Source: Candidatus Rokuibacteriota bacterium
GTDB taxonomy: Bacteria > Methylomirabilota > Methylomirabilia > Rokubacteriales > CSP1-6
NCBI GenBank assembly: GCA_003220435.1
Contig: QHSL01000064.1
Span: forward strand, 1 to 64,000
DNA length: 64,000 nucleotides
Direction: 5' to 3'
The notes under the pieces were generated by a model. The model saw nothing but the letters and a program-made list of their open reading frames with translations. It was not told the origin of the DNA and made no database searches. Both the position numbers and the translations under genes were made by a program. Positions 1-64,000 of this stretch are shown here, piece after piece. Every line of letters starts with the position of its first letter. Position 1 is the first letter of the stretch.

Positions 1-22
1 CGCGGGCCAGCCGCTATGGTGA

Positions 23-355
23 CGAACGGCGCCGAGGCAGAACACCCTGACGTCCGTCCATGACGCCTTTGGACGATGGCTCGCCTTCCCGACCGACGAC
101 GCCACCCGCCCCCGCTACGATTTGATTGATATTGCCCTCGCCGTCGTCGTCGCCAACCGCATGAACACGGATCCGCTCTGGGTCTTCCTAGTGGCGGGCG
201 TGGCGACCATGCGAATGGTGGCATACTGGTCACCGCGTCAGCCGGGCGTGTACCCGGTCGGCGTGGAGATCGTCTTCGGCGCCGAGCCGGCGGAGCGACT
301 GCCCGACGCGCTCGCCGCCGGCTGGGTCCGTCTCGACTCCCCTCAACCCGTCTAG
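23..355 (+). pseudogene. Truncated fragment resembling the N-terminal part of a plasmid/phage-type P-loop ATPase
   Basis: An open frame with no convincing start follows a stop at 20-22 and ends at a TAG. Its first half (residues such as SVHDAFGRWL and NRMNTDPLWVFLV) resembles the stretch just before the Walker A loop in putative helicase/primase-like ATPases of mobile elements. The sequence then changes to unrelated text exactly where a GxxxxGKT loop should come, so no ATP-binding motif is present. The second half is not recognised. I read it as a recombined remnant in a gene graveyard; the family assignment rests on resemblance only, and a short expressed hypothetical protein starting at TTG 122 cannot be excluded. 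Confidence 0.35.
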
Positions 356-435
356 CCCCATGCCTGCGAGACCCCCTGACATCGCCCAGGAGGCTCTAGA
401 AAGCGTACGTACGCCTAGGGCGCTATCATCGGTCG

Positions 436-990
436 GTGATCCTTCGATCACTCACGCTCGCCCTGCTGCTCGGTCTCGTCGCTGCGCCGCTCGCCGTCGA
501 GGCGCAGCAGACGGCGAAGGTGCCCCGGGTAGGTTATCTCAATCCGGGTTCCGCCTCTGACCCGCTGACACAGCGCCGTCTCAACGCCTTCCGCCAGGGC
601 CTGCGCGAGCTGGGCTATGTGGAAGGTCAGAACATCGCCATCGAGTCCCGATGGGCCGAGGGCAAATATGATCGGTACCCCGCGCTCGGGCTGACCTGGT
701 CCGTTTGAAGGTGGACGTCATCGTCGTGCAGAGTGGGGAAGCGACCCAGGCTACCCAACAAGCGACCAAGATCATCCCGATCGTCATGTCGCTCGTTATG
801 GATCCCGTAGGAAGCGGAATCGTCGCCAGCCTTGCGCGTCCGGGGGGGGAAACGTCACAGGAACCTCCTATATGGCCCCTGACCTGGTCGGGAAGCAGTT
901 GGAGCTGATTAAGGAGGTGGTTCCGAAGGTCTCTCGGGTGGCCCTGCTTCGGCATCCGACCAATCCGGCGAGCGCGACCTACACGCGAGG
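436..990 (+). pseudogene. Frameshifted and truncated ABC transporter substrate-binding protein (TrpX/ABC_sub_bind type)
   Basis: The gene begins at GTG 436 with a signal peptide (hydrophobic LALLLGLVAAPLAVEA, then AQQ) and a typical mature start, VPRVGYLNPGS. The family sequence continues through three frames: LRELGYVEGQNIAIESRWAEG in the first, VDVIVVQSGEAT and PIVMSLVMDPVGSG in the second, and MAPDLVGKQLELIKEVVPKV in the third. Breaks fall near 690 and in a run of eight G at about 842-849. Homology stops after RHPTNPASA near 990, roughly half the usual 320-340 residues. Intact members are periplasmic solute-binding lobes of ABC importers, often of unknown ligand. Two frameshifts plus loss of the C-terminal half make this non-functional; the G-run shift could be a sequencing error, but the truncation could not. 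Confidence 0.85.
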
Positions 991-1098
991 GAGCGCTCAC
1001 CCACCGGCGCGACGGGCACGGGGTGGGAGTCCACGCCGTGGCACGCGACGCAGCGCGCGGCGTGGGAGGCGCTACGAGAGGCCATCCGCGACGACTAG
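970..1098 (+). pseudogene. C-terminal tail of an unidentified protein fused to the ABC relic
   Basis: Just where the ABC binding-protein homology ends, another frame carries protein-like sequence (SPTGATGTGWESTPWHATQ, then a helix-like RAAWEALREAIRDD) and ends at TAG 1096-1098. It has no start codon of its own and is closed upstream by TAA 910-912, so only a 3' fragment is present. Its composition (three Trp in about 30 residues, helical acidic end) looks like a genuine protein terminus, but I do not recognise the family. Its stop overlaps the stop of the convergent gene at 1095-1337. Confidence 0.35.
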
Positions 1099-1337
1099 GC
1101 GGCGAGCCTTTCGTGATCCCAGACTTGGAAACATCGGACGTGCAACTGAAGGAGCCTCCTGCCGAGGTCCATCGGGACCCCTTCCATCAGCATCTGGTCC
1201 TTCGAGAGGATCGCGTCGCAACCGTTGCACCTTTCGCCGTCGCTTCGACTACTCCAGACCTTTTTGATGCCGTCGCGCGGCAGGCGCCCGTCCTGGAGCT
1301 TGCGTCGGATGAGAAGACGGAGAGATTCCGGGTCCAT
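1095..1337 (-). CDS. Small putative zinc-binding protein, C-x2-C and H-x2-C
   Basis: This 80-residue protein starts at MDPESLRLLIRRKL; the ATG at 1337 is preceded by GAGG at good spacing, so I prefer it to an in-frame start 14 codons upstream. A basic N-terminal helix with GRLPRD is followed by CNGCD and, about 35 residues later, HVRCF, a C2HC pattern that could hold one zinc ion. Short proteins of this layout recur as hypothetical genes in Rokubacteria, NC10 and Burkholderiales genomes, often near regulators or mobile genes; no function is established. It is the only minus-strand gene within the accessory region. Confidence 0.6.
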   Translation of the reverse strand: MDPESLRLLIRRKLQDGRLPRDGIKKVWSSRSDGERCNGCDAILSKDQMLMEGVPMDLGRRLLQLHVRCFQVWDHERLAA

Positions 1338-1449
1338 AGTGGCCTCGCGGGTAGTGGCGGTCGCGAAGACACGCCACATTCACCTGGGTCCTGCCGCCTG
1401 CGGCGGCAACCCATGAGGCCGAGGTGCAGGCGCGCGGAGCATAGCACGG

Positions 1450-1564
1450 ATGGCTCGGCAACGGTCGTTCGAGGAGAAGCCCCGAGACCGTACACGACGG
1501 CCGGACCTGGGGCGCGCACGAGCGGATCAGCGTGAAGCGAGTGACTGCCGAGGAGGGTAAATAA
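1450..1564 (+). pseudogene. Degenerate, internally deleted copy of the gene at 2200-2559
   Basis: An ATG at 1450 opens a start like that of the 2200 gene (basic MARQRSFEEK). About 15 codons on, another frame carries RTWGAHERISVKR, nearly identical to RTWGAHERITVKR near the end of the 2200 product, and ends with TAA at 1562-1564. The middle of the gene is missing and the two ends are in different frames. The copy is therefore a decayed paralogue. It is useful because it shows what the normal C-terminus may look like (VKRVTAEEGK). Confidence 0.6.
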
Positions 1565-1565
1565 C

Positions 1566-1730
1566 ATGGACGGTCTAGTTCAGATTCAAGTGGTGGTGCA
1601 AGGGAACGCGGGAGCCGTCGGTCTGGTAGGTCTGGATGCGCAGGGACGTGTCTGGTACGGCGAACTCTCAGGAGCCAAAGCGCCCGCTCGCTACTCTATC
1701 AAGTGGACCAAGATCGAAGAGCGTCCGTAG
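1566..1730 (+). CDS. Small hypothetical protein, 54 residues
   Basis: ATG 1566 is preceded by an ideal AGGAGG at 1551-1556. The product reads as a compact beta-rich domain: a strand (LVQIQVVVQGN), then GLVGLDAQGRVWYGEL, and a final IKWTKIEERP. The pattern of a short strand, a LDxxGRVW turn and an aromatic hairpin resembles small proteins found beside mobile or accessory genes in related genomes; no function is known. It follows directly on the degenerate copy ending at 1564 and is the best translation signal in the accessory region, so I consider it a real gene despite its size. Confidence 0.55.
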   Translation: MDGLVQIQVVVQGNAGAVGLVGLDAQGRVWYGELSGAKAPARYSIKWTKIEERP

Positions 1731-1758
1731 CTCGATTCTCGCGACGGAGGTCAACCCG

Positions 1759-2190
1759 ATGACGCGACTCGCACGAAGGGCCCCACTGCTCGTCGCGCTC
1801 TGCCTCCTCACCTCGGCTGCGACGGCCTCCGCCGAGTGCGCGTGGGTACTGTGGATTGAGGAAAAGACCCTAGAGAGAACAAAAACAGAACAGATATCGT
1901 GGACGTTCGACAGGAAGATTCACGAAACGCGCAAGGCATGCGAGTCGGCGCTTCCCAAAGCAATGGATGCCAAAGTTGAGGACTACCGATACATAGGGCA
2001 TTCGATCGTTCGTCTCGGGGAGGAGGGGCCGCGTTCTGGCCTTATTGTCTTTATTACTTCGTCGCCACCGCTTCGTCGTGTTACGGCGGGATCGCGTGGA
2101 GCGGGGGATGGCAAGGGCGAGTGGGTCACCGAACATGACTTCTACTGCTACCCCGACACCGTGGACCCACGTGGACTGAAGAGGAAGTGA
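1759..2190 (+). CDS. Secreted hypothetical protein with cysteine-rich mature domain
   Basis: The 143-residue product starts at ATG 1759, after GGAGGT at proper spacing. It has a clear Sec signal peptide: basic MTRLARR, hydrophobic APLLVALCLL, and AxA-type cleavage before ECAWVLW. The mature part carries ECAWVLWIEE near its start, a helix with a Cys (HETRKACESALPK), and CYPDTVDPRG near its end. Small periplasmic proteins with an ECAWVLW start and a C-x-PDTVDPRG end recur in Rokubacteria/Nitrospirae-like genomes without assigned function. The three cysteines may be structural. A longer in-frame start at 1636 lacks a signal peptide at its end and is rejected. Confidence 0.65.
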   Translation: MTRLARRAPLLVALCLLTSAATASAECAWVLWIEEKTLERTKTEQISWTFDRKIHETRKACESALPKAMDAKVEDYRYIGHSIVRLGEEGPRSGLIVFITSSPPLRRVTAGSRGAGDGKGEWVTEHDFYCYPDTVDPRGLKRK

Positions 2191-2199
2191 CGATACCGG

Positions 2200-2559
2200 A
2201 TGGCTAAGGCCCGGCCCAGGAAGAAACGCGAGCGGGAGGCGAGCGGGCAACTGCCGTTGCCGCAACAAGCGGCGGCCCCCCACCGCAAGCGTGCTCCCGA
2301 TGCAACTAAAGATCGGCGACCACCTCTAGTCGACCAGACCGCTGAGTGGACAGTCGTCGGCCGGCTGTACACGACGAACGCAGGGAAGACTGCCCACATC
2401 CGCGTCAAGCGCGTTGACCAGCCAACCGTCACCGAGATCCGGACGTGGGGTGCCCACGAGCGGATCACGGTGAAGCGCAATCATCGCACCTCCATGTGCG
2501 CAGCCATGTGCATACCAAGCCGACTTCCGTGTCTGTTATGGTGCGCTATCGCATTCTAG
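2200..2559 (+). CDS. Hypothetical protein with basic N-terminus, probably with a replaced C-terminus
   Basis: The product (119 residues as read) starts with a lysine/arginine-rich segment (MAKARPRKKRER), followed by a beta-rich core: WTVVGRLYTTNAGKTAHIRVKR and TEIRTWGAHERITVKR. The core resembles a small nucleic-acid- or protein-binding beta domain, but I do not recognise a family. The degenerate copy at 1450-1564 shares the RTWGAHER block and then ends within about ten residues, whereas this frame runs on into Cys-rich non-matching sequence from about 2487. The original 3' end was probably lost in the rearrangement that also broke the tRNA at 2663. No clear ribosome-binding site is seen close to the ATG. 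Confidence 0.45.
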   Translation: MAKARPRKKREREASGQLPLPQQAAAPHRKRAPDATKDRRPPLVDQTAEWTVVGRLYTTNAGKTAHIRVKRVDQPTVTEIRTWGAHERITVKRNHRTSMCAAMCIPSRLPCLLWCAIAF

Positions 2560-2639
2560 CGCCGACTTTCGCATCGGACATGCGGCGAGCGAAACGCTCG
2601 CCTCGGTACGCACTTGGGGCCAACGTCGCGGAAATGCGG

Positions 2640-2663
2640 GCGGCGCCCACCGAGGGGCGCCGC
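2640..2663 (-). terminator. Strong hairpin at the broken end of the tRNA relic
   Basis: A perfect 9-bp stem (arms 2640-2648 and 2655-2663, all G/C) with a 6-base loop lies exactly where the tRNA-Arg match ends on the minus strand. It could terminate transcription coming from the tRNA promoter side, although there is no run of U after it. A second short hairpin (7-bp stem, AAA loop) lies at 2585-2601. Confidence 0.4.
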
Positions 2664-2705
2664 GACTTAGGAAACTGTTGCTCTATCCACCTGAGCTACG
2701 GGGGC
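2663..2705 (-). pseudogene. 5' half of tRNA-Arg (CCU anticodon)
   Basis: Read on the minus strand from 2705, the sequence gives an acceptor strand GCCCCCG, TA, a D arm GCTC-AGGTGGATA-GAGC and an anticodon loop TTCCTAA with anticodon CCT, as in bacterial tRNA-Arg(CCU). The 3' side of the anticodon stem barely pairs, and no variable loop, T arm (GGTTCGA-type) or 3' acceptor strand follows; a G/C hairpin replaces them. I could not find the missing half elsewhere in the leftmost 2.7 kb. A TAAAAT box at 2736-2741 (minus strand) may be its old promoter. The rest of the 2560-2852 interval holds no gene I can support. Confidence 0.7.
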
Positions 2706-2852
2706 GTCCACCGACTTACGAGACGCTTGCCGCCGATTTTATCCCTTTGTCCTGATTTTGTGCTGAAACCTCAAGCGAGGCGACGGCCTCCCGGAGCCAT
2801 TAAGCGACAATGTGGGTTTAAAGCGGTTCACCCGCGCGAATGTGATTGGATC

Positions 2853-3170
2853 TTATGGCCGTCGTGGCGCGATCTCCAGCCCGGTGAGCCCCAGCGCGTC
2901 GAGCAACCTCCCCCGCTTGCTCAAGTCGCCGAAGATCCGGCGGACCGGCGGGGGGGCGAGCTTGATCAGGGTGGGCGTGACCATGATGCTGTCGTCCAGG
3001 CCGCGCTGCGGCTCCCGCAGGATGTCGATGATCTCGAGCTCACAACCATTGGGTAGGAACTCGCGGCACACGGCCTCGAGGTTGGCGATCGCGCGTACGG
3101 CTGTCGACTCCCGATCTGCCACGTACAGGCGTACCACGAAGGGCTCGCGTTGGTCGGGTCTCTTCGCCAT
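2853..3170 (-). CDS. kaiB: Circadian clock-type protein KaiB
   Basis: The 105-residue product matches KaiB over its full length: FVVRLYVADRESTAVRAIANLE, the TPTLIKL strand and PPVRRIFGDLS near the end. KaiB is a thioredoxin-like, fold-switching protein that binds the CI ring of KaiC. The ATG at 3170 is favoured over TTG 3176, which would overlap the kaiC stop; a GAGGA lies just before it. It is the distal gene of a kaiC-kaiB pair. No kaiA is present, as usual outside cyanobacteria, so a self-sustained oscillator cannot be assumed; an hourglass timer or stress-signalling role is also possible. Confidence 0.93.
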   Translation of the reverse strand: MAKRPDQREPFVVRLYVADRESTAVRAIANLEAVCREFLPNGCELEIIDILREPQRGLDDSIMVTPTLIKLAPPPVRRIFGDLSKRGRLLDALGLTGLEIAPRRP

Positions 3171-3172
3171 CG

Positions 3173-4930
3173 TCAATCCTCGGTTGGAGCGCTGCGGCCC
3201 TTCCTACGTCGGGCGCGGGACGCCGGTCCCCCGCCACGCCGAGCGCGGACTTCCTGTAGCCGTCGCGATTCATTTCGCTCGCGGAGCGTGACGGTCTGGT
3301 CCAACAAGCGCATCTCGGCGGCCAGACTCTGCCGGCGGCGCTCCAGCCCCTCCGTTTGCGCCCGGATCTCCGCCGCCAGGCTTTCCAGCTCCCGGCGCTT
3401 CCGCGCTTCTTCCTCCTCGACGTCCCGCTGCGTGGCAGCCTCGATGCGTTCCCTCTCCCAGCGCGCGGTGCCCATCAACGCCTCGCCGCCGACGGTGTAC
3501 ACATCGGCCAGGTCGATCCCCTGATCGTCGAGGATCAGCTCGCGCACCTGGTGCGAGTGTCCGGTGCCGCGCGACTTGATGACCGTCAACGAGCGGTTGC
3601 GTTCTCCTCGCCCGGCTCGGTACGAGAGGTGGATCCACGTGTCGGCGACTGTCGAGACGTGAAGCGGCGTGGCTTCCATCGCCTCTTCGCTCCCCTGGTA
3701 GAGGCTGGTCCACAGCGTCGTTACCCCCTCGGACTTCGCCATCGCGAGCAGCCGCTCCGCCACCCCCAACGCGGTCGATTGCCCTCCCATCCTGATCGCC
3801 GCCGAGATAGGATCGATGACCAGCGTGCTGGGTCGGTGCGCTCGGATCCGCTGCCGCAGGCGCACGAACTGCTCCTCCGGGCTGGTCGCCTGGGGTTGAT
3901 CCGCGTGGATCTCCAGCAGTCGCGACCGCACGTACCGCTCGAGGCGAAGGCTCACCGACGCCAGGTTGCGGATGATCTCGGCGGGCTGCTCGTCCAGACT
4001 GATGTAGAGCGCCCGCTCGCCGCGGGCGCAAGCCGCGGCGACGAAGGCGCCGGCGAGCGTGGTCTTGGCGGTTCCGGGCATGCCGGTCACCAGCACCGTG
4101 CTTCCCCGGAAGTATCCACCGGCCAGCATGTTGTCGAGACGCGGAATACCGCTCGACACGCGCTCGGCGAACACGCGGTACCTCGGCCGCGTGCCGAAGT
4201 CGGCGACCTCGATGCCCTGGGACGCGATGGCGAAGGGAAACTCATTGGCGACGAATGCGGAGCCGCGGTACTTGACGACCCGGAAGGCGCGGATCGAGGC
4301 GCGCTCCGCCAGACGGTGGGTCAGCTGGATGATGCAGTCGGATAGCGACAGCATGAAACTGCCGGGGGGCTCGGGGCCTGTCGTCGACATGGTGACGACG
4401 CCCGCCAGGCCGGCGCGTTCGAGGAGGTCGTGGATGCGGCACATCTCCCCGCGCTCGACTCGCGGATCGTTCAGCATCACGAGGAGGACGTCGATCCCGT
4501 CGAACACGATCCGCTTGGCGCCGATCTCCTTGGCCCGGAATTCGACCGCGGCGATCAGGCCGCTCAGGTCGAACGTGCCGGCCTGCACTGCCCCCGGAGA
4601 CAGCCGGCTGTCGACGAACGCCAGCCGCGGGCTCCTCCGCCCCCGCTTCTGGACGAGACTGGGGATTCCCCAGCCGAAGGACGCGGCGTTGGCGACGACC
4701 TGCTGGAAGCCTTCCTCGAAGGCGACGAAAATGCCGGGCTCGTCGAACCGCCGGGCGCCGTTCACCAGCGTCTGGAGCGCCAACACCGTCTTGCCCGACC
4801 CCGCCGGGCCGGTCAGCAGTGTCGCGCGGCCACGCGGCAACCCTCCGCCGGTGATTTCGTCGACTCCGTCGATTCCGGTCGGCGCCTTCGCCAGGCGCGG
4901 CTCGCGCTCTTTCTGATTTCTGCGTGCCAT
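3173..4930 (-). CDS. kaiC: KaiC-type double-RecA ATPase/autokinase with C-terminal coiled-coil extension
   Basis: This 585-residue protein has two RecA domains. CI has Walker A GPAGSGKT at about 41-48 and the catalytic Glu pair in AFEEG (72-73). CII has GMPGTAKT at about 283-290 and an LDEQ in place of the usual Glu-Glu. The phosphorylation segment HVSTVADTW keeps the adjacent Ser-Thr (about 426-427) that corresponds to S431/T432 of cyanobacterial KaiC, so autophosphorylation is plausible. After about residue 485 comes a long charged helix (EEEEARKRRELESLAAEIR and onward), predicted coiled coil, ending in a basic tail; cyanobacterial KaiC instead ends in a short A-loop and tail. The start is ATG 4930, with a possible TTG two codons upstream. 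It is followed by kaiB. Confidence 0.93.
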   Translation of the reverse strand: MARRNQKEREPRLAKAPTGIDGVDEITGGGLPRGRATLLTGPAGSGKTVLALQTLVNGARRFDEPGIFVAFEEGFQQVVANAASFGWGIPSLVQKRGRRSPRLAFVDSRLSPGAVQAGTFDLSGLIAAVEFRAKEIGAKRIVFDGIDVLLVMLNDPRVERGEMCRIHDLLERAGLAGVVTMSTTGPEPPGSFMLSLSDCIIQLTHRLAERASIRAFRVVKYRGSAFVANEFPFAIASQGIEVADFGTRPRYRVFAERVSSGIPRLDNMLAGGYFRGSTVLVTGMPGTAKTTLAGAFVAAACARGERALYISLDEQPAEIIRNLASVSLRLERYVRSRLLEIHADQPQATSPEEQFVRLRQRIRAHRPSTLVIDPISAAIRMGGQSTALGVAERLLAMAKSEGVTTLWTSLYQGSEEAMEATPLHVSTVADTWIHLSYRAGRGERNRSLTVIKSRGTGHSHQVRELILDDQGIDLADVYTVGGEALMGTARWERERIEAATQRDVEEEEARKRRELESLAAEIRAQTEGLERRRQSLAAEMRLLDQTVTLRERNESRRLQEVRARRGGGPASRARRRKGRSAPTED

Positions 4931-4976
4931 GCCCAATCAGCGTCCTCGGACTCTATGCTCTTCCCCGGCTCCCGCG

Positions 4977-6137
4977 TCACCGCGCGCCGTTGAGCTTGTA
5001 GAGCCTCGCGCAATTGTCCCACAGGATCTTGGCCTTCGTCTTGTCGGCGACGCCCTCGAGCGAGACGAACTCCTCGATCGCGTGCGGGAAGAGCCCGTCG
5101 GAGTGCGGGTAGTCGGTCGACACCACGATGTTGTCGTCGCCGACCGCCTCGACCACCTGCTTGAGCACCTTCTCGTCGGAATCGGTGGCCACGTAGCACT
5201 GGCGGAAGAAGTACTGGCTCGGGAGCTGCGAGATCTGCACGTCCGAGCCGGGGCCGAACTTCTCCCACGCCTCGTCGAGCCGCCAGAGCCACCACGGGAG
5301 CCAGCCGCAGGTGCCCTCGAGGAACGCGCAGCGGAGCCCGGGGTGCCGCTCGAGCACGCCGCCCGCCGCCATGCTCCCGAAGGCGAGCATCAGCTCCATC
5401 GGGTTACGGCCGGCGACACCGATGACGCGCCCGTTCGGATGGTCGAGATAGCGCCGCGCGATGTCGTCGCGGAGCGAGGCTTGGCCGGTCGGGTGGAAGC
5501 CCACCGGGACCTCGAGCTCTTCGACCGCGCACCAGAGCGGCTCGAATTCGGGGTCGTGAATGTGACGGCCGTTCACCGGGTTGGGGTTGCCGATGACGGC
5601 GACGGCGCCCAGCTCGCGCACCGCGCGCCGGGCCTCCCGGATGGCGAGATCGACGTCGTGGAACGAGATCTGCGCGGCGAACTTCAGCCGCTGTGGACGG
5701 TAGGCGCAGAAGTCGCGGGTCCAGTTGTTGTGGGCGCGGGCCAGCGCGGCGGCCACCTGGGGATCGAGGTCGTCGTGCATCTGCACCTGGCGCCCGCGCG
5801 TGCCGTAAATCACCGCGACGTCGATCCCCTCGATGTCCATCGCGGCCACGTGCGATTCGGAGTCGTAGCCGCGCGCGTGGGCGATCTCGTAGTGCGGATG
5901 GCGGGCGAAGGCGCGCGCCTGGAGATCCTTGCCGACCAGCGCGGTCTGGGTGCGCCTGGACATCTCGCCGATCTCGAGCTGCCCGATGCGGATGATCGGC
6001 TGATTCGTCGCGTTCTCCGTGCGGCGGACGAACTGCGGCGCGAACTTCGTGAACGGCTCCTCGAGGTACTGCTCCCAGAGGCCGTCGGGCTCCATCGTGT
6101 GCAGATCGCTGTCCAGGACCTTGAACCCGTTCTTCAT
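4977..6137 (-). CDS. Amidohydrolase-2 / ACMSD-like metal-dependent hydrolase
   Basis: The 386-residue protein belongs to the amidohydrolase superfamily branch of aminocarboxymuconate-semialdehyde decarboxylase. Visible ligands are the first-strand DSDLH (in place of the usual HxH), the mid-protein His in GFHPTG, and the late STDYPHSDG carrying the catalytic Asp, which suggests a single-metal site. Such enzymes are expanded in Rokubacteria-like genomes and catalyse decarboxylation or hydrolysis of carboxylated ring-opening products; the substrate here is unknown. The ATG at 6137 has GGGAG about 7 bases upstream. The gene sits between the rpoS cluster and kaiC with a 46-bp gap to kaiC, so co-transcription is possible but not shown. 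Confidence 0.85.
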   Translation of the reverse strand: MKNGFKVLDSDLHTMEPDGLWEQYLEEPFTKFAPQFVRRTENATNQPIIRIGQLEIGEMSRRTQTALVGKDLQARAFARHPHYEIAHARGYDSESHVAAMDIEGIDVAVIYGTRGRQVQMHDDLDPQVAAALARAHNNWTRDFCAYRPQRLKFAAQISFHDVDLAIREARRAVRELGAVAVIGNPNPVNGRHIHDPEFEPLWCAVEELEVPVGFHPTGQASLRDDIARRYLDHPNGRVIGVAGRNPMELMLAFGSMAAGGVLERHPGLRCAFLEGTCGWLPWWLWRLDEAWEKFGPGSDVQISQLPSQYFFRQCYVATDSDEKVLKQVVEAVGDDNIVVSTDYPHSDGLFPHAIEEFVSLEGVADKTKAKILWDNCARLYKLNGAR

Positions 6138-6159
6138 GGCGTCTCCCTATCTATAGCCG

Positions 6160-6202
6160 CGCCTCGGCCGGCGGGGCCCCAGCCCCGCGACGGCCTGCAG
6201 CG
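6160..6202 (+). repeat. 43-bp inverted repeat, left copy
   Basis: This 43-bp sequence recurs perfectly in inverted orientation at 9945-9987. It contains a G/C dyad (GCGGGG...CCCCGC around 6171-6188). It lies in the leader of the amidohydrolase gene, between that gene's start (6137) and the rpoS stop (6242). Confidence 0.97.
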
Positions 6203-6241
6203 CGCACTGCCGTCACGCGAGGCGGGCGCAGCGTACCACGC

Positions 6242-7168
6242 TCAGGGCCTGAACAGATCGGATGGGTCGAACCCGCGGGCCGCCAGCAGCGCGCGGAGCT
6301 TCCGAAGCCCCGCCGCCTCGAGCTGCCGGATGCGCTCGCGGGTGAGACCGAGTCGCTGACCGATGGTCTCGAGCTTCTCCGGCGGGTCGCCTTCCAGTCC
6401 GAAGCGCCGTCGCAGCACGGTGCGCTCGTTGGCGGCGAGATCGTCGAGCGCCGAGACCAGATCGGCGCGCTCGCGGAACAGCGACGTCAGGGCGTCGCTC
6501 GGATCCGCCGACCGGTCGACCACCAGATCGCCGACTCGATGCTTCCCCTCGCCCAGGGGCGCATCGAGCGACAGCGGCTGCTGCCGGATCTCCTCCAGCT
6601 CCTCGATCTGCTCCGCGGTGAGGCGGAGTGCCGCCGCCAGCTCCTCCACCGTCGGCGGACGCTCGAGCGCCTGCGTGAGCCGCTGCTGCTCGTTCACATA
6701 GCGTCCGAGCAGCAGCTCGACGTGCACCGGGAGGCGGATCGTGCGCGCCTGGTTCGCCAGCGCGCGCACGACGGCCTGGCGAATCCACCACGTCGCGTAC
6801 GTCGAAAAACGGGTGCCGCGGTCGGGGTCGAACTTCTCTACCGCGCGCAGCAGGCCGATGTTCCCCTCTTCGATCAGGTCGGGCAGCGGCAGGCCGCGGT
6901 TCAGATAGCGACGGGCGACCTGGACGACGAGTCTCAAGTTGGCCTCGGTGAGCGCCGCCTTGGCCGCCGCGTCCCCTGCCCGAACGCGCCGCGCCAGCGC
7001 CGCTTCTTCCTCACGCGACAGGAGCGGAATCCGCGCGATCTCCTTCAGGTAGACCCTGAGGTTCTCACGGCTCGTCGCCCGCGTCTCCTCGCGCACGTCC
7101 TCGTCGACGTCGTCGACGAGCGTGTCGAGCGGCTCGTCGGGAACGACCTCCTCGGCCTCCTCACTCAT
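6242..7168 (-). CDS. rpoS: RNA polymerase sigma factor, RpoS/group-2 sigma-70 type
   Basis: The 308-residue product has the sigma-70 regions in order: an acidic N-terminus, region 1.2 ([16 protein letters not shown]), regions 2.1-2.4 ([37 protein letters not shown] and [17 protein letters not shown]), region 3 ([11 protein letters not shown]), and region 4 ending in a helix-turn-helix ([18 protein letters not shown]). It lacks the long non-conserved region of RpoD, so it is an alternative group-2 factor. Its position downstream of surE, pcm and nlpD is the classic arrangement of rpoS, which argues for a general stress or stationary-phase role. Its ATG overlaps the nlpD stop by 8 bases. Confidence 0.9.
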
Positions 7169-7979
7169 GCGGCGGGCCCTGGTCCATTTCTTCGTCGACC
7201 TGCGCGACCCGCGGCGGCAGCGGGAGCAGATAGAGCGGGTTGTAGGCGTGCCCTTCGCGCCTGATCTCGAAGTGCAGGTGGTCGGTCGTCGCCCGCCCGG
7301 TGCGGCCCACGAGGGCGATGATCTGGCCGGCGTCGACGCGCTCGCCGGCGTCGACCAGGTTCACGTCGTTGTGCGCGTACACGGTGACGAAGCCGTCCCG
7401 GTGCTCGATCTTGACGACCTGGCCATAGCGCGCTTCGATGCCGCTCACCACGACGATGCCGGCGGCCGCCGCCTGCACCAGGGTGCCGGGCGGGGCCTTG
7501 ATGTCGATCCCGCCGTGCCAGCCGCTCCGGCGATGGCCGAACGTCGAGATCACGGGGCCCTCGGCCGGCCACACGAACGGCGGCGTGGCCTGGTCGAAGT
7601 CCGGCACCGCGAGGACGAGGCCCGCTGGTGCGCGCGCCGTGGCCGAGACCGCCACCGGACCAACACCTTTGCCCGCCGCGGGCGCGGTTTCCCGCTGGGT
7701 CACCATCGAATCCGGGCCGGGAATCACGAGGCGGCGACCGACTTTCAGGAGAGCGTTGGCGTTGGGGAGCCGGTTCGCCTTGACGATCGCGGCGATGGTG
7801 ACGCGGTACTTCTTGGCGAGCGCGGTCAGGGTGTCGCCCGCCTTCACCTCGTGCGTACGCTGCGAAGCGCGCGGTCCGGCGACAGGCTCGGCGGGCGCGG
7901 CCGCGGGGCCGAGGGCGACGATCAGCCCGAGGGCGGCCAGCCCCAGCCGCGTGCCGTCGCGTATCGCGCACGCGCTCAC
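7161..7979 (-). CDS. nlpD: NlpD-like LysM/M23 murein hydrolase (activator)
   Basis: The 272-residue envelope protein starts at GTG 7979, overlapping the acyP stop (GTGA). An N-terminal signal or anchor segment ([17 protein letters not shown]) has no clear lipobox Cys. A LysM domain follows ([18 protein letters not shown]...[11 protein letters not shown]), and a C-terminal M23/LytM domain carries HGGID, YAHN and [10 protein letters not shown]. The zinc ligands HxxxD and HxH are kept, so unlike E. coli NlpD it may hydrolyse peptidoglycan cross-links itself. Lying between surE-pcm and rpoS, it probably also carries the promoter region for rpoS, as known in proteobacteria. Confidence 0.9.
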
Positions 7980-8272
7980 GACTCGAACTCTGCGTACCGG
8001 ATGCCGAAGGCGCCGAACCGACCGCTCGCCGGGAGCCAGCGGACGGTGACGTTTTCCACGCGGCTGAGCGGCGGGCCCTTCCCGAGGTCGCGGATGAATT
8101 CCTCGATGATCGGGCGCGGCCCCTCGCAACGCGCACGCACGCGCCCGTCCTTCAGGTTCATCACGAAGCCGTTGAGGCCAAGGCTCGAGGCGCGACGTTG
8201 CGCGTAATTGCGATAGCCGACGCCCTGGATGCGTCCCTCGACGATGATCTCTGCCGCCGATCTCGCGCTCAC
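7976..8272 (-). CDS. acyP: Acylphosphatase
   Basis: This 98-residue protein is of the usual acylphosphatase length. The signature GRIQGVGYRNYAQRRA holds the phosphate-binding loop with its catalytic Arg, and GFVMNLKDGRV holds the catalytic Asn. It hydrolyses carboxyl-phosphate bonds such as acetyl-type acyl phosphates in the cytoplasm. Its stop overlaps the nlpD start. Insertion of acyP between pcm and nlpD is not part of the classic surE-pcm-nlpD-rpoS order. Confidence 0.93.
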   Translation of the reverse strand: MSARSAAEIIVEGRIQGVGYRNYAQRRASSLGLNGFVMNLKDGRVRARCEGPRPIIEEFIRDLGKGPPLSRVENVTVRWLPASGRFGAFGIRYAEFES

Positions 8273-8297
8273 TGGTCTGTGGCTCGGATTTCAGTCG

Positions 8298-8332
8298 CCG
8301 CTCGGCGGCCGGCCTGACCGGCCGCCGAGCGG
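8298..8332 (-). terminator. Perfect 15-bp hairpin between tRNA-Pro(CGG) and acyP
   Basis: Arms 8298-8312 and 8318-8332 are perfectly complementary, G/C-rich, with a 5-base loop. On the minus strand it lies 9 bases after the tRNA 3' CCA end and 25 bases before the acyP start. No U-run follows, so it may act as a Rho-type or partial terminator, or as an RNA-processing or stability hairpin separating the tRNA from the mRNA. Confidence 0.6.
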
Positions 8333-8341
8333 GCGGAGAGA

Positions 8342-8418
<77 letters not shown>

Positions 8419-8445
8419 ACACGACGGGCCCATTGTACAGAATCG

Positions 8446-9102
8446 TCAGGCCTCCCAGGCGTACTTTCCCACGAGCTTCACGAACTTGCACTCGCCGCAG
8501 AGCCGCGTCTTCATTTCGCCGCCGATCTTCTCCACGACGGTCAGCGTCTGGTTCACCGCGTCGCCGACCGGCACCACCATGCGTCCGCCCTCGCCGAGCT
8601 GCTGGAACAGCGGCGGCGGCACCGACGGCCCGCCGGCGGTCACCAGGATCCTATCGAACGGGGCCTCGTCGGGCCAGCCGAGCGTTCCGCTGCCGACACG
8701 CACCCACACGTTGTCGTACCCGAGCCGCTCCAGCAGCGCGCGCGCCCGCTCGGCCAGGCGCGACAGCCGCTCGATCGAGCAGACGCGCCGCGCCAGCTCG
8801 GCGAGCACCGCGGTCTGGTAGCCGGAGCCGGTGCCGACTTCGAGGACCTTCTCCTGGCCGCGCAGCTCGAGGAGCTGCGTCATGAGCCCGACGATGTAGG
8901 GCTGGGAGATGGTTTGCTCCTCGCCGATCGGAAGAGGGTGGTCGCCGTGCGCACGGTTCTGCAACGCCTCCTCGACGAAGAGATGGCGCGGCACCCGGCG
9001 CATCGCAGTGAGGACGTGCTCGTCGGTGACGCCGCGGCGCGCGAGCTGCTCCTCGACCATGCGCGCGCGGGCCGCCTCGAACGCGTCGCGGGAGCGCTCC
9101 AC
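8446..9102 (-). CDS. pcm: Protein-L-isoaspartate O-methyltransferase
   Basis: The 218-residue product matches PCMT: ARARMVEEQLARRGVTDEHV at the start, the EEQTISQPYIVGLM substrate segment, and the SAM-binding motif I VLEVGTGSGYQTAVLAELA. It repairs isoaspartyl residues in aged proteins. The start GTG 9102 overlaps the surE stop by one base (TAGTG) and gives a normal N-terminus; longer readings run into surE. It belongs to the surE-pcm-nlpD-rpoS set. Confidence 0.95.
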   Translation of the reverse strand: MERSRDAFEAARARMVEEQLARRGVTDEHVLTAMRRVPRHLFVEEALQNRAHGDHPLPIGEEQTISQPYIVGLMTQLLELRGQEKVLEVGTGSGYQTAVLAELARRVCSIERLSRLAERARALLERLGYDNVWVRVGSGTLGWPDEAPFDRILVTAGGPSVPPPLFQQLGEGGRMVVPVGDAVNQTLTVVEKIGGEMKTRLCGECKFVKLVGKYAWEA

Positions 9103-9932
9103 TACCCGCTCCGCGGCTTCCTTTGTTGAGAGCCGCGCCTCGCCGCGGCCTTCGGCGCCGGCCCGGGCGCGCGCCCCGTCTCGCCGCGGAGCTGGGCGGA
9201 CAGGCCCGCGGGCCAGTCGTTGAGCTCCATCAGCGCGCGGTGGTTGGTGAGGTCGAGGTGCAGCGGCGTGACCGAGACGTAGCCCTCGTGCACCGCGGCC
9301 ATGTCGGTGTCCTCGAGGTCCTCCCACTTGGGATCGCCGCCGCCGATCCAGTAATGGCTCCGGCCGCGCGGATCGACCTGCTCGATGATCTTGCCCGAGT
9401 ACACGCGGTGGCCCAGCCGCGTCAGCCGGATGCCGCGCGGGGCGCTCGCCGGCACGTTCACGTTGAGCAGCGTCTTGCGCGGGAGCCCGACGACCAGCAC
9501 GCGCAGCGCCAGCAGGCGAGCGATGCGCGCGGCCGCGTCGAAGTCGCCGCCGTCCACGAGCGAGACCGCGATCGAGGGGACGCCGAGGAGGGTGCCCTCC
9601 ATCGCGGCCGAGACGGTCCCGGAGTAGGTGACGTCGTCACCGAGGTTGGTCCCGTGGTTGACGCCGGACACGACCAGAACGGGCGGCGCCGGCAAGAAGC
9701 CGAGGACCGCCAGGTTCACGCAATCGGAGGGGGTGCCGTTGACTGCGAAGCGACGCTCGCCGAGCTGCACCGGCCGGATGGGCCGGTGCAGCGTCAGCGC
9801 GTGTCCGCAGGCGCTCTGCTCCCGCTCGGGGGCCACGATGTAGACGTCACCGAGCTCGGCCAACGCCCTCCCGAGCGCCGCCAGGCCCTCTGCGTGAACG
9901 CCGTCATCGTTGGTGAGCAGTACGACGGACAT
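9102..9932 (-). CDS. surE: 5'/3'-nucleotidase SurE
   Basis: The 276-residue protein begins MSVVLLTNDDGVHAEG, carrying the metal-binding Asp pair. It contains VSGVNHGTNLGDDVTYSGTVSAAMEG, the hallmark active-site segment of SurE, and NVNVP further on. The family dephosphorylates nucleoside monophosphates and short polyphosphates under stress. The length is slightly above average because of a basic Ala/Pro-rich tail. It is the first protein gene of the stress cluster; the 43-bp repeat begins 12 bases before its ATG. Confidence 0.96.
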   Translation of the reverse strand: MSVVLLTNDDGVHAEGLAALGRALAELGDVYIVAPEREQSACGHALTLHRPIRPVQLGERRFAVNGTPSDCVNLAVLGFLPAPPVLVVSGVNHGTNLGDDVTYSGTVSAAMEGTLLGVPSIAVSLVDGGDFDAAARIARLLALRVLVVGLPRKTLLNVNVPASAPRGIRLTRLGHRVYSGKIIEQVDPRGRSHYWIGGGDPKWEDLEDTDMAAVHEGYVSVTPLHLDLTNHRALMELNDWPAGLSAQLRGETGRAPGPAPKAAARRGSQQRKPRSG

Positions 9933-9944
9933 AGTGGTTGTTCA

Positions 9945-9987
9945 CGCTGCAGGCCGTCGCGGGGCTGGGGCCCCGCCGGCCGAGGCG
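9945..9987 (-). repeat. 43-bp inverted repeat, right copy
   Basis: This is an exact reverse complement of 6160-6202. It lies in the leader between tRNA-Pro(GGG) and surE. The two copies bracket surE, pcm, tRNA-Pro(CGG), acyP, nlpD and rpoS. Confidence 0.97.
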
Positions 9988-10009
9988 TGACGTTATAGGA
10001 GGAGAAAAA

Positions 10010-10086
<77 letters not shown>

Positions 10087-10100
10087 ACCTTCAAGCGTGG

Positions 10101-10129
10101 ATTGTGGCAGATATCCGCGGGGCCTTCAA
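10101..10129 (-). promoter_or_regulatory. Candidate sigma-70 promoter for tRNA-Pro(GGG)
   Basis: On the minus strand a TTGAAG box (10124-10129) and a CACAAT box (10101-10106) are separated by 17 bases. The -10 ends 14 bases before the tRNA 5' end. The -35 box overlaps the merR stop codon. Confidence 0.45.
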
Positions 10130-10479
10130 GAACCCAGGCGTGAGCGCAGCACGCCGAGGCGGTCGCGGATGCGCCGCAGCGCCTCCGCATAGGCGGCCTC
10201 TTTCACGCCGAGCTCGAGCTGCTCCGACCGGCGCGACTCGGCGATGAGCCGCTTCTTGGCGCCCTCGAGGGTCAACCGCTCTTCGTAGAGGAGGGTCTTG
10301 ATCCGCTGGACCAGCTCGAGGTCGCGCGGGCGGTACAGACGCTGCCCGGCCGGGTTCTTCTTCGGCCGGAGCAGCTTGAACTCCGACTCCCAGTAGCGCA
10401 GCACGTACGCGGGGATGGCCGTGATCGACTCGACCTCCCCGATGCGGTAGTAGAGCTTTTCGGCGACTTCCGTCGTCAC
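10126..10479 (-). CDS. MerR-family transcriptional regulator
   Basis: The 117-residue protein has an N-terminal MerR-type winged helix-turn-helix (YYRIGEVESITAIPAYVLRYWESEF, then RRLYRPRDLELVQRIKTLLYEERLTLEGAKKRL), followed by a short helix. There is no metal-binding or large effector domain. A short MerR gene directly after ihfA is a recurrent arrangement in many Gram-negative bacteria; its target is unknown. Its ATG overlaps the ihfA stop by four bases, so the two are co-translated. Confidence 0.9.
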   Translation of the reverse strand: MTTEVAEKLYYRIGEVESITAIPAYVLRYWESEFKLLRPKKNPAGQRLYRPRDLELVQRIKTLLYEERLTLEGAKKRLIAESRRSEQLELGVKEAAYAEALRRIRDRLGVLRSRLGS

Positions 10480-10754
10480 GCCGGAGCGTTGATCCGTTGT
10501 TTCAGCCCTTTGCTCGGCTTGAACGTGAGTACCTTACGCGCCGTGATCTCGATAGACTCGCCCGTCTGCGGATTCCGGCCGCGCCGCGACGCCTTGCGGC
10601 GGATCCGGAAGTGGCCGAAGCCGACGATCTTCACGTCCTCGCCCTTCTCGAAGCACCGGAAGATGATATCGAACACCGATTCGACGACCGACGCCGACTG
10701 CCGTTTGGAGAGGCCATGATTCGCGACCGCGTTGACCAGATCGTTCTTCGTCAC
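10476..10754 (-). CDS. ihfA: Integration host factor/HU-family DNA-bending protein, alpha-like
   Basis: The 92-residue protein follows the HU/IHF pattern: MTKNDLVNAVANHGLSKRQS, VKIVGFGHFRIRRK, the beta-arm segment GRNPQTGESIEI, and FKPSKGLKQRIN. Coupling to a MerR gene favours IHF-alpha over HU. The usual upstream partners pheS and pheT are absent here; a SPOR protein precedes it instead. A second family member lies at 23114-23389, so a heterodimer is possible. Confidence 0.9.
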   Translation of the reverse strand: MTKNDLVNAVANHGLSKRQSASVVESVFDIIFRCFEKGEDVKIVGFGHFRIRRKASRRGRNPQTGESIEITARKVLTFKPSKGLKQRINAPA

Positions 10755-10812
10755 GGTGAGACGTCACCTCCCCAGGCAGACGCAGCGTCACGCACGTACA
10801 CGTGCTCGGCAG

Positions 10813-11811
10813 TCACTGTCCGGCCCGCGCGAGGAACGGTTTGTAGCCGCGCGTCTCGAGGTCGTGCATCGCCGACGCCGCGTCGGCGCGCGCGTCGTAC
10901 GGGCCGACGCGCACTCGATAGAACGTGTCGCCGCTCGGGACCGGCGCGCTCGGCGCTGGCGCACTCGCGGCCGCCGGCGGAGACCCACCGGCCGACCGCC
11001 GCACCTGCACCTTGAGCCCGTCGACCGCGAGATCCTTCGAGAGCGCAACCGCGTCGCGCAATGGAAGGCTCGGCTTCACCACGAGGCCGGCGCTCGATTG
11101 CTCGGCGGAGAGCCCTTTGGCTGCGAGCTTCGCGTTGATCTCGGCCGGCACGCCGCCGGACACGTAGACGTCGTACTTGTCGCTTCCCGTGGTCGGAGCG
11201 CTGGCGCTCGGTGCCGCGGGCGCCTTGGCGGCCGGCGCTCCGCGCAGCATCGACTCGTCGACGTCGAACTTCAGCTCGCGTAGACGCGTCGCAAGCCGCC
11301 GCGCCGCGTCGGGATCCTTGAACGCACCGACCTGCACGAAATAGGTGCCGCCTGGACTCGCCTTCGCCGGCCGTGACGCCACCGGCTGCTCCCTGGCCGC
11401 CGCGCTCCTGGTGGCCTCGGGCTTCTTCGCGGGCGCCGCAGGCTTCTCCTTCACCGGCGCCGGCGGCTTTTCCTGCACGATAGAAGGCGGTGAAGCGGGC
11501 TCGGGCTTCTCGGCTGCGGGCGGCGGAGTCGGTGGCGCAACAGCGACGGGCGGAGCGGAAGGCGGCGGGGCGAGAGGCGCTGGCGGCGCCGGCGGCGACA
11601 GGGCACCGCCCGGCCTTCCCGCGGTCGTCGGCTGTGGCGGCTGCGGGTTCGCCCACTCGAGGAGGTACGGAACGGCGACAGCCGCGACGACTCCGAGCAC
11701 GACGACGACGAGAATCGCGCGGAACCACAGTGCGGAGAAGATCGACCGCCTTCCTTCGTCCTCGAAGCGGTCCTCGTCGTCCAGGTCGCCGTGACGGTCA
11801 GAATCGGCCAT
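10813..11811 (-). CDS. Membrane-anchored SPOR-domain protein
   Basis: The 332-residue protein has an acidic cytoplasmic N-terminus, one transmembrane helix (AILVVVVLGVVAAVAVPYLL, about 32-51) and a long Pro/Ala linker. SPOR-type repeats follow: TYFVQVGAFKDPDAARRLA, a weaker central one (YDVYVSGG), and FYRVRVGPYDARADAASAM at the C-terminus. SPOR domains bind denuded septal peptidoglycan, so a role in cell division is likely, as for FtsN/DedD-like proteins. It lies between a DUF3047 gene (6-bp gap) and ihfA. Confidence 0.85.
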   Translation of the reverse strand: MADSDRHGDLDDEDRFEDEGRRSIFSALWFRAILVVVVLGVVAAVAVPYLLEWANPQPPQPTTAGRPGGALSPPAPPAPLAPPPSAPPVAVAPPTPPPAAEKPEPASPPSIVQEKPPAPVKEKPAAPAKKPEATRSAAAREQPVASRPAKASPGGTYFVQVGAFKDPDAARRLATRLRELKFDVDESMLRGAPAAKAPAAPSASAPTTGSDKYDVYVSGGVPAEINAKLAAKGLSAEQSSAGLVVKPSLPLRDAVALSKDLAVDGLKVQVRRSAGGSPPAAASAPAPSAPVPSGDTFYRVRVGPYDARADAASAMHDLETRGYKPFLARAGQ

Positions 11812-11817
11812 CGGGCG

Positions 11818-12732
11818 TCATCTTAGCATAGACGTTGGGATTTCAACGTTTTCGACGCGCTGCCGGGAGAAGACGAGGCCGCCGATGAGGGCCTCGGCGG
11901 CACTTTTGGTGTCGTCGGAGTCGATCATGAGGGCCACCTGACCTACCCGGGGCGCCGGGCGGCCGAACAGCGTCTGGTAATCCTGGGCCACGTGGCGCTC
12001 CTGGACGCGCCAGGTCTCGCGCGCGCCCATGCCCGACTCGACCACGACGATCTTCACGTTCGGGGCCTTGGTACTGGTGATCCGCGTACCGACGGGCGCC
12101 CGGCTGTCCCACACGTAGCCGATGACGTCGCTGTTGGTCAGCGGGGCCGGCCAGCGCGGGAAGATCACGTAGACCTGCGCGCCCTGGTCGTCGGCGGCGC
12201 GCTCGCGCACGTCGCCCCGCGGCGGCAGGCGCACCGCCTTCCAGGACCACGTGAGATACGGGAACTCGTTGGGATCGACGACGATGTCGCGGTAGAGGGC
12301 GAACGACGAGTGGTCGCTACGGAGCCTCAGCGCCAGACGCGCGCCGTCTCGAACGACCTCGACCGAGGCCCGCCCGACGAACTCCTTCGACGTCCACCCC
12401 AACGGGACGCCCTCGGCCGGGAGGCGGAACGGAACGCGGTCGACCACGGGCAGCCAGATGCGGCCCTCGGCGTCCGGCAACGGCACACGCCGGGCGGCCG
12501 TCACGGCGGCTTTCGACGCCGGCGCCCCCGCGCCGGAGCTCCTCGCCGAGGCCTTGATGGTCGGCGGCGCTAGGACCGCTCCGGCTTGCTCGTCCAGGGG
12601 CGCCGGCGGCCGGTTGAAGAAGAAGGCGCGATGACGTGGGCTCGCCACGAGCAGGACGGCGGCGATCAGCGCCACGAGGGCGACGACGAGTAGGCTCGCC
12701 GTCGGCCGCAGCCCTCGCTCGCCGAGCCTCAC
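11818..12732 (-). CDS. DUF3047 family envelope protein
   Basis: This 304-residue product starts at GTG 12732, overlapping the der stop (GTGA). An N-terminal transmembrane or signal segment (SLLVVALVALIAAVLLVA) precedes a Pro/Ala linker. The DUF3047 domain contains LRSDHSSFALYRDIVVDP, LTWSWKAVRLP, DDQGAQVYVIFPRW and IDSDDTKSAAEALIGGL. The fold suggests a carbohydrate-binding-like beta sandwich outside the membrane, but no function is established. The upstream extension of this frame lies inside der and is discarded. Confidence 0.75.
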   Translation of the reverse strand: MRLGERGLRPTASLLVVALVALIAAVLLVASPRHRAFFFNRPPAPLDEQAGAVLAPPTIKASARSSGAGAPASKAAVTAARRVPLPDAEGRIWLPVVDRVPFRLPAEGVPLGWTSKEFVGRASVEVVRDGARLALRLRSDHSSFALYRDIVVDPNEFPYLTWSWKAVRLPPRGDVRERAADDQGAQVYVIFPRWPAPLTNSDVIGYVWDSRAPVGTRITSTKAPNVKIVVVESGMGARETWRVQERHVAQDYQTLFGRPAPRVGQVALMIDSDDTKSAAEALIGGLVFSRQRVENVEIPTSMLR

Positions 12733-14081
12733 CGGCGGACGCCCCTCGCCCGCGACCTCGGCGTCGTCGCCTTCCGCAGCGACAGGCGGATCGGAGAGCC
12801 CGAAAGCCCGAAGGCGTGCCGGAGCGACTTCACCAGGTAGCGCTCGTACGAGAAGTGGATGTCGCCGGGCCGGTTGACGTGCAGGGCAAACGTCGGCGGC
12901 CCCACGGCCACCTGCGACGCGGCCTGGATCGTCAGGGCGGCGCCGCGCACGGACACGGGCCGTCGGGCGATCGCCGTGCGCATGGCTTCCAGCACCGCCT
13001 GACTGGGAATGCGCCGCCGCGCCTCCATCGCGACCTGGTCGATCGTGTCGAAGAGCTCCGGGATTCCCTGGGACTGCGTGGCGGACGTGAAGCACACCGG
13101 AGCGTAGTCGAGGAACGGCAGCCGCTCCCGGATCTGATCGACGACCTCGGCCTTCCTGATGAGCCCGCGGGGCACGAGGTCCCACTTGTTGACCACGATC
13201 ACGGCCGCGCGGCCGGCGTCGTTGGCGTAGCCGGCGATGTGCGCGTCCTGGGCCGCGACGCCCTCGGAGCAATCGACCACCACGAGCGCCACCTGACACC
13301 GCTCGAGGCTCTTGAGCGCCATGACGACCGCGAGCTTCTCGAGGGGCTCCTGCACGCGCCCCTTGCGCCGAATCCCCGCCGTATCCACGAGCACGTACGT
13401 ACGTCCCTCGTAGACCAGCGTCGTGTCGACGGCGTCGCGTGTGGTTCCGGGCGCCTCGTGGACGAGCACGCGCTCGGCGCCGATCATCGCGTTCACCAGC
13501 GAAGACTTACCCACGTTCGGGCGCCCGACCACCGCGATGTGGACCGGGGTGGCCGGCCGCTCCGTCGGCGTCGGGGGCGCGGGGCAGCGCTCGCGCAGCA
13601 GCTCGATCATCTCCGCGACACCGCGACCGTGCTCGGCCGAGACCGGTACGGGGTCGCCGAAGCCAAGCCGGTAGAGGTCGCCCAGCGTGTCCTGTTGCGC
13701 CGCCGACTCGACCTTGTTCGCGGCCAGCACGACCGGGCGGCCCGACCGTCGGAGGATCGCCGCGATCTCGAGGTCGAGCGCCGTGGCGCCCTCGCGGGCG
13801 TCGATCACGAACAGGACCAGATCGGCTTCCTCGACCGCGGCCAGCACCTGGCGGCGGACGCCCTCGATCAGGGGCTCCTCCGACGACGGATCGAAGCCGC
13901 CGGTGTCGATGGCCGTCGCCTGCCAGCGCTCGAAGACGACGCGGCCGTAGAGCCGGTCGCGGGTCACGCCGGGCGTGTCCCGCACGATCGCCTGGCGCCG
14001 GCCGACGAGGCGGTTGAAGAGCGTCGACTTGCCGACGTTCGGCCGGCCCACCACGGCGATGATGGGTCTGATCAGCGTCAC
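12729..14081 (-). CDS. der: Ribosome biogenesis GTPase Der (EngA)
   Basis: The 450-residue protein has two tandem G domains. G1 has GRPNVGKSTLFN with DTGG and NKVE; G2 has GRPNVGKSSLVN with DTAG and NKWD. A KH-like C-terminal domain follows (ALTIQAASQVAVGPPTFALHV...HFSYERYLVKSLR). Der assists assembly of the 50S subunit and is essential in most bacteria. Its start lies 12 bp after the DUF512 stop. Confidence 0.98.
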   Translation of the reverse strand: MTLIRPIIAVVGRPNVGKSTLFNRLVGRRQAIVRDTPGVTRDRLYGRVVFERWQATAIDTGGFDPSSEEPLIEGVRRQVLAAVEEADLVLFVIDAREGATALDLEIAAILRRSGRPVVLAANKVESAAQQDTLGDLYRLGFGDPVPVSAEHGRGVAEMIELLRERCPAPPTPTERPATPVHIAVVGRPNVGKSSLVNAMIGAERVLVHEAPGTTRDAVDTTLVYEGRTYVLVDTAGIRRKGRVQEPLEKLAVVMALKSLERCQVALVVVDCSEGVAAQDAHIAGYANDAGRAAVIVVNKWDLVPRGLIRKAEVVDQIRERLPFLDYAPVCFTSATQSQGIPELFDTIDQVAMEARRRIPSQAVLEAMRTAIARRPVSVRGAALTIQAASQVAVGPPTFALHVNRPGDIHFSYERYLVKSLRHAFGLSGSPIRLSLRKATTPRSRARGVRR

Positions 14082-14093
14082 GAGCCCGCCTCG

Positions 14094-15413
14094 TCAGGCG
14101 TCGCGGATCGCCTTCAGGAGAGCGCCCGGCGTCGGGTCCACGACCTTCACGCAGACGCCGAGGTCGCGCGCCAGGTCGGCGGGGGTCACGTCGTCGAGGA
14201 AGACGCCGTCGCCGTCGCGGAGCGCGACGGCTGGCACCAGCACCGCCCGGCCGAGTTCCGGCCGCCCGGCGAGATCGCGCTGGATGTCGCGACCAGTCAG
14301 GAGGCCAGCCACGCCGATCGCGGGGCCGAAGAAGTCGTTGCGAACAGCCGCGACGCGCGCGACCGCCCCACCAAGCCCGGCGCCGGCGAGCAGCGACGCC
14401 AGCCGCGGAGCGAACAGCTCGCCGCTCACGACGGTGACGGAACCGGAGCGCCCGGGCGAGCGCCGGCGGCGGGTCGCCCGGGCGAACCCATCCTCGAACC
14501 GGCGGACCAGACCGATGCCGTCCTCGGCGATGGAAAAGCCTTCGTACGCTGCGGCCGGCGGCAGCGGGACGCCGGCCAGGAGATAGATCTCGTCGGCGAG
14601 GAACACGAAGCGGCTGCCGAGGTCGGCGAGCCAGCGCTGCTGCCACCGCTCCGCGGTCGCGACGAGGACGCGCGCCTCGGCCGGCGTGAGGCTGCGAAGC
14701 GCCGGGAGGCGCTCGCGATGCCGGGTGAGGCCGACCGGCACGATCGCGGTTGTCGCCACCTGGGGGTGGAGCGGCGCCAGCTCGAAGACGGTCCGCTCGA
14801 GATGGGCGCCGTCGTTGAGGTCGGGGCAGAGCACGATCTGGGCGTGCATCCGGATCCCGGCCTTCGCGAGCCGCTCCATCCGCGGCAGGATCTCGGCCGA
14901 GTGCCGCGGCCGTCCCAGCAGCGTCCAGCGCAGCTCGGAGTCGGTGGCGTGCACCGAGATGTAGAGCGGCGAGAGACGCTGCTCGACGATACGCTCGAAC
15001 GACGGCTCGTCGAGGTCGCTGAGCGTGATGTAGTTGCCGTGCAGGAACGAGAGCCGATAGTCGTCGTCCTTCACGTAGAGGCTCTTACGCATGCCCTTGG
15101 GCAGCTGGTGGATGAAGCAGAACACGCACTTGTTCGCGCACGTGGCGATGTCGTCGGGACGCGGCGCGGTCAGCTCGAGCCCGAGATCGGCCCCGCGGCG
15201 CACGAGACGCCGCACGCTGCTGACGCCGGCGCGCTCGATCGCCAGCTCGAGACGCTCATCGCCGGCGTGGAACTGGAAGTCGATGGCGTCGCGGAGCGAG
15301 TGGCCGTTGACGGTCAGGATCCGGTCGCCCGGCGCCAGACCGGCCGCGGCCGCCGGCGTCCGTGCCCGCACGGCGGCGACCGTCACGGCGCTAGGAGTAC
15401 AGGGCGCCTTCAC
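14094..15413 (-). CDS. DUF512 family PDZ/radical-SAM-like iron-sulfur protein
   Basis: The 439-residue protein has an N-terminal PDZ domain (AAGLAPGDRILTVNG) followed by a radical-SAM-like core with CANKCVFCFIHQLPKGMRKSLY, a CxxxCxxC cluster loop. Next come HGNYITLSDL, ISVHATDSELR and LCPDLNDG. The C-terminal DUF512 domain carries SGELFAPRL, RNDFFGPAIGVAGLLTGRDI, and DGVFLDDVTPADL. It occurs widely next to der, as here, but its substrate is unknown. GTG 15413 is preceded by AGAGGAG and overlaps pgsA by 23 bp. Confidence 0.88.
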   Translation of the reverse strand: MKAPCTPSAVTVAAVRARTPAAAAGLAPGDRILTVNGHSLRDAIDFQFHAGDERLELAIERAGVSSVRRLVRRGADLGLELTAPRPDDIATCANKCVFCFIHQLPKGMRKSLYVKDDDYRLSFLHGNYITLSDLDEPSFERIVEQRLSPLYISVHATDSELRWTLLGRPRHSAEILPRMERLAKAGIRMHAQIVLCPDLNDGAHLERTVFELAPLHPQVATTAIVPVGLTRHRERLPALRSLTPAEARVLVATAERWQQRWLADLGSRFVFLADEIYLLAGVPLPPAAAYEGFSIAEDGIGLVRRFEDGFARATRRRRSPGRSGSVTVVSGELFAPRLASLLAGAGLGGAVARVAAVRNDFFGPAIGVAGLLTGRDIQRDLAGRPELGRAVLVPAVALRDGDGVFLDDVTPADLARDLGVCVKVVDPTPGALLKAIRDA

Positions 15414-15963
15414 GAGACTCCTCTCGCTTCTCGTCCGGCGGCGCGTTCAGGAACCGCATGCCGTGAACGATGTACTGGAGCCCTGAGATCACGGTGAACG
15501 CGGCGGCGAGCCACAGCACGGGCGTCGGCGCCAGTCGCAGGTCGAAGTAGCGTGCCAGCAAGCCGGTGAGGACCGTGAGCACCTGGAAGAATGTGGCCGC
15601 CTTCCCCGCCCACGTCGGGCGGGGACGGATGCGACCGCCCAGCATGTAGACGAGCAGCGCGCCCACGACCAGGAAGACGTCGCGGCTGATCACGACGGCG
15701 GCGATCCAGAACGGCAACGCCTTGAGGTACGTCAGCGTCACGAACGAAGCGGTCAGCAGGAGCTTGTCCGCCATCGGATCGAGGAACGAGCCGAGTGTGC
15801 TCTGGTCGTTCCAGCGACGCGCTACCCAGCCGTCGAGCAGGTCGGTCAGCGCGGCCAGGCCGAAGACGACGAAGGCGAGGCCCGGCCGCCGGTAGACGAG
15901 CAGCGACACGAATACCGGGATCAACAAGATTCGGATCAGCGTCAGCCAGTTGGCGAGTCCCAT
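15391..15963 (-). CDS. pgsA: CDP-diacylglycerol-glycerol-3-phosphate 3-phosphatidyltransferase
   Basis: The 190-residue integral membrane protein starts MGLANWLTLIRILLIPVFV. It carries the CDP-alcohol phosphotransferase signature DGWVARRWNDQSTLGSFLDPMADK with all its Asp residues. It makes phosphatidylglycerol phosphate, the committed step to phosphatidylglycerol and cardiolipin. Several transmembrane helices are evident. It lies 10 bp after the hflX stop. Confidence 0.95.
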   Translation of the reverse strand: MGLANWLTLIRILLIPVFVSLLVYRRPGLAFVVFGLAALTDLLDGWVARRWNDQSTLGSFLDPMADKLLLTASFVTLTYLKALPFWIAAVVISRDVFLVVGALLVYMLGGRIRPRPTWAGKAATFFQVLTVLTGLLARYFDLRLAPTPVLWLAAAFTVISGLQYIVHGMRFLNAPPDEKREESREGALYS

Positions 15964-15973
15964 TGACGAGCGC

Positions 15974-17269
15974 TCAGTCTACCATTCCGAGCATCGAAGT
16001 CGGCTCGGCGACGCGGTAGCGGGTCAGCGTGCCCAGCAGCCGCTGCGGGAGCTCCACGTCCAGCTCGACGTGCCCGGCGGTGTCGCGACGCGCAAGCACG
16101 CGGCCCCGCTCGTAGCAGAGCCCCAGCGCGGCGCCGTCGGCGTGCGGGATTCGCAGCGTGACGCAGCCGCCAGGCGGCACTGCTCGCTGGATGGCGACGA
16201 GGAGCGCATCGATGCCCTCGCCGGTCGCCGCCGAGATGCCCACGCCGCCGCGGCGGGCCGTCACGAGCGCCGCGTCGACGTCGAGGCGGTCGATCTTGTT
16301 CATGGCCACCACGGTCGGGCGGTCGTCGACGTGAAGCTCGCGCAGGAGCTCCTCGACCGCCCGCATGTGTTCCTCGAGCGCCGGATGGCTGGCGTCGACC
16401 ACGTGCACCAACAGATCAGCGTCGGCCAGCTCCTCGAGGGTCGCCCGAAAGGCAGCCACCAGCTCGTGCGGGAGCTTGCGGATGAAACCGACGGTGTCGG
16501 TCAGGATGAACTGCGGCCCGCCGTCCGGCTGAACCACCCGCGCCGCCGGATCGAGCGTGACGAAGAGCCGGTCAGCGGCCGTGAATCGCGAGCCGGCGAG
16601 GCGGTTGAGCAGCGTGGTCTTTCCAGCGTTGGTGTAGCCGACGAGCGCGACCACCGGAACGCCCGTCCGGCGGCGGCCCCGGCGCTGCAAACGTCGATGG
16701 ACCTGTACGCCCTCGAGCTCCCGACGGATCGCCATGAGCCGCCGGCGAATCACCCGCCGGTCGGATTCGAGCTGGGTCTCGCCCGGTCCCCTGGTGCCGA
16801 TGCCGCCGCCCAGGCGCTCGAGGTGGGACCACTGCCCGACGAGGCGCGGCATCAAATAGGTCAGCTGCGCCAGCTCGACCTGGAGCTTGCCCTCGCTCGT
16901 CCGCGCCCGCTGGGCGAAGATGTCGAGGATCAGCGCCGTCCGGTCGATGACCTTGATCCCGAGGGCCTGCGAGATGTTGCGCTCCTGGATCGGCCGCAGC
17001 GGGTCGTCGGAGATGAACAGGTCGGCGCCGGCGGCGCGGGCGGCCTCGCCGATCTCGTCGATCTTGCCGCGCCCGAAGTAGAGCGCGGGCGACGGCGCGG
17101 CGCGGTCCTGGGTGACGCGTCCGACGACGGTGCCACCGGCCGCCGCCACGAGCCCGGTCAGCTCGTCCAGCGACTCCTCGATCTGCCAGCGACGCTGCGC
17201 TGGGCGCCGCAGCGCGCCGATGACGGCGCGCTCCTGGCCGTTGCGATTTCCGTTGTGCGCACGCCTCAC
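15974..17269 (-). CDS. hflX: GTPase HflX
   Basis: This 431-residue protein starts at GTG 17269, overlapping the miaA stop. The N-terminal HflX domain (LYFGRGKIDEIGEAARAAGADL, then LQVELAQLTYLMPRL and GGGIGTRGPGETQLE) precedes the G domain with GYTNAGKTTLLN, DTVGF and NKID. HflX splits stalled 70S ribosomes after stress. The common miaA-hfq-hflX order is kept except that hfq is missing. Confidence 0.96.
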   Translation of the reverse strand: MRRAHNGNRNGQERAVIGALRRPAQRRWQIEESLDELTGLVAAAGGTVVGRVTQDRAAPSPALYFGRGKIDEIGEAARAAGADLFISDDPLRPIQERNISQALGIKVIDRTALILDIFAQRARTSEGKLQVELAQLTYLMPRLVGQWSHLERLGGGIGTRGPGETQLESDRRVIRRRLMAIRRELEGVQVHRRLQRRGRRRTGVPVVALVGYTNAGKTTLLNRLAGSRFTAADRLFVTLDPAARVVQPDGGPQFILTDTVGFIRKLPHELVAAFRATLEELADADLLVHVVDASHPALEEHMRAVEELLRELHVDDRPTVVAMNKIDRLDVDAALVTARRGGVGISAATGEGIDALLVAIQRAVPPGGCVTLRIPHADGAALGLCYERGRVLARRDTAGHVELDVELPQRLLGTLTRYRVAEPTSMLGMVD

Positions 17270-18240
17270 CCGGTCACACCCTCCCGTTCCAGCGACGCCG
17301 CGATCCGAGCGGCCGCTCCGTCGGCGCCGCCGGCTTCCTCGACGTCGATCCACTCGATGGCCGGCTCGCGCGCGAACCAGGTCCATTGCCGCTTGGCGTA
17401 GCGCGCGGTGTCCCGCTGCATGAGCCGCAGGGCCTCGTCTGCCGCCATCGTGCCGCGCGCCACATGCACGAACTCACGATAGCCGATGGACTGGAGCGAC
17501 GGCAGCGCGGGATGGTAGCCCCAGGCCAGGAGGCGCTCGACCTCGTGAAGAAGGCCCGCGGCCACGAACCCTGCGGCCCGCGCCTCGAGCCGGCGGGCCA
17601 GCGCCCGGCGGTCCATCGTGAGGCCGAAGTAGGATACCTCGTAGGGGCCGACGAGACTCCGCCAGCGCTCCTGCTCCAGCACGGCACCGCCCGCGCGCGC
17701 CATCTCGAGGGCGCGCACCACGCGCACGTGGTCGTTGGGGTGGAGCCGCTGGGCCACGGCCGGCGCCTGAGCCGCGAGCCGCGCGTGGAGCGCCGCGCGC
17801 CCCTCGCGCGCCGCGATGGACGCGAGCTCCCGGCGGAACGCCGGGTCGGCCGGAGGAGCCGGGTCGAGCCCGCGCAGCAGCGCGCGGATGTAGAGCCCGG
17901 TGCCACCGACGATAACCGGCAGGCGGCCGCGACTGTGGATCGCCTCGATCGCGATCGCGGCGTCGTTGCGGAATCGAGCGGCCTGATATCGATCGTCCGG
18001 GTTGACGACGTCGATCAGATGATGGGCCACCGCGAGGCGCTGCTCGAATGTCGGCTTACCCGTGGCGGTATCCATGCCGCGGTAGACCTGCCGGGAATCC
18101 GCGCTGATCACCTCGATCATCGTGCGCCGGGCGAGCTCCACCGCGACCGCCGTCTTGCCGACCCCGGTGGGCCCCGCGATCACGACCACTCTAGGCCTCG
18201 AGCCGTCAATCACCTGACCCACTCTATCTAGGTGATTCAC
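17266..18240 (-). CDS. miaA: tRNA dimethylallyltransferase
   Basis: The 324-residue enzyme has the P-loop [15 protein letters not shown], the ISADSRQVYRGMDTATGKPT segment holding catalytic Asp and Thr, HLIDVV, and GGTGLYIRALLRG. It adds a dimethylallyl group to A37 of tRNAs that read UNN codons. The ATG at 18240 gives a short N-terminal extension before the P-loop; it follows mutL by 24 bp. Confidence 0.96.
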   Translation of the reverse strand: MNHLDRVGQVIDGSRPRVVVIAGPTGVGKTAVAVELARRTMIEVISADSRQVYRGMDTATGKPTFEQRLAVAHHLIDVVNPDDRYQAARFRNDAAIAIEAIHSRGRLPVIVGGTGLYIRALLRGLDPAPPADPAFRRELASIAAREGRAALHARLAAQAPAVAQRLHPNDHVRVVRALEMARAGGAVLEQERWRSLVGPYEVSYFGLTMDRRALARRLEARAAGFVAAGLLHEVERLLAWGYHPALPSLQSIGYREFVHVARGTMAADEALRLMQRDTARYAKRQWTWFAREPAIEWIDVEEAGGADGAAARIAASLEREGVTG

Positions 18241-18264
18241 TGGCCTTCGGGCGGGACGTCAACG

Positions 18265-19944
18265 CTACCAATTGCGCTTGAGCTCCCGGCGGATGTCGTG
18301 GAGGGAGACGCGGCTCACGATCGGCCGGCCGTGAGGACAGAAATACGGCGTCTCGGTCACCGAGAGCTCGGCGACGAGTCGCTCCATCTCTTCGCGCGCG
18401 AGCGGTGTATTTGCCTTCACCGCGGCCCGGCACGCCACGAACGCGAGAGCGCGATCGAGCACCGGCTCACCGGCGCCCGAGCCCGCGAGCTCGTCCACGG
18501 CGGCTTCGATCAGCCGCTTGGGCTCGTCGCCCTTGAGGAGCGCCGGCACGGCCCGCAGGATGATCGCCGGGCCACCGAATCCCTCGAACGCGAAGCCCAG
18601 ACGCTCCAAGGGCTCGCGCCAGCGCTCGAGCAGCGTGGACGCGGCGGGCGGCAACTCGAGCGGCTCCGCGAACAGCAGCGCCTGGGCCGCCGGCACGCCT
18701 TCTCGGAGCTCGTGCTGCAGGCGCTCGAACAGCACGCGCTCGTGGGCGACGTGCTGGTCGAGGAAGAACACCTCCTCCTCGGAGGTCGAGACGACGAACG
18801 TGTCCTGCACCTGGCCGAGCACTCGACCGAAGAGGCCCCGTGGCTGGTCGGGTGCGCTCGGGTCCCCGAAGAGGGCGACCTGCTCCGCGACCCCGCTCAC
18901 CGTCGTCACGCTCTGGCGATCGTCGCCTTCGGCCCGCACCTCGACCCCGGGCATGACGGCGGGGCGCCGGAGCGCCGCCTGGGTGGCGGCCGCGACCATC
19001 TCGTAGATGAGCCGCGGGTGGCGGAACCGCACCCACGCCTTCGTCGGGTGGACGTTCACGTCCACGTCGGGCTCGGGCAGCGTGATTCCGAGCACGACGA
19101 GCGGGAAGCGATCACGCGCCAGGAGGGGCCGATAGGCATCGAGCGTCGCCTGGAGCAGCGCGGGATCGCGCACGGGGCGCCCGTTCACGATCAGGATGAT
19201 CTCGTCCCGGCTGCCGCGGACGAGATCGGGCGGGCTGGCGAGCCCGCGCACGCAGACGCCGTGCTCCGTGCGATCGACCGCCAGCAGGCGCTCGGCCACG
19301 TCATGGCTCCACACCGCGCTGACGCGCTGGCGAAGGTCGGCCGCGGCCGGCGCCGTCAGCGCGGCGCGTCCGTTGTTCGCCACGCGGAGGTGCACGTGGG
19401 GATGCGCCAGCGCCAGCTGGGTGACGACGCGGAGACTCGCGGCCAGCTCGGTCGCGGGCGACTTGAGGAACTTGAGCCGCGCGGGCGTGTTGAAGAACAG
19501 GTCGCGCACCTCGACGCCCGTGCCCGGGTCGACGGGCACCGCGAGACGCTGCACGACCGTACCGCCCTCGCCCCCCAGGCGCAGACCTTCCGACGCCCCA
19601 CGCGCCCGGCTCGTGAGCGTGAAGCGCGAGACCGCGCAGATGGCCGCGAGCGCCTCTCCCCTGAATCCCAGCGTCGCGATCGCGTCGAGATCCTCGTCGG
19701 ACGCGAGCTTCGAGGTGGCATGCCGCTCGAGCGCCAGCGGCAGCTCCTCCGCGGTCATCCCGATGCCGTCGTCGATCACGCGGATGAGCGCCGCGCCTCC
19801 GTCGCGCAGGTCGACGGTCGCCGTCCGCGCGCCCGCGTCCAGCGCGTTCTCGACCAGCTCCTTCACCGCGGAGGCCGGACGCTCGACGACTTCACCCGCC
19901 GCGATCTTGTTCACAAGGTGGTCGGGCAGCTTACGGATGGTCAT
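18265..19944 (-). CDS. mutL: DNA mismatch repair protein MutL
   Basis: The 559-residue protein starts MTIRKLPDHLVNKIAAGEVVERPASA. GHKL ATPase motifs are present (VKELVENALDAGA, DDGIGM, ATSKL, TLGFRGEAL). The C-terminal domain has DQHVAHERVLFE, ACRAAV and CPHGRP, the endonuclease metal-site motifs of MutL in MutH-less bacteria, so it should nick DNA itself. The ATG lies in an ATGA overlap with the mutS stop; a dispersed repeat lies immediately upstream of the ATG. Confidence 0.97.
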   Translation of the reverse strand: MTIRKLPDHLVNKIAAGEVVERPASAVKELVENALDAGARTATVDLRDGGAALIRVIDDGIGMTAEELPLALERHATSKLASDEDLDAIATLGFRGEALAAICAVSRFTLTSRARGASEGLRLGGEGGTVVQRLAVPVDPGTGVEVRDLFFNTPARLKFLKSPATELAASLRVVTQLALAHPHVHLRVANNGRAALTAPAAADLRQRVSAVWSHDVAERLLAVDRTEHGVCVRGLASPPDLVRGSRDEIILIVNGRPVRDPALLQATLDAYRPLLARDRFPLVVLGITLPEPDVDVNVHPTKAWVRFRHPRLIYEMVAAATQAALRRPAVMPGVEVRAEGDDRQSVTTVSGVAEQVALFGDPSAPDQPRGLFGRVLGQVQDTFVVSTSEEEVFFLDQHVAHERVLFERLQHELREGVPAAQALLFAEPLELPPAASTLLERWREPLERLGFAFEGFGGPAIILRAVPALLKGDEPKRLIEAAVDELAGSGAGEPVLDRALAFVACRAAVKANTPLAREEMERLVAELSVTETPYFCPHGRPIVSRVSLHDIRRELKRNW

Positions 19945-22622
19945 TGTAGCGGGTGCCTCGAGGCCGGATCGGACCGAGGGTGGCCTGCCGTAGGTGCTTG
20001 CCGGCTCCGCTCCTCCTGAGAATTCGCTTGGTGGTGCCGATCGTGCTGTCCCGATCCCCTGCGTTCGGCTTGCCACTTGGCTAGGAGGTTGAGGGCTTCG
20101 ATTGGTGTGAGGTGGGTCAGGTCGAGGCTCGCGAGCTCGGTCAGCATCGGATCGGGCGGCGGCGCCGAAGCGAAGAGGCCGAGCTGCGCGGCATCGCTCG
20201 CGTCCGTCCGGAGCTGTCCGGCCTCCTCGAGCTCGGCGAGGAGAGCCTTGGACCGCTCGATCACGGCCGCCGGCAGGCCCGCGAGGCGCGCGACCTGGAT
20301 GCCATAAGACCGATCAGTGCCTCCGGGCTGCACCTTGTGCAAGAAAACGATCTCGTCGTTCCACTCGCGAACGGCCACGTGGAAGTTCCGCACGGCGCCC
20401 AGCCGGCCCGCGAGACGCGTCAGCTCGTGGAAGTGCGTCGCGAACAGGACCCTGGCGCCGTGCCCACGGTCGTGCAGCGCCTCCACCACCGCCCAGGCGA
20501 TCGCGAGGCCATCGAAGGTCGAGGTCCCCCGCCCCACTTCGTCGAGCAGCACCAGGCTGCGCGGTGTGACGTTGTTCAGGATCGTCGCGGTCTCCACCAT
20601 CTCGACGAGAAACGTGCTCTGGCCGCGCGCGAGGTTGTCCTGGGCGCCGACCCGTGTGAACACACGGTCGAGGACGCCGATCCGGGCTTCGCGCGCGGGG
20701 ACGAAGGCGCCCATCTGCGCCATGATCACGATGTGGGCCGTCTGGCGGAGGTAGACCGACTTCCCCGACATGTTCGGGCCGGTGAGGATGACGATCCGCG
20801 CGTCGCGGTCGAGGGCCAGGTCGTTCGGTGTCACCGGGTGGCCCGCGCGCGCCTCGAGCACGGGATGGCGGCCCTCGACGATCGCGAGCGCATCGCCGTG
20901 GTCGACGAGCGGCCGCACGTGCCGCCGCACGTGCGCCACCTCGGCCAGCGACGCGAACACGTCGAGCCGGGCCAGCGCGCGGGCCGTGGCCAGGAGCTCA
21001 TCCGCGCGCGCCGCCACCCGCCGCCGCACGTCCTCGAACAGCTCGTACTCGAACCGCCGGCGCCGCTCGTCGGCCCCGAGCGCCTTCGCTTCGTACTCCT
21101 TCAGCTCCGGCGTCACGTAGCGTTCGGCGCCGGTGAGCGTCTGGCGCCGCACGTACTCGGCGGGCGCGCGGGCGGCCTGCGCGTGGCTCACCTCGATGCC
21201 GTAGCCGAACACGCGATTGAAGCGGACCCGGAGGCTGGAGAGCCCCGTCCGGGCGCGCTCGCGCTCCTCGAGCCCCGCGATCCACGCCCGCGCCTCTCGG
21301 GCGTCCCGCACGAGCGCCGCGAGCCCTTCATGCCAGCTCCCGCGGATCAGGCCGCCGTCGTGGAGCGTCAGCGGCGGCTCGTCCTCGAGCGCCGCTACCA
21401 GGAAGTCGCGGACCTCGTCGAGCATCGCCAGCGCGGTACGCGCCTCCGCGATCGCCTCCGCGGGGAACCCTTCGGCGGCGCGGCGGATCTCGCCGAGCGG
21501 CGCCAGACACGCGCGGAGACCGACGAGATCGCGCGCGTGGGCGACGCCGAGGGTGGCGCGGCTGGTCAGCCGCTCGAGGTCGCCAACGCGCCGAAGCAGT
21601 GTGCGCAGGCGCGTCCGGTCAGCGGGCGCTTCGACCAACGCGCCGATTGCCGCCTGCCGCGCCGCGATTGCGGCGGGGTCGAGCAGCGGCCGCAGAAGCC
21701 ACTGGCGGAGGAGCCGCGCGCCCATCGGCGTCACGGTCTCGTCGAGCACGCCGAAGAGCGAGTCGCGGACGCTACCGCCGCTCGACTCGAGGAGCTCGAG
21801 CGTCGCGACCGCCGTCTCGTCGAGCACCAGCGCGTCGGCGGCGGTCAGGCGCTGCAGGCGCGTGAGGTGGCCGAGCGCGTCGCCCTGGGTCGCGCGGAGG
21901 TACGCGAGCGCGGCCGACGCTGCCCCGAGGCCGGCGCTGAGATCGCCGATTCCGAAGGGCGCCAGTGAATCCACGCGGAAGTGGGCGCAGAGGTCGGACG
22001 CCGCCCGTCGGGGCGAAAAGGTCGCGCCATCGCAAAAGGTCATGGCGGCGCCGGTCGCCTGCAGGCGCGCCATGACGGTGGTGTTCGCGCGCAGCGAGTC
22101 CGGCACCAGAAGCTCGGTCGGGCGCCGGAGGAGCGCAGCCGAGAGAATCTGGCTCTCCGACGGACTGTCTTCGCCGACCCAGAACTCGCCCGTCGAGACG
22201 TCGACCAGCGCCACGCCCGTGCCGTCCCGCCCCGGAGCCAGGGCCAGCAGGAAATTGTTGGCGGCGCCCTCGAGGTATGCGGTGTCGGTGAGCGTGCCCG
22301 GGGTGATCACCCGCACGACGTCGCGCCGCAGGAGCTTCTTCTGCCGTCCGGGCGCCTCGAGCTGCTCGCACACCGCGATCTTCTGTCCCACGCGGACGAG
22401 GCGCGCGATGTACGCGTCCGCCGCGTGGTGGGGGATCCCCGCCATCGGCGCGCCCTGGCGCGCCGTCAGCGTGATCTGCAGCAGCCGCGCTGCCAGCTGG
22501 GCGTCCTCGAAGAAGGTCTCGTAGAAATCACCCAGGCGAAAGAAGAGTAGGTGATCGGGATACCGCCGCTTCAGCTCCTGGTACTGCTGCATCATCGGCG
22601 TGGGCGCGTCGCGATCAGCCAA
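19941..22622 (-). CDS. mutS: DNA mismatch recognition protein MutS
   Basis: The 893-residue protein starts MADRDAPTPMMQQYQELKRRYPDHLL, followed by the mismatch-reading FRLGDFYETFFEDA. The ABC-type ATPase has GPNMSGKSVYLRQ, the signature near STFLVEM, Walker B LVLLDEVGRGTSTFDG and ATHFHEL. The C-terminal HtH region (LTPIEALNLLAKWQAE) is followed by about 35 low-complexity residues. The last part of that tail is encoded by the dispersed repeat at 19945-20020, which also supplies the stop region, so the native end has probably been replaced. Confidence 0.97.
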   Translation of the reverse strand: MADRDAPTPMMQQYQELKRRYPDHLLFFRLGDFYETFFEDAQLAARLLQITLTARQGAPMAGIPHHAADAYIARLVRVGQKIAVCEQLEAPGRQKKLLRRDVVRVITPGTLTDTAYLEGAANNFLLALAPGRDGTGVALVDVSTGEFWVGEDSPSESQILSAALLRRPTELLVPDSLRANTTVMARLQATGAAMTFCDGATFSPRRAASDLCAHFRVDSLAPFGIGDLSAGLGAASAALAYLRATQGDALGHLTRLQRLTAADALVLDETAVATLELLESSGGSVRDSLFGVLDETVTPMGARLLRQWLLRPLLDPAAIAARQAAIGALVEAPADRTRLRTLLRRVGDLERLTSRATLGVAHARDLVGLRACLAPLGEIRRAAEGFPAEAIAEARTALAMLDEVRDFLVAALEDEPPLTLHDGGLIRGSWHEGLAALVRDAREARAWIAGLEERERARTGLSSLRVRFNRVFGYGIEVSHAQAARAPAEYVRRQTLTGAERYVTPELKEYEAKALGADERRRRFEYELFEDVRRRVAARADELLATARALARLDVFASLAEVAHVRRHVRPLVDHGDALAIVEGRHPVLEARAGHPVTPNDLALDRDARIVILTGPNMSGKSVYLRQTAHIVIMAQMGAFVPAREARIGVLDRVFTRVGAQDNLARGQSTFLVEMVETATILNNVTPRSLVLLDEVGRGTSTFDGLAIAWAVVEALHDRGHGARVLFATHFHELTRLAGRLGAVRNFHVAVREWNDEIVFLHKVQPGGTDRSYGIQVARLAGLPAAVIERSKALLAELEEAGQLRTDASDAAQLGLFASAPPPDPMLTELASLDLTHLTPIEALNLLAKWQAERRGSGQHDRHHQANSQEERSRQAPTAGHPRSDPASRHPLQ
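19945..20020 (-). repeat. Dispersed repeat at the mutS/mutL junction
   Basis: About 76 bp related to the repeat block at 38911-39230. Both begin with the same 13-base core, directly adjoining a start codon (mutL ATG here, a glycosyltransferase GTG there), and share further blocks AGGCCGG, GGTGGCCTG and CCGGCTCCGC at matching spacing. Here the repeat lies inside the mutS reading frame. Confidence 0.8.
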
Positions 22623-23097
22623 CGAGGCGGCCCTTCAGGCGGTCGTAGGTCGCCGTCGGCGCCTCAGGGATCACGCGCACATCGCCCACGACCGACATGA
22701 AGTTGTTGTCGCCGTTCCACCGCGGCACCACGTGGACGTGCAGGTGGTCGAGGATGCCCGTCCCGGCGACGCGGCCCTGATTGATCCCGACATTGAAGCC
22801 CTCGGCGCAGTACTCGGCGGTGAGCGCTGCGATCGCCAGGTTGACCAGCCCCATCGCGTCCGCCATCTCGCTCGGCGTCACCTCGGCGAGCGCGCCGACG
22901 TGGCGGTTGACGACGGCCATGACGTGGCCGGCCGTGTACGGAAAGAGATTCAGGATCAGAAAAGCGTGGTCGCGGCGCGCGAGGACGAGGTTGTTTCGGT
23001 CGTCCGACCCGGAGAGGGCTTCACAGAACACGCAGCCGGCCGGGGCCTTGGCGGCACCGAGGTAGGCCATACGCCACGGCGCCCACAGATGTTTCAA
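22615..23097 (-). CDS. HIT-family nucleotide hydrolase/transferase
   Basis: The 160-residue protein starts MKHLWAPWRMAYL and has CVFCEAL and the histidine triad HLHVHVVPRW, preceded by GFNVGINQGRVAGTGI. This layout matches the Ap4A-phosphorylase-like or FHIT-like branch, which cleaves dinucleoside polyphosphates. Cys in CVFC may bind zinc with a later His. Its stop overlaps the mutS start by 8 bp, so the two are co-transcribed. Confidence 0.9.
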   Translation of the reverse strand: MKHLWAPWRMAYLGAAKAPAGCVFCEALSGSDDRNNLVLARRDHAFLILNLFPYTAGHVMAVVNRHVGALAEVTPSEMADAMGLVNLAIAALTAEYCAEGFNVGINQGRVAGTGILDHLHVHVVPRWNGDNNFMSVVGDVRVIPEAPTATYDRLKGRLVG

Positions 23098-23113
23098 ACC
23101 GGCTGGAGCGACC

Positions 23114-23389
23114 TCAGCCGTTGACCAGCTCTCGCAGTCGCTTTCCTACCTTGAAGAAGGGCACGCGTTTCTGCGGGACGTCCACACTCGACCCGGTCTT
23201 CGGGTTGCGGCCCTTGCGAGAATTGCGATGACGGATCCTGAAGCTCCCGAAGCCGCGCAGCTCGACCTTGTCGCCCTTCGACAGCGCGTCCGTGATGTTG
23301 TCGAAGATCGTGTTGACGATCGTCTCGGTCTCCTTCTTGGTCAAACTGGAGACCTTGGACACCTCGTCGATCAGGTCGGCTTTGGTCAT
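23114..23389 (-). CDS. ihfB: HU/IHF-family DNA-binding protein, beta-like
   Basis: The 91-residue protein matches the family throughout: MTKADLIDEVSKVSSLTKKE, VELRGFGSFRIRHRNSRKGRNPKTG and VPFFKVGKRLRELVNG. Position downstream of cmk and rpsA favours IHF-beta, with sppA inserted between. It bends DNA for recombination and transcription. It has its own candidate promoter about 50 bases upstream. Confidence 0.9.
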   Translation of the reverse strand: MTKADLIDEVSKVSSLTKKETETIVNTIFDNITDALSKGDKVELRGFGSFRIRHRNSRKGRNPKTGSSVDVPQKRVPFFKVGKRLRELVNG

Positions 23390-23439
23390 CGTCTACTCCC
23401 GTCGCAGTTCGGACGAAATCGGGGATCGATCCCAAAGCA

Positions 23440-23469
23440 AACCTACCACGCCGATCGCGAGAATGTCAA
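23440..23469 (-). promoter_or_regulatory. Candidate sigma-70 promoter for ihfB
   Basis: On the minus strand a perfect TTGACA (23464-23469) is followed after 18 bases by TAGGTT (23440-23445), about 50 bases before the ihfB ATG. The surrounding non-coding stretch 23390-23674 is less G/C-rich than its neighbours and holds no gene I can support. It also contains a short CCCGT/ACGGG hairpin near 23608-23621. Confidence 0.45.
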
Positions 23470-23674
23470 CCATCGTAAGGGGTTAGACATCACCCCGACT
23501 TTGCTCCGGGCCGAGCCCTCTACTGGGTACGGAAACGTCGACACGACGCTGTGTTGGGCATCGGCGAAGGCCTGGAGACGCCCTGGAGAACTCTCAGATT
23601 TTTCCCGTATCGACGGGATGTTGCGGTCGCGTTCTTTGCATCGAGCTTGAGCGTTCGACGCCAATTCGCGCACC

Positions 23675-24529
23675 TCAGTCCATCAGATAGAGCGGGGTCT
23701 TGAAGACCGGCAGCGAAGGCGAGAGCCCCGTCCATCCACGAAGATCGAGCTGGTTTCGCAAAAGGTCGAAGATCGACAGCTTGCGCCGAGGGCCGATGAC
23801 CGCCGGAGGCTTGGGAAGGCCGGCCAGCGTCGCGGCGCCGTCGAGCGCCTCGTCGAGTCCGCCGAGGGCATCCACCATCTTGAGCTTCTGGGCCTGCACG
23901 CCCGAGACGACTCGCCCGTCGGCGAACCCGAGGACCTGAGCGCGGTCGAGCTTTCGGCCGGCGGCGACCGCGGAGATGAACTGCGCGTGGACGTCGTCGA
24001 GCATCGCCTGCAGCACCTGGCGCTCTTCGGGCGTCATCGCGCGCCCGATGCTGCCGATGTCCTTGTATCGCCCGGCCTTCACGACCACGTAGTCCACGCC
24101 GACCTTCTTCATGAGGGCGTCGAGGTTCGCCAGCCGCATGATCACCCCGATCGACCCGGTGAGCGTGCCGGGGCTGGCGTAGATCCGGTCCGCCGCGACC
24201 GCCACGTAGTAACCGCCCGACGCGGCGACCGCGCCCAGCGACGCCACCACCGGCTTGCCCGACTCCCGCAGGCGCGTCAGTGCCGCGTGGACTTCCTGGG
24301 TGGGCGCGACGACGCCACCCGGGCTGTTGATCCGGATCACGACCGCCTTGACCAGGGGGTTGTCGCGATGGGACTTCAGCTCCCGGAGCAGATCGTCGAC
24401 GTCGACGATGAGCCCCTCGAGCTCGACCACCGCGACGCGGCCACCGAAGAACGGCCCGGCCCCACCCGCGGGAGCCAGCGCCGCCGCCAGCGTGGCGACG
24501 AAGATCGCCGCCACCCCGAGGTAGATCAC
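23675..24529 (-). CDS. sppA: Signal peptide peptidase SppA (single-domain)
   Basis: The 284-residue protein has an N-terminal membrane anchor (MIYLGVAAIFVATLAAAL) and the S49 protease core: VKAVVIRINSPGG, GAVAASGGYYVAVAADRIYA with the nucleophile Ser, GSIGVI, and a Lys in AGRYKDIGS as the likely general base. It degrades leftover signal peptides in the membrane. It is the short, single-domain form. No ATG is available; GTG 24529 is the only near start and has a weak ribosome-binding site, so translation may depend on coupling to rpsA, 37 bp upstream. Confidence 0.92.
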   Translation of the reverse strand: MIYLGVAAIFVATLAAALAPAGGAGPFFGGRVAVVELEGLIVDVDDLLRELKSHRDNPLVKAVVIRINSPGGVVAPTQEVHAALTRLRESGKPVVASLGAVAASGGYYVAVAADRIYASPGTLTGSIGVIMRLANLDALMKKVGVDYVVVKAGRYKDIGSIGRAMTPEERQVLQAMLDDVHAQFISAVAAGRKLDRAQVLGFADGRVVSGVQAQKLKMVDALGGLDEALDGAATLAGLPKPPAVIGPRRKLSIFDLLRNQLDLRGWTGLSPSLPVFKTPLYLMD

Positions 24530-24566
24530 CAGGGCGGCGGCGATGATGGCGCTTCGACGGAGGGGC

Positions 24567-26282
24567 CTATTCCTCGTCGTCGTCGTAGTCGTCGCCCCGC
24601 TGCTTGCCGCCGCGCCGCCCGCGGCGCCCGCCGCCCCGCTCCTCTTCCTTGGGCACCTCGACGATCGCGTGCGCCAGCTCCTTGAGCGAGAGACCGATGC
24701 GTCGCTCGTTCTGATCGACGCGGATGACCAGCAGCGTCAATTCGTCCCCCGCCGTGACCAGCTCGTCGGGGCGGCCGATGGGACGGTTCGACATCTGCGA
24801 GATGTGCAGCAGCCCGTCCACCCCCGGCTCCAGCTCGACGAAGGCACCGAAGTCGGTGAGACGGACGACCTTCCCGGTGACCCGCGAGCCCATCGGGTAC
24901 CGCTGGGCCACGGTGGTCCACGGGTCGGGCTGGATCTGCTTGAGCCCGAGCGAGATGCGCTTGTTCTCGCGATCGAGGTTCAGGATCTGCGTCTCGAGCT
25001 CCTGCCCCTTCTTGAGGATCTCCGAGGGGTGACCCACGTTGCGCGTCCAGGACATGTCCGAGATGTGCAGCAGGCCGTCCACGCCCGGCTCGAGCTCGAT
25101 GAACGCCCCGAAGTCGGTGAGGTTGCGGACACGACCGAGGGTCCGCGCGCCGGGCTTGTAGCGCTGCTCGATCGTCGCCCACGGATCGGGCTCGACCTGC
25201 TTCATGCCCAGCGAGATCCGCTTGGCGCCGCGGTTGACGTCGAGCACGATCACCTCGACGTCGTCGCCGACGTTGACGAGCTTCGAGGGGTGGCGGACGC
25301 GGCGAGTCCAGGACATCTCGGAGACGTGGACGAGCCCTTCGACGCCGGGCTCGAGCTCGATGAACGCCCCGTAGTTGGTGAGGCTCACGACCTTGCCGTG
25401 CGTCTTGGTGCCGGCGGCGTACGTCTTCTCGACGCGCTCCCACGGGTCCGACGACTTCTGCTTGTAGCCGAGCGAGACGCGGCCCGTCTCACGGTCGAAG
25501 TGGAGGACGACCACCTCGACCTGGTCGCCGACCTGGAAGATCTCCGAGGGATGGCCGACCCGACCCCAGCTCATGTCGGTCACGTGCAGCAGCCCGTCGA
25601 TCCCGCCGAGATCGATGAAGGCGCCGTAGTCCGTGATGTTCTTCACCGTGCCGGTGAGCACCATGCCCTCGGACAGCACCTCGAGCGTGTGCTTCTTCTT
25701 CTCCTCGCGCTCCTCCTCGAGGACCGAGCGGCGGGAGAGCACCACGTTGCCGCGGCGGCGATTGAGCTTGATGACCTTCGCCCGGATCGTCTGGCCCACC
25801 ATGGAGGCCAGATTCTTCACCGGCCGGAGATCGACCTGCGAGCCCGGCAAGAAGGCTTTGACCCCGACGTCGACGGCGAGGCCGCCCTTGACGACCTCGA
25901 CCACCCGCCCCTCGACCGGCGCGGATTTCTCGTAGGCCTGGGTGATCGCGTCCCAGACCTTGATCTTGTCGGCCTTGTCCTTGGAGAGGACGATGAGCCC
26001 TTCGGAGTCCTCCTTGGCCTCGAGGTAGACCTCGATCTCCTCGCCCACCTTCGGCAGCGCGCCGTGGCGGTGGAACTCCTCGATCGGGATCGCTCCCTCG
26101 CTCTTGTAGCCCACGTCCACGAGCACCTCGCTCGAGCCGACGTGGACGACACGGCCGCGGACGACCTCACCCTCCTCGAACTCGGTCACGCCGGTGCCGT
26201 ACCAATCCTCCATCCGTTCCTCGGCCGCGTCTCCGCCCTCCCCGCGCGGTCCGCCGAGGGTATGCCGTGGTTCGTTCATCAT
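24567..26282 (-). CDS. rpsA: 30S ribosomal protein S1
   Basis: The 571-residue protein has six S1/OB repeats. Two degenerate ones form the N-terminus; then four canonical ones appear with recurring GAFIDL or GAFIELEPGVEGL, LHxSxMSW and V..LDxxRxRISLG segments. An acidic end (DDYDDDEE) closes the chain. S1 unwinds and recruits mRNA to the 30S subunit. GGGAGGA stands about 9 bases before the double ATG at 26282/26279. It follows the cmk-plsC fusion, as cmk-rpsA does in many bacteria. Confidence 0.97.
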   Translation of the reverse strand: MMNEPRHTLGGPRGEGGDAAEERMEDWYGTGVTEFEEGEVVRGRVVHVGSSEVLVDVGYKSEGAIPIEEFHRHGALPKVGEEIEVYLEAKEDSEGLIVLSKDKADKIKVWDAITQAYEKSAPVEGRVVEVVKGGLAVDVGVKAFLPGSQVDLRPVKNLASMVGQTIRAKVIKLNRRRGNVVLSRRSVLEEEREEKKKHTLEVLSEGMVLTGTVKNITDYGAFIDLGGIDGLLHVTDMSWGRVGHPSEIFQVGDQVEVVVLHFDRETGRVSLGYKQKSSDPWERVEKTYAAGTKTHGKVVSLTNYGAFIELEPGVEGLVHVSEMSWTRRVRHPSKLVNVGDDVEVIVLDVNRGAKRISLGMKQVEPDPWATIEQRYKPGARTLGRVRNLTDFGAFIELEPGVDGLLHISDMSWTRNVGHPSEILKKGQELETQILNLDRENKRISLGLKQIQPDPWTTVAQRYPMGSRVTGKVVRLTDFGAFVELEPGVDGLLHISQMSNRPIGRPDELVTAGDELTLLVIRVDQNERRIGLSLKELAHAIVEVPKEEERGGGRRGRRGGKQRGDDYDDDEE

Positions 26283-26304
26283 GCCGCCAAGTCCTCCCGT
26301 CCTT

Positions 26305-27669
26305 TTATTTGCTTCGACCTGCGTACGACGCGGGCTGGGGCCTGTGGGCGCCGCCCGTGATACCGTCTCGCAGCCGCGCGATCGCCTCCATCATCTCGCG
26401 GCTGACAATTTCGTATCGCTGCTTGCGGTCTCCGCCGTGCTCGCCGTCGAACCGCAGCGGCTCGCCGAACGTGACCGTCACTTTCGTCGGGCGCGGCAAG
26501 CGCTGCCCGCGGGGCCACGCGCGCCCAGAGCCCCTCACGTACACCGGGACCACCGGAGCGCCGCTCATGACCGCCAGCATGCCGGCCCCGGCCTTGGCCG
26601 GCCTGAGGACGCCCTCGTCGCCGCGGGTGCCCTCCGGGAAAATCAGGAGTGCCCGCCCGTCGGCGAGGGCCCGCATCGCCGTGCGCAGCGCCCCAGGGTC
26701 GGCCCCCTCGCGCCGGATCGGTCGCGCATTCAGTCGCCGGATCAACCCGCCGAATCCCGGGATCTCAAACAATTCCGCCTTTGCCAGGAAAGTCAGCTGC
26801 CGGCCGGCGGCGCCCCCGATCAGCGGCGGATCGAGGACGCTCGAGTGGTTCGCGACCAGCAGCGCCGGTCCTGTGGCCGGGATATTCTCACGTCCGGTCG
26901 ATTCCAGGCGGAACAACGTGCGCAGGAGCCCCACGGCCAAAATCCTCATGACCGTGTACAGCCGGTTCGCGCGCGGTGGCCCGTCGACGGGGGGCTCGGC
27001 GTCGCGCCGGTGCAGATCGACCGCCGCGGCCATCCGTTCGACGACCTGGTCGGCGGTGAGGTCGGACGTATCGACCTCGATCGCCCCGGGCGCCCTGCGG
27101 AGCGGCGCCAGCTCGCGCGTCTCGTCCTGGACGTCCCGGGCCCGCAGCTCGTTCGTGATCGCGTCGAGCGGCGCCGTCGCCCCGACCGCGCTCAGCTCGG
27201 CCCGGCGACGGCGGGCGCGTGCCTCCAGCGTGGCGGACAGGTAGAACTTCACCTCGGCGTCAGGACACACGACCGTCCCGGTGTCGCGCCCTTCGAGGAC
27301 GACGGCCCCTTCGGCCGCCAGCTGCCGCTGCAACGGCGTGACCTTCCCGCGCACGGCAGCGAGCGTCGTAATCTCCGAAGTGACTCGGGCGACCTCCTGG
27401 CTCTTGACCGCTTCCGTCACGTCCTCCCCGTTCAGGTAGACGTGCCCGGCCTCCACCGAGATCGTCAGCGGCGCCAGGTGCGCGTGCAGCTCCGGCCCGT
27501 CGCGCGGCGGGATCCCGGCCCGCATGACGCTCAGCGCGAGGGCGCGATACATCGCGCCGGTCGGCACCAGCGTGTAGCCGAGGCGCTCGGCCAGAAGGCG
27601 CGCCGCGGTGCTCTTGCCGGCCCCCGCGGGGCCGTCGATCGTGATCACCGGCTCCTTTCGCCGCGTCAC
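26305..27669 (-). CDS. cmk: Fusion of cytidylate kinase and PlsC-type acyltransferase
   Basis: The 454-residue chain carries two enzymes. Residues 1 to about 225 are CMP kinase: ITIDGPAGAGKSTAARLLAERLG, PTGAMYRA, LEGRDTGTVVCPDA and the Asp/Arg-rich LID. Residues from about 235 form a 1-acylglycerol-3-phosphate O-acyltransferase domain with NHSSVLDPPL (the NHxxxxD active site), AKAELFEIPGFG and FPEGTRGDEG. The halves therefore join nucleotide salvage with phosphatidic acid synthesis. The start may be GTG 27669 or a later in-frame GTG seven codons on, which has AAGGAG before it. Confidence 0.92.
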   Translation of the reverse strand: MTRRKEPVITIDGPAGAGKSTAARLLAERLGYTLVPTGAMYRALALSVMRAGIPPRDGPELHAHLAPLTISVEAGHVYLNGEDVTEAVKSQEVARVTSEITTLAAVRGKVTPLQRQLAAEGAVVLEGRDTGTVVCPDAEVKFYLSATLEARARRRRAELSAVGATAPLDAITNELRARDVQDETRELAPLRRAPGAIEVDTSDLTADQVVERMAAAVDLHRRDAEPPVDGPPRANRLYTVMRILAVGLLRTLFRLESTGRENIPATGPALLVANHSSVLDPPLIGGAAGRQLTFLAKAELFEIPGFGGLIRRLNARPIRREGADPGALRTAMRALADGRALLIFPEGTRGDEGVLRPAKAGAGMLAVMSGAPVVPVYVRGSGRAWPRGQRLPRPTKVTVTFGEPLRFDGEHGGDRKQRYEIVSREMMEAIARLRDGITGGAHRPQPASYAGRSK

Positions 27670-27690
27670 TCTTCTACGACCACCCGGGCC

Positions 27691-28539
27691 TCACCGCAAG
27701 CCCTCGCGCACGGCCTTGATCCGCGCGAGCACCGCGCGGAGGACGTCGGCGTCCCCGGCGTCGATGGCACGCTGGAGATCGGCAAGCGCCCGGCCGAACG
27801 CGTCGACGCACGCCGACAGGGCCGCCCGGTTTGCCAGGAAGACCTCCGCCCACATGTCCGGGTCGCCGGCGGCGATGCGTGTGGTGTCCTTGAACCCGCG
27901 CGCCGCGAGCTCGAGGGCAGCCGGGTCGACGCGGCCGGCGCCGTCGACCAGCGCGCACGCGATCAGGTGCGGAAGGTGGCTGATCGCCGCCACCGACCGG
28001 TCGTGCGTCTCCGGGTCGAGCGTGCTCACGCGCGCGCCCAGGGCTTCCCAGAACTCGGTGGCCGCCTTGACGGCGCGGAGCTCGGTTCGATCGGTCGGGG
28101 TCACGACGACCGTGGCGCCGCGGAACAGATCCACGCGGGCGACGCGATAGCCGCTCTGCTCGGAGCCGGCCATCGGGTGGCTGCCGACGAACGCGAGCGG
28201 GCGGGCGGCGGCGAGCCGCTCGGCCGCGCGGACGATGTTGCCCTTGGTCGAGCCCACGTCGGTGATCACCACGCCGTCGGAGGTCGCGTGCCACACGCGC
28301 TCGAGCAACCCCTCGATCGCCAGGACCGGCGCCGCCAGCAGGACGAAGTCGGCCTGCCGCACTCCCACCTCGAGGTCCGTCGTGGCTGCGTCGAGCGTGC
28401 CGTCGTCCAGGGCCGGCCGCAGCCGGGCCGCGTCGCGCCCGATGCCGACGATCCGACCCGCGAGCGCGCCGGCCCTTGCCGCCTTCGCGACCGACCCACC
28501 GAGCAGGCCGACCCCCACGACCGCAAGCTCGCGGATCAC
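27691..28539 (-). CDS. tyrA: Prephenate (or arogenate) dehydrogenase
   Basis: The 282-residue enzyme starts at GTG 28539 within the hisC stop overlap. A Rossmann start (IRELAVVGVGLLGGSVAKAAR), DVGSTKGNIV, GSHPMAGSEQSGY and HDRSVAAISHLPHLIA are hallmark TyrA segments. It oxidatively decarboxylates prephenate or arogenate in tyrosine synthesis. It lacks a fused chorismate mutase or ACT domain. It acts with the adjacent pheA and hisC products. Confidence 0.95.
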   Translation of the reverse strand: MIRELAVVGVGLLGGSVAKAARAGALAGRIVGIGRDAARLRPALDDGTLDAATTDLEVGVRQADFVLLAAPVLAIEGLLERVWHATSDGVVITDVGSTKGNIVRAAERLAAARPLAFVGSHPMAGSEQSGYRVARVDLFRGATVVVTPTDRTELRAVKAATEFWEALGARVSTLDPETHDRSVAAISHLPHLIACALVDGAGRVDPAALELAARGFKDTTRIAAGDPDMWAEVFLANRAALSACVDAFGRALADLQRAIDAGDADVLRAVLARIKAVREGLR

Positions 28540-29648
28540 CCGGAGGTCTTTCCGAGAACCACGCGGAGCGCCTTCACCAGCTTCCGGTTCTCCTCGGGGG
28601 TGCCGACGGTGATCCGCAGCGCGGTCTCCAGCCCGAACGGCGTCATCGGCCGCACGATCACTCCGTGATGCAGGAGCTTCTGGTAGATGTCCGCCGCGCT
28701 GCGGCCGGCGTCGACCAGGATGAAGTTGGCGCGCGAGGGCACGTAGGAGAGCCCGAGGCGCTTGAACTCGTCGTAGAGGAAGTGCCGACCCGCCTCGATC
28801 ATCCGCACACACTCGAGCACGTGCGCCTCGTCGTCGAGGGCGGCCAGGGCCGCCGCCTGGGCGAGCGAGTTCACGTTGAACGGCTGGCGGATCCGGTTCA
28901 TGAGCGCGATCGCGTCGGCATCGGCGACGCCGTACCCGACGCGGAGCCCCGCCAGGCTCGTGGCCTTCGAGAACGTGCGGAGAACGACGACCTTCCGTCC
29001 CTGCTTGACGTGGGCCAGCGTGTCGGGGAAGTCGGGGCCCATCGCGAACTCGATGTACGCCTCGTCGAACACCACGATCGTGCGCTCCGGGACACGGGTC
29101 ATGAAGTGCTCGACCTCGTCCCGCGTGACGATCGTGGCCGACGGATTGTTCGGGTTCGCGATGAACACGACCTTGGTCATCGGCGTGATCGCCCGCGCCA
29201 TCGCCTCGAGGTCCAGCCGGAAGTCCTTCAGCATCACCATGACCCGGACGCCGCCGGCGGCCTGGACGATCATCGGGTACACCACGAACGACGGGTGCGG
29301 CACCACCGCCTCGTCGCCCGGTCGCAGAAACGAGCGGACGAGCAGCTCGATGAGCTCGTTGGAGCCGTTGCCGAGCACGACCTGATCGGGCATCACGCCG
29401 TGCTTCTTGGCCAGGGCCTGCCGAAGATAGAAGCCGCTGCCGTCCGGATAGCGATTCAGCGAGTTCAGCGCCGACATGATCGCCTTCTGCACGCGGTCCG
29501 ACGGCGGCAGGGGGTTCTCGTTCGAAGCGAGCTTGATGGCATCGTGGATCGTGAGCTCGCGCTCGACCTCTTCGATCGGCTTGCCGGGCTCGTACGGCGC
29601 GATGCCCAGGATGTGTTCGTTCGCGAGCGACTCCCACTGCGTTGACAA
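28536..29648 (-). CDS. hisC: Histidinol-phosphate/aromatic aminotransferase (class I/II, PLP)
   Basis: The 370-residue enzyme starts at TTG 29648, preceded by AAGGAGA. HisC features are IKLASNENPLPPS, RYPDGSGFYLRQALA, GNGSNELIELL, ANPNNPSA, DEAYIEFA and RTFSKATSLAGLRVGYG, with the PLP-binding Lys. Being placed between pheA and tyrA, it may mainly serve as an aromatic-amino-acid aminotransferase, as is known for hisC homologues in aromatic supra-operons. The gap to pheA is 11 bp. Confidence 0.94.
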   Translation of the reverse strand: MSTQWESLANEHILGIAPYEPGKPIEEVERELTIHDAIKLASNENPLPPSDRVQKAIMSALNSLNRYPDGSGFYLRQALAKKHGVMPDQVVLGNGSNELIELLVRSFLRPGDEAVVPHPSFVVYPMIVQAAGGVRVMVMLKDFRLDLEAMARAITPMTKVVFIANPNNPSATIVTRDEVEHFMTRVPERTIVVFDEAYIEFAMGPDFPDTLAHVKQGRKVVVLRTFSKATSLAGLRVGYGVADADAIALMNRIRQPFNVNSLAQAAALAALDDEAHVLECVRMIEAGRHFLYDEFKRLGLSYVPSRANFILVDAGRSAADIYQKLLHHGVIVRPMTPFGLETALRITVGTPEENRKLVKALRVVLGKTSG

Positions 29649-29659
29649 GGCTCTCTCCT

Positions 29660-30721
29660 TTACCCGGCCGGGTAGGACCCGAGGACCTTCAGGAACAGGG
29701 TCCGCTCCCCGATCTCGCTCAACGCCGATGCGACCTGGGACGTATCGCGATGGCCCTCGACGTCCACGAAGATGACGTATTCCCACGGCCGCTGCTTGGC
29801 CGGGCGCGACTCGATCTTCGTCAGATTGATGCCGAGCCGCGCGAGCGGCTCGAGGATCCGGTAGAGCGTGCCGGGCTCGTTGCGCATCGCGAACAGGATC
29901 GACGTCTTGTCGCGTCCCGTCGGGCCGCTCGGATGGCGGCCCACGACCAGGAAGCGGGTCGAGTTGTGCGGGTTGTCCTCGATGCGCGGCCTCAGGACCG
30001 GCACGCCGTAGAGCTCGCCCGCGAGCTCGGAAGCGATCGCGGCCACGGTGGCGTCGGCGCTCGCCATCTCGGCGGCGCCCGCGGTGGAGAAGACCTGCTC
30101 GGTCGGGACCTCGGGCAGGTGCGCGGCGAGCCAGGTGCGGCACTGGGCGAGCCCCTGGGGATGCGACAGCACGCGCTTGACCTCCGAGAGCTCGGCGGCC
30201 CTCGACAGGAGCTGCTGGGAGATGTTCAGGCGGAGCTCGCCGCAGATGATCACGTTGGAGTCGATCAGCAGGTCCAGCGTCACGTTGACGGCTCCCTCGG
30301 TGCTGTTCTCCACTGGCACGACGCCGAAGTCGGCGCGCCGGCGCTCCACCTCGTCGAACACCTCGCCGACGGAGCGCGCCGGTTTGTAGACCACGGACGC
30401 GCCGAAGCGCTGGAGGGCGGCCTGGTGGGTGAAAGTCGCCTGCGGACCGAGGTAGGCGACCGTCAGCGGGGACTCGAGGGCGCGGGACGCCGAGAGCACT
30501 TCCCGCCAGATCGCGCCGATCGCCTCGGCGGTGAGCGGCCCGCCGCTCGTCGCGATCAGGCGCCCGAAAATCTCGGCCTCACGCTCCGGGGCATAGATCG
30601 GCACTCCCTGCCTGCGTTTGAGGTCTCCGACCTGGAGGACGGCCTCGGCGCGTTGGTTGAGGAGGCGGAGGATTTGGTTATCGAGGTCGTTAATCCTGGA
30701 ACGCCAATCGTCCAGGTTCAT
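29660..30721 (-). CDS. pheA: Bifunctional chorismate mutase/prephenate dehydratase (P-protein)
   Basis: The 353-residue enzyme starts at ATG 30721. The AroQ chorismate mutase lies at about 1-85 (DDWRSRINDLDNQILRLLNQRAE). Prephenate dehydratase follows, with VAYLGPQATFTHQAA, VVPVENSTEGAVNVTLDLL and the catalytic NSTRF. The C-terminal ACT domain has PGTLYRILEPLARLGINLTKIESRP, which implies phenylalanine feedback. It heads a minus-strand operon with its own promoter at 30760-30789. Confidence 0.97.
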   Translation of the reverse strand: MNLDDWRSRINDLDNQILRLLNQRAEAVLQVGDLKRRQGVPIYAPEREAEIFGRLIATSGGPLTAEAIGAIWREVLSASRALESPLTVAYLGPQATFTHQAALQRFGASVVYKPARSVGEVFDEVERRRADFGVVPVENSTEGAVNVTLDLLIDSNVIICGELRLNISQQLLSRAAELSEVKRVLSHPQGLAQCRTWLAAHLPEVPTEQVFSTAGAAEMASADATVAAIASELAGELYGVPVLRPRIEDNPHNSTRFLVVGRHPSGPTGRDKTSILFAMRNEPGTLYRILEPLARLGINLTKIESRPAKQRPWEYVIFVDVEGHRDTSQVASALSEIGERTLFLKVLGSYPAG

Positions 30722-30759
30722 AGGGACTCCCACTACTCCGGGCTCTCGGGATACCGCGC

Positions 30760-30789
30760 ATTATAGGCCCACGGTTTCGGCAAGGGCAA
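30760..30789 (-). promoter_or_regulatory. Sigma-70 promoter for the pheA operon
   Basis: On the minus strand a perfect TATAAT (30760-30765) lies 18 bases after TTGCCC (30784-30789). The site starts just after the rluB stop codon, and the expected leader to the pheA ATG is about 32 bases. Confidence 0.7.
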
Positions 30790-30790
30790 G

Positions 30791-31540
30791 TTACCTGCCC
30801 CCCCGTCGCGGTGGCGGCCCGTCGGCGACGGCGGCGCGGAGCGCCCGCACCTCGCTCGCGGTGAGTGGCCGCGAGGCGCCGGGCGGGAGCGCGCCGAGCG
30901 CGACGGCGCCGAACTCGGTCCGGCGCAGCCGCACCACCCGATGTCCGAGCGCTTCGCAGTAGCGCTTGACCTCGTGCTTGCGGCCTTCGGCGAACGTGAG
31001 GCGCACGCGGCTCTCGCGTGGCCCGGTGTCGAGAAGCTCGACCGCGAGCGGCCGCGCCGGCCCGTCGTCCAGCGCGACGCCGCGCCGCCACCGGGCGAGC
31101 GCCGCGCGCGCGACGGGGCCTTCGACACTCGCCTCGTAGATGCGCGGCAGCGCGTAGCGCGGGTGGAGGAGCCGATGAGTCAACGGCCCGTCGTTGGTGA
31201 GCAGGAGCGCGCCTTCGACGTCCCAATCGAGACGGCCCACCGGATAGAGGCGCACGTCGCTGGTCACGAGGTCCGCCACGACCGGGCGCCCCTGCGGGTC
31301 GCTGAGCGTGGTGACATAGCCGCGGGGCTTGTTGAGCAGCACGTAGCGCTTCGCCTCGGCCGGCGGCAGCGGACGGTCGTGGACCGTGATCGCGTCGAGC
31401 TCGGGATCGGCCAGAGTGGCGGGACTGCGCGTGACGATGCCGTTGACGGCAACGTGGCCGTCGACGATCAGGCGGTCACCCCCCCGTCGAGACGTCAGCC
31501 CCGCCTGCGCCAGGATCTTGTTGAGTCTCAGCTTGGCCAT
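30791..31540 (-). CDS. rluB: RluB/RsuA-family 23S/16S rRNA pseudouridine synthase
   Basis: The 249-residue enzyme has an N-terminal S4 RNA-binding domain (LRLNKILAQAGLTSRRGGDRLI). The RsuA-type catalytic domain has LLNKPRGYVTTLSDPQGRPVV and PVGRLDWDVEGALLLTNDG with the catalytic Asp, and later EGRKHEVKRYCEALG. Genomic coupling to scpA-scpB is typical of RluB. Its ATG lies 65 bp inside scpB, so translation is coupled. Specificity (RluB versus RluE or RsuA) is inferred from context. Confidence 0.92.
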   Translation of the reverse strand: MAKLRLNKILAQAGLTSRRGGDRLIVDGHVAVNGIVTRSPATLADPELDAITVHDRPLPPAEAKRYVLLNKPRGYVTTLSDPQGRPVVADLVTSDVRLYPVGRLDWDVEGALLLTNDGPLTHRLLHPRYALPRIYEASVEGPVARAALARWRRGVALDDGPARPLAVELLDTGPRESRVRLTFAEGRKHEVKRYCEALGHRVVRLRRTEFGAVALGALPPGASRPLTASEVRALRAAVADGPPPRRGGR

Positions 31541-32099
31541 GCTCGGCGGGGACAGCCGCCAGCTCGGGGATGATCAGCTCGCCCTCGACCTTGGGCAGAT
31601 CGGCGAGATCGCGCAGCCCGAACGCGACCAGAAACTCGCGCGTCGTCTCGAAGAGGTAGGGCCGCCCGGGAGCCTCCTTGCGACCGGTGATGCGAACGAG
31701 TCGGCGCTCGAGCAGGTTCTCGAGCACGGCATCCGAGTTCACGCCGCGGACCGCGTCGATCTCGGGACGGGACACTGGCTGCTTGTAGGCGACGATCGCC
31801 AGGGCCTCGAGGGCCGGCCGCGACAGGCGGGCGCGCGTCCGCGCCCGGGCGAGCCGCACGAGCCACGGGGCCAGCTCCGGACGCGTCATCATCCGATAGC
31901 CGCCGCCGACCTCGACGATCTGCAGTCCCTGGCTCGAAGCGTCGTAGCGCGCGCGCAGCTCGTCGACGAGCGCGCGCGCCTCGCGGAGATCGCCCAGGTC
32001 CAGCACCTCGCGGATGCGCTCGGCTTCCAGCGGCACGTCGGAGGCGAACAGGAGCGCTTCGACGACGTCAGTTGGCGTCGGCACGGGCAGCCTCCCCAT
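31476..32099 (-). CDS. scpB: Segregation and condensation protein B
   Basis: The 207-residue protein matches ScpB with two winged-helix domains: VVEALLFASDVPLEAERIREVL, GGYRMMTRPELAPWL, SRPALEALAIVAYKQPVSRPEIDAVRGVNSD and GRPYLFETTREFLVAFGL. It forms the SMC-ScpAB condensin complex. The tail is Ala/Gly-rich. Its start overlaps scpA by 32 bp and its end overlaps rluB by 65 bp. Confidence 0.96.
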   Translation of the reverse strand: MGRLPVPTPTDVVEALLFASDVPLEAERIREVLDLGDLREARALVDELRARYDASSQGLQIVEVGGGYRMMTRPELAPWLVRLARARTRARLSRPALEALAIVAYKQPVSRPEIDAVRGVNSDAVLENLLERRLVRITGRKEAPGRPYLFETTREFLVAFGLRDLADLPKVEGELIIPELAAVPAEHGQAETQQDPGAGGADVSTGG

Positions 32100-32856
32100 T
32101 CGGGATCGTGGTCTGGCGTTCGATGACTATCTCGCCGAAGAGCTCCGTCTGCTGCGTCTTGATCCGACCGAGCCGCACCAGCTCGAGCACCGCCAGCAGC
32201 GACACGACGATCTCCGAGCGGCGGCGATCGCCGGACGTCAGCGACGAGAAGAGCAGCGACCAGGTGTCGCGCAACACCGATAGGATCATCGTCATGCGCT
32301 CGAGCACCGAGGGCGCGTTCGGTTCCACCTCGCGCGGCCGCTGCCGGGTCTGCTCCTCGATGAGGCGCTTCAGCGTCCGCTCGAGCAGGTGCACGCTCAA
32401 GTCCTCGAGCGGCACCTCCTCGGGTGGGGGCAGCGTGCTACCGGTACGGCCCCACACCAGGCTCTGCTCGGCCTCCCGCTGGGCCAGCCACTCGCCGAGC
32501 GCCTTGACCCGCGCGTACTCGCGCAGGCGCGCCTCGAGCTCCAGACGCAGGGTCAGACCGTCCTCGTCCAGCTCCTCGTCCGGCGTCTCGTCGGGCGGGA
32601 CCAGGAGCTTGGACTTGAGATAGATCAGCGTCGCGGCCATGACGAGATAGGCGCCCGCCGCCTCGAGGTCGCGGAACTCCATCGCCTCCAGGTGGGCGAG
32701 GTACTGGTCGGTGATCGTGCGCACCGGAAGGTGCGCCAGATCGATCTCGTTCGTGCGGCAGAGGTGCAGGAGCAGATCGAACGGCCCCTCGAAGCCCCCG
32801 ACGCGAAGGGTGAGGTCGCGCGAAGCGTCGAGGGTGTCCCGTGACTCGTCGCTCAT
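32068..32856 (-). CDS. scpA: Segregation and condensation protein A
   Basis: The 262-residue kleisin subunit starts at ATG 32856 in an ATGA overlap with trpS. Characteristic segments are FEGPFDLLLHLCRTNEIDLAHLPV, ITDQYLAHLE, AGAYLVMAATLIYLKSKLLVP and a C-terminal winged helix (IVVSLLAVLELVRLGRIKTQQTELFGEIVI). It bridges SMC heads in chromosome condensation. A longer reading upstream lies within trpS and is rejected. Confidence 0.96.
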   Translation of the reverse strand: MSDESRDTLDASRDLTLRVGGFEGPFDLLLHLCRTNEIDLAHLPVRTITDQYLAHLEAMEFRDLEAAGAYLVMAATLIYLKSKLLVPPDETPDEELDEDGLTLRLELEARLREYARVKALGEWLAQREAEQSLVWGRTGSTLPPPEEVPLEDLSVHLLERTLKRLIEEQTRQRPREVEPNAPSVLERMTMILSVLRDTWSLLFSSLTSGDRRRSEIVVSLLAVLELVRLGRIKTQQTELFGEIVIERQTTIPNGEAARADAN

Positions 32857-33845
32857 GGCGTCAGGTGCACCGCCGTCCGGACGTCCTTCATCGTGGCCTG
32901 GGCGACCGTGCGCGCGCGACGTGACCCCTCGTGCAGGAGCTCGACGATCGTGGCCGTCTTCTCCGCGTAGACCTGCCGCCGCTCGCGGATCGCCGCCAGG
33001 GGCGGCAGCATGTGCTTGAGCAGGACGTCCTTGCAATCCAGGCAGCCGATCGACGCCGTCCGGCATCCGGTGGCGCACGCCTCGCGATCGGACGGGGGCG
33101 TGAAGATCTTGTGCAGGTCGAACACCGGGCAGATGTCGGGGTTGCCGGGGTCCGAGCGCCGCTTGCGCGCCGGATCCGTCACCATGGGGCGGATCTTGCG
33201 TGTGATGATCTCCGCGGTGTCGGAGAGCTCGATCGTGTTGTTGTACGACTTCGACATCTTGCGGCCGTCGGTGCCCGGCACCTTGGGAATCTCGGTCAGC
33301 TTCACTTCCGGCTCCGGGAACACCGGGCCGAACGTGTTGTTGAACCGCCGCGCCACCTCGCGCGTGAGCTCGACGTGGGGCGCCTGATCGATGCCGACCG
33401 GTACCCACTTCGGCCGATACATCAAGATGTCGGCGGCCTGCAACAGCGGGTAGCCGAGCAGGCCGTACGACGGCGACTCCAGGTGCTGCTGCTCGATGCG
33501 CTCCCGGTAGGTCGGGACGCGCTCGAGCCAGGTCACCGGCGTGGTCATCGAGAACAGAAGGTGGAGCTCGGCGTGCTCCGGCACGAGCGACTGGATGAAA
33601 AGCGTCGAGCGCTCCGGATCGAGCCCCGCCCCGAGCCAGTCAGCGACCATCTCGACGGCGTTCGCCGGGACGTCCGACGTGTCGAGGTCGTCGGTGAGCG
33701 CGTGCCAGTCGGCGACGAAGTAAAAGCAGTCCAGCTCGTCCTGCAGCTTCACCCAGTTCGCCAGGGCCCCCAGGTAATTGCCCAGGTGGACCTTGCCGCT
33801 CGGTCGCATCCCCGACAGCACGCGGTCCTTCCCCACTCCGGCCAT
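32853..33845 (-). CDS. trpS: Tryptophanyl-tRNA synthetase
   Basis: The 330-residue class I synthetase starts MAGVGKDRVLSGMRPSGKVHLGNYLGAL, which holds the HIGH-type HLGN. It has YFVADWHALT, YPLLQAADIL, PVGIDQAPHVELTRE and KMSKS in GRKMSKSYNN. An insertion with four Cys (CATGCRTASIGCLDCK) near the C-terminus is typical of bacterial TrpRS forms that may carry a metal or Fe-S cluster. The ATG overlaps the stop of the preceding glycosyltransferase by one base. Confidence 0.97.
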   Translation of the reverse strand: MAGVGKDRVLSGMRPSGKVHLGNYLGALANWVKLQDELDCFYFVADWHALTDDLDTSDVPANAVEMVADWLGAGLDPERSTLFIQSLVPEHAELHLLFSMTTPVTWLERVPTYRERIEQQHLESPSYGLLGYPLLQAADILMYRPKWVPVGIDQAPHVELTREVARRFNNTFGPVFPEPEVKLTEIPKVPGTDGRKMSKSYNNTIELSDTAEIITRKIRPMVTDPARKRRSDPGNPDICPVFDLHKIFTPPSDREACATGCRTASIGCLDCKDVLLKHMLPPLAAIRERRQVYAEKTATIVELLHEGSRRARTVAQATMKDVRTAVHLTP

Positions 33846-34609
33846 CAGCCTTGGTCGCTCTCTTTCTGACGCTCCCACGCCTTCACCGATCGGATGAGCA
33901 CATAGTACGCGTAGAGGCTAGCCAGAAGAAAGCCTCGCGCCCCGTCGAGGAAGCCGCGACGGAGGACATACATCGCGAGGAACCGGCCGAGCGGCCGCAG
34001 CACCATGTCGCTCGCCCGTGCGCGCTTACCGCTCCGCAGCCACTCCTCGGCGGCGAGGGTCGAGTAGCGGTCGGCGCGCGCGAGGAAGTCGGAGACGTCG
34101 CGATAGCTCCGATGGATCAGCGGGCCCTCGAGCCGGCCGACACTGCCCGTCACGTCCACCGACTCGTGGACGGCGCGCTCGACGAACCGGCCGCGGCCGC
34201 GCCGGAAGAGTCGGATCTGCCAGTCCGGCCAGAGCCCACCGTGCCGGATCCACTGCCCCCAGAACATGTTGCGCCGGGGGGTACGGTAGCCGTCGTGCGG
34301 CCCGCCGGCGGCGAGCACGCGCGCGATCTCGCCGCGAAGCTCGGGCGAGACCAGCTCGTCGGCGTCGAGCGAGAGGATCCAGTCGCCGCCCGCCTCTCCG
34401 ATCGCGAAGTTCTTCTGCGCGGCGAAGCCTGGCCATGGACGCACGATCACGCGATCGGTGAACTCGCGGGCGATCTGCACGGTCTTGTCCTGCGACAGCG
34501 CGTCGACGACGATCAGCTCATCCGCCCACGCCGCGCTCTCCAGGCACGCGCGCAGCCGCTCCTCTTCGTTGAGCGTGACGACGACGACCGAGAGCCGCCG
34601 GCGGGTCAT
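33845..34609 (-). CDS. waaE: GT2 glycosyltransferase, WaaE/KdtX-like LPS core enzyme
   Basis: The 254-residue GT-A protein has LSVVVVTLNEEERLRACLES, ELIVVDALSQDKTVQIA, and GDWILSLDADELVSPEL with the DxD metal site. WGQWIRHGGLWPDWQIRLFRRGRGRFVE and VHESV are typical of the WaaE/KdtX group that adds glucose to the first heptose of the LPS core. A C-terminal membrane-associated helix is likely (GFLLASLYAYYVLI). ATG 34609 overlaps the waaC stop (ATGA). The donor sugar is inferred from the family. Confidence 0.85.
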   Translation of the reverse strand: MTRRRLSVVVVTLNEEERLRACLESAAWADELIVVDALSQDKTVQIAREFTDRVIVRPWPGFAAQKNFAIGEAGGDWILSLDADELVSPELRGEIARVLAAGGPHDGYRTPRRNMFWGQWIRHGGLWPDWQIRLFRRGRGRFVERAVHESVDVTGSVGRLEGPLIHRSYRDVSDFLARADRYSTLAAEEWLRSGKRARASDMVLRPLGRFLAMYVLRRGFLDGARGFLLASLYAYYVLIRSVKAWERQKESDQG

Positions 34610-35736
34610 AGAACCTTTGAAGGGCTCGCCTCGCCGGCGGCACCGTCTCGGCTCGCACTGCCTTGAACCTTTGAAGGGCTCGCCTCGCCGGCGGCACCGT
34701 CTCGGCTCGCATTCCCATTCGGGCTCGTCTCGCGCTCGAGGGCATCCACGACCGCGCGGAAGACGATCTCGACGGCGAGCCCAGTCATGGTCCCGTCCGG
34801 GCTGGCGAGGGCACGGTGGACCTGGCCGTACGGTCCGTTGCGGGCGGCCGATGTCGGGCCATAGAGGCCGACGCACGGCGTACCGAGGGCCGCCGCCATG
34901 TGCAACGGCCCGGTGTCGCCGGCCACCAGAACGCTCGCGCGTCTCAGCACCGCCAGCAGCTCGTCGAGGCTCGTCGGGGGGGCGAGGGCCGCGCGGCCAG
35001 CCATGTCGTCGCCCGCGATCGTGCGCGCCTCGCCGAGCTCGTGCGGTCCCCAGGTGACCAGCACCGAAGCCTTGGCGTCGTGGACGAGCCGGCGCGCGAG
35101 CCCGCGGAAGTGGACGGCTGGCCAGCGCTTGTCGGGCCGACCAGCGCCGGGATTGAGGACGACGAGGCGGTCGCGCGACTTGAGGCCCGCGCCCGCGAGG
35201 AACTCCTCCACTCGCTCCTCGGCCGCGTCGTCGGTCGGCAAGGAGAACTCGGCCGCGGCGGCGCGCACGCCGAGCGGCTCCACTAGCGACAGATACCGGT
35301 CGACGACGTGTTGGGCGGACGGCGGCGGCGTCACGCGGCGATTCGAGAAGAGCGTGTTCAGGGGTTCACGACAGTGCGTGGCCGCGAAGCCGATCCGCAG
35401 CGGCGCCCGCGTCGCCGCGGCGATCACGCCGCTCTTGACCAGCCCTTGCAGGTCGATCGCCACGTCGAACCGTGAGGCGCGCAGGTGGCGTCCGAGCGCA
35501 ACCAGCGCGCCCGTCGTCTCCGCGACGACCAGCGGCGAGCGGAAGCGACGCCAGCCGCGGGTGTCGACGGGCACGACCTCGCTCAGCGCGACGTTCCCGC
35601 GGAGCACGGCCGCCTCGCGGCGCTCGACGATCCACGCGAGCCGCGCCTGCGGCAGCGCGGTCCGCAGCGCGGCCGCCACCGGCAGCGCGTGGACGACGTC
35701 GCCGATCGAGGACAGCTTGACGAGCGCAATGTTCAT
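34606..35736 (-). CDS. waaC: LPS heptosyltransferase I-like (GT9)
   Basis: This 376-residue GT9 enzyme starts [24 protein letters not shown]. It has [26 protein letters not shown] and [26 protein letters not shown], the heptosyltransferase nucleotide-sugar site. It should add the first heptose to Kdo-lipid A. The last 34 residues are a duplicated 18-residue unit ([14 protein letters not shown]) not found in the family, encoded by a 54-bp direct repeat. ATGA-type overlaps join it to the genes on both sides. Confidence 0.9.
34611..34711 (-). repeat. 54-bp tandem duplication in the waaC 3' end
   Basis: A 47-bp segment (34611-34657) recurs exactly at 34665-34711, giving a 54-bp period that keeps the waaC frame. 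It begins one base upstream of the downstream gene's ATG (34609). Confidence 0.95.
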
Positions 35737-36197
35737 CGGAACTGCTCGAGGATGCGGGCGATCAGATCGCGCGACGAGTGGTCCTTGGGGTCGCCGACGA
35801 TCTCGATCCGGCCCCCGACCGCCTGGACCGTCGCCGCTTCGGGCACCGAACCGGGACGATAGTCCGTCCCCTTGGCGTGGACGTGGGGCCGGAGCGACGC
35901 GACCAGCCGGTCGGCGGTGTCCTCTTCGAACACGACGACGTGATCGACCTCGCGGAGCGAGAGCAAGATCTCGGCGCGCTCGGCGGCCGGCATCAGCGGG
36001 CGTCCTCGTCCCTTCAGGCGGGCCACCGCCGCGTCCGAGTTGATCCCGACGAACAAGACGTCGCCGAGCTTTCGGGCGGCGCGCAAGTAGCGGACGTGAC
36101 CGACGTGAAGCAGATCGAAGCAGCCGTTCGCCAGCACGATGCGCTTGCGCTCGGCCCGAAGGCGGTCGGCCAGCGCAACCGCCTCATCAAGAGTCAA
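35733..36197 (-). CDS. rfaE2: D-glycero-beta-D-manno-heptose 1-phosphate adenylyltransferase
   Basis: This 154-residue nucleotidyltransferase has [25 protein letters not shown] with the HxGH motif, [14 protein letters not shown], and [14 protein letters not shown]. It converts heptose 1-phosphate and ATP to ADP-heptose in LPS precursor synthesis. It corresponds to the C-terminal half of E. coli HldE, here a separate gene overlapping the kinase gene by 11 bp. Confidence 0.95.
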
Positions 36198-37191
36198 GGC
36201 CGAGCGCCTGCCGGAGCTCCGCGCGTGAAACCGTGCCGGTGCCGCGCTTCATCACGACCACGCCGCCCGCGACGTTCGCCAGCAACGCCGCCTCGATCGG
36301 CGTCGCACCGGCCGCCAGCGCCAGCGTGAACGTGCTGATCACCGTGTCACCGGCGCCGGTGACGTCGGCGATCTCGTCGGTGCCGTGGATGGGAATGAAT
36401 GTCGTGGCGCCGTCGCGCTCGAGCAGGGCCATGCCCCGGCTGCCCCGCGTGACCAGCAGGATCCGCGCGTCCAGCCGCTCGAGCAGGTGCCGCCCGGCCT
36501 TCTCGACCGCGCGCTCGTCGTCCACGGGCACGCCGGTGAGCTGCTCGAGCTCGGCCTCGTTGGGCGTGGCCGCCGTCACCCCGCTGAATCGCGGGAGTTG
36601 GTAGCGGCTGTCGGTACTGACGATCGCGTTGCCGCTGCCGGCGATCTTCTTGACACACTCGAAGAGGCGCGGCGTGACCGTGCCGTAGCCGTAGTCCGAA
36701 ATCACGACCGCGGCGGCGCCGGGCGCCAGCGCGGTGAGCCGATCGAGCAGCGCGTCCTCGGTGGTGGGCTGCGGCTCGCCGGCCGGCTCACGATCCAGGC
36801 GGACCACCTGCTGGCGCGTCGCCTGGTAGCCACCGGCCATGATCCGCGTCTTCACCGGTGTCCGCCGGCCGCGCTCGACGACGACCCCGTCCGTGGAGAT
36901 CCCGGCGCCGTGGAAGAGCGCGATGAGCTCCTCGCCGGCATCATCGGCGCCGATCACGCCGATCGGCACCACCCGAGCGCCGAGCGCATGGACATTGTGC
37001 GCCGCGTTCGCCGCACCGCCCAGCAGCACCTCGCGCTCGGAGAAGCGCAGGATCAGCACCGGCGCCTCGCGCGAGATCCGGGCCGGCTTGCCGAAGAGAT
37101 ACTCGTCGGCGATCAGGTCGCCGAGCACGACGACAACCGGCCGGTCCAGCCGATCGATGACCGCCCGCATCCCAGGCGTCACCGCGGTCAC
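36187..37191 (-). CDS. rfaE1: D-glycero-beta-D-manno-heptose-7-phosphate kinase
   Basis: The 334-residue PfkB-family kinase starts at GTG 37191 in a GTGA overlap with gmhB. It has [57 protein letters not shown] and the C-terminal ATP/anion-hole motif [20 protein letters not shown]. It makes heptose 1,7-bisphosphate, the substrate of the adjacent gmhB product. It is the N-terminal half of HldE as a separate protein. Confidence 0.95.
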
Positions 37192-37775
37192 GAGCGCTGG
37201 CTCTCGATCGCCCACTCGACCGCGCCGAGCAGGTCCTCGGCCACGTGGTCGGGCGCCACCGCCAATGTGTCCCGCCGGTATTCCCACTCGCCAAGTCCGT
37301 AGCCCGTCAGGACAAGAACGGCCCGCGCGCCGACGGCCCGGGCGGCCTCGAGGTCCGAGCCCCTGTCGCCGACCAGCGTCGCGCGGGAGAGATCGAGCCC
37401 GAGCTCCTCGGCCGCGCGCAGAAGCAGCCCGGGTTTGGGCTTGCGGCAGTCGCATGCCATCCGGTACGGCGGCGCGCCTTCGGTCGGGTGGTGGGTGCAG
37501 ACGTAGATCGCGTCCAGGTGCGCGCCGTCGTCCTTGAGCTGGGATAGGAGCGAGCCGTTCACCGCCGCGAGGATCTCCTCGGAGAAGTATCCGCGAGCGA
37601 GCCCCGCCTGGTTGGTGACAACGACCGCGGCGAAGCCGGCGCCGTTCAGTCGGCGGATCGCTTCGGCCGATCGCGGCAGGAGTCGAAGTCGCCGGGGGTG
37701 GTTCACGTAACCGACTTCTTCGGTGAGCGTCCCGTCACGATCCATGAACACCACGGGCCGACGGACCACGAGCAA
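37188..37775 (-). CDS. gmhB: D-glycero-D-manno-heptose 1,7-bisphosphate phosphatase
   Basis: This 195-residue HAD phosphatase has FMDRDGTLTEEVGYVNHP (nucleophile DxDGT), VVTNQAGLARGYF, a zinc-binding C-x-HHP...CDCRKPKPG loop and LVGDRGSDLEAARAVG. It removes the 7-phosphate in ADP-heptose synthesis. The start is uncertain (TTG 37775 or in-frame GTG codons just downstream). With rfaE1 and rfaE2 it provides three steps of the pathway; gmhA is not in the window. Confidence 0.94.
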   Translation of the reverse strand: MLVVRRPVVFMDRDGTLTEEVGYVNHPRRLRLLPRSAEAIRRLNGAGFAAVVVTNQAGLARGYFSEEILAAVNGSLLSQLKDDGAHLDAIYVCTHHPTEGAPPYRMACDCRKPKPGLLLRAAEELGLDLSRATLVGDRGSDLEAARAVGARAVLVLTGYGLGEWEYRRDTLAVAPDHVAEDLLGAVEWAIESQRS

Positions 37776-37800
37776 AGTGTAAGCTCCGAAGCCTGATTTC

Positions 37801-38910
37801 TCAAGGAAAATCGCATCTTGCGTGGCTCAAGCGATCGTAGATCCGCGTGAACCCGCTGACCTGCGCACGGTATGTGAAAGGTTCTGCAGACCGGCGGGCC
37901 GCCTCGCCGACGTCGCGCGCGGAGCCCTCGCGGAAGCGCGCGAGCGCCGCCGCGACGGCCGAAGCGTCGGTCGGGTCGACGACGGCTCCGTTGAGACCGT
38001 CGGCGATCACCTCCGCTCCCCCCGCCTTGGCGCTCGCGACGACGGGGAGACCCGAGGCGAGCGCTTCGAGATGGACGTTGCCGAAGGGCTCGTACCGGCT
38101 CGGCAGCACGACCAGGTCGGCCGCCGCATACCATCGCTCGGGATCGGGCCGCGCACCGAGCCAGGCGATGCGCGGGCCGACGCCCGCGCGCGCCGCCGCC
38201 GCGCGATAGGGCCGCGGGTCGCCCTTGCCGACGACGAGGAGGCGGCTCTCGCGATCCGAGAGCTTCGCAAACGCCTCGATCGCCGTCGCGAGCCCCTTGC
38301 GCTCGAACCCGCTGCCGACGAACAGGACGGTCCAGGCGTCGGACGGCACGCCGGCCTCGCCGCGCGCAGCGGCGCGATGCGTCGCGCGGTTGCGGGGATG
38401 AAAGCGCTCGAGGTCCACCCCGTTGTACACCACGGTGAGGCGCTCCCCGGCCACGCCGTAGAGCAACCCGATCTCGCGGCGCCCAGCGTCGGAGATCGCG
38501 ACGATCTGCGGCGTTCGCGCGAAGACGCGTCGCTCGAGGGCCAGGACGATCCGATGATAGAGCCCGCGGGCCCGCGGTCGATGCTCGCTGGCCAGATACC
38601 CGCGGTGGCACCCTTCGCCCGCGCGGTAGACGTCCTGGCGAAGCGTGCGCTCGTGGCTCTGAACGATGTCCCAGGTTCCCCGCGCGGTCGCGACGCGCGC
38701 GTTCATCGCCAGCGCCAGCGCACGCGCCGCCGCCGGCAAGGGCGGCAACGGCAGCGTGTGGAGCGTCACGCCCTTCACGGGCGCCTGGCCCCGCGGGCTC
38801 AACAGATGGACGTCGTATCCGTGGTCGACCAGCGCGGCGACGAGGCCCGCCGTCGCGCGCTCGACGCCGCCGTGCAGGGCGAACGGCCGCGCGATGATCA
38901 GGAGCTTCAC
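37801..38910 (-). CDS. GT4 glycosyltransferase, WaaG-like
   Basis: This 369-residue GT-B enzyme starts at GTG 38910. The N-terminal acceptor domain has LLIIARPFALHGGVERATAGL and IVQSHERTLRQDVYRAGEGCH, a segment typical of LPS core glucosyltransferase WaaG. The donor domain has VLFVGSGFERKGLATAIEAFA and SRYEPFGNVHLEALASGLPVV with the E-x7-E motif. It probably adds glucose to heptose of the LPS core. A repeat block lies directly upstream of its start. Confidence 0.85.
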   Translation of the reverse strand: MKLLIIARPFALHGGVERATAGLVAALVDHGYDVHLLSPRGQAPVKGVTLHTLPLPPLPAAARALALAMNARVATARGTWDIVQSHERTLRQDVYRAGEGCHRGYLASEHRPRARGLYHRIVLALERRVFARTPQIVAISDAGRREIGLLYGVAGERLTVVYNGVDLERFHPRNRATHRAAARGEAGVPSDAWTVLFVGSGFERKGLATAIEAFAKLSDRESRLLVVGKGDPRPYRAAAARAGVGPRIAWLGARPDPERWYAAADLVVLPSRYEPFGNVHLEALASGLPVVASAKAGGAEVIADGLNGAVVDPTDASAVAAALARFREGSARDVGEAARRSAEPFTYRAQVSGFTRIYDRLSHARCDFP

Positions 38911-39230
38911 TGTAGCGGGTGCCGTGAGGCCGGCTTGGACTGCGGGTGGCCTGAGCGAGAAGCGACCCGGCTCCGCATGCCCGCTTCAGCGCTCTCGGCT
39001 TGCGAGCCCGGCTCGAGGTGCCGTGAGGCCGGCTTGGACCGCGGGTGGCCTGAGCGAGAAGCGACCCGGCTCCGCATGCCCGCTTCAGCGCTCTCGGCTT
39101 GCGAGCCCGGCTCGAGGTGACCTGAGGCCGGCTTGGACCGCGGGTGGCCTGAGAAAGATTCGACCCGGCTCCGTGGCGCCCGTTTCATCCCTGGAGATTC
39201 AGCGCTCTCGGTTTGCGAGCCCGGCACGAG
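38911..39230 (-). repeat. Three tandem copies of a 99-bp repeat between glycosyltransferase genes
   Basis: Copies start near 38921, 39020 and 39119 with a period of exactly 99 bp; the third is diverged and carries about 14 extra bases. The block fills 38911-39198, which holds no other gene, and its third copy runs into the 3' end of the upstream glycosyltransferase gene (stop at 39199). A related single copy lies at 19945-20020. The period is divisible by three, so a spurious repeat-encoded frame is open through it. Confidence 0.93.
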
Positions 39231-40344
39231 GCGCCAGACCGTCGATCAACGGGAACAGGGTCGCGCGCGCGGCGCGGAAGCTGTAGCGGGCGCCGCAGCG
39301 CTCGCGCGCGCTCCGGCCCAGCGCTGCGGCCTCGTCCTTGTTCTCCAGGAGCCGACGAACGGCGCCGGCGAGCGCCGGCACGTTCCCCGGCGGGACCAGA
39401 CATCCGCAGCCATCGAGGATCTCCGGGATCATCGAGACGGTGGTCGAGACGATGGGACGCGCGAGCGCCATCGCGTCGAAGAGCTTAGCGGGCACCTGAC
39501 CCAGAGTGTCGGTCGTCGCCCGCTGGGGCACCGCGACGACGTCGGCGGCGACGAGATAGCGGGGCACGTCGTCGAACGGGATCTCGCCGGTCATGCGCAC
39601 GTGCCGGAGCCCGGACCAGCGTCGCGCCTGGGCACTGGCGGGATCGACGCCGACGAGCACCAGGACCACCCCCGGTCCCAGGAGCCCGACCGCCTCCACC
39701 AGATCATTGACGCCCTTGTGCTCGCGCGGCGTCCCCAGAAACATGACGACCTTGCGAGCACTCACGTCCAGCCGGGTGCGCGACGCGGCGGGGTCGTAGC
39801 GGGCGGGGTCCCACGCGTCGGTGTCACGCACGTGGGGCAAAAACGTCCCGCCGAAGCGCTGCTCGAGGAAGCGCGAGGCCACGGTGACGGCGTCGGCGCA
39901 GCCCACGAGCTTCTCGGCCAACCACGTCCACGCGAGCCCGTTGGGATCGGCGAGGTTGAGGGCGCGTCCCACGCGGCCCCAGGCATCCGAGTGATAGAAG
40001 AAGCCGAGCTCCCAGTCGTCGATGTCGAGCACGAGCGGCCTCCGGCGACGGAGGCGCGCGAGCAGCGCGAGCCCGAAGCTCGTCGGCCGCGGCTTGGAGG
40101 CGAAGAGAACGTCGCCGTCAACGAGGTCGAGCACCTCACGGACGCGCCACGCGAACCCCGGGTAGCGCCCGGCTCTCACACCGCGATACTTGACGACGCC
40201 GTCGCGGGCCGGCGCCCAGACGCCGTCGCCGAGCTGGGCCCCGACGACGTCGACCTCGTAGCGAGGCGCCAGCAGGCGGGCGAGCAAGTCCGCACGGCCC
40301 GTCGCGTTGTCGGACAGGTCGGGCGCGAGGACGGAGATCTTCAC
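39199..40344 (-). CDS. Glycosyltransferase, GT4/GT1-like (first of three tandem)
   Basis: The 381-residue GT-B enzyme starts at GTG 40344, overlapping the preceding gene. It has ISVLAPDLSDNATGRADLLARLL, LDIDDWELGFFYHSD, VMFLGTPREHKGVNDLVEAV and TTDTLGQVPAKLFDAMALARPIVSTTV with the acidic donor-binding site. The C-terminus ends inside the tandem repeat (GLANRER). It probably extends a surface glycan or the outer core; donor and acceptor are not predictable from sequence. Confidence 0.8.
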   Translation of the reverse strand: MKISVLAPDLSDNATGRADLLARLLAPRYEVDVVGAQLGDGVWAPARDGVVKYRGVRAGRYPGFAWRVREVLDLVDGDVLFASKPRPTSFGLALLARLRRRRPLVLDIDDWELGFFYHSDAWGRVGRALNLADPNGLAWTWLAEKLVGCADAVTVASRFLEQRFGGTFLPHVRDTDAWDPARYDPAASRTRLDVSARKVVMFLGTPREHKGVNDLVEAVGLLGPGVVLVLVGVDPASAQARRWSGLRHVRMTGEIPFDDVPRYLVAADVVAVPQRATTDTLGQVPAKLFDAMALARPIVSTTVSMIPEILDGCGCLVPPGNVPALAGAVRRLLENKDEAAALGRSARERCGARYSFRAARATLFPLIDGLAPRAGLANRER

Positions 40345-41465
40345 GCGGCCCCGAGGGCCAACAGGCTCGCGTACCGGGCCTCGAGCGCGGCGGCGACGTG
40401 GGCGCCCGAGTATCGCGCCTCGACGAGTCGGCGCCCGCTCTCGCCCAGCCGCGCGCGCGCTTCGGGATCGCGCGCGAGACGCCCGAGGACGTCGGCGAGC
40501 GCCGCCGCGTCGCCAGCCGCCACCAGCGCCGCGTGCTCGCCGTCGGTCAGGACCTCGGGCACGACGCCCACTCGCGATGCGATCAACGGCCGCCCCGCGG
40601 CCAGGCACTCGAAGACCACACGCGACATCCCGTCGGACTCGAGCGGGACGTAGAGCGCCACGTCGAGCGCGGCCATCGCCGCGGCCAAGTTCTCGACGAA
40701 CCCGCCGATGCTGATCTGCGGCTCGAGCCCGGCTCCGCTGATCCTGGCGCGGAGGGCGTGCTCGCGACCCCCACGACCGAGGAAGACGAAGCGAAGTCGG
40801 ACGCCGCGCGCGTTGAGGCGGGCGGCGGCCTCGATCACGACCTCGTGGCCTTTCATGACGCGCAGTCCGGCAATCATGCCCACCAGCAGACCGTCGGGCC
40901 CGCCGCCCAGCGCTCGATAGACCTCGGGATCGCGCGGCTGCGGCCGGTAACGTTCGGTGTCGGCGCCCCCCGGTAGCGCGGCGACCCGGTCCGAGTCCAC
41001 GAGCCCCGCGGCGAGATACTGCCGCCGGATGGCGTCGGTCACCGTGACGACGAGCGCGGTCGCGCGACGATAGAGCCAGCGGTTCGCCGCGTGGGGTCTC
41101 ACGGCCTGGGCGATGTGGCGGGTCCGGACGAGTGGCCGCGGCGTGGCCGTCAGCCGGTTGGCGACGGCGGCGAGCCAGTGCTCCTTGCCGCGGTGGACGT
41201 GAACCACGTCGGCCGTCGTCATCATGGCGCGAAGACGCCGCACGTCCTGCCCGTCGGTGACGGGCTGCACGCCGCCCGCGAGGGCAAGCGTGGTCACGCA
41301 CTGGACGCCCTCCGCGCGCGCGCGATCGATCACCTGCGTTTCCGTGCCGGCGCGGCAGGCGAGCGTCACGGCGTGGCCGCGCCGCTCGAGCTCGCGCGTG
41401 ATCCGCGCCGCCCAATAGGCGTCGGACGACCACCCGCGGCAGGACATGAGCTGGAGGACTCTCAC
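40341..41465 (-). CDS. Glycosyltransferase, GT4 family (second of three tandem)
   Basis: The 374-residue GT-B protein starts at GTG 41465 in a GTGA overlap. It has VLQLMSCRGWSSDAYWAARI, DVVHVHRGKEHWLAAV, GMIAGLRVMKGHEVVIEAAARL and VPLESDGMSRVVFECLAAGRPLIASRVGVVPEVLTDG. It is related to its two neighbours, suggesting old tandem duplication and specialisation in one glycan pathway. Confidence 0.85.
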   Translation of the reverse strand: MRVLQLMSCRGWSSDAYWAARITRELERRGHAVTLACRAGTETQVIDRARAEGVQCVTTLALAGGVQPVTDGQDVRRLRAMMTTADVVHVHRGKEHWLAAVANRLTATPRPLVRTRHIAQAVRPHAANRWLYRRATALVVTVTDAIRRQYLAAGLVDSDRVAALPGGADTERYRPQPRDPEVYRALGGGPDGLLVGMIAGLRVMKGHEVVIEAAARLNARGVRLRFVFLGRGGREHALRARISGAGLEPQISIGGFVENLAAAMAALDVALYVPLESDGMSRVVFECLAAGRPLIASRVGVVPEVLTDGEHAALVAAGDAAALADVLGRLARDPEARARLGESGRRLVEARYSGAHVAAALEARYASLLALGAA

Positions 41466-42580
41466 CAGAGCTCGCGGTAGACGCGCTCGACCGTCTCGAC
41501 GGAGCGGTCGGAGCCGAAGTGGCTCTCCGCCCTCGCCCGCGCCGCGACTCCCATCGCGCGGCCGCACGCTGGATCCGCGAGGATCTCGCCGAGCGCCTGC
41601 GCGACCGTCTCGGGGTGATCGTCGTCGATGAGAAGGCCGGTCTCTCCGTGCACGATCGTCTCCGGGAGCGCGCCGACCTTGCGCGCGATCACCGGCCGCG
41701 CGGCGGCCATCGCCTCCAAGGCCGCGCGGCAGGAATCGTCCGAGCCGGCCGCCATGAGCGCGAAGCAGTCGGCGGCCGCGAGGACCGAAGGGAGGTCGTG
41801 GTCGCGGTAGCCCGTGAAGATCACGTGGCGCTCGAGCTCGAGATCGGCGACCAGCTGCTCGAGACGCAGTCGCATCTCCCCTTTTCCCACGAGCAGGAGG
41901 CGCGCCCGAGGTAGGCGGCGCACGAGCAGCCGGAAGCCCGAAAGCAAGAGCTCATGGCCGCGGTTGGTGGCGAGGCGTGCGACCGACACGACGACCGGAG
42001 CGTCGCCGAGCTTGAACTCCTCCCGGATCGGCGACGGGTCGGCGTTGGCCGTGAAGCGCGTCAGGTCCACCGCGCCCGGGATCCAGAAGACACCCTCCGA
42101 CGGGATCCCGGCTTCGATGCAACGAGCCTCGATCTGGCGGGAGACTGCGAAGGCGGCGGCGGTGCGGCGGTAGAGCGACGCGGCGAGACGGTCCCGCTTG
42201 ACCGAGCGCAGGTTGTGGAAGGTTCTCACAACCGGCAGCCGGCCGCCCTCGGCGCGCTTGGGGCGCGCGAGAACCGCCAGCCAGTGGTCGTGCGAGTGGT
42301 GAGTGTGAACCACCTCCACGCCCTCGTCGCGGATGACCGCGCGAAGCCTCAGGGCGTCGCGCGCGAGCGCGCGCGGACCGGGGCGCGCGTCCAGGCGAAG
42401 CCCGTTGACCACGTCGATGCCCGCTTCCTTCGCCTTGGCCTCGAATCGATCGCCCGGAATGATCCCCAGCAGCACGCGGTGGCCGCGCTTGCGCAAGCTG
42501 GCCACGAGGTGAATGACCGGATCGGCGCTCCCGGTCCACCAGCGGTTCGCCGCCAGGTGCAGGATCGATAGCGGTTTCAT
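41462..42580 (-). CDS. Glycosyltransferase, GT4 family (third of three tandem)
   Basis: The 372-residue GT-B protein starts at ATG 42580 in an ATGA overlap with waaF. It has SILHLAANRWWTGSADPVIHLV, EVVHTHHSHDHWLAVLA, VVSVARLATNRGHELLL and MAAGSDDSCRAALEAMAAARPVIARKVGALPETIVHG. The HTHHSHDHW segment is similar to the HVHRGKEHW of the next gene, supporting a common origin. It probably acts on the LPS core region. Confidence 0.85.
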   Translation of the reverse strand: MKPLSILHLAANRWWTGSADPVIHLVASLRKRGHRVLLGIIPGDRFEAKAKEAGIDVVNGLRLDARPGPRALARDALRLRAVIRDEGVEVVHTHHSHDHWLAVLARPKRAEGGRLPVVRTFHNLRSVKRDRLAASLYRRTAAAFAVSRQIEARCIEAGIPSEGVFWIPGAVDLTRFTANADPSPIREEFKLGDAPVVVSVARLATNRGHELLLSGFRLLVRRLPRARLLLVGKGEMRLRLEQLVADLELERHVIFTGYRDHDLPSVLAAADCFALMAAGSDDSCRAALEAMAAARPVIARKVGALPETIVHGETGLLIDDDHPETVAQALGEILADPACGRAMGVAARARAESHFGSDRSVETVERVYRELW

Positions 42581-43569
42581 GGACCGGCGGCGAGCAGCGC
42601 GTCGACGCGTTGCCCCACGACCTCGGCGCTGATTCCCCGCATGCACGGGTGATCGATCGGGCACTCGCGGTAGAAGCACGGCGCGCACGGCACCGCCTGG
42701 TGCACCACCGCCACCGGGCCGAGCGGCGCAGTGAGCGCGGGGTCGGTCGGGCCGAAGAGCACGACGACCGGAGTGCCGAGCGCCGCGGCGAGGTGCGCGA
42801 CGCCCGTGTCGCCGCACACGAGCGCCGAGATCTCGGTGAGCACCGCCGGCAGGAGCTCGGGGCCGTCCCGTCCCACGAGGCTGACCGCAGGCACCTCGCG
42901 CAGCACGTCCGCGGCCGCCGGCGCGTCCGAGGGCGCCCCGAGGAGCACGGGCAGCGCGCCGCGCGCCTCCGCGAGCCGGCAGAACTCGACGACGCGCTCG
43001 TGCGCCCAGACCTTCGCCGGCCCGTACGCCGCGCCGAGGTGAATTCCGATCCGCCGCCGCCCGACTGGCGCGCCGTTCTGACTGAGGAGCTCGCGCGCTC
43101 GCCGACGGATGTCGGCGTGTACGTCGGGCGGCGCCAGGCGCGGCTCGCGCGCCGACGGGGAGACGCCCAGCCCGTCGACCAGCAGCAGGTATTCGTCGAC
43201 CTGGTGCCGGCGCGGCTCGGGCAGACGGAGCGCGTCGGTGAGGAGCCAGCTACGACCGTCGACGGCGAAGCCGATTCGCCGCCGCGCTCGCCAGTACACG
43301 GCCGCCACCGCCGCCTCGAACGAGTTGGGCAAGAGCACGACGGTGTCGGCGCCGAAGTCCCGCACCACGTCGGCGGTCCGGAGCCTACCGCTCCACGACC
43401 GAGGATACGGCACGAGAACGTCGCCGAGGCCCTGGCCGCCGAGCAGCTCGACCCAGGGGCCGGCGAGCAGCACCCGAGCGTCAGGAGACGCGTCGCGAAG
43501 CGCCCGCAGCGCCGGCACGGCCATGACGGTGTCGCCGAGCCAGTTCGGGAGCCGCAGCGCGATCTTCAT
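42577..43569 (-). CDS. waaF: LPS heptosyltransferase II-like (GT9)
   Basis: The 330-residue GT9 enzyme starts MKIALRLPNWLGDTVMAVPALRALR, typical of WaaF. It has DTVVLLPNSFEAAVAAVYWRARRRIGF, IGIHLGAAYGPAKVWAHERV and CGDTGVAHLAAALGTPVVVLFGPTDP, and a Cys-rich CAPCFYRECPIDHPCMRGI near the end, as in many GT9 members. It adds the second heptose to the core. ATGA overlap with lpxK. Confidence 0.93.
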   Translation of the reverse strand: MKIALRLPNWLGDTVMAVPALRALRDASPDARVLLAGPWVELLGGQGLGDVLVPYPRSWSGRLRTADVVRDFGADTVVLLPNSFEAAVAAVYWRARRRIGFAVDGRSWLLTDALRLPEPRRHQVDEYLLLVDGLGVSPSAREPRLAPPDVHADIRRRARELLSQNGAPVGRRRIGIHLGAAYGPAKVWAHERVVEFCRLAEARGALPVLLGAPSDAPAAADVLREVPAVSLVGRDGPELLPAVLTEISALVCGDTGVAHLAAALGTPVVVLFGPTDPALTAPLGPVAVVHQAVPCAPCFYRECPIDHPCMRGISAEVVGQRVDALLAAGP

Positions 43570-44645
43570 GGGCACGCGCGGTGGAACGCCTGGCGCCAGG
43601 CGGCTTCTCCCGATTGCAGCACGAGCCGGATGCTGAGCACGTAGAGCGGCCGCCGCGGCAGTCGCAGCCGGCGCAGGCGGACCCAGTCTTTCTCGGTCGT
43701 GATGAGCGCCTCGACGCCGAGCTCGTCGGCGCGGACGTCGAGCCGTGCCACGTCGTCGGTCGAGTACCAGTGATGGTCGGCGAACTCCAGCAGCGCCTCC
43801 ACGACGGCCCCGGTTTCCCTGAGCGTCTCGGCGAAGGCCGCCGGCGACGCGATCCCCGCGAACGCGACGAGTCGCTTGCCGCTGAGGTCGGTGAGCCTGA
43901 GCGGCCGCATTCGGCCTGCCTCCCAGCACTCCGACGGCGTGATCACGGCCGACAGGACGGGAACCCGCGGCGCGTGCGCGCCGACGGCTTCCGTCACCTC
44001 GTGAGCATCGGCCCCAGGCAGACCGGTGACCACGATCAGATCGGCTCGGGCGAGCGAGGTCAGCGGCTCTCGCAGCGGTCCCGCCGGCAGCAGTCGCCGG
44101 TTGCCCCAGGGGCGCTGCGCTCGCGTCATGACGATTTCGAGGTCCTTCGTGAGGGTTCGATGCTGGAAGCCATCATCGAGAACGATCGCCGTCACGCCGA
44201 ACCTCTCGATCGCCAGCCGCGCAGCGTCATGGCGGTTCGAGCCGACCAGCACCGGAACGCCTGGCAGCCGCCGCGCGAGCAGAAACGGCTCGTCGCCCGC
44301 CTCCTCGGGATCGAGATGGATGGACGCGGCGTCCGCGACGATCTGGACACCGCGCGTGCTGCGTCCGTAGCCACGGCTGACGACCGCCGCTCGGTGGCCG
44401 AGCTCGGTGAGCGTCTGGACGGCCACCTCGACGGCCGGGGTCTTTCCCGTTCCCCCGACGGTCAGGTTCCCGATGGACACGACGCGGCACGGCAGCGCGC
44501 GCGACTTCAGGACTCCGTGGCCGTACAGCCACTCGCGCGCGCCGAGCAGGCCTCGGTAGCCGCCGCCGGCGACGGAGAGCAGCCGCGCGGGACCGGGCGC
44601 AAACCCCTCTTCCCATCCGCGGACAAAGCGCTCGCGGGGGTTCAC
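43566..44645 (-). CDS. lpxK: Tetraacyldisaccharide 4'-kinase
   Basis: The 359-residue kinase starts at GTG 44645, overlapping waaA. It has VVSIGNLTVGGTGKTPAVEV with the P-loop, VVSRGYGRSTRG, GDEPFLLARRL, IVLDDGFQHRTL and LITTEKDWVRL, all typical of LpxK. It phosphorylates the lipid A precursor at the 4' position at the inner membrane. Confidence 0.96.
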   Translation of the reverse strand: MNPRERFVRGWEEGFAPGPARLLSVAGGGYRGLLGAREWLYGHGVLKSRALPCRVVSIGNLTVGGTGKTPAVEVAVQTLTELGHRAAVVSRGYGRSTRGVQIVADAASIHLDPEEAGDEPFLLARRLPGVPVLVGSNRHDAARLAIERFGVTAIVLDDGFQHRTLTKDLEIVMTRAQRPWGNRRLLPAGPLREPLTSLARADLIVVTGLPGADAHEVTEAVGAHAPRVPVLSAVITPSECWEAGRMRPLRLTDLSGKRLVAFAGIASPAAFAETLRETGAVVEALLEFADHHWYSTDDVARLDVRADELGVEALITTEKDWVRLRRLRLPRRPLYVLSIRLVLQSGEAAWRQAFHRACP

Positions 44646-45940
44646 GCGCCGATCCCCGGCTGGAGATAACGGCCGATCAGGTCGAGCGTCTCCCGGACGG
44701 CACCATGACGGGACGCGAGCGCCTCGAATCCGGCGTCGCCCATCTTCGCTCGCAGGTCCGGATCGGCGAGCAGCCGCCGGAGATCGTGGCCGAGGTCGGC
44801 CGCATCGCGGACCACGAGCGCCGCGCCGGCCGACTCCAGCAGGCTGGCGGACTCGCGGAAGTTGCCAGTGTGCGGCCCGACCAAGACGGGCTTGCGCCGC
44901 TGCGCGGCCTCGAGCACGTTGTGGCCGCCGAGGGGCACGAGGCTCCCGCCGACGAACACGACGTCGGCCACGGCGTAGAGCGTCGCCAGCTCGCCGACGG
45001 TATCGAGGACGATCACGGGCGGGACGGCGGTCGGTGGATGCGGCGCCCTCGACGGCAGCTCGCTGCGCCGCACCGCTCGCCATCCACGCCGGTCCAGGAG
45101 GGCAAACACGTCGGCCGCTCGCTCGGGGTGCCGGGGCGCCAGCACGAGCACGAGATCGGGAAAATCGACGAGGGCGGCGCGGTAAGCCTCGAGCACCATG
45201 TCCTCTTCGCCCGGGTGCGTGCTGCCGGCGATCCAGACGCGCTGCGGCGCGGCCAGCCCGAGAAGGCGCCGCCACAGATCGACGGCGCCGGCCGTGTCGA
45301 CGACGGCGGCATCGGTCTTGACGTTGCCGGTGACCACGACGCGCTCGGGCGGGGCGCCGAGCGCGATGATCCGCCGCGCGTCCTCGTCCGACTGCATCGC
45401 GAACACCCGAACCTGGGCCAGGACTCCCCTCAGGAAGCCCCGGATCAGCCGATAGCGACGGTAGGACCGATCCGAGATCCGCCCGTTGGCGATCATGACC
45501 GGCGCGCCGCGCGCCGCCACCGCCCGCAAGGTGTTCGGCCAAAGCTCGGTCTCCATGCAGATCAGGAACACGGGGTTGATGGACGCCGAGACGCGGCGAG
45601 CAACCCAGGGAAGATCGAGCGGGAAGAAGCGATGGGTCGCGAGGCCGGCGAATCTCTCGCGGACGATCTGCGCGCCCGTGCTCGTCACTGTCGTCACCAC
45701 CAGCGGAAGCTCCGGATAGACCCGCCGCAAACCCTCGATGAGCGGCGTCGCCGCGATCGCCTCGCCCACCGACACCGCGTGCAGCCACCCGGTGCGCCGG
45801 CCGTTGGTATCTGGTGCGCCGTAGCCGAGCCGCGCCCGGACGTTGAGCGGCACTCCGCGCGTCAGGCGCCTCACCACCGCGAGCGGGACGTAGAGCACGA
45901 CCAGGCCCAGCAGCACGACCGTGGTGTAGAGCGCGTACAT
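44642..45940 (-). CDS. waaA: 3-deoxy-D-manno-octulosonic acid transferase (KdtA/WaaA)
   Basis: The 432-residue membrane-anchored GT30 enzyme starts MYALYTTVVLLGLVVLYVPLAV. It has WLHAVSVGEAIAATPLIEGL with the catalytic Glu, TVTSTGAQIVRERF, METELWPNTLRA, ANGRISDRSYRRY and GGSLVPLGGHNVLEAA. It transfers Kdo from CMP-Kdo to lipid IVA. ATG 45940 lies in a TGATG overlap; a GTG one codon upstream is also possible. kdsA and kdsB are not in the window. Confidence 0.96.
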   Translation of the reverse strand: MYALYTTVVLLGLVVLYVPLAVVRRLTRGVPLNVRARLGYGAPDTNGRRTGWLHAVSVGEAIAATPLIEGLRRVYPELPLVVTTVTSTGAQIVRERFAGLATHRFFPLDLPWVARRVSASINPVFLICMETELWPNTLRAVAARGAPVMIANGRISDRSYRRYRLIRGFLRGVLAQVRVFAMQSDEDARRIIALGAPPERVVVTGNVKTDAAVVDTAGAVDLWRRLLGLAAPQRVWIAGSTHPGEEDMVLEAYRAALVDFPDLVLVLAPRHPERAADVFALLDRRGWRAVRRSELPSRAPHPPTAVPPVIVLDTVGELATLYAVADVVFVGGSLVPLGGHNVLEAAQRRKPVLVGPHTGNFRESASLLESAGAALVVRDAADLGHDLRRLLADPDLRAKMGDAGFEALASRHGAVRETLDLIGRYLQPGIGA

Positions 45941-46611
45941 CACGCGCCGACCAGCCGGTCGGCGGCGGCGGTCGCCTCGTCCAGGCTCCGCTCGATATCC
46001 TTGCGAACGAGGGCGCGGTCGGCGTCGCGCGGGACCGTCAGCGGGGCGCCGAACACCAGTGCGGCGCGCGCGAAGGGGGCCGGCACCAGGAACTCGTCCC
46101 ACGTCACCATGCGCCGCGCCGGCCGAGCGGCGAAGCCGAGCGGCACCACGGGCGCGCCGGTGACCGCCGCGAGCACGACGACCCCGGGACCGAGCTGGCG
46201 CTGCGGGCCACGTGGGCCGTCGGGCACCAGGGCGACGTCGCGACCCGCCTCGACGGTGGTCACGAGCGCCCGCATCGCCGCGGCCCCGCCCTGCGAGGAC
46301 GAGCCCCTGACGACATCGAGCCCGAAGCGGCTCACGTAGCGGGCGACGATACTGCCATCGCGCGACCGGCTCGCCAGCACGCTCACCGCGCGAGCGCCGT
46401 GGGTGCGGCGCAATCGCGCGTTCAGCCAGGGCACCATCAAGATCCTCCCGTGCCAGACGCAGTAGATCAGCGGCCGCGCGGCCGTCCAGTGCGGCGCCAG
46501 TGCATCGACGCCCTCGACGCGCAAACGGAGCGTCGCACCGATCAGGCGCGCCAGCGCCGCGGCGGTCGATGGAGCGACCGCGGCCAGCAGGTCGCTGCGC
46601 CCAGGTGTCAC
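45940..46611 (-). CDS. DUF374 lysophospholipid acyltransferase-like protein
   Basis: This 223-residue protein starts at GTG 46611, overlapping lpxB. It has LIYCVWHGRILMVPWLN, where His replaces the NHxxxxD His-Asp context, ASRSRDGSIVARYVSRFG, and ALVPDGPRGPQRQLGPGVVVLA, the DUF374 signature. It may acylate lipid A or phospholipid precursors. It occupies the place where msbA or lpxL is often found beside waaA. Confidence 0.85.
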   Translation of the reverse strand: MTPGRSDLLAAVAPSTAAALARLIGATLRLRVEGVDALAPHWTAARPLIYCVWHGRILMVPWLNARLRRTHGARAVSVLASRSRDGSIVARYVSRFGLDVVRGSSSQGGAAAMRALVTTVEAGRDVALVPDGPRGPQRQLGPGVVVLAAVTGAPVVPLGFAARPARRMVTWDEFLVPAPFARAALVFGAPLTVPRDADRALVRKDIERSLDEATAAADRLVGA

Positions 46612-47753
46612 CGGCGCGCCTGGGCGAGGACGAGCTGCGCGGCGCGTGTACCGACGCCGGGCTCGCCGAGCTGCCCGGCCAGCTCGCCGAAGGCGATGCG
46701 CTGGGTCTCGCGCGCGCCCGCGTCTTTCAGGAGAGGCAATGCCGCGCCGGCGAGACCCGCGCCGGTCATGGCCCGCTGGTACAGCTCCGGCACGACGGCA
46801 CGGCCGAGCGTGAGATTCGCGAGGCTCACCCACGGCACCCGGATCAGAAGCCGAATGAAGAGCTCGCTCACGCGCGACAGGCGATAGCCCACGACCATGG
46901 GCGTGCCGAGCAGCGCCGCCTCCAGCGTCACGGTGCCGGAGGTGGCGAGCAGCAGATCGGCCGCGCGCACGACCGCGTACGTTTGGCCGCCGACGATCGC
47001 GACGGGCGGGCCGCCGGAAAGCTGGCCCTCGACCAGACGCCGGTCGATGGTCGGCGCGAGGCCCAGCGCGAACCGCGTGCCCGGGACGGCAGCCCCGATC
47101 TGCGCCGCCGCCTCGAGCATGGCGGGCAAGACGCTGACAATCTCCTGTTGCCGACTCCCTGGCAGGAGGCCGACCACGAGAGCCCCATCCTCGATCCCGA
47201 GCGCGCGGCGCGCAGACTCACGCGTAGGCGCGCCGACAAGCTGATCGAGCACCGGATGCCCGACGAACTCCACCGGGACTCCGGCCCCACGATACAGCGC
47301 CGGCTCGAACGGAAACACGGCCAGGACGAGCGATACGAACCGCCTGATCGCCTTCACCCGGTGGCCGCGCCACGCCCAGATCTGTGGCGGAATGAAATAG
47401 ACGACCGGCACACCGGCCCGGCGCGCCGCGCGCGCCAGTCGCAGATTGAACTCGGGGAAGTCGATCAGGACGAGCACGCCGGGACGCTCGGGACCGCTGA
47501 GCGCGGCCCGAAGCGTGCGATAGGCACCGAAGAGCCGAGGCACCTGGCCGACCGCTTCGCGGTGGCCCACGACGGCGGTCGCGGTGACGTCCTCCATGAG
47601 GTCCATCCCCGCGGCGGCCATTCGCGCGCCGCCCATGCCGAACAGGCGGCAGGCGGGCTCGAGTCCGCGCAGGGCCCGACAGAGGCCGGCGCCATGCAGG
47701 TCGCCAGACGCCTCGCCCGCGACGAGCATGATCGCCGGCGCTCCGCCGGCCAT
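46608..47753 (-). CDS. lpxB: Lipid-A-disaccharide synthase
   Basis: The 381-residue GT19 enzyme has IMLVAGEASGDLHGAGLCRAL, FGMGGARMAAAGMDLMED, DFPEFNLRLARAARRAG, VVYFIPPQIWAWRGHRVKAI and LLPGSRQQEIVSVLPAMLEAA. It condenses UDP-diacylglucosamine with lipid X. The start ATG 47753 lies in a TGATG overlap with lpxI. Confidence 0.97.
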   Translation of the reverse strand: MAGGAPAIMLVAGEASGDLHGAGLCRALRGLEPACRLFGMGGARMAAAGMDLMEDVTATAVVGHREAVGQVPRLFGAYRTLRAALSGPERPGVLVLIDFPEFNLRLARAARRAGVPVVYFIPPQIWAWRGHRVKAIRRFVSLVLAVFPFEPALYRGAGVPVEFVGHPVLDQLVGAPTRESARRALGIEDGALVVGLLPGSRQQEIVSVLPAMLEAAAQIGAAVPGTRFALGLAPTIDRRLVEGQLSGGPPVAIVGGQTYAVVRAADLLLATSGTVTLEAALLGTPMVVGYRLSRVSELFIRLLIRVPWVSLANLTLGRAVVPELYQRAMTGAGLAGAALPLLKDAGARETQRIAFGELAGQLGEPGVGTRAAQLVLAQARR

Positions 47754-48553
47754 CACACGATCCCCGCCAGAGCCAGCCCGGCCTCGTCGGCGATCCGCAG
47801 GCACTCGTCCCTTTCGAGGATCAGCACGCGCTCCGCCTCGACCGCGACGACGGTCGCGCCACCGGACGCCGCCGCCGTGAGCGTTTCCGGACCGATCGTC
47901 GGCGTATCGAAGCGGTAGTCGTGATCGCGCGCCACCGCCTTCACCACGACGGCGCCAGGACCGGCGTGCGCGATCCCGCGCCGGATCGCGTCGGTCGTGC
48001 CTTCGCTCGCCTCGACCGCCATCACGGCGCCCTGCTTGATCACGACGGTTTGACCGATGCCCGCCTCGGCCACCAGCCGCGCGACTGCGAGGCCTCGGCG
48101 GACGTCGCTCAGCTCGGTCTCGGTGAGGGCGCGGGCCGACCAGCAGCCGCTGCCGGCGAGCCAGTCGCCTAGGAAGGCGCGCTGGTCGAGGAGGGTGATG
48201 CCCATCTGGCCGAGCGTCGTGACTACGGCCTGCACGAGGTTCGTGTCGACGAGTGCCCCGGCCCGCGCCGTGATCTCGGTGACCGCGGCGTCGGGGCGGC
48301 CGCCGTGAAAATAGTCGCGCATCCAGAACTTCCCGGAGAAGAGCACCGCCCCGATCTTTTCGTGCGCGAGCGTCCCCAGCACGGCGCCGGCCTCGTTGAG
48401 CAGGCTCGGGATCGTACGGTCGGCGTGGGCGCTCACGCCGGGCGCCTCGCCGAAGGTGAACGCCACGACACGCCAGCCCTGGCGCCGTGCCTGGCCCGCC
48501 ATGCGGGCCGGCAGAACGCCGGCGCCGCACATCAGGCCGAGTGACCGCTCCAC
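47753..48553 (-). CDS. lpxI: UDP-2,3-diacylglucosamine pyrophosphatase LpxI (DUF1009)
   Basis: The 266-residue protein matches LpxI: GLMCGAGVLPARMAGQARRQG, KIGAVLFSGKFWMRD, GQTVVIKQGAVMAVEASEGTTDAIRR and the C-terminal HDYRFDTPTIGPETL with the catalytic Asp. LpxI hydrolyses UDP-diacylglucosamine to lipid X and replaces LpxH in alphaproteobacteria and several other phyla. GTG 48553 overlaps the preceding gene by 22 bp. Confidence 0.95.
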   Translation of the reverse strand: MERSLGLMCGAGVLPARMAGQARRQGWRVVAFTFGEAPGVSAHADRTIPSLLNEAGAVLGTLAHEKIGAVLFSGKFWMRDYFHGGRPDAAVTEITARAGALVDTNLVQAVVTTLGQMGITLLDQRAFLGDWLAGSGCWSARALTETELSDVRRGLAVARLVAEAGIGQTVVIKQGAVMAVEASEGTTDAIRRGIAHAGPGAVVVKAVARDHDYRFDTPTIGPETLTAAASGGATVVAVEAERVLILERDECLRIADEAGLALAGIV

Positions 48554-49560
48554 GGAAGGCTGTTCGAGTACGCCGCCTCAGGGCGGCCGTCCCGGATCAT
48601 TCGCTCGATCTCGAGAGCCATCGCGAGCGATCTTATATCTTCGGCCTCGGCCAGGACGATCGGCTCGCCCTTGCGCGCTCGCCGAACGGCCCGGACCAGA
48701 TTGAGGATCTCGAGCTTGAGGGGATTGTCCTTGTGCACCTGCACGTGCTCCACGAACGAGGCGCGCCGGTAGCGGATCGATTCCCGGTTGAGCGTGTACT
48801 CCAGCGCCGCGCGGCGATGGATCCGGATGTCCTGCTCGGAGTAGTCCAGGACGACGTACGCGTCGGGCTGCGTGATGGCCAGCGTCCGGATCTTCTCCTC
48901 GGTGGCCCGGCTGGCGGTGATGAGCGCGATCGTTCCCGAGTCGAAGCCGATCTGGATGTTCGCGATGTCGATGACGCCGGAGTGCACCGAGGAGCCCATC
49001 GCGGTGAGTCGGCGCGGCGGCGAGTCGACCAGCGCCAGGACGATGTCGAGGTCGTGGATCATCAGGTCCATGACCACGCTGTCCTTCTGCACGCGGGGCG
49101 CGAACGGGCCCAGGCGCCGCGACTCGATGAGGATTGGGCGCTCGACGATCTTCTTCAGCTCTTGCACGGCCCCGTTGAACCGCTCGACGTGACCGACATG
49201 GAGCACCGCGCCGCTGCGCCGCGCGATCGCGAACAGCTCGCGCGCCTCCTCGACGGTGGGCGCGATCGGCTTCTCGACGAGGACGCCGACGCCGGCCTCC
49301 AGCAGGTCGGCGGCGACCGCGAAATGCTGCTCGGTGGGCACCGCGACGCTGACGATGTCGACCAGGCCGATCAGGTCGCGATGGTCGACGAGCGCACGCG
49401 TGTCATAGGGGGCCGCGACTTTGGCCGCCTGCGCCCGGTCAACGTCGACGACGCCGGCCAGCTCGATGTCCCACAGCTCCGCGTACGCGAGCAGATGGTA
49501 CTGCCCCATGTGCCCCGCGCCGACCACGCCGGCGCGCAGCTTCCGGTCGTCGGCTCCCAT
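48532..49560 (-). CDS. Gfo/Idh/MocA oxidoreductase, GnnA-like
   Basis: The 342-residue NAD-dependent oxidoreductase has AGVVGAGHMGQYHLLAYAEL (Rossmann), SVAVPTEQHFAVAADLLEAGVGVLVEKPIAPTVEEA with the EKP motif, and VGHVERFNGAV followed by DLMIHDLDIVLAL. Between lpxA and lpxI, this is the position of gnnA, whose product oxidises the UDP-GlcNAc 3-OH so that GnnB can aminate it, giving amide-linked 3-acyl chains in lipid A. No gnnB is seen. ATG 49560 overlaps the lpxA stop (TGATG). The lipid A role is inferred from position. Confidence 0.8.
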   Translation of the reverse strand: MGADDRKLRAGVVGAGHMGQYHLLAYAELWDIELAGVVDVDRAQAAKVAAPYDTRALVDHRDLIGLVDIVSVAVPTEQHFAVAADLLEAGVGVLVEKPIAPTVEEARELFAIARRSGAVLHVGHVERFNGAVQELKKIVERPILIESRRLGPFAPRVQKDSVVMDLMIHDLDIVLALVDSPPRRLTAMGSSVHSGVIDIANIQIGFDSGTIALITASRATEEKIRTLAITQPDAYVVLDYSEQDIRIHRRAALEYTLNRESIRYRRASFVEHVQVHKDNPLKLEILNLVRAVRRARKGEPIVLAEAEDIRSLAMALEIERMIRDGRPEAAYSNSLPWSGHSA

Positions 49561-50417
49561 CAGACCCTCTCGCTCTCGGGACGCGCGATCGCTTGCTCGT
49601 CGTCGCCGGCGAATCGGTCTGCCCACCGCCCCCCGCCGCAGATCCCGCGCCGCGCGCCCGCGATGAAGTCGAGCAGCCGAGTCAACGGCGGCGACGCCGG
49701 CAGCTCCGCTCGGATCCGCTCGACGGCACGCCGCGGCGTGAGCCCGCTGCGGTAGAGCAGCCGGTAGGCGTCCTGGAGCACGCGCCGATCGACCGGGGTC
49801 ATGCCGGCGCGGCGGAGCCCGATGACGTTGATGCCGTAGGCGACGGCGGGGTGGCCGTCCACCAGCATGTAGGGCGGCACGTCCGCGGTGAGCTTGGAGT
49901 GGCCGCCCACGTAGGCGTACGCGCCGACCCGCGTGAACGGCGCGAGCCCGCTGAGTCCCCCGATCGTCGCGTGCTCGCCGATCTCGCAATGGCCGGTGAT
50001 CCCGGCGTAGTTGATGATGATTGCACCGGCTCCGATCCGACAGTCGTGCGCCACGTGGCTCATCCCCATCAAGAGGCAGCCGGCGCCGATCTGGGTCCAC
50101 CCGTCGGGGCGGGTCGCCCGGTGGATCATGACGTACTCGCGGATGTCGGTGTCCGCGCCGATCCTGACCCCGGACGGCGTCCCCTCCCGATACTTGAGGT
50201 CCTGCGGCCGTCCACCCAGCACCGAGCCATGGCCCACCTTCGAGCGGTCGGCGATCTCGACGCGCCCCTCGAGCACGCAGTGATGGCCGACTGCCACGTC
50301 GGCGCCGAGGGTCACCTCGGGACCGACGATCGAGAACGCCCCCACCCGAGCGGTCGGGTGAAGGGCCGCCTTCGGATCCACCAGCGCCGTCGGATGCACG
50401 CCGTCAGGCCCGCTCAT
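49560..50417 (-). CDS. lpxA: UDP-N-acetylglucosamine acyltransferase LpxA
   Basis: The 285-residue left-handed beta-helix enzyme starts [23 protein letters not shown]. It has [28 protein letters not shown] and [13 protein letters not shown], which holds the catalytic His; the C-terminal helical domain has [12 protein letters not shown]. It catalyses the first acylation of lipid A synthesis. A family-atypical tail of about 25 residues follows the helical domain. It overlaps lpxD by 14 bp; fabZ, common between lpxD and lpxA, is absent. Confidence 0.96.
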
Positions 50418-51492
50418 CCGCCCCCTCCGTCGGGCCGGCCTCCGACGGCGAGATCCCGAGGCGGCGCTCCAGCCGCTCGAGGCGGCGCTCCGCGGTGCGA
50501 AGTCGACGGACCATGTCCGGCAGCTGCTTCTGGGCGACCATGATGCGCTTGGTCTGTCCCATCGGCAGCGCCGGCGTGCCGAGGCGCTTCTCGCCGGCGG
50601 CGACGTCGGACGACACGCCTGCCTGGGCGCCGAGCATCGCGCCGTCGCCGATCGTCAGGTGATCCGCGAACCCGACCTGTCCCGCCGCGACCACGCCGCG
50701 GCCGAGCCGGCACGAGCCCGAGATCCCGACCTGGGCGACGATGATCGAGTGCTCGCCGATCTCCACGTTGTGGCCGACCTGGACGAGGTTGTCGATCTTG
50801 GTCCCCTGACGGATGACCGTCCGGCCCAGCGTCGCCCGGTCGATCGTCGTGTTCGCGCCGATCTCGACGTCGTCCTCGATGACCACGCCGCCCACCTGCG
50901 GAATCTTGCGGTGCGCGTTGCCGTCGAACGCGTAACCGAAGCCATCGCCGCCGATCACCGCGCCGGGATGCACGATGACACGGCGTCCGAGGTGCACGCC
51001 CTCGCACAGCACGACCCGCGGGTGCAGCACGCACCCCTCCCCCACCTCGACACCCGGCCCGACGTAGGTGAGCGGATGGACGCTGACGTTCGGTCCGATG
51101 ACGGCGCCCGAGCCGATCACCGCCAGGGCCCCGATCGCCGCGCTGGGATCGACGCGCGCGTCGCGCGCGACGATCGCCGTCGGATCGACACCGGGCCGCG
51201 CCGGCGCCGCCGGATGAAAGACGGTCAGCAAGGCGATGAGCGCCTGCGTGGGAACATCGGAGCGTAGCAACGGCCCGCGCAGACCCGACACGTCCTTCGA
51301 CACCAGGAAGGCTCCGGCCCGCGAAGCCGCCGCGGCGGCCCGGTAGCGGGCGTCGATCACGAACGAGATCTGCTCGGGCTCCGCGGTCTCGAGCGGGGCC
51401 ACGCCGGTGACCCGGCGGCTCGGATCGCCATCGAGCGTCGCGCTGAGCGCCTTGGCGAGCTCGCCGAGCGTGAACCCGGCTGGCTTGACCAT
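50404..51492 (-). CDS. lpxD: UDP-3-O-acylglucosamine N-acyltransferase LpxD
   Basis: The 362-residue enzyme has an N-terminal uridine-binding domain ([17 protein letters not shown]), then the hexapeptide beta-helix: [33 protein letters not shown] and [20 protein letters not shown] with the catalytic His. A C-terminal coiled-coil helix ([16 protein letters not shown]) is normal for the family. It acts after LpxA and LpxC. It follows skp by 5 bp. Confidence 0.97.
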
Positions 51493-51497
51493 CGGCG

Positions 51498-52100
51498 CTA
51501 GGGCTTCGTCGGCGTCGGGCCCGGGGGCACCGGTCCCTTGGCCCCCGGCTGTTGATCGTACGCGCGGATGATCTCCTCGGTCAGGTCCGCCTCGACCGAG
51601 GCGTAGAGGACCGAGGCGCCCCGCTTCTCCACGATGAGGTAGCAGCCGCGCTCCTTCCCGACTCGCTCGATGACGCCGGACAGGTCCTGGAGGACGCGCT
51701 GGAGGTGCATCTGCTCCTTCTTCTCGAGCTCCTTCTGGAAGTCGTCCATCTGGCGGCTGGCGTCGCGGCGCTTGCGATCGAACTGGTCCTGCTTGTCACG
51801 CCGGGCGTCGGCCGCCATCAGCGGTCCCTTCTTCTCGAGCTCGTCGCGAAGCTTCTCGAGCTCCACGCGCTTGCCGTCCATCTCCCGCTGCATGGCCGCC
51901 TTCTCGCGCTCGAGCTGGTCGCGCGCCGCCACGCCCGCCGCCGACCGCGCCAGCACCCGCTGCACGTCGATGAACGCGACCCGGGTCCCGCCGCAGTTCC
52001 CAGACGCCGGTGCCTGCGCGCTGACCAGCGCCGCGCTGGCACCGACCAGCGCCGCGGCGGCAACGAGCGCGACGCTCAGCGCCACGTTCGACTTCCTCAT
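51498..52100 (-). CDS. skp: Periplasmic chaperone OmpH/Skp
   Basis: The 200-residue protein has a signal peptide ([25 protein letters not shown]) and a short N-terminal beta core ([17 protein letters not shown]). Long amphipathic helices follow ([16 protein letters not shown] and onward), then a returning strand [14 protein letters not shown]. Skp trimers grip unfolded outer-membrane proteins on their way to BamA, the next gene upstream. The ATG is preceded by AGGAGGGG. A Pro-rich tail ends the chain. Confidence 0.93.
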
Positions 52101-52110
52101 CCAACCCCTC

Positions 52111-54366
52111 CTAGAACGGCGACCCAACCGAGAAGTGAAACGCCCCGAAGCCCTCGCCCGGCTTCCGATCAAGGTTGATTCCGTAATCGACCCGGATCGG
52201 ACCGAACGGCGACTGCCATCGTATACCTCCGCCGGCCGCCTTGCGAAGATCCGTCGGGTCGAACTCGGTGCTGAACCCGTAGACGTTGCCGATGTCGAAG
52301 AACCCCGCGATCCGAAAGGCGAAGGGCAGCGGGATGATGTACTCGACGTTGCCGAGCAGCTCGCTCGTCCCGCCCGTCTTGAAGCCGCCCGAGTCCCTGG
52401 GCGAGAGACTGTGGAACTTGAAGCTCCGGATCGAGTTCGGGCCGCCGAGATAGAACCGCTCGAAGATCGGCAGCGGGTCTTCGGCCCAGCCGAAACCGTA
52501 CCCCGCCTCGGCTCTCGTCCCGATGATGTGGTCGAACCAGATCGGCTTGAAATAGGTCTGGAGGCCGGTCAGCTTGACGAACTTCGAGTCGCCGCCGAGA
52601 CCGGCGAAGTCGGCGTTGAGCGACGTCTGGCCCCCCTTGGTCGGGGCCGCGACGAAATCGCGGCTGTCGCGCGTCAGCGCGGCGCCGACCGCCGACGTGA
52701 CGCTGACGCCTTCCTGGGCTTTGAGGTCCGGCGACGCAATGTCGGAGATCTTGGTGATGTCGTCGCGCGACACCCGGTAACCGACCTGCCAGCGCCAGAA
52801 CTCCTCGAACGGGTGGCTCATGCGGAGGTTTAGACCGGTCGTGTCGTAGTGGTATTCCGTGTACTGCCGGAGGCTCTTGTAGATGTCGAAGCCGGTCGAC
52901 AGGGGCCGGTCGAACAGCCACGGCTCGGTGAAGCTGATCGTGCCTTGCTGCGACGAGGCGCCGGCGCGGAGCCGGATCGACGCCTCCCAGCCTCGGCCCA
53001 GAAAGTTGCGCTGGGCCAGATCGATCGTGCCGACCAGCGAGTCGACCGACGAGTAGCCGCCGCCGAGGCTGAAAATGCCGGTCGCCCGCTCCACCACCTC
53101 GACGTTCACGATGATCTTGGTCTTGTCGGCACCGGGCTGGGTCGTGACGTTCACGCTCTCGAAGTAGCCGAGGTTGACGAGCTTCTGGCGGGCGCGGTCG
53201 CGCTTCTGGAGGGTGTAGAGTTCGCCCTCGCGCAGGGGAAGCTCGCGGCGCAGGATCTTGTCCTGGCTCCGCACGTTGCCGTTGATGTTGATGCGCTCGA
53301 CGTACACCTCGGGGCCTTCGTTGATCTCGAATGTCAGGTTGATCTGGCTGGTCGCGGCGAGCTGCTCACGCTTGGGGTTGACGTCCGCCGAGGCGCGGCC
53401 GATCGTGCTGTACAGGTTGAGGATCCCCTGGGTGGCCTCGCGGACCTTGCTCACCGAGAAGACGTCGCCGGACTTGAACTTGATCTGGCGGGAGATCTCG
53501 CGGTCCGGCAGCAGCGTGACGCCGGTGACGTTCACGTCCCCGACCTTGAACTGGGGCCCCTCGACGACCGTGATCGTGATCGTCACGCGCGCCTTCTCGC
53601 GATCGATCGTGATGTCGTGCGAGTCGACCCGGGCCTGGATGTACCCGTTGTCGTTGTACAGGGCCACGATGCGGTCGATGTCCAAATCGAGTCGCTGGCG
53701 CTGGACCTTCCCGCGCAGGATGAAGTACTGCCGCTCCCGGGTCTCCATCGCGTCCTTGAGCTGGGCCTCGGTGAGCCCCTGGTTGCCTCGGAACACGATC
53801 TTCTCGATGGTGATCTGTCGTCCCTCGACGATGCTGAAGACCAGCCGCACGTCGCCGTCGCTGAACTTCTCGACGTTCGGCGTGATCTGCACCTCGAAGT
53901 ACCCCTCGTCCTCGTAGAACTCCCGGAGCTTCTCCACCGCGCGCTGCACGTCGACGGGGTTGTAGACGCTGCCCAGCTTGATGTCGATCTTGTCCTGCAG
54001 CGTGTCGCGGTCGAGCTTCTTGTTACCGGCGAAATCGAGGTCGCGGACGAAGGGACGCTCGGTGACCACGAACGCCACCTTGACCCCGCCCTCGAAGTCC
54101 TCGACGCGCATCTGCACGTCGTCGAAGAAGCCGAGACTGAAGATGGCACGGATGTCCTCGGCCAGGACCGCGGGGTTGAAGGGCGAGCCGATGGTGGCCT
54201 TGACGCGCCCGAGAATTACCGCTTCCTGGACGCGCCGGTTGCCCTCGACGTGGATGTCCTTGATGACAATGGGGGGCGGGGACGGTTGCGCTGCGGCGAC
54301 GACGACGAGGAGACCCACGGTCAGGACGGCAAGAATGGCCTGACACACCCACCCCCCCGTCGTCAC
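52111..54366 (-). CDS. bamA: Outer membrane protein assembly factor BamA
   Basis: The 751-residue Omp85 protein has a signal peptide and five POTRA domains (first: IVIKDIHVEGNRRVQEAVILGRVK; last: VYVERININGNVRSQDKILRREL). The 16-stranded barrel contains ERFYLGGPNSIRSF, where IRSF replaces the usual VRGF, and RVDYGINLDRKPGEGFGAFHFSVGSPF with a terminal Phe. BamA inserts beta-barrel proteins into the outer membrane. It is followed by skp and the lipid A genes, the standard order. Confidence 0.97.
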   Translation of the reverse strand: MTTGGWVCQAILAVLTVGLLVVVAAAQPSPPPIVIKDIHVEGNRRVQEAVILGRVKATIGSPFNPAVLAEDIRAIFSLGFFDDVQMRVEDFEGGVKVAFVVTERPFVRDLDFAGNKKLDRDTLQDKIDIKLGSVYNPVDVQRAVEKLREFYEDEGYFEVQITPNVEKFSDGDVRLVFSIVEGRQITIEKIVFRGNQGLTEAQLKDAMETRERQYFILRGKVQRQRLDLDIDRIVALYNDNGYIQARVDSHDITIDREKARVTITITVVEGPQFKVGDVNVTGVTLLPDREISRQIKFKSGDVFSVSKVREATQGILNLYSTIGRASADVNPKREQLAATSQINLTFEINEGPEVYVERININGNVRSQDKILRRELPLREGELYTLQKRDRARQKLVNLGYFESVNVTTQPGADKTKIIVNVEVVERATGIFSLGGGYSSVDSLVGTIDLAQRNFLGRGWEASIRLRAGASSQQGTISFTEPWLFDRPLSTGFDIYKSLRQYTEYHYDTTGLNLRMSHPFEEFWRWQVGYRVSRDDITKISDIASPDLKAQEGVSVTSAVGAALTRDSRDFVAAPTKGGQTSLNADFAGLGGDSKFVKLTGLQTYFKPIWFDHIIGTRAEAGYGFGWAEDPLPIFERFYLGGPNSIRSFKFHSLSPRDSGGFKTGGTSELLGNVEYIIPLPFAFRIAGFFDIGNVYGFSTEFDPTDLRKAAGGGIRWQSPFGPIRVDYGINLDRKPGEGFGAFHFSVGSPF

Positions 54367-54396
54367 CGGGCTCTTCAGGCGCGTGGGCGCGGCGTG

Positions 54397-56844
54397 CTAG
54401 TGCTCTGCAAGCTCGAGGGGCGCTTCGGCGGCCTGCGCTTCGCGGAAGGTGAAGTTCGCCCCATCGACGTCGACCTCGATGCGGGCGCTCTCCGCGACCT
54501 GGCCACGCACGATCGCCTCGGCCAGGGGATCCTCGATGTGCTTCTGGATCGTGCGCCTCAACTGCCGCGCGCCGTACGTCTGGTCGTACCCCTTCTCCAC
54601 CAACGCCGCCTCGGCCGCCGGCGTCAGCACGAGCTCGATGCCCTTGTCGGTCAGCTGCTTGTTGATCCGACCGATCATCAAGCGAATGATCTCTCGGATG
54701 TGATCAAGCGACAGGGCGTGGAACACGATGATGTCGTCGATGCGGTTCAGGAACTCCGGCCGGAACGCCCGCTTCATCTCCTCGAGGACGCGCTCCTTCA
54801 TCTTCTCGTACGAGGCCTGGTCGGACTCCTGCAGAAACCCGGGCGACACCCGCTTGCCGATCAGGCTCGTGCCCAGGTTCGAGGTCATGATGAGGATGGT
54901 GTTCTTGAAGTCCACGACGTGGCCGAGCGAGTCGGTGAGCCGGCCGTCGTCGAGAACCTGCAGCATCATGTTGAACACGTCCGGGTGCGCCTTCTCGATC
55001 TCGTCGAACAGGACGACCGAGTAGGGCCGCCGCCGGACCTTCTCGGTGAGGAACCCGCCCTCTTCGTAACCCACGTAGCCGGGAGGGGCCCCGAGCAGGC
55101 GCGAGACCGAAAACTTCTCCATGTACTCGGACATGTCGACACGGATCAGCGCGTTCTCGTCGCCGAACAGGTACTCGGCGAGCGCGCGCGCGAGCTCGGT
55201 CTTGCCGACACCGGTCGGTCCCAGGAACACGAAGGAGCCGACGGGGCGCTTGGCGTCCTTCAGGCCGGCGCGCGAGCGGCGGATGGCCCGCGCGACCGCA
55301 GCCACGGCGTCGTTCTGTCCGATGATCCGGTCGTGGAGAGCCTCCTCCATCCGGGCGAGCTTCTGGGACTCCTTCTCCTCGAGCTTCGCGAGCGGGATAC
55401 CGGTCCAGCGGGACACGATGAACTCGATGTCCTCTTCCTCGACCGTCTGGGTGCCCTTGCCCTTGTTCTTCTCCCAATCGCGCTTCAGCTCTTCTTCGCG
55501 ATGGCGGAGCACCTTCTCCTTCTCGCGGAGCGACGCCGCCTTCTCGAATTCCTGCGCCTCGAGGTACATGTCCTTCTCGCGGATCACGCGCTCGAGCTCC
55601 TTCTCGATCTCCTTGAGCTCGGGCGGAGGCGTCAGCGCCATGAGCCGCGTGCGCGACGAGGCCTCGTCGATCACGTCGATCGCCTTGTCGGGGAGCTGGC
55701 GGTCAGTGATGTAGCGGTCGGCGAGCTGCACGGCCGCCGAAATCGCCCGCTCGGTGATCTTGACCCGGTGGTGGGCCTCGTACTTGTGGCGCAGGCCGCG
55801 GATGATCTCGATCGCCTGCGGTACCGTCGGGGCCTTGACGATGACCGGCTGGAAGCGGCGCTCGAGGGCGCCGTCCTTCTCGATGTACTTCCGGTACTCG
55901 TCGAGGGTCGTGGCGCCGATCGTCTGGATCTCGCCGCGCGAGAGGGCGGGCTTGAGCATGTTGGAGGCGTCGATCGCGCCCTCGGCCGCGCCGGCGCCGA
56001 TGAGGGTGTGGAGCTCGTCCAGGAACAGCACGACGTTCTCCGACTGCCGGATCTCCTTCATGACCGCCTTGAGCCGCTCCTCGAACTGGCCGCGATACTT
56101 CGTGCCGGCCACCAGGGCGCCCAGGTCGAGCTGCAGCAGACGCTTGTTCACGAGCACGTCGGGCACGTCGTGGCTGATGATCTTCTGCGCGAGCCCCTCG
56201 ACGATGGCGGTCTTGCCCACGCCTGGCTCGCCGATCAGCACCGGGTTGTTCTTGGTGCGGCGGGCCAGGATCTGGATGACGCGCTCGATCTCCTGCTCGC
56301 GTCCGATGACCGGGTCGAGCTTGCTCTCGCGGGCCAGCTGCGTCAGGTCGCGCGCGAACTCGTCGAGTACCGGTGTCTGCGACCGCTTCTTCGGTCGGGG
56401 ATAGTACTGATCCCCGAGCAGCGCCAGCGTCTCCTGGCGGACCTCATCGAGGCGGGCGCCGAGCGATTCGAGGATCTTTGCGGCGATCGACTGCCCTTCC
56501 TTCATGAGCCCGAGGAGCAGGTGCTCGGTCCCGATGTAGTTGTGACCGAGCTGACGCGCTTCTTCGATCGAGAGCTCGAGGACCCGCTTGGCCTGAGGCG
56601 TGAACGGAACTTCACCGAAGGTGAGCGTCTTGGGGAATCCGGCGAGGGCGCGCTCGACTTCGGCCTTGACCGTCTCGAGTCTCAACCCGAGACGCTGCAG
56701 GACCGCGGTCGCGATCCCCTCACCGTCTCGAATCAGTCCCAGGAGGACGTGCTCCGTCCCGACGAAGTCGTGACGGAAGCGGCCTGCTTCCTCTCGCGCC
56801 AGAATGATGACTCGCCGCGCACGCTCGGTGAACCGTTCAAACAC
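54397..56844 (-). CDS. clpC: ATP-dependent Clp protease ATPase subunit ClpC
   Basis: The 815-residue Hsp100 protein has a double Clp N domain ([20 protein letters not shown] and [20 protein letters not shown]) and AAA1 with [17 protein letters not shown] short middle domain with a UVR-like segment ([18 protein letters not shown]) follows, then AAA2 with [20 protein letters not shown]. The length and UVR segment mark ClpC rather than ClpB or ClpA. It feeds substrates to ClpP. The start is GTG 56844, with AAGGTGG upstream. Confidence 0.96.
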
Positions 56845-56920
56845 TGGTTCCCACCTTTTCTCGGGCCGCGGAGATGCGAATTTCCCTTTCGACGACGCCT
56901 AGTTACCGGACTGCGACTTC

Positions 56921-56926
56921 AGTATA
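56921..56926 (-). promoter_or_regulatory. Possible -10 box upstream of clpC
   Basis: TATACT on the minus strand lies about 77 bases before the clpC GTG, in the 130-bp gap after lolD. No good -35 element stands at the right distance, so this is tentative. Confidence 0.25.
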
Positions 56927-56974
56927 GCCCACCGCTCCGGGGCCCGCTAGACTTTTTCTAACTCTGCGAAACAC

Positions 56975-57688
56975 TTACCCGATAGCGCTCGCGTCCCCTA
57001 CAACCTCCCGCGCCCGGCCGTCGACGAGGCGATACCCTCGCTCAGCCTTTCGGGCGAGCTCCTGGTTGTGAGTGGCCACGAGGAACGCCAGACCGCGCTC
57101 GGCTTGAAGCCGAAGGAAGAGATCGTAAATGACCTCGCTCGTCTTCGGGTCGAGATTGCCCGTCGGCTCGTCGGCGAGAATGATCCTGGGCCGGTTGATG
57201 AGCGCGCGCGCGATCGCCACTCGCTGCTGCTCGCCCCCCGAGAGCTCCCCGGGAAGATGATTCAAGCGATCGCCCAGCCCGACCTCGACGAGGGCTGCCG
57301 CTGCCAGCTCCCTGACCTCACGCATGGGCCGGCGCTCGATCAGTCCGGGGATCATTGCGTTCTCGAGGGCGCTCATGTCGCCGAGCAGGTTGTAAAACTG
57401 GAAGACGAAACCCACGTCCTGGCGGCGATAGCGAGCCAGACCCGCCTCGCCCCGGCCCGCGAGATCTTCCCCCGCGAAGAGGACGCGCCCAGCCGTTGGA
57501 TGGTCGAGCCCTCCGAGCAGGTGGAGCAGCGTCGACTTCCCCACCCCGGAGGCGCCGATCAGCGTGACGAACTCGCCCTGGCTGATCGTCACGCTGGCGC
57601 CCCGCAGCACGCGCACCACCTCGGACCCGCTCCGGTACTCCTTCTCGAGCTCCTCGCCCGCTAGCAGCGGAGCCGGGCCGTCACTCAT
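56975..57688 (-). CDS. lolD: Lipoprotein-releasing ABC transporter ATPase LolD
   Basis: The 237-residue ATPase has Walker [19 protein letters not shown], the MacB/LolD-type [17 protein letters not shown], signature [15 protein letters not shown], Walker [18 protein letters not shown] and switch ATHN. With the upstream LolC it extracts lipoproteins from the inner membrane for sorting to the outer membrane. Its start overlaps the lolC stop by 8 bp. Confidence 0.96.
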
Positions 57689-58913
57689 AGCGCAGCACGT
57701 CGACCGGCACGAGCGAGCCAGCTCGCCGGGCCGGGATGATCGTCGCCAGGAACGAGAGGATCAGGGTCGATCCCACCACCATCAACCCGTCGAAGAGCGT
57801 CAGCCGCATCGGCAAGTAGTCGATCTGATACACGTCGGCCGCCAGCCCGATGACCTTGTAAGTGTTCTGCGCCCAGATGAGCGTGAAGCCGACCGCGGCG
57901 CCCGCCGCGGTGCCGGCGACCCCGATGATCATCCCGACGGCGAAGAACACCAGGGTGATCGAGCGCCCGGACGCGCCGACCGCCTTGAGGATCCCGATCT
58001 CCTTGCGCTTTTCGGCGACGAGGAGGACGAGGTGGCCGATGATCGCAAACGCCGCGACGAGCACGATGATGGTGACCACGACGAAGAGCGCGTATTTCTC
58101 CAGCTGGAGAGCGGCGAACAGGCTCCGATTCATCTCCATCCAGTCGCGCACCCAATATCGGAAGCCCAGGGATTTGGCGACGGTCAGACCGACGCTTTTG
58201 GCGTCGAACGGGTCCTTGAGCTTGACCTCGATTCCCGTGACGCCCGCGAGCCCGGCGAACTCCTGCGCCGCCGGCAGGCTCAGGTAGGCCATCGAGGAGT
58301 CGTATTCGTGCATCCCGATCTCGATCATTCCGGCCACGGTGTAGCGGCGCATCTTGGGCACCATGCCGACGGCGGTCAGCGCACCCTCCGGCGAGATCAC
58401 CGTCACCGGGTCGCCCGGCAACACGCCCAGCGACCGCGCCAGCTCCCGCCCCAGGAGGATCATCGGCGCGCCCTCGGCCAGCGGCTCGAGAGAGCCGGCG
58501 CGGAGCTGGGAGCGGACGTCGGTGCGCACGGCCGGCGTGTTCAGATCGACGCCCCGGATGAGGCCGCCGCGCGCCCCGCCGGCGGGCGTGGTGAAGAGAA
58601 CCTGCTGGTGCACGAAAGGAGTCGCCGAGCGAACGCCGGCGACTTGTTGGATCCGTCCAGCGACGGCCGCCGCATCGACGAGCCCCTGCCCGCCGCTCTG
58701 GAACACGAGCAGATGCGGGCTTCCGGCGATGATCTTGTCCCGGATCCCGTCCTGGAATCCCGTCATCACGGCGAGCACGACGATGAGGGCCCCGACGCCA
58801 AGGAAGACGCCGCCGACGCCGATCCAGGCGAACAGCGACAGGTTGGTCCGCTGTCCACGAGACTTGAGATACCGGAGTCCCAGGAACAGCTCGAACGGCA
58901 GTCCGCGCTTCAT
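57681..58913 (-). CDS. lolC: Lipoprotein-releasing system permease LolC/LolE
   Basis: The 410-residue membrane protein starts [41 protein letters not shown] (first helix), then has a periplasmic MacB-like domain, and three C-terminal helices around [34 protein letters not shown] and a final [23 protein letters not shown]. Only one permease gene is present, so it probably works as a homodimer (LolF-like). ATGA overlap with lysS. Confidence 0.94.
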
Positions 58914-60421
58914 CGCTCCGGCCCTCTCTCGTCGGCGGCGCGGCCCCCCTCCGGTCGCAGCAGCGGGAACAGGATCACTTCGCGGATCGACGGCTGATTG
59001 GCGAACAGCATGAGCAGCCGATCGATGCCGATCCCCTCGCCGGCGGCGGGGGGCATCCCCTGCTCGAGCGCGCGGACATAGTCCTCGTCGAGCCAGTGCG
59101 CCTCCTCGTCGCCGCGCTCCTGCAGCTGCGCCTGCTCGCGGAACCGCGCGAGCTGGTCGATCGGATCGTTCAGCTCGCTGTAGGCGGTGGCGAGCTCGCG
59201 CCGGCCGATGTAGATCTCGAATTGGTCGACGAGCGCAGGATTGTCCCGCTTGCGCTTGGCCAGCGGCGACAGCTCGATCGGGAAATCGACGACGAACGTC
59301 GGCTGCACCAGCGTGGGCTCGACGAGCGTCTCGAAGACGTCCTTCCACAGCTCCCACGGCGCGCCGCCGCGCGGCGCCAGCCCCTTGCCGGCCGCCGCGC
59401 GTGCGACGGCCGCGGCATCGGTGGACGGCGTCACCGTCATCCCCAGCGCCTGGGAGATCCCCTCGAAGAACCCGAGTCGCCGCCACGGCGGCGTCAGGTT
59501 GATGGCGTGCTCGCCCCACTGGAGCGCATGCGTGCCGAGGAGCGACAGGGCAAGCTCCGTGAACAGCGCCTCGGTCAACTCCATGAGGTCCGTGTAGTCC
59601 GCGTACGCCTGATAGAACTCGAGCGTCGTGAACTCGGGGTTGTGCTGGGTCGACACGCCCTCGTTCCGGAAGTTGCGGTTGATCTCGTACACGCGCTCGA
59701 GGCCCCCGACGACGAGCCGCTTCAGGTAAAGCTCGGGCGCGATGCGCAGGTAGAGCTCCATGTCGAGGGCGTTGTGGTGCGTCTTGAACGGGCGGGCGAT
59801 GGCGCCGCCCGGGATCGGCTGCATCATCGGTGTCTCGACCTCGAGGAACCCGCGAGCATCGAGAAACTTGCGGATCCCGCCGATCAGGCGCGCGCGGAGC
59901 TGGAAGATCTCGCGCGCTTCGGTGTTGACGACCAGGTCGACGTAGCGCTGCCGGTAGCGGGTCTCGACGTCCTTCAGGCCGTGCCACTTCTCCGGCAGCG
60001 GGCGGAGCGATTTCGAGAGGAACGTGAACGCCTTGACGGCGACCGTCAGCTCGCCCGTCCGGGTCCTGAACATCTCACCGGTCACCCCGATGAAGTCGCC
60101 GGTGTCCAGATCGACGAAGCGCGCGTACTCCTCCCCGAGCGCGTCGGCCCGCGCGTAGAGCTGAATCCGGCCGGTCTGGTCCATGAGGTGCGCGAAGCAC
60201 GTCTTGCCGTGGTGGCGCAGGGCCACGAGGCGGCCGGCGAGGCTCACAGCGCCGAACCCCTTGAGCTCCTCGTCCACAGCGTGGCCGAGCCGCTCGGCGA
60301 GGCCGCGCGCCCAGTGGGTCACCGGGTAGCGGCCGCCGAACGGATCGATCCCCCGGCGCCGTAACGCCTCGAGCTTCTCCCGGCGCTGCCGAATTTGTTC
60401 GTTTTCGTCGTCGAGAGTCAC
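58910..60421 (-). CDS. lysS: Lysyl-tRNA synthetase, class II
   Basis: The 503-residue enzyme has an N-terminal OB-fold anticodon domain ([23 protein letters not shown]) and the class II core with motif 1 ([17 protein letters not shown]), motif 2 ([30 protein letters not shown]) and motif 3 ([24 protein letters not shown]). The length is normal. It lies between prfB and lolC. Confidence 0.97.
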
Positions 60422-60461
60422 AGGCTCGCCCCGCCAACGGCCGCCGCCCGCACGGCCACCA

Positions 60462-61566
60462 TCAATCCTCGCGTCCTCGCGCCCAGAGCAGGTATGCCTT
60501 GATCAGCATATCGAGGTCGCCATCCATCACGGCGTCGACGTTCCCGACCTCGAGCCCGGTTCGGTGGTCCTTGATCAGCTGATAAGGATGAAACGTGTAC
60601 GAGCGGATCTGGCTGCCGAACGCGATCTCCTTCTTCTGCCCGGTCAGCTCGGCCAGCGCCTCCCGCTGCTTCTTCTCCGCGATCTCGTAGAGCCGCGCCT
60701 TGAGGATGCGCAGCGCGGTGTCGCGGTTCCGGAGCTGCGAGCGCTCGTTCTGGCACTGGACGACGATCCCGGTCGGCAGGTGCGTGATGCGCACGGCCGA
60801 ATCCGCGGTGTTGACACCCTGCCCGCCCGGACCCGAGGCGCGGAACACGTCGACCCGGAGCTCGTCTTCTCGAAGGTTGACCTCGACGTCATCGACCTCG
60901 GGGACGACTGCCACCGAGGCGAAGCTCGTCTGCCGACGTCGCGAGGCGTCGAACGGGGAAATCCGCACGAGCCGATGGACGCCTGTCTCGCCCCGGAGGT
61001 AGCCGAACGCGTACTCGCCGGATACCTCGACCGTCGCCGATTTTACGCCGGCCTCGTCGCCCGGAAGCAGGTCGACGACCTCGGCCTTGAGGCCCGCGCG
61101 CTCGCACCAGCGGAGGTACATCCGCAGAAGCATCTGCGCCCAATCCTGCGACTCGGTGCCCCCGGCGCCCGGGTGAATGGACACGATCGCGGCCTTCGTG
61201 TCGTGGGGACCCGAGAGCATGATCTTGAGCTCGAATTCCTCGAGGTCCTTCCGGAGGCTCGCGATCCCGTCGACGATCTCGGCGTCGAGGCTGCCGTCGG
61301 CCGCCTCGTCGGCTAGCTCGAGCGCCACCTCGAGGTCTTCGGCCTGCGTGGAGAGCTCCGTGACCCGCGTGACGAGCCGGGCGAGCTCCGTCCGCTCGCG
61401 GATGACTTCTTGAGCGCGGCGGTTGTCCTCCCAGAACGACGGCTTGGCGGTCTCGGTGTCGAGCGCGGCGATCCGCTGCTCCTTCGCCGGGACGTCAAAG
61501 ATGCCCCCTGAGCTCGGTCACGCGACCCGTGAGATCGGTTACCTCGCGCTTGAAGTCGCCCGGCAT
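60462..61566 (-). CDS. prfB: Peptide chain release factor 2, needing a programmed +1 frameshift
   Basis: RF2 is read as 23 codons from ATG 61566 (in a TGATG overlap with lnt) to an in-frame TGA at 61495-61497, then shifts +1 and continues to 60462, giving 367 residues, the normal length. The downstream frame carries SPFD (stop-codon-reading tripeptide) and GPGGQGVNT (peptidyl-tRNA hydrolysis loop). RF2 ends translation at UGA and UAA. The frameshift makes synthesis depend on scarcity of RF2 itself. Annotating only the 288-residue frame from 61328 would miss the N-terminus. Confidence 0.95.
61494..61509 (-). promoter_or_regulatory. Programmed +1 frameshift site of prfB
   Basis: The minus strand reads AGG GGG CAT CTT TGA C: an internal Shine-Dalgarno-like AGGGGG, three bases, then CTT followed by the TGA and C, as in the E. 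coli prfB autoregulatory site (which has TAT in place of CAT). Slippage at CTT-T gives GAC as the next codon. Confidence 0.95.
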
Positions 61567-63041
61567 CAGGCGGCACGCCTCCGCGCCCGCACGGCCAGCG
61601 AGGCGGCGGTCACGCACAGGGCTAGATAGGCGAGCCAGTCGCCGAAGCGGGTGTAGACAGTCTCGCCGGAGCGCAGGGACACGCGCTCGATGATCGTGCT
61701 GCGCTCGAAGAGGGAGATGCGCCGGACAATCTGGCCGGTGGGCGCGATGAACGCCGACACCCCGGTGTTCGCGGCGCGGACCACGGAGACGCGATGCTCG
61801 ACGGCGCGGAACGGATACATGCCCAGATGCTGCCACGGCCCGCTCGTGCGGCCAAACCAGGCGTCGTTGGTCATGTTCACGATCAGACGCGCGCCACCTC
61901 TCACGAAGTCACGGACAAGCTCGGGGAAGATCCCCTCGTAACAGATCACGACGCCGAACGGGGCTGGCGGGCCCGGGAAGATGCTGGCGCTGGAGCCCGG
62001 CTCGAGATCGGCGATGAACTCGGCCCAGCCCCTGACGAATCCGATCAATCCCGACAGCGGCACGAATTCTCCGAATGGAACGAGGTGGATCTTATCATAC
62101 CTGCCCACGATCCCATGTTCGGTCACAAGAAATGCGCTGTTACGCAGCCTCGGCGCAGGCGCTCCATCAGCATCGATCGACCCGATGAGCAGGGGAACGC
62201 GAAGCGAGCTCGACAGGCTCCCCAGGGCTCGGAGCAGCTCGATGTCGCGGCGGAGCACGGAGGGGAGGGCCGTCTCCGGCCACACGATCAGATCCGGGTG
62301 CTGGGCGCCGGCTCGCTGTGTGAGAGAGATGTAGATCGCGACAGTAGTCGCCGCGTGGCCGGGCTCGAACTTCAGCGGCTGTTCAATCGACGGCTGCATG
62401 ACCGCCACCGTGGCCTCGCCGGGAGGCGCCGGCGCGGCCAGGCGCCAGGCGCCGAACCCCAGCGTACCCCCGACGATCACCGCCGCGATCGCGATCGCGC
62501 CGATCGCTCCGCGCCAGGAAAGGACGAGAAACCCGGCGAGCGCGGCGTTCACCGCGACAATCACGAGGGAGACGGCATAGACTCCCCCGAGCTCCGCGAT
62601 CTGGATAACGTTGAGGTGCAGATACTGCGAATAGCCGAGCAGGCCCCATGGAAATCCACCGAGCAGGTGGCCGCGGATCCACTCCCCGCCCACCCAGAGG
62701 AATGGCGAGGCGCCGAGAGCTCCGATGACCGAGCGCTCCGCCAGCCACGACACGCTGGCGCTGAACGCGGCCACGTAGAGCCCACAGTACGCCGCGAGCG
62801 CGATCGTCGGGAGCCACGTCAGCGGCCACGGGATCGCGCTGTAGGTCCTGAAGGTAAAGTCCAGCCAGCGGAGCAGCACCAGGAAGAATACGGTGCCGAA
62901 GAACCAGCCCCACGCGAACCCGGCTCTGACCGGGCGGCGCACCGCGGTCACCAGCAGCGGCGTCAGGGCGATCCAGACCGTGCCCTCCCAGTCGGTGCGT
63001 GGAAACGCCAGCGCCAGGCCGAGAGCGGCCACGAAGAGCAC
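61566..63041 (-). CDS. lnt: Apolipoprotein N-acyltransferase
   Basis: The 491-residue membrane protein has about six N-terminal helices and a nitrilase-type periplasmic domain. That domain has the catalytic triad Glu (LIVWPETALPS), Lys (YDKIHLVPFGEFVP) and Cys (VVICYEGIFPEL). A C-terminal helix follows (WLAYLALCVTAASLAV). It N-acylates mature lipoproteins before Lol export, fitting the nearby lolCD. GTG 63041 is the best start; an upstream CTG is in frame. Confidence 0.96.
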   Translation of the reverse strand: MLFVAALGLALAFPRTDWEGTVWIALTPLLVTAVRRPVRAGFAWGWFFGTVFFLVLLRWLDFTFRTYSAIPWPLTWLPTIALAAYCGLYVAAFSASVSWLAERSVIGALGASPFLWVGGEWIRGHLLGGFPWGLLGYSQYLHLNVIQIAELGGVYAVSLVIVAVNAALAGFLVLSWRGAIGAIAIAAVIVGGTLGFGAWRLAAPAPPGEATVAVMQPSIEQPLKFEPGHAATTVAIYISLTQRAGAQHPDLIVWPETALPSVLRRDIELLRALGSLSSSLRVPLLIGSIDADGAPAPRLRNSAFLVTEHGIVGRYDKIHLVPFGEFVPLSGLIGFVRGWAEFIADLEPGSSASIFPGPPAPFGVVICYEGIFPELVRDFVRGGARLIVNMTNDAWFGRTSGPWQHLGMYPFRAVEHRVSVVRAANTGVSAFIAPTGQIVRRISLFERSTIIERVSLRSGETVYTRFGDWLAYLALCVTAASLAVRARRRAA

Positions 63042-63070
63042 CGCCGCGAGGAACGACGATGGTCGCCGGA

Positions 63071-63796
63071 TCAGGAGCCCCTCACAAGCCGATCGGCGAG
63101 GAACCTCGGCAATCCTCGGCCGAGGATCTTCTGGCGCGCCGCCTCGAGGTCGTAGACGACGCGACGGATCGCGACCGTTCCCTCCTCGACGTCCCAGATC
63201 GCGTACGCCGCGCGCGGGTCACGATCGCGCGGCTGGCCTACGCTGCCCACGTTGACGATGTAGCGGCGCCCGCGCGCGAACTCGAGATCGACCAGGCCCG
63301 ACAGGTGCTCGCGCCCCGTGGAGCCAAGCGACCAGGCGCCCGGGAGGTGGGAGTGGCCGATGAAGCAGAGCCGGGTGGCGAACGCAGGGAACGCGTCGAA
63401 CCCGTCCTGGGCAGTCACGAGATATTCCCACTCGTCGGGGCGGTCCGGCGACGCGTGCACGAGCGTCGCGTCGCCGACCTCGACGACGAGTGGAAGCCCG
63501 CCGAGGTACGCCCGGTGGTCGTCGTCGAGACGCTCCCGCGTCCATTCGGCGGCCGCCCGCGCGTGCGGGTTGAACCAGTCGAGATCGAGAAGTCCGGCGA
63601 CGGCGTGGTCGTGATTGCCGCACGTGATCTTCTGCGCCCGCTCCGCGACGATCTCGACGCACGCGAGCGGGTCGGCGCCGTAGCCGACGAGGTCGCCGAG
63701 CGAGAGCACCGCGTCGGTGCGCGGCGCCGCGTCGGCGAGGACGGCCTGGAGCGCTTCCAGGTTGCCGTGGATGTCGGAGAGCACCGCGTACCGCAC
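63071..63796 (-). CDS. Metallophosphoesterase (calcineurin-like, YfcE/MJ0936 type)
   Basis: The 241-residue enzyme starts at GTG 63796. It has VLSDIHGNLEALQAVL (DxH), SLGDLVGYGADPLACVE (GDxxGYG), CGNHDHAVAG (GNHD), LVHASP and FIGHSHLPGAW (GHTH-type), the complete dinuclear metal site. The substrate is unknown; close families include phosphodiesterases acting on cyclic or bis-phosphate compounds. It lies between nusB (7-bp gap) and lnt. Confidence 0.9.
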   Translation of the reverse strand: MRYAVLSDIHGNLEALQAVLADAAPRTDAVLSLGDLVGYGADPLACVEIVAERAQKITCGNHDHAVAGLLDLDWFNPHARAAAEWTRERLDDDHRAYLGGLPLVVEVGDATLVHASPDRPDEWEYLVTAQDGFDAFPAFATRLCFIGHSHLPGAWSLGSTGREHLSGLVDLEFARGRRYIVNVGSVGQPRDRDPRAAYAIWDVEEGTVAIRRVVYDLEAARQKILGRGLPRFLADRLVRGS

Positions 63797-63803
63797 GCCT
63801 GGC

Positions 63804-64000
63804 TCAGATCGTGGGGCGAAGCTCTTTGTGCACCCGGTCGAGGACGCCGTTGATGAAGCGGCTCGACTCCTTCGTGCCGAACTTCTTGGCGATCTCGATG
63901 GCCTCGTTGATGGCAACCTTTGGCGGCACCTCTCCGGTCCACAGGAGCTCGTAGGCGGCGAGACGGAGGATGTTGCGGTCGACGACGGCCATCCGCTCCA
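63804..64000 (-). CDS. nusB: Transcription antitermination factor NusB, C-terminal part
   Basis: Only the last ~65 codons are inside the window; the gene runs past the right edge. The part seen, [18 protein letters not shown], then [32 protein letters not shown], is the conserved C-terminal helical half of NusB. NusB acts with NusE in rRNA antitermination. Confidence 0.95.

Follow-up and report, generated by a model that had tools for sequence, protein, structure and literature searches.

The window, a stretch of 64,000 nucleotides from a contig of a soil Candidatus Rokuibacteriota, carries an intact kaiC–kaiB pair whose KaiC ends in a long helical tail. We read this pair, with a probability of about 0.6, as a KaiA-independent KaiB–KaiC timer of the R. 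sphaeroides kind (KaiBC-only, hourglass), in which tails would pair two KaiC hexamers into a dodecamer and the ATP/ADP balance would drive phosphorylation. The basis of this reading is the homology of the tail, its predicted helix, a heptad phase shared with other tails, membership of the tailed clade, a genome with no KaiA and a single KaiB domain, and purifying selection on kaiC. From these we infer the dodecamer, the register shift, kinase activity, KaiB binding and output in the window system. What is new is the combination of traits, namely the tail, Ser-Thr phosphosites, a retained Arg385 counterpart, Asp-Glu in CII, no linked kinase and a mobile cassette; the tail itself is already known.

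The gene pair and its genome

The two genes are adjacent and intact on the minus strand (Table 1). TTG codons at 4936 and 3176 are possible alternative starts of kaiC and kaiB, respectively, the latter giving a KaiB of 107 residues; the kaiB orthologue in G037, a genome of another genus, likewise encodes 105. Depending on the start, kaiB overlaps the kaiC stop or begins 2 nt past it, making translational coupling likely. The Pfam KaiC match (E 1.1e-81) spans two domains, and NCBIfam PRK09302 (KaiC) exceeds its own cut-off, so that tandem CI and CII are present. KaiB matches its Pfam family (E 1.8e-19) and keeps the conserved P-x-P-x-R and G-D-x-S region; the pLDDT of its structure model (55) is too low to separate the ground from the switched fold. 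KaiA (PF07688) had no match in the window genome, which is 95.5% complete, with a positive Synechococcus control, and the sole KaiB-domain match in that genome was KaiB itself, with no SasA-type KaiB-like sensor domain found. A canonical KaiABC clock is ruled out on these grounds. The preliminary description of this DNA, made from the sequence alone, had proposed a kaiC–kaiB pair without kaiA, with both RecA domains and a complete KaiB, acting as a KaiA-independent module, and each of these points is supported.

Table 1 Features of the kaiC–kaiB locus (window positions)
Feature	Position	Strand	Basis	Remarks
kaiC	3173..4930	minus		585 aa from ATG; two KaiC/RecA domains and C-terminal helical tail
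kaiB	2853..3170	minus		105 aa from ATG
CI catalytic Glu pair, E72-E73	4712..4717	minus	alignment	
CII Walker A, GMPGTAKT	4061..4084	minus		A288 where Gly before Lys is usual
CII D313-E314	3989..3994	minus		counterpart of S. elongatus E318-E319
R380	3791..3793	minus		counterpart of S. elongatus R385 (Walker-B Arg)
Phosphosites S426-T427	3650..3655	minus		H-V-S-T
KaiC tail, residues 487-585	3176..3472	minus		
Predicted uninterrupted tail helix, residues 487-564	3239-3472	minus	AlphaFold	78 residues
kaiC–kaiB cassette, sharply bounded	2818..4953 (approximate)		DNA comparison	2.1 kb

The preliminary description had also suggested looking for linked histidine kinases. None directly follows kaiB in the window or in G037; of the 63 HATPase matches in the window genome none adjoins kaiBC, and one weak match lies about 15 kb away in contig C3. 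Congeneric Rokubacteria (G048, G053 and G050) are organized differently: their KaiCs are 39% identical to the window KaiC, have Ser-Ser sites and bear the tail in the two intact copies, and beside them stand a pair of kaiB genes and a kinase of the PAS-HisKA-HATPase-receiver type, whereas the window has one KaiB and no linked kinase. That kinase has no close orthologue in the window genome (best 32%). The G050 kaiC (L051 7986-10066), which precedes two kaiB genes and a kinase, is split into two frames by a frameshift or an assembly error. KaiC2-type operons of R. palustris and rhizobia, with kaiC, kaiB and a PAS/histidine kinase gene (PMC4794148), share with the window the long C-terminus, the downstream kaiB and the lack of KaiA; they differ in having T-S-S rather than T-S-T sites and a linked kinase.

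The C-terminal tail

Past the column of S. elongatus residue 487, the window KaiC continues for 103 residues, compared with 97 in R. sphaeroides and 32 in S. elongatus, as expected of the tailed clade, whose KaiCs extend about 50 residues past the others; the extension is predicted to be helical. Searching the PDB with phmmer placed the R. sphaeroides KaiC dodecamers 8dba and 8fwi first (E 7e-104), and the alignment spans residues 13-557, reaching into the tail, whereas most cyanobacterial KaiC alignments end at about 479. AlphaFold, run on the window KaiC as a monomer with an alignment of 10 rows (mean pLDDT 75.5), gave a single tail helix with pLDDT mostly between 70 and 87, so that the long helical tail of the preliminary description stood up in a monomer model. 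Confidence in this model is low in the A-loop region (478-492), and its final 21 residues, which are basic, come out as disordered. In Foldseek searches with the model, the best 12 matches were all R. sphaeroides KaiC entries. Among them, the truncated 8db3 superposes on the core at 2.8 Å, and where full-length matches show a large rmsd, the orientation of domains and tail is probably the cause.

The R. sphaeroides tail joins two hexamers as a 12-helix coiled coil, and that KaiC works without KaiA, its exposed A-loop giving KaiA-independent phosphorylation; by shifting its register, the coiled coil makes dephosphorylation faster, and the ATP/ADP ratio resets the timer (PMC10076222, Pitsawong 2023). 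A conserved G-x-x-R junction marks the start of the tails; with heptads counted from there, the phase that best fits the bulky hydrophobics was identical in eight of nine. In the heptad test the window tail scored p 0.03, its orthologue 0.006 and the solved R. sphaeroides tail 0.08. With composition controlled, tail-to-tail sequence similarity was weak (z 1.1-3.4 against shuffles), and the tail evidence considered by itself is modest.

Weak heptads, a charged fraction of 47% and several salt bridges of the i/i+4 type would fit a charged single α-helix that acts as a spacer and forms no coiled coil. We regard this as highly improbable, since the charge and salt-bridge counts resemble those of other tails, the solved coiled coil included, and bulky hydrophobics amount to 39% at a/d positions against 11% elsewhere. 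Alternatively, the tail could recruit a different partner, such as an output protein, instead of a second KaiC hexamer. The basic, disordered last 21 residues are in keeping with such a role, as is the missing linked kinase, which would require another output; the homologous tail in the solved structure nevertheless pairs with KaiC itself (PMC10076222) and the cassette carries no additional conserved gene, and we consider a different partner quite unlikely. The preliminary description had called recruitment plausible, but it is unneeded: the tail matches that of R. sphaeroides in its place and length, its heptad phase and its clade. It had also said that its proposal would fall if a characterised KaiC subgroup proved to have such a tail in common, and this is what we find, in R. 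sphaeroides and in R. palustris, whose KaiC has a longer C-terminus (PMC4794148). We conclude that the tail is of a known kind, ordinary for its clade.

Seven positions of the published allosteric network could be compared unambiguously. Four are identical in the window KaiC (S426, W432, V462 and R463), two are conservative (T427 and I451) and one is changed, the R. sphaeroides tyrosine (RS Y436) being replaced by T449; the R. sphaeroides plasmid reading frame that we used begins four residues ahead of the numbering in PMC10076222.

Clade membership and the CII active site

We built a tree on the core columns, leaving the tail out, with alphaproteobacterial and other comparator sequences supplied by plasmids; a search of viral_contigs for further relatives found none. 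Both the window KaiC and the orthologue from G037 fall into the tailed, R. sphaeroides-type clade, joining its other eight rows with support of 100/99, which answers the phylogenetic question raised in the preliminary description. They branch as sister to those eight, and their branch is long, at 1.03 changes per column. Support for the eight as a group is 83/96, or 82/93 once the distant outgroup is dropped, which makes the sister position likely, not proven. Separate trees also join the window KaiC to the tailed clade, at 91/91 for CI and 100/99 for CII, which rules out a mosaic of KaiC1/3 and tailed KaiC. Grouping with other Ser-Thr KaiCs was rejected (p-AU 0.001), as was shared ancestry of Asp-Glu with KaiB-less KaiC-like proteins (p-AU 0.0005), both values being indicative only because the groups were named after the residues had been seen and long branches are involved. 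It follows from the first rejection that Ser-Thr and Arg385 within the tailed clade are retained ancestral states or reversals, and from the second that Asp-Glu arose separately in the window lineage. On these sequence comparisons, the lineage is likely to be a deep, early-branching sister of the Ser-Ser tailed KaiCs. The KaiC of G026 (L052 8207-9757) is a member of the tailed clade that has no tail, and the end of its gene overlaps kaiB.

The defining traits of KaiC2 are a pair of serine phosphosites and a Walker-B arginine, taken here as R385, that has been lost (PMC5520375, Schmelling 2017). The window KaiC has Ser-Thr at the phosphosites, retains the arginine and has Asp-Glu in place of the catalytic EE of CII, and we therefore place it next to the tailed clade, as a sister variant, and not in KaiC2. 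Compared with R. sphaeroides (Cereibacter) KaiBC (8DBA, 8FWI, 8FWJ), it has the same two KaiC domains, an adjacent kaiB, no KaiA, the same clade and a tail equal in place, length and heptad phase. At about 38% identity, it differs in having S-T rather than S-S, D-E rather than E-E in CII, Arg385, the Walker A GMPGTAKT and no histidine kinase gene after kaiB. With S. elongatus KaiC (KaiABC) it shares the S-T phosphosites, His429, Arg385, Thr426 and the CI Glu pair, whereas that protein has no tail helix, needs KaiA and has Glu318.

Residue counterparts were assigned by alignment to S. elongatus KaiC, using a sequence that matches PDB 1u9i at 100%. The CI Glu pair and the Ser-Thr phosphosites noted in the preliminary description are kept, and its Asp-Glu for Glu-Glu in CII is borne out. 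The CII departures go further than that account, which mentioned neither the altered Walker A nor the kept R385 counterpart, a residue missing from the Ser-Ser tailed KaiCs. T421 corresponds to S. elongatus T426, Lys457 and Arg459 are kept as K452 and R454, and the other CII active-site residues checked are all kept, save the Walker A Gly to Ala. The two full-length members, from the window and from G037, both have D313 and A288. In S. elongatus, E318 activates the phospho-acceptor hydroxyls; E318A is without phosphoryl transfer and E318D is arrhythmic (PMC2777353). For this reason the CII Asp-Glu outweighs the tail in importance, and D313 makes the kinase activity of the window KaiC uncertain.

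The main rival to the hourglass timer is accordingly a switch that works as an ATPase only, with a weak or dead CII kinase and with timing through the CI ATPase, KaiB binding and nucleotide-driven changes of the coiled coil instead of a phosphorylation cycle. D313 and A288 in both full-length members, the S. elongatus mutants and a CII Asp-Glu also present in KaiB-less KaiC-like proteins from the bacterial family of this genome all speak for it. Yet T421, S426, T427, R380, K289, K452, R454 and E314 are unchanged, selection constrains CII no less than CI (dN/dS 0.18 versus 0.25), and Asp is able to serve as a general base, so that the kinase may work. We consider the ATPase-only switch unlikely.

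The cassette and the proposed timer

Over 2818 to about 4953, the window kaiBC is 94.8% identical at the DNA level to that of G037, and the partial kaiC copy in G046, from a third genus, matches the window gene at about 94%; outside the cassette, similarity to these copies stops abruptly. The preliminary description had no mention of this cassette. Synonymous divergence (dS) is 0.06-0.13 in kaiBC against 0.50-0.84 in the rpoS, nlpD, acylphosphatase and pcm genes between related genomes, and the kaiC dN/dS of 0.24 indicates purifying selection. Only six of 95 genomes of the phylum (Methylomirabilota) have kaiB. In G037 the cassette and the rpoS operon are on different contigs; in the window and G046 the cassette is near rpoS, but the immediate contexts differ. 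Recent transfer between genera would account best for this pattern of DNA similarity, the alternative being an assembly error in three separate MAGs, which is unlikely.

Several features surround the cassette. Copies in other Rokubacteria genera lie at L048 7371-9507 and L053 1-582. Just past the kaiB-side border in the window, at 2666-2705 on the minus strand, is the 5' half of a tRNA-Arg-like gene (GCCCCCGTAGCTCAGGTGGATAGAGCAACAGTTTCCTAA) that ends in the anticodon loop and is possibly a remnant of insertion; ARAGORN called no full tRNA there, and a 26-base piece of it recurs near kaiC in G046. A gene for a small C-x-x-C protein occurs near kaiBC in three genomes (window 1095-1379, minus strand; L048 9866-10115; L053 751-1005), with no Pfam match, about 75% DNA identity and a position on differing sides of the cassette. 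Upstream of kaiBC, a stationary-phase cluster of pcm, acylphosphatase, nlpD-like and rpoS-like genes occupies 6242-9327 on the minus strand, separated from kaiBC by one amidohydrolase gene (4977-6137). A reading frame resembling an ABC-transporter substrate-binding protein (436-1000) is apparently broken into pieces. A tyrosine-recombinase fragment suspected by eye beside kaiB in G037 was dropped, having no Pfam match.

For the hourglass timer we propose the following cycle. KaiC would form a double-ring hexamer, and two such hexamers would be held together as a dodecamer by a coiled-coil bundle of their 78-residue helices, tail against tail. At high ATP, CII would exchange nucleotide and autophosphorylate S426/T427 unaided, a self-sufficiency consistent with the missing KaiA-binding peptide and an A-loop region continuous with the tail. 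The phosphorylation state may then shift the register of the coiled coil, and this shift, together with KaiB bound to CI, would lead to dephosphorylation as ADP rises. With ATP driving phosphorylation and ADP driving dephosphorylation, the phase would track the energy state of the cell and would not be free-running. Against the hourglass timer we count the weak tail similarity and heptads, Asp for E318, the changed RS Y436, the low-confidence A-loop, the lack of a linked kinase output gene and the tailless KaiC of G026.

A tentative and rather doubtful extension is that the window belongs to a mobile branch of tailed KaiCs, carried as a two-gene cassette and intermediate between KaiABC and KaiBC-hourglass systems, in which a cyanobacterial-type S-T/Arg385 site with a weakened Asp base would sit on a coiled-coil dodecamer. 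Its timing might be set by nucleotide state, with phosphorylation cycling little or not at all.

Coiled-coil tails and Ser-Ser phosphosites usually co-occur. In the window the tail occurs with Ser-Thr and Arg385, so that the tail and the Ser-Ser sites are separable traits. Its natural counterpart of E318D tests whether a tail-driven KaiC needs the catalytic Glu, and a kinase-free pair of genes that travels between genera would offer a minimal timer for reconstitution in vitro.
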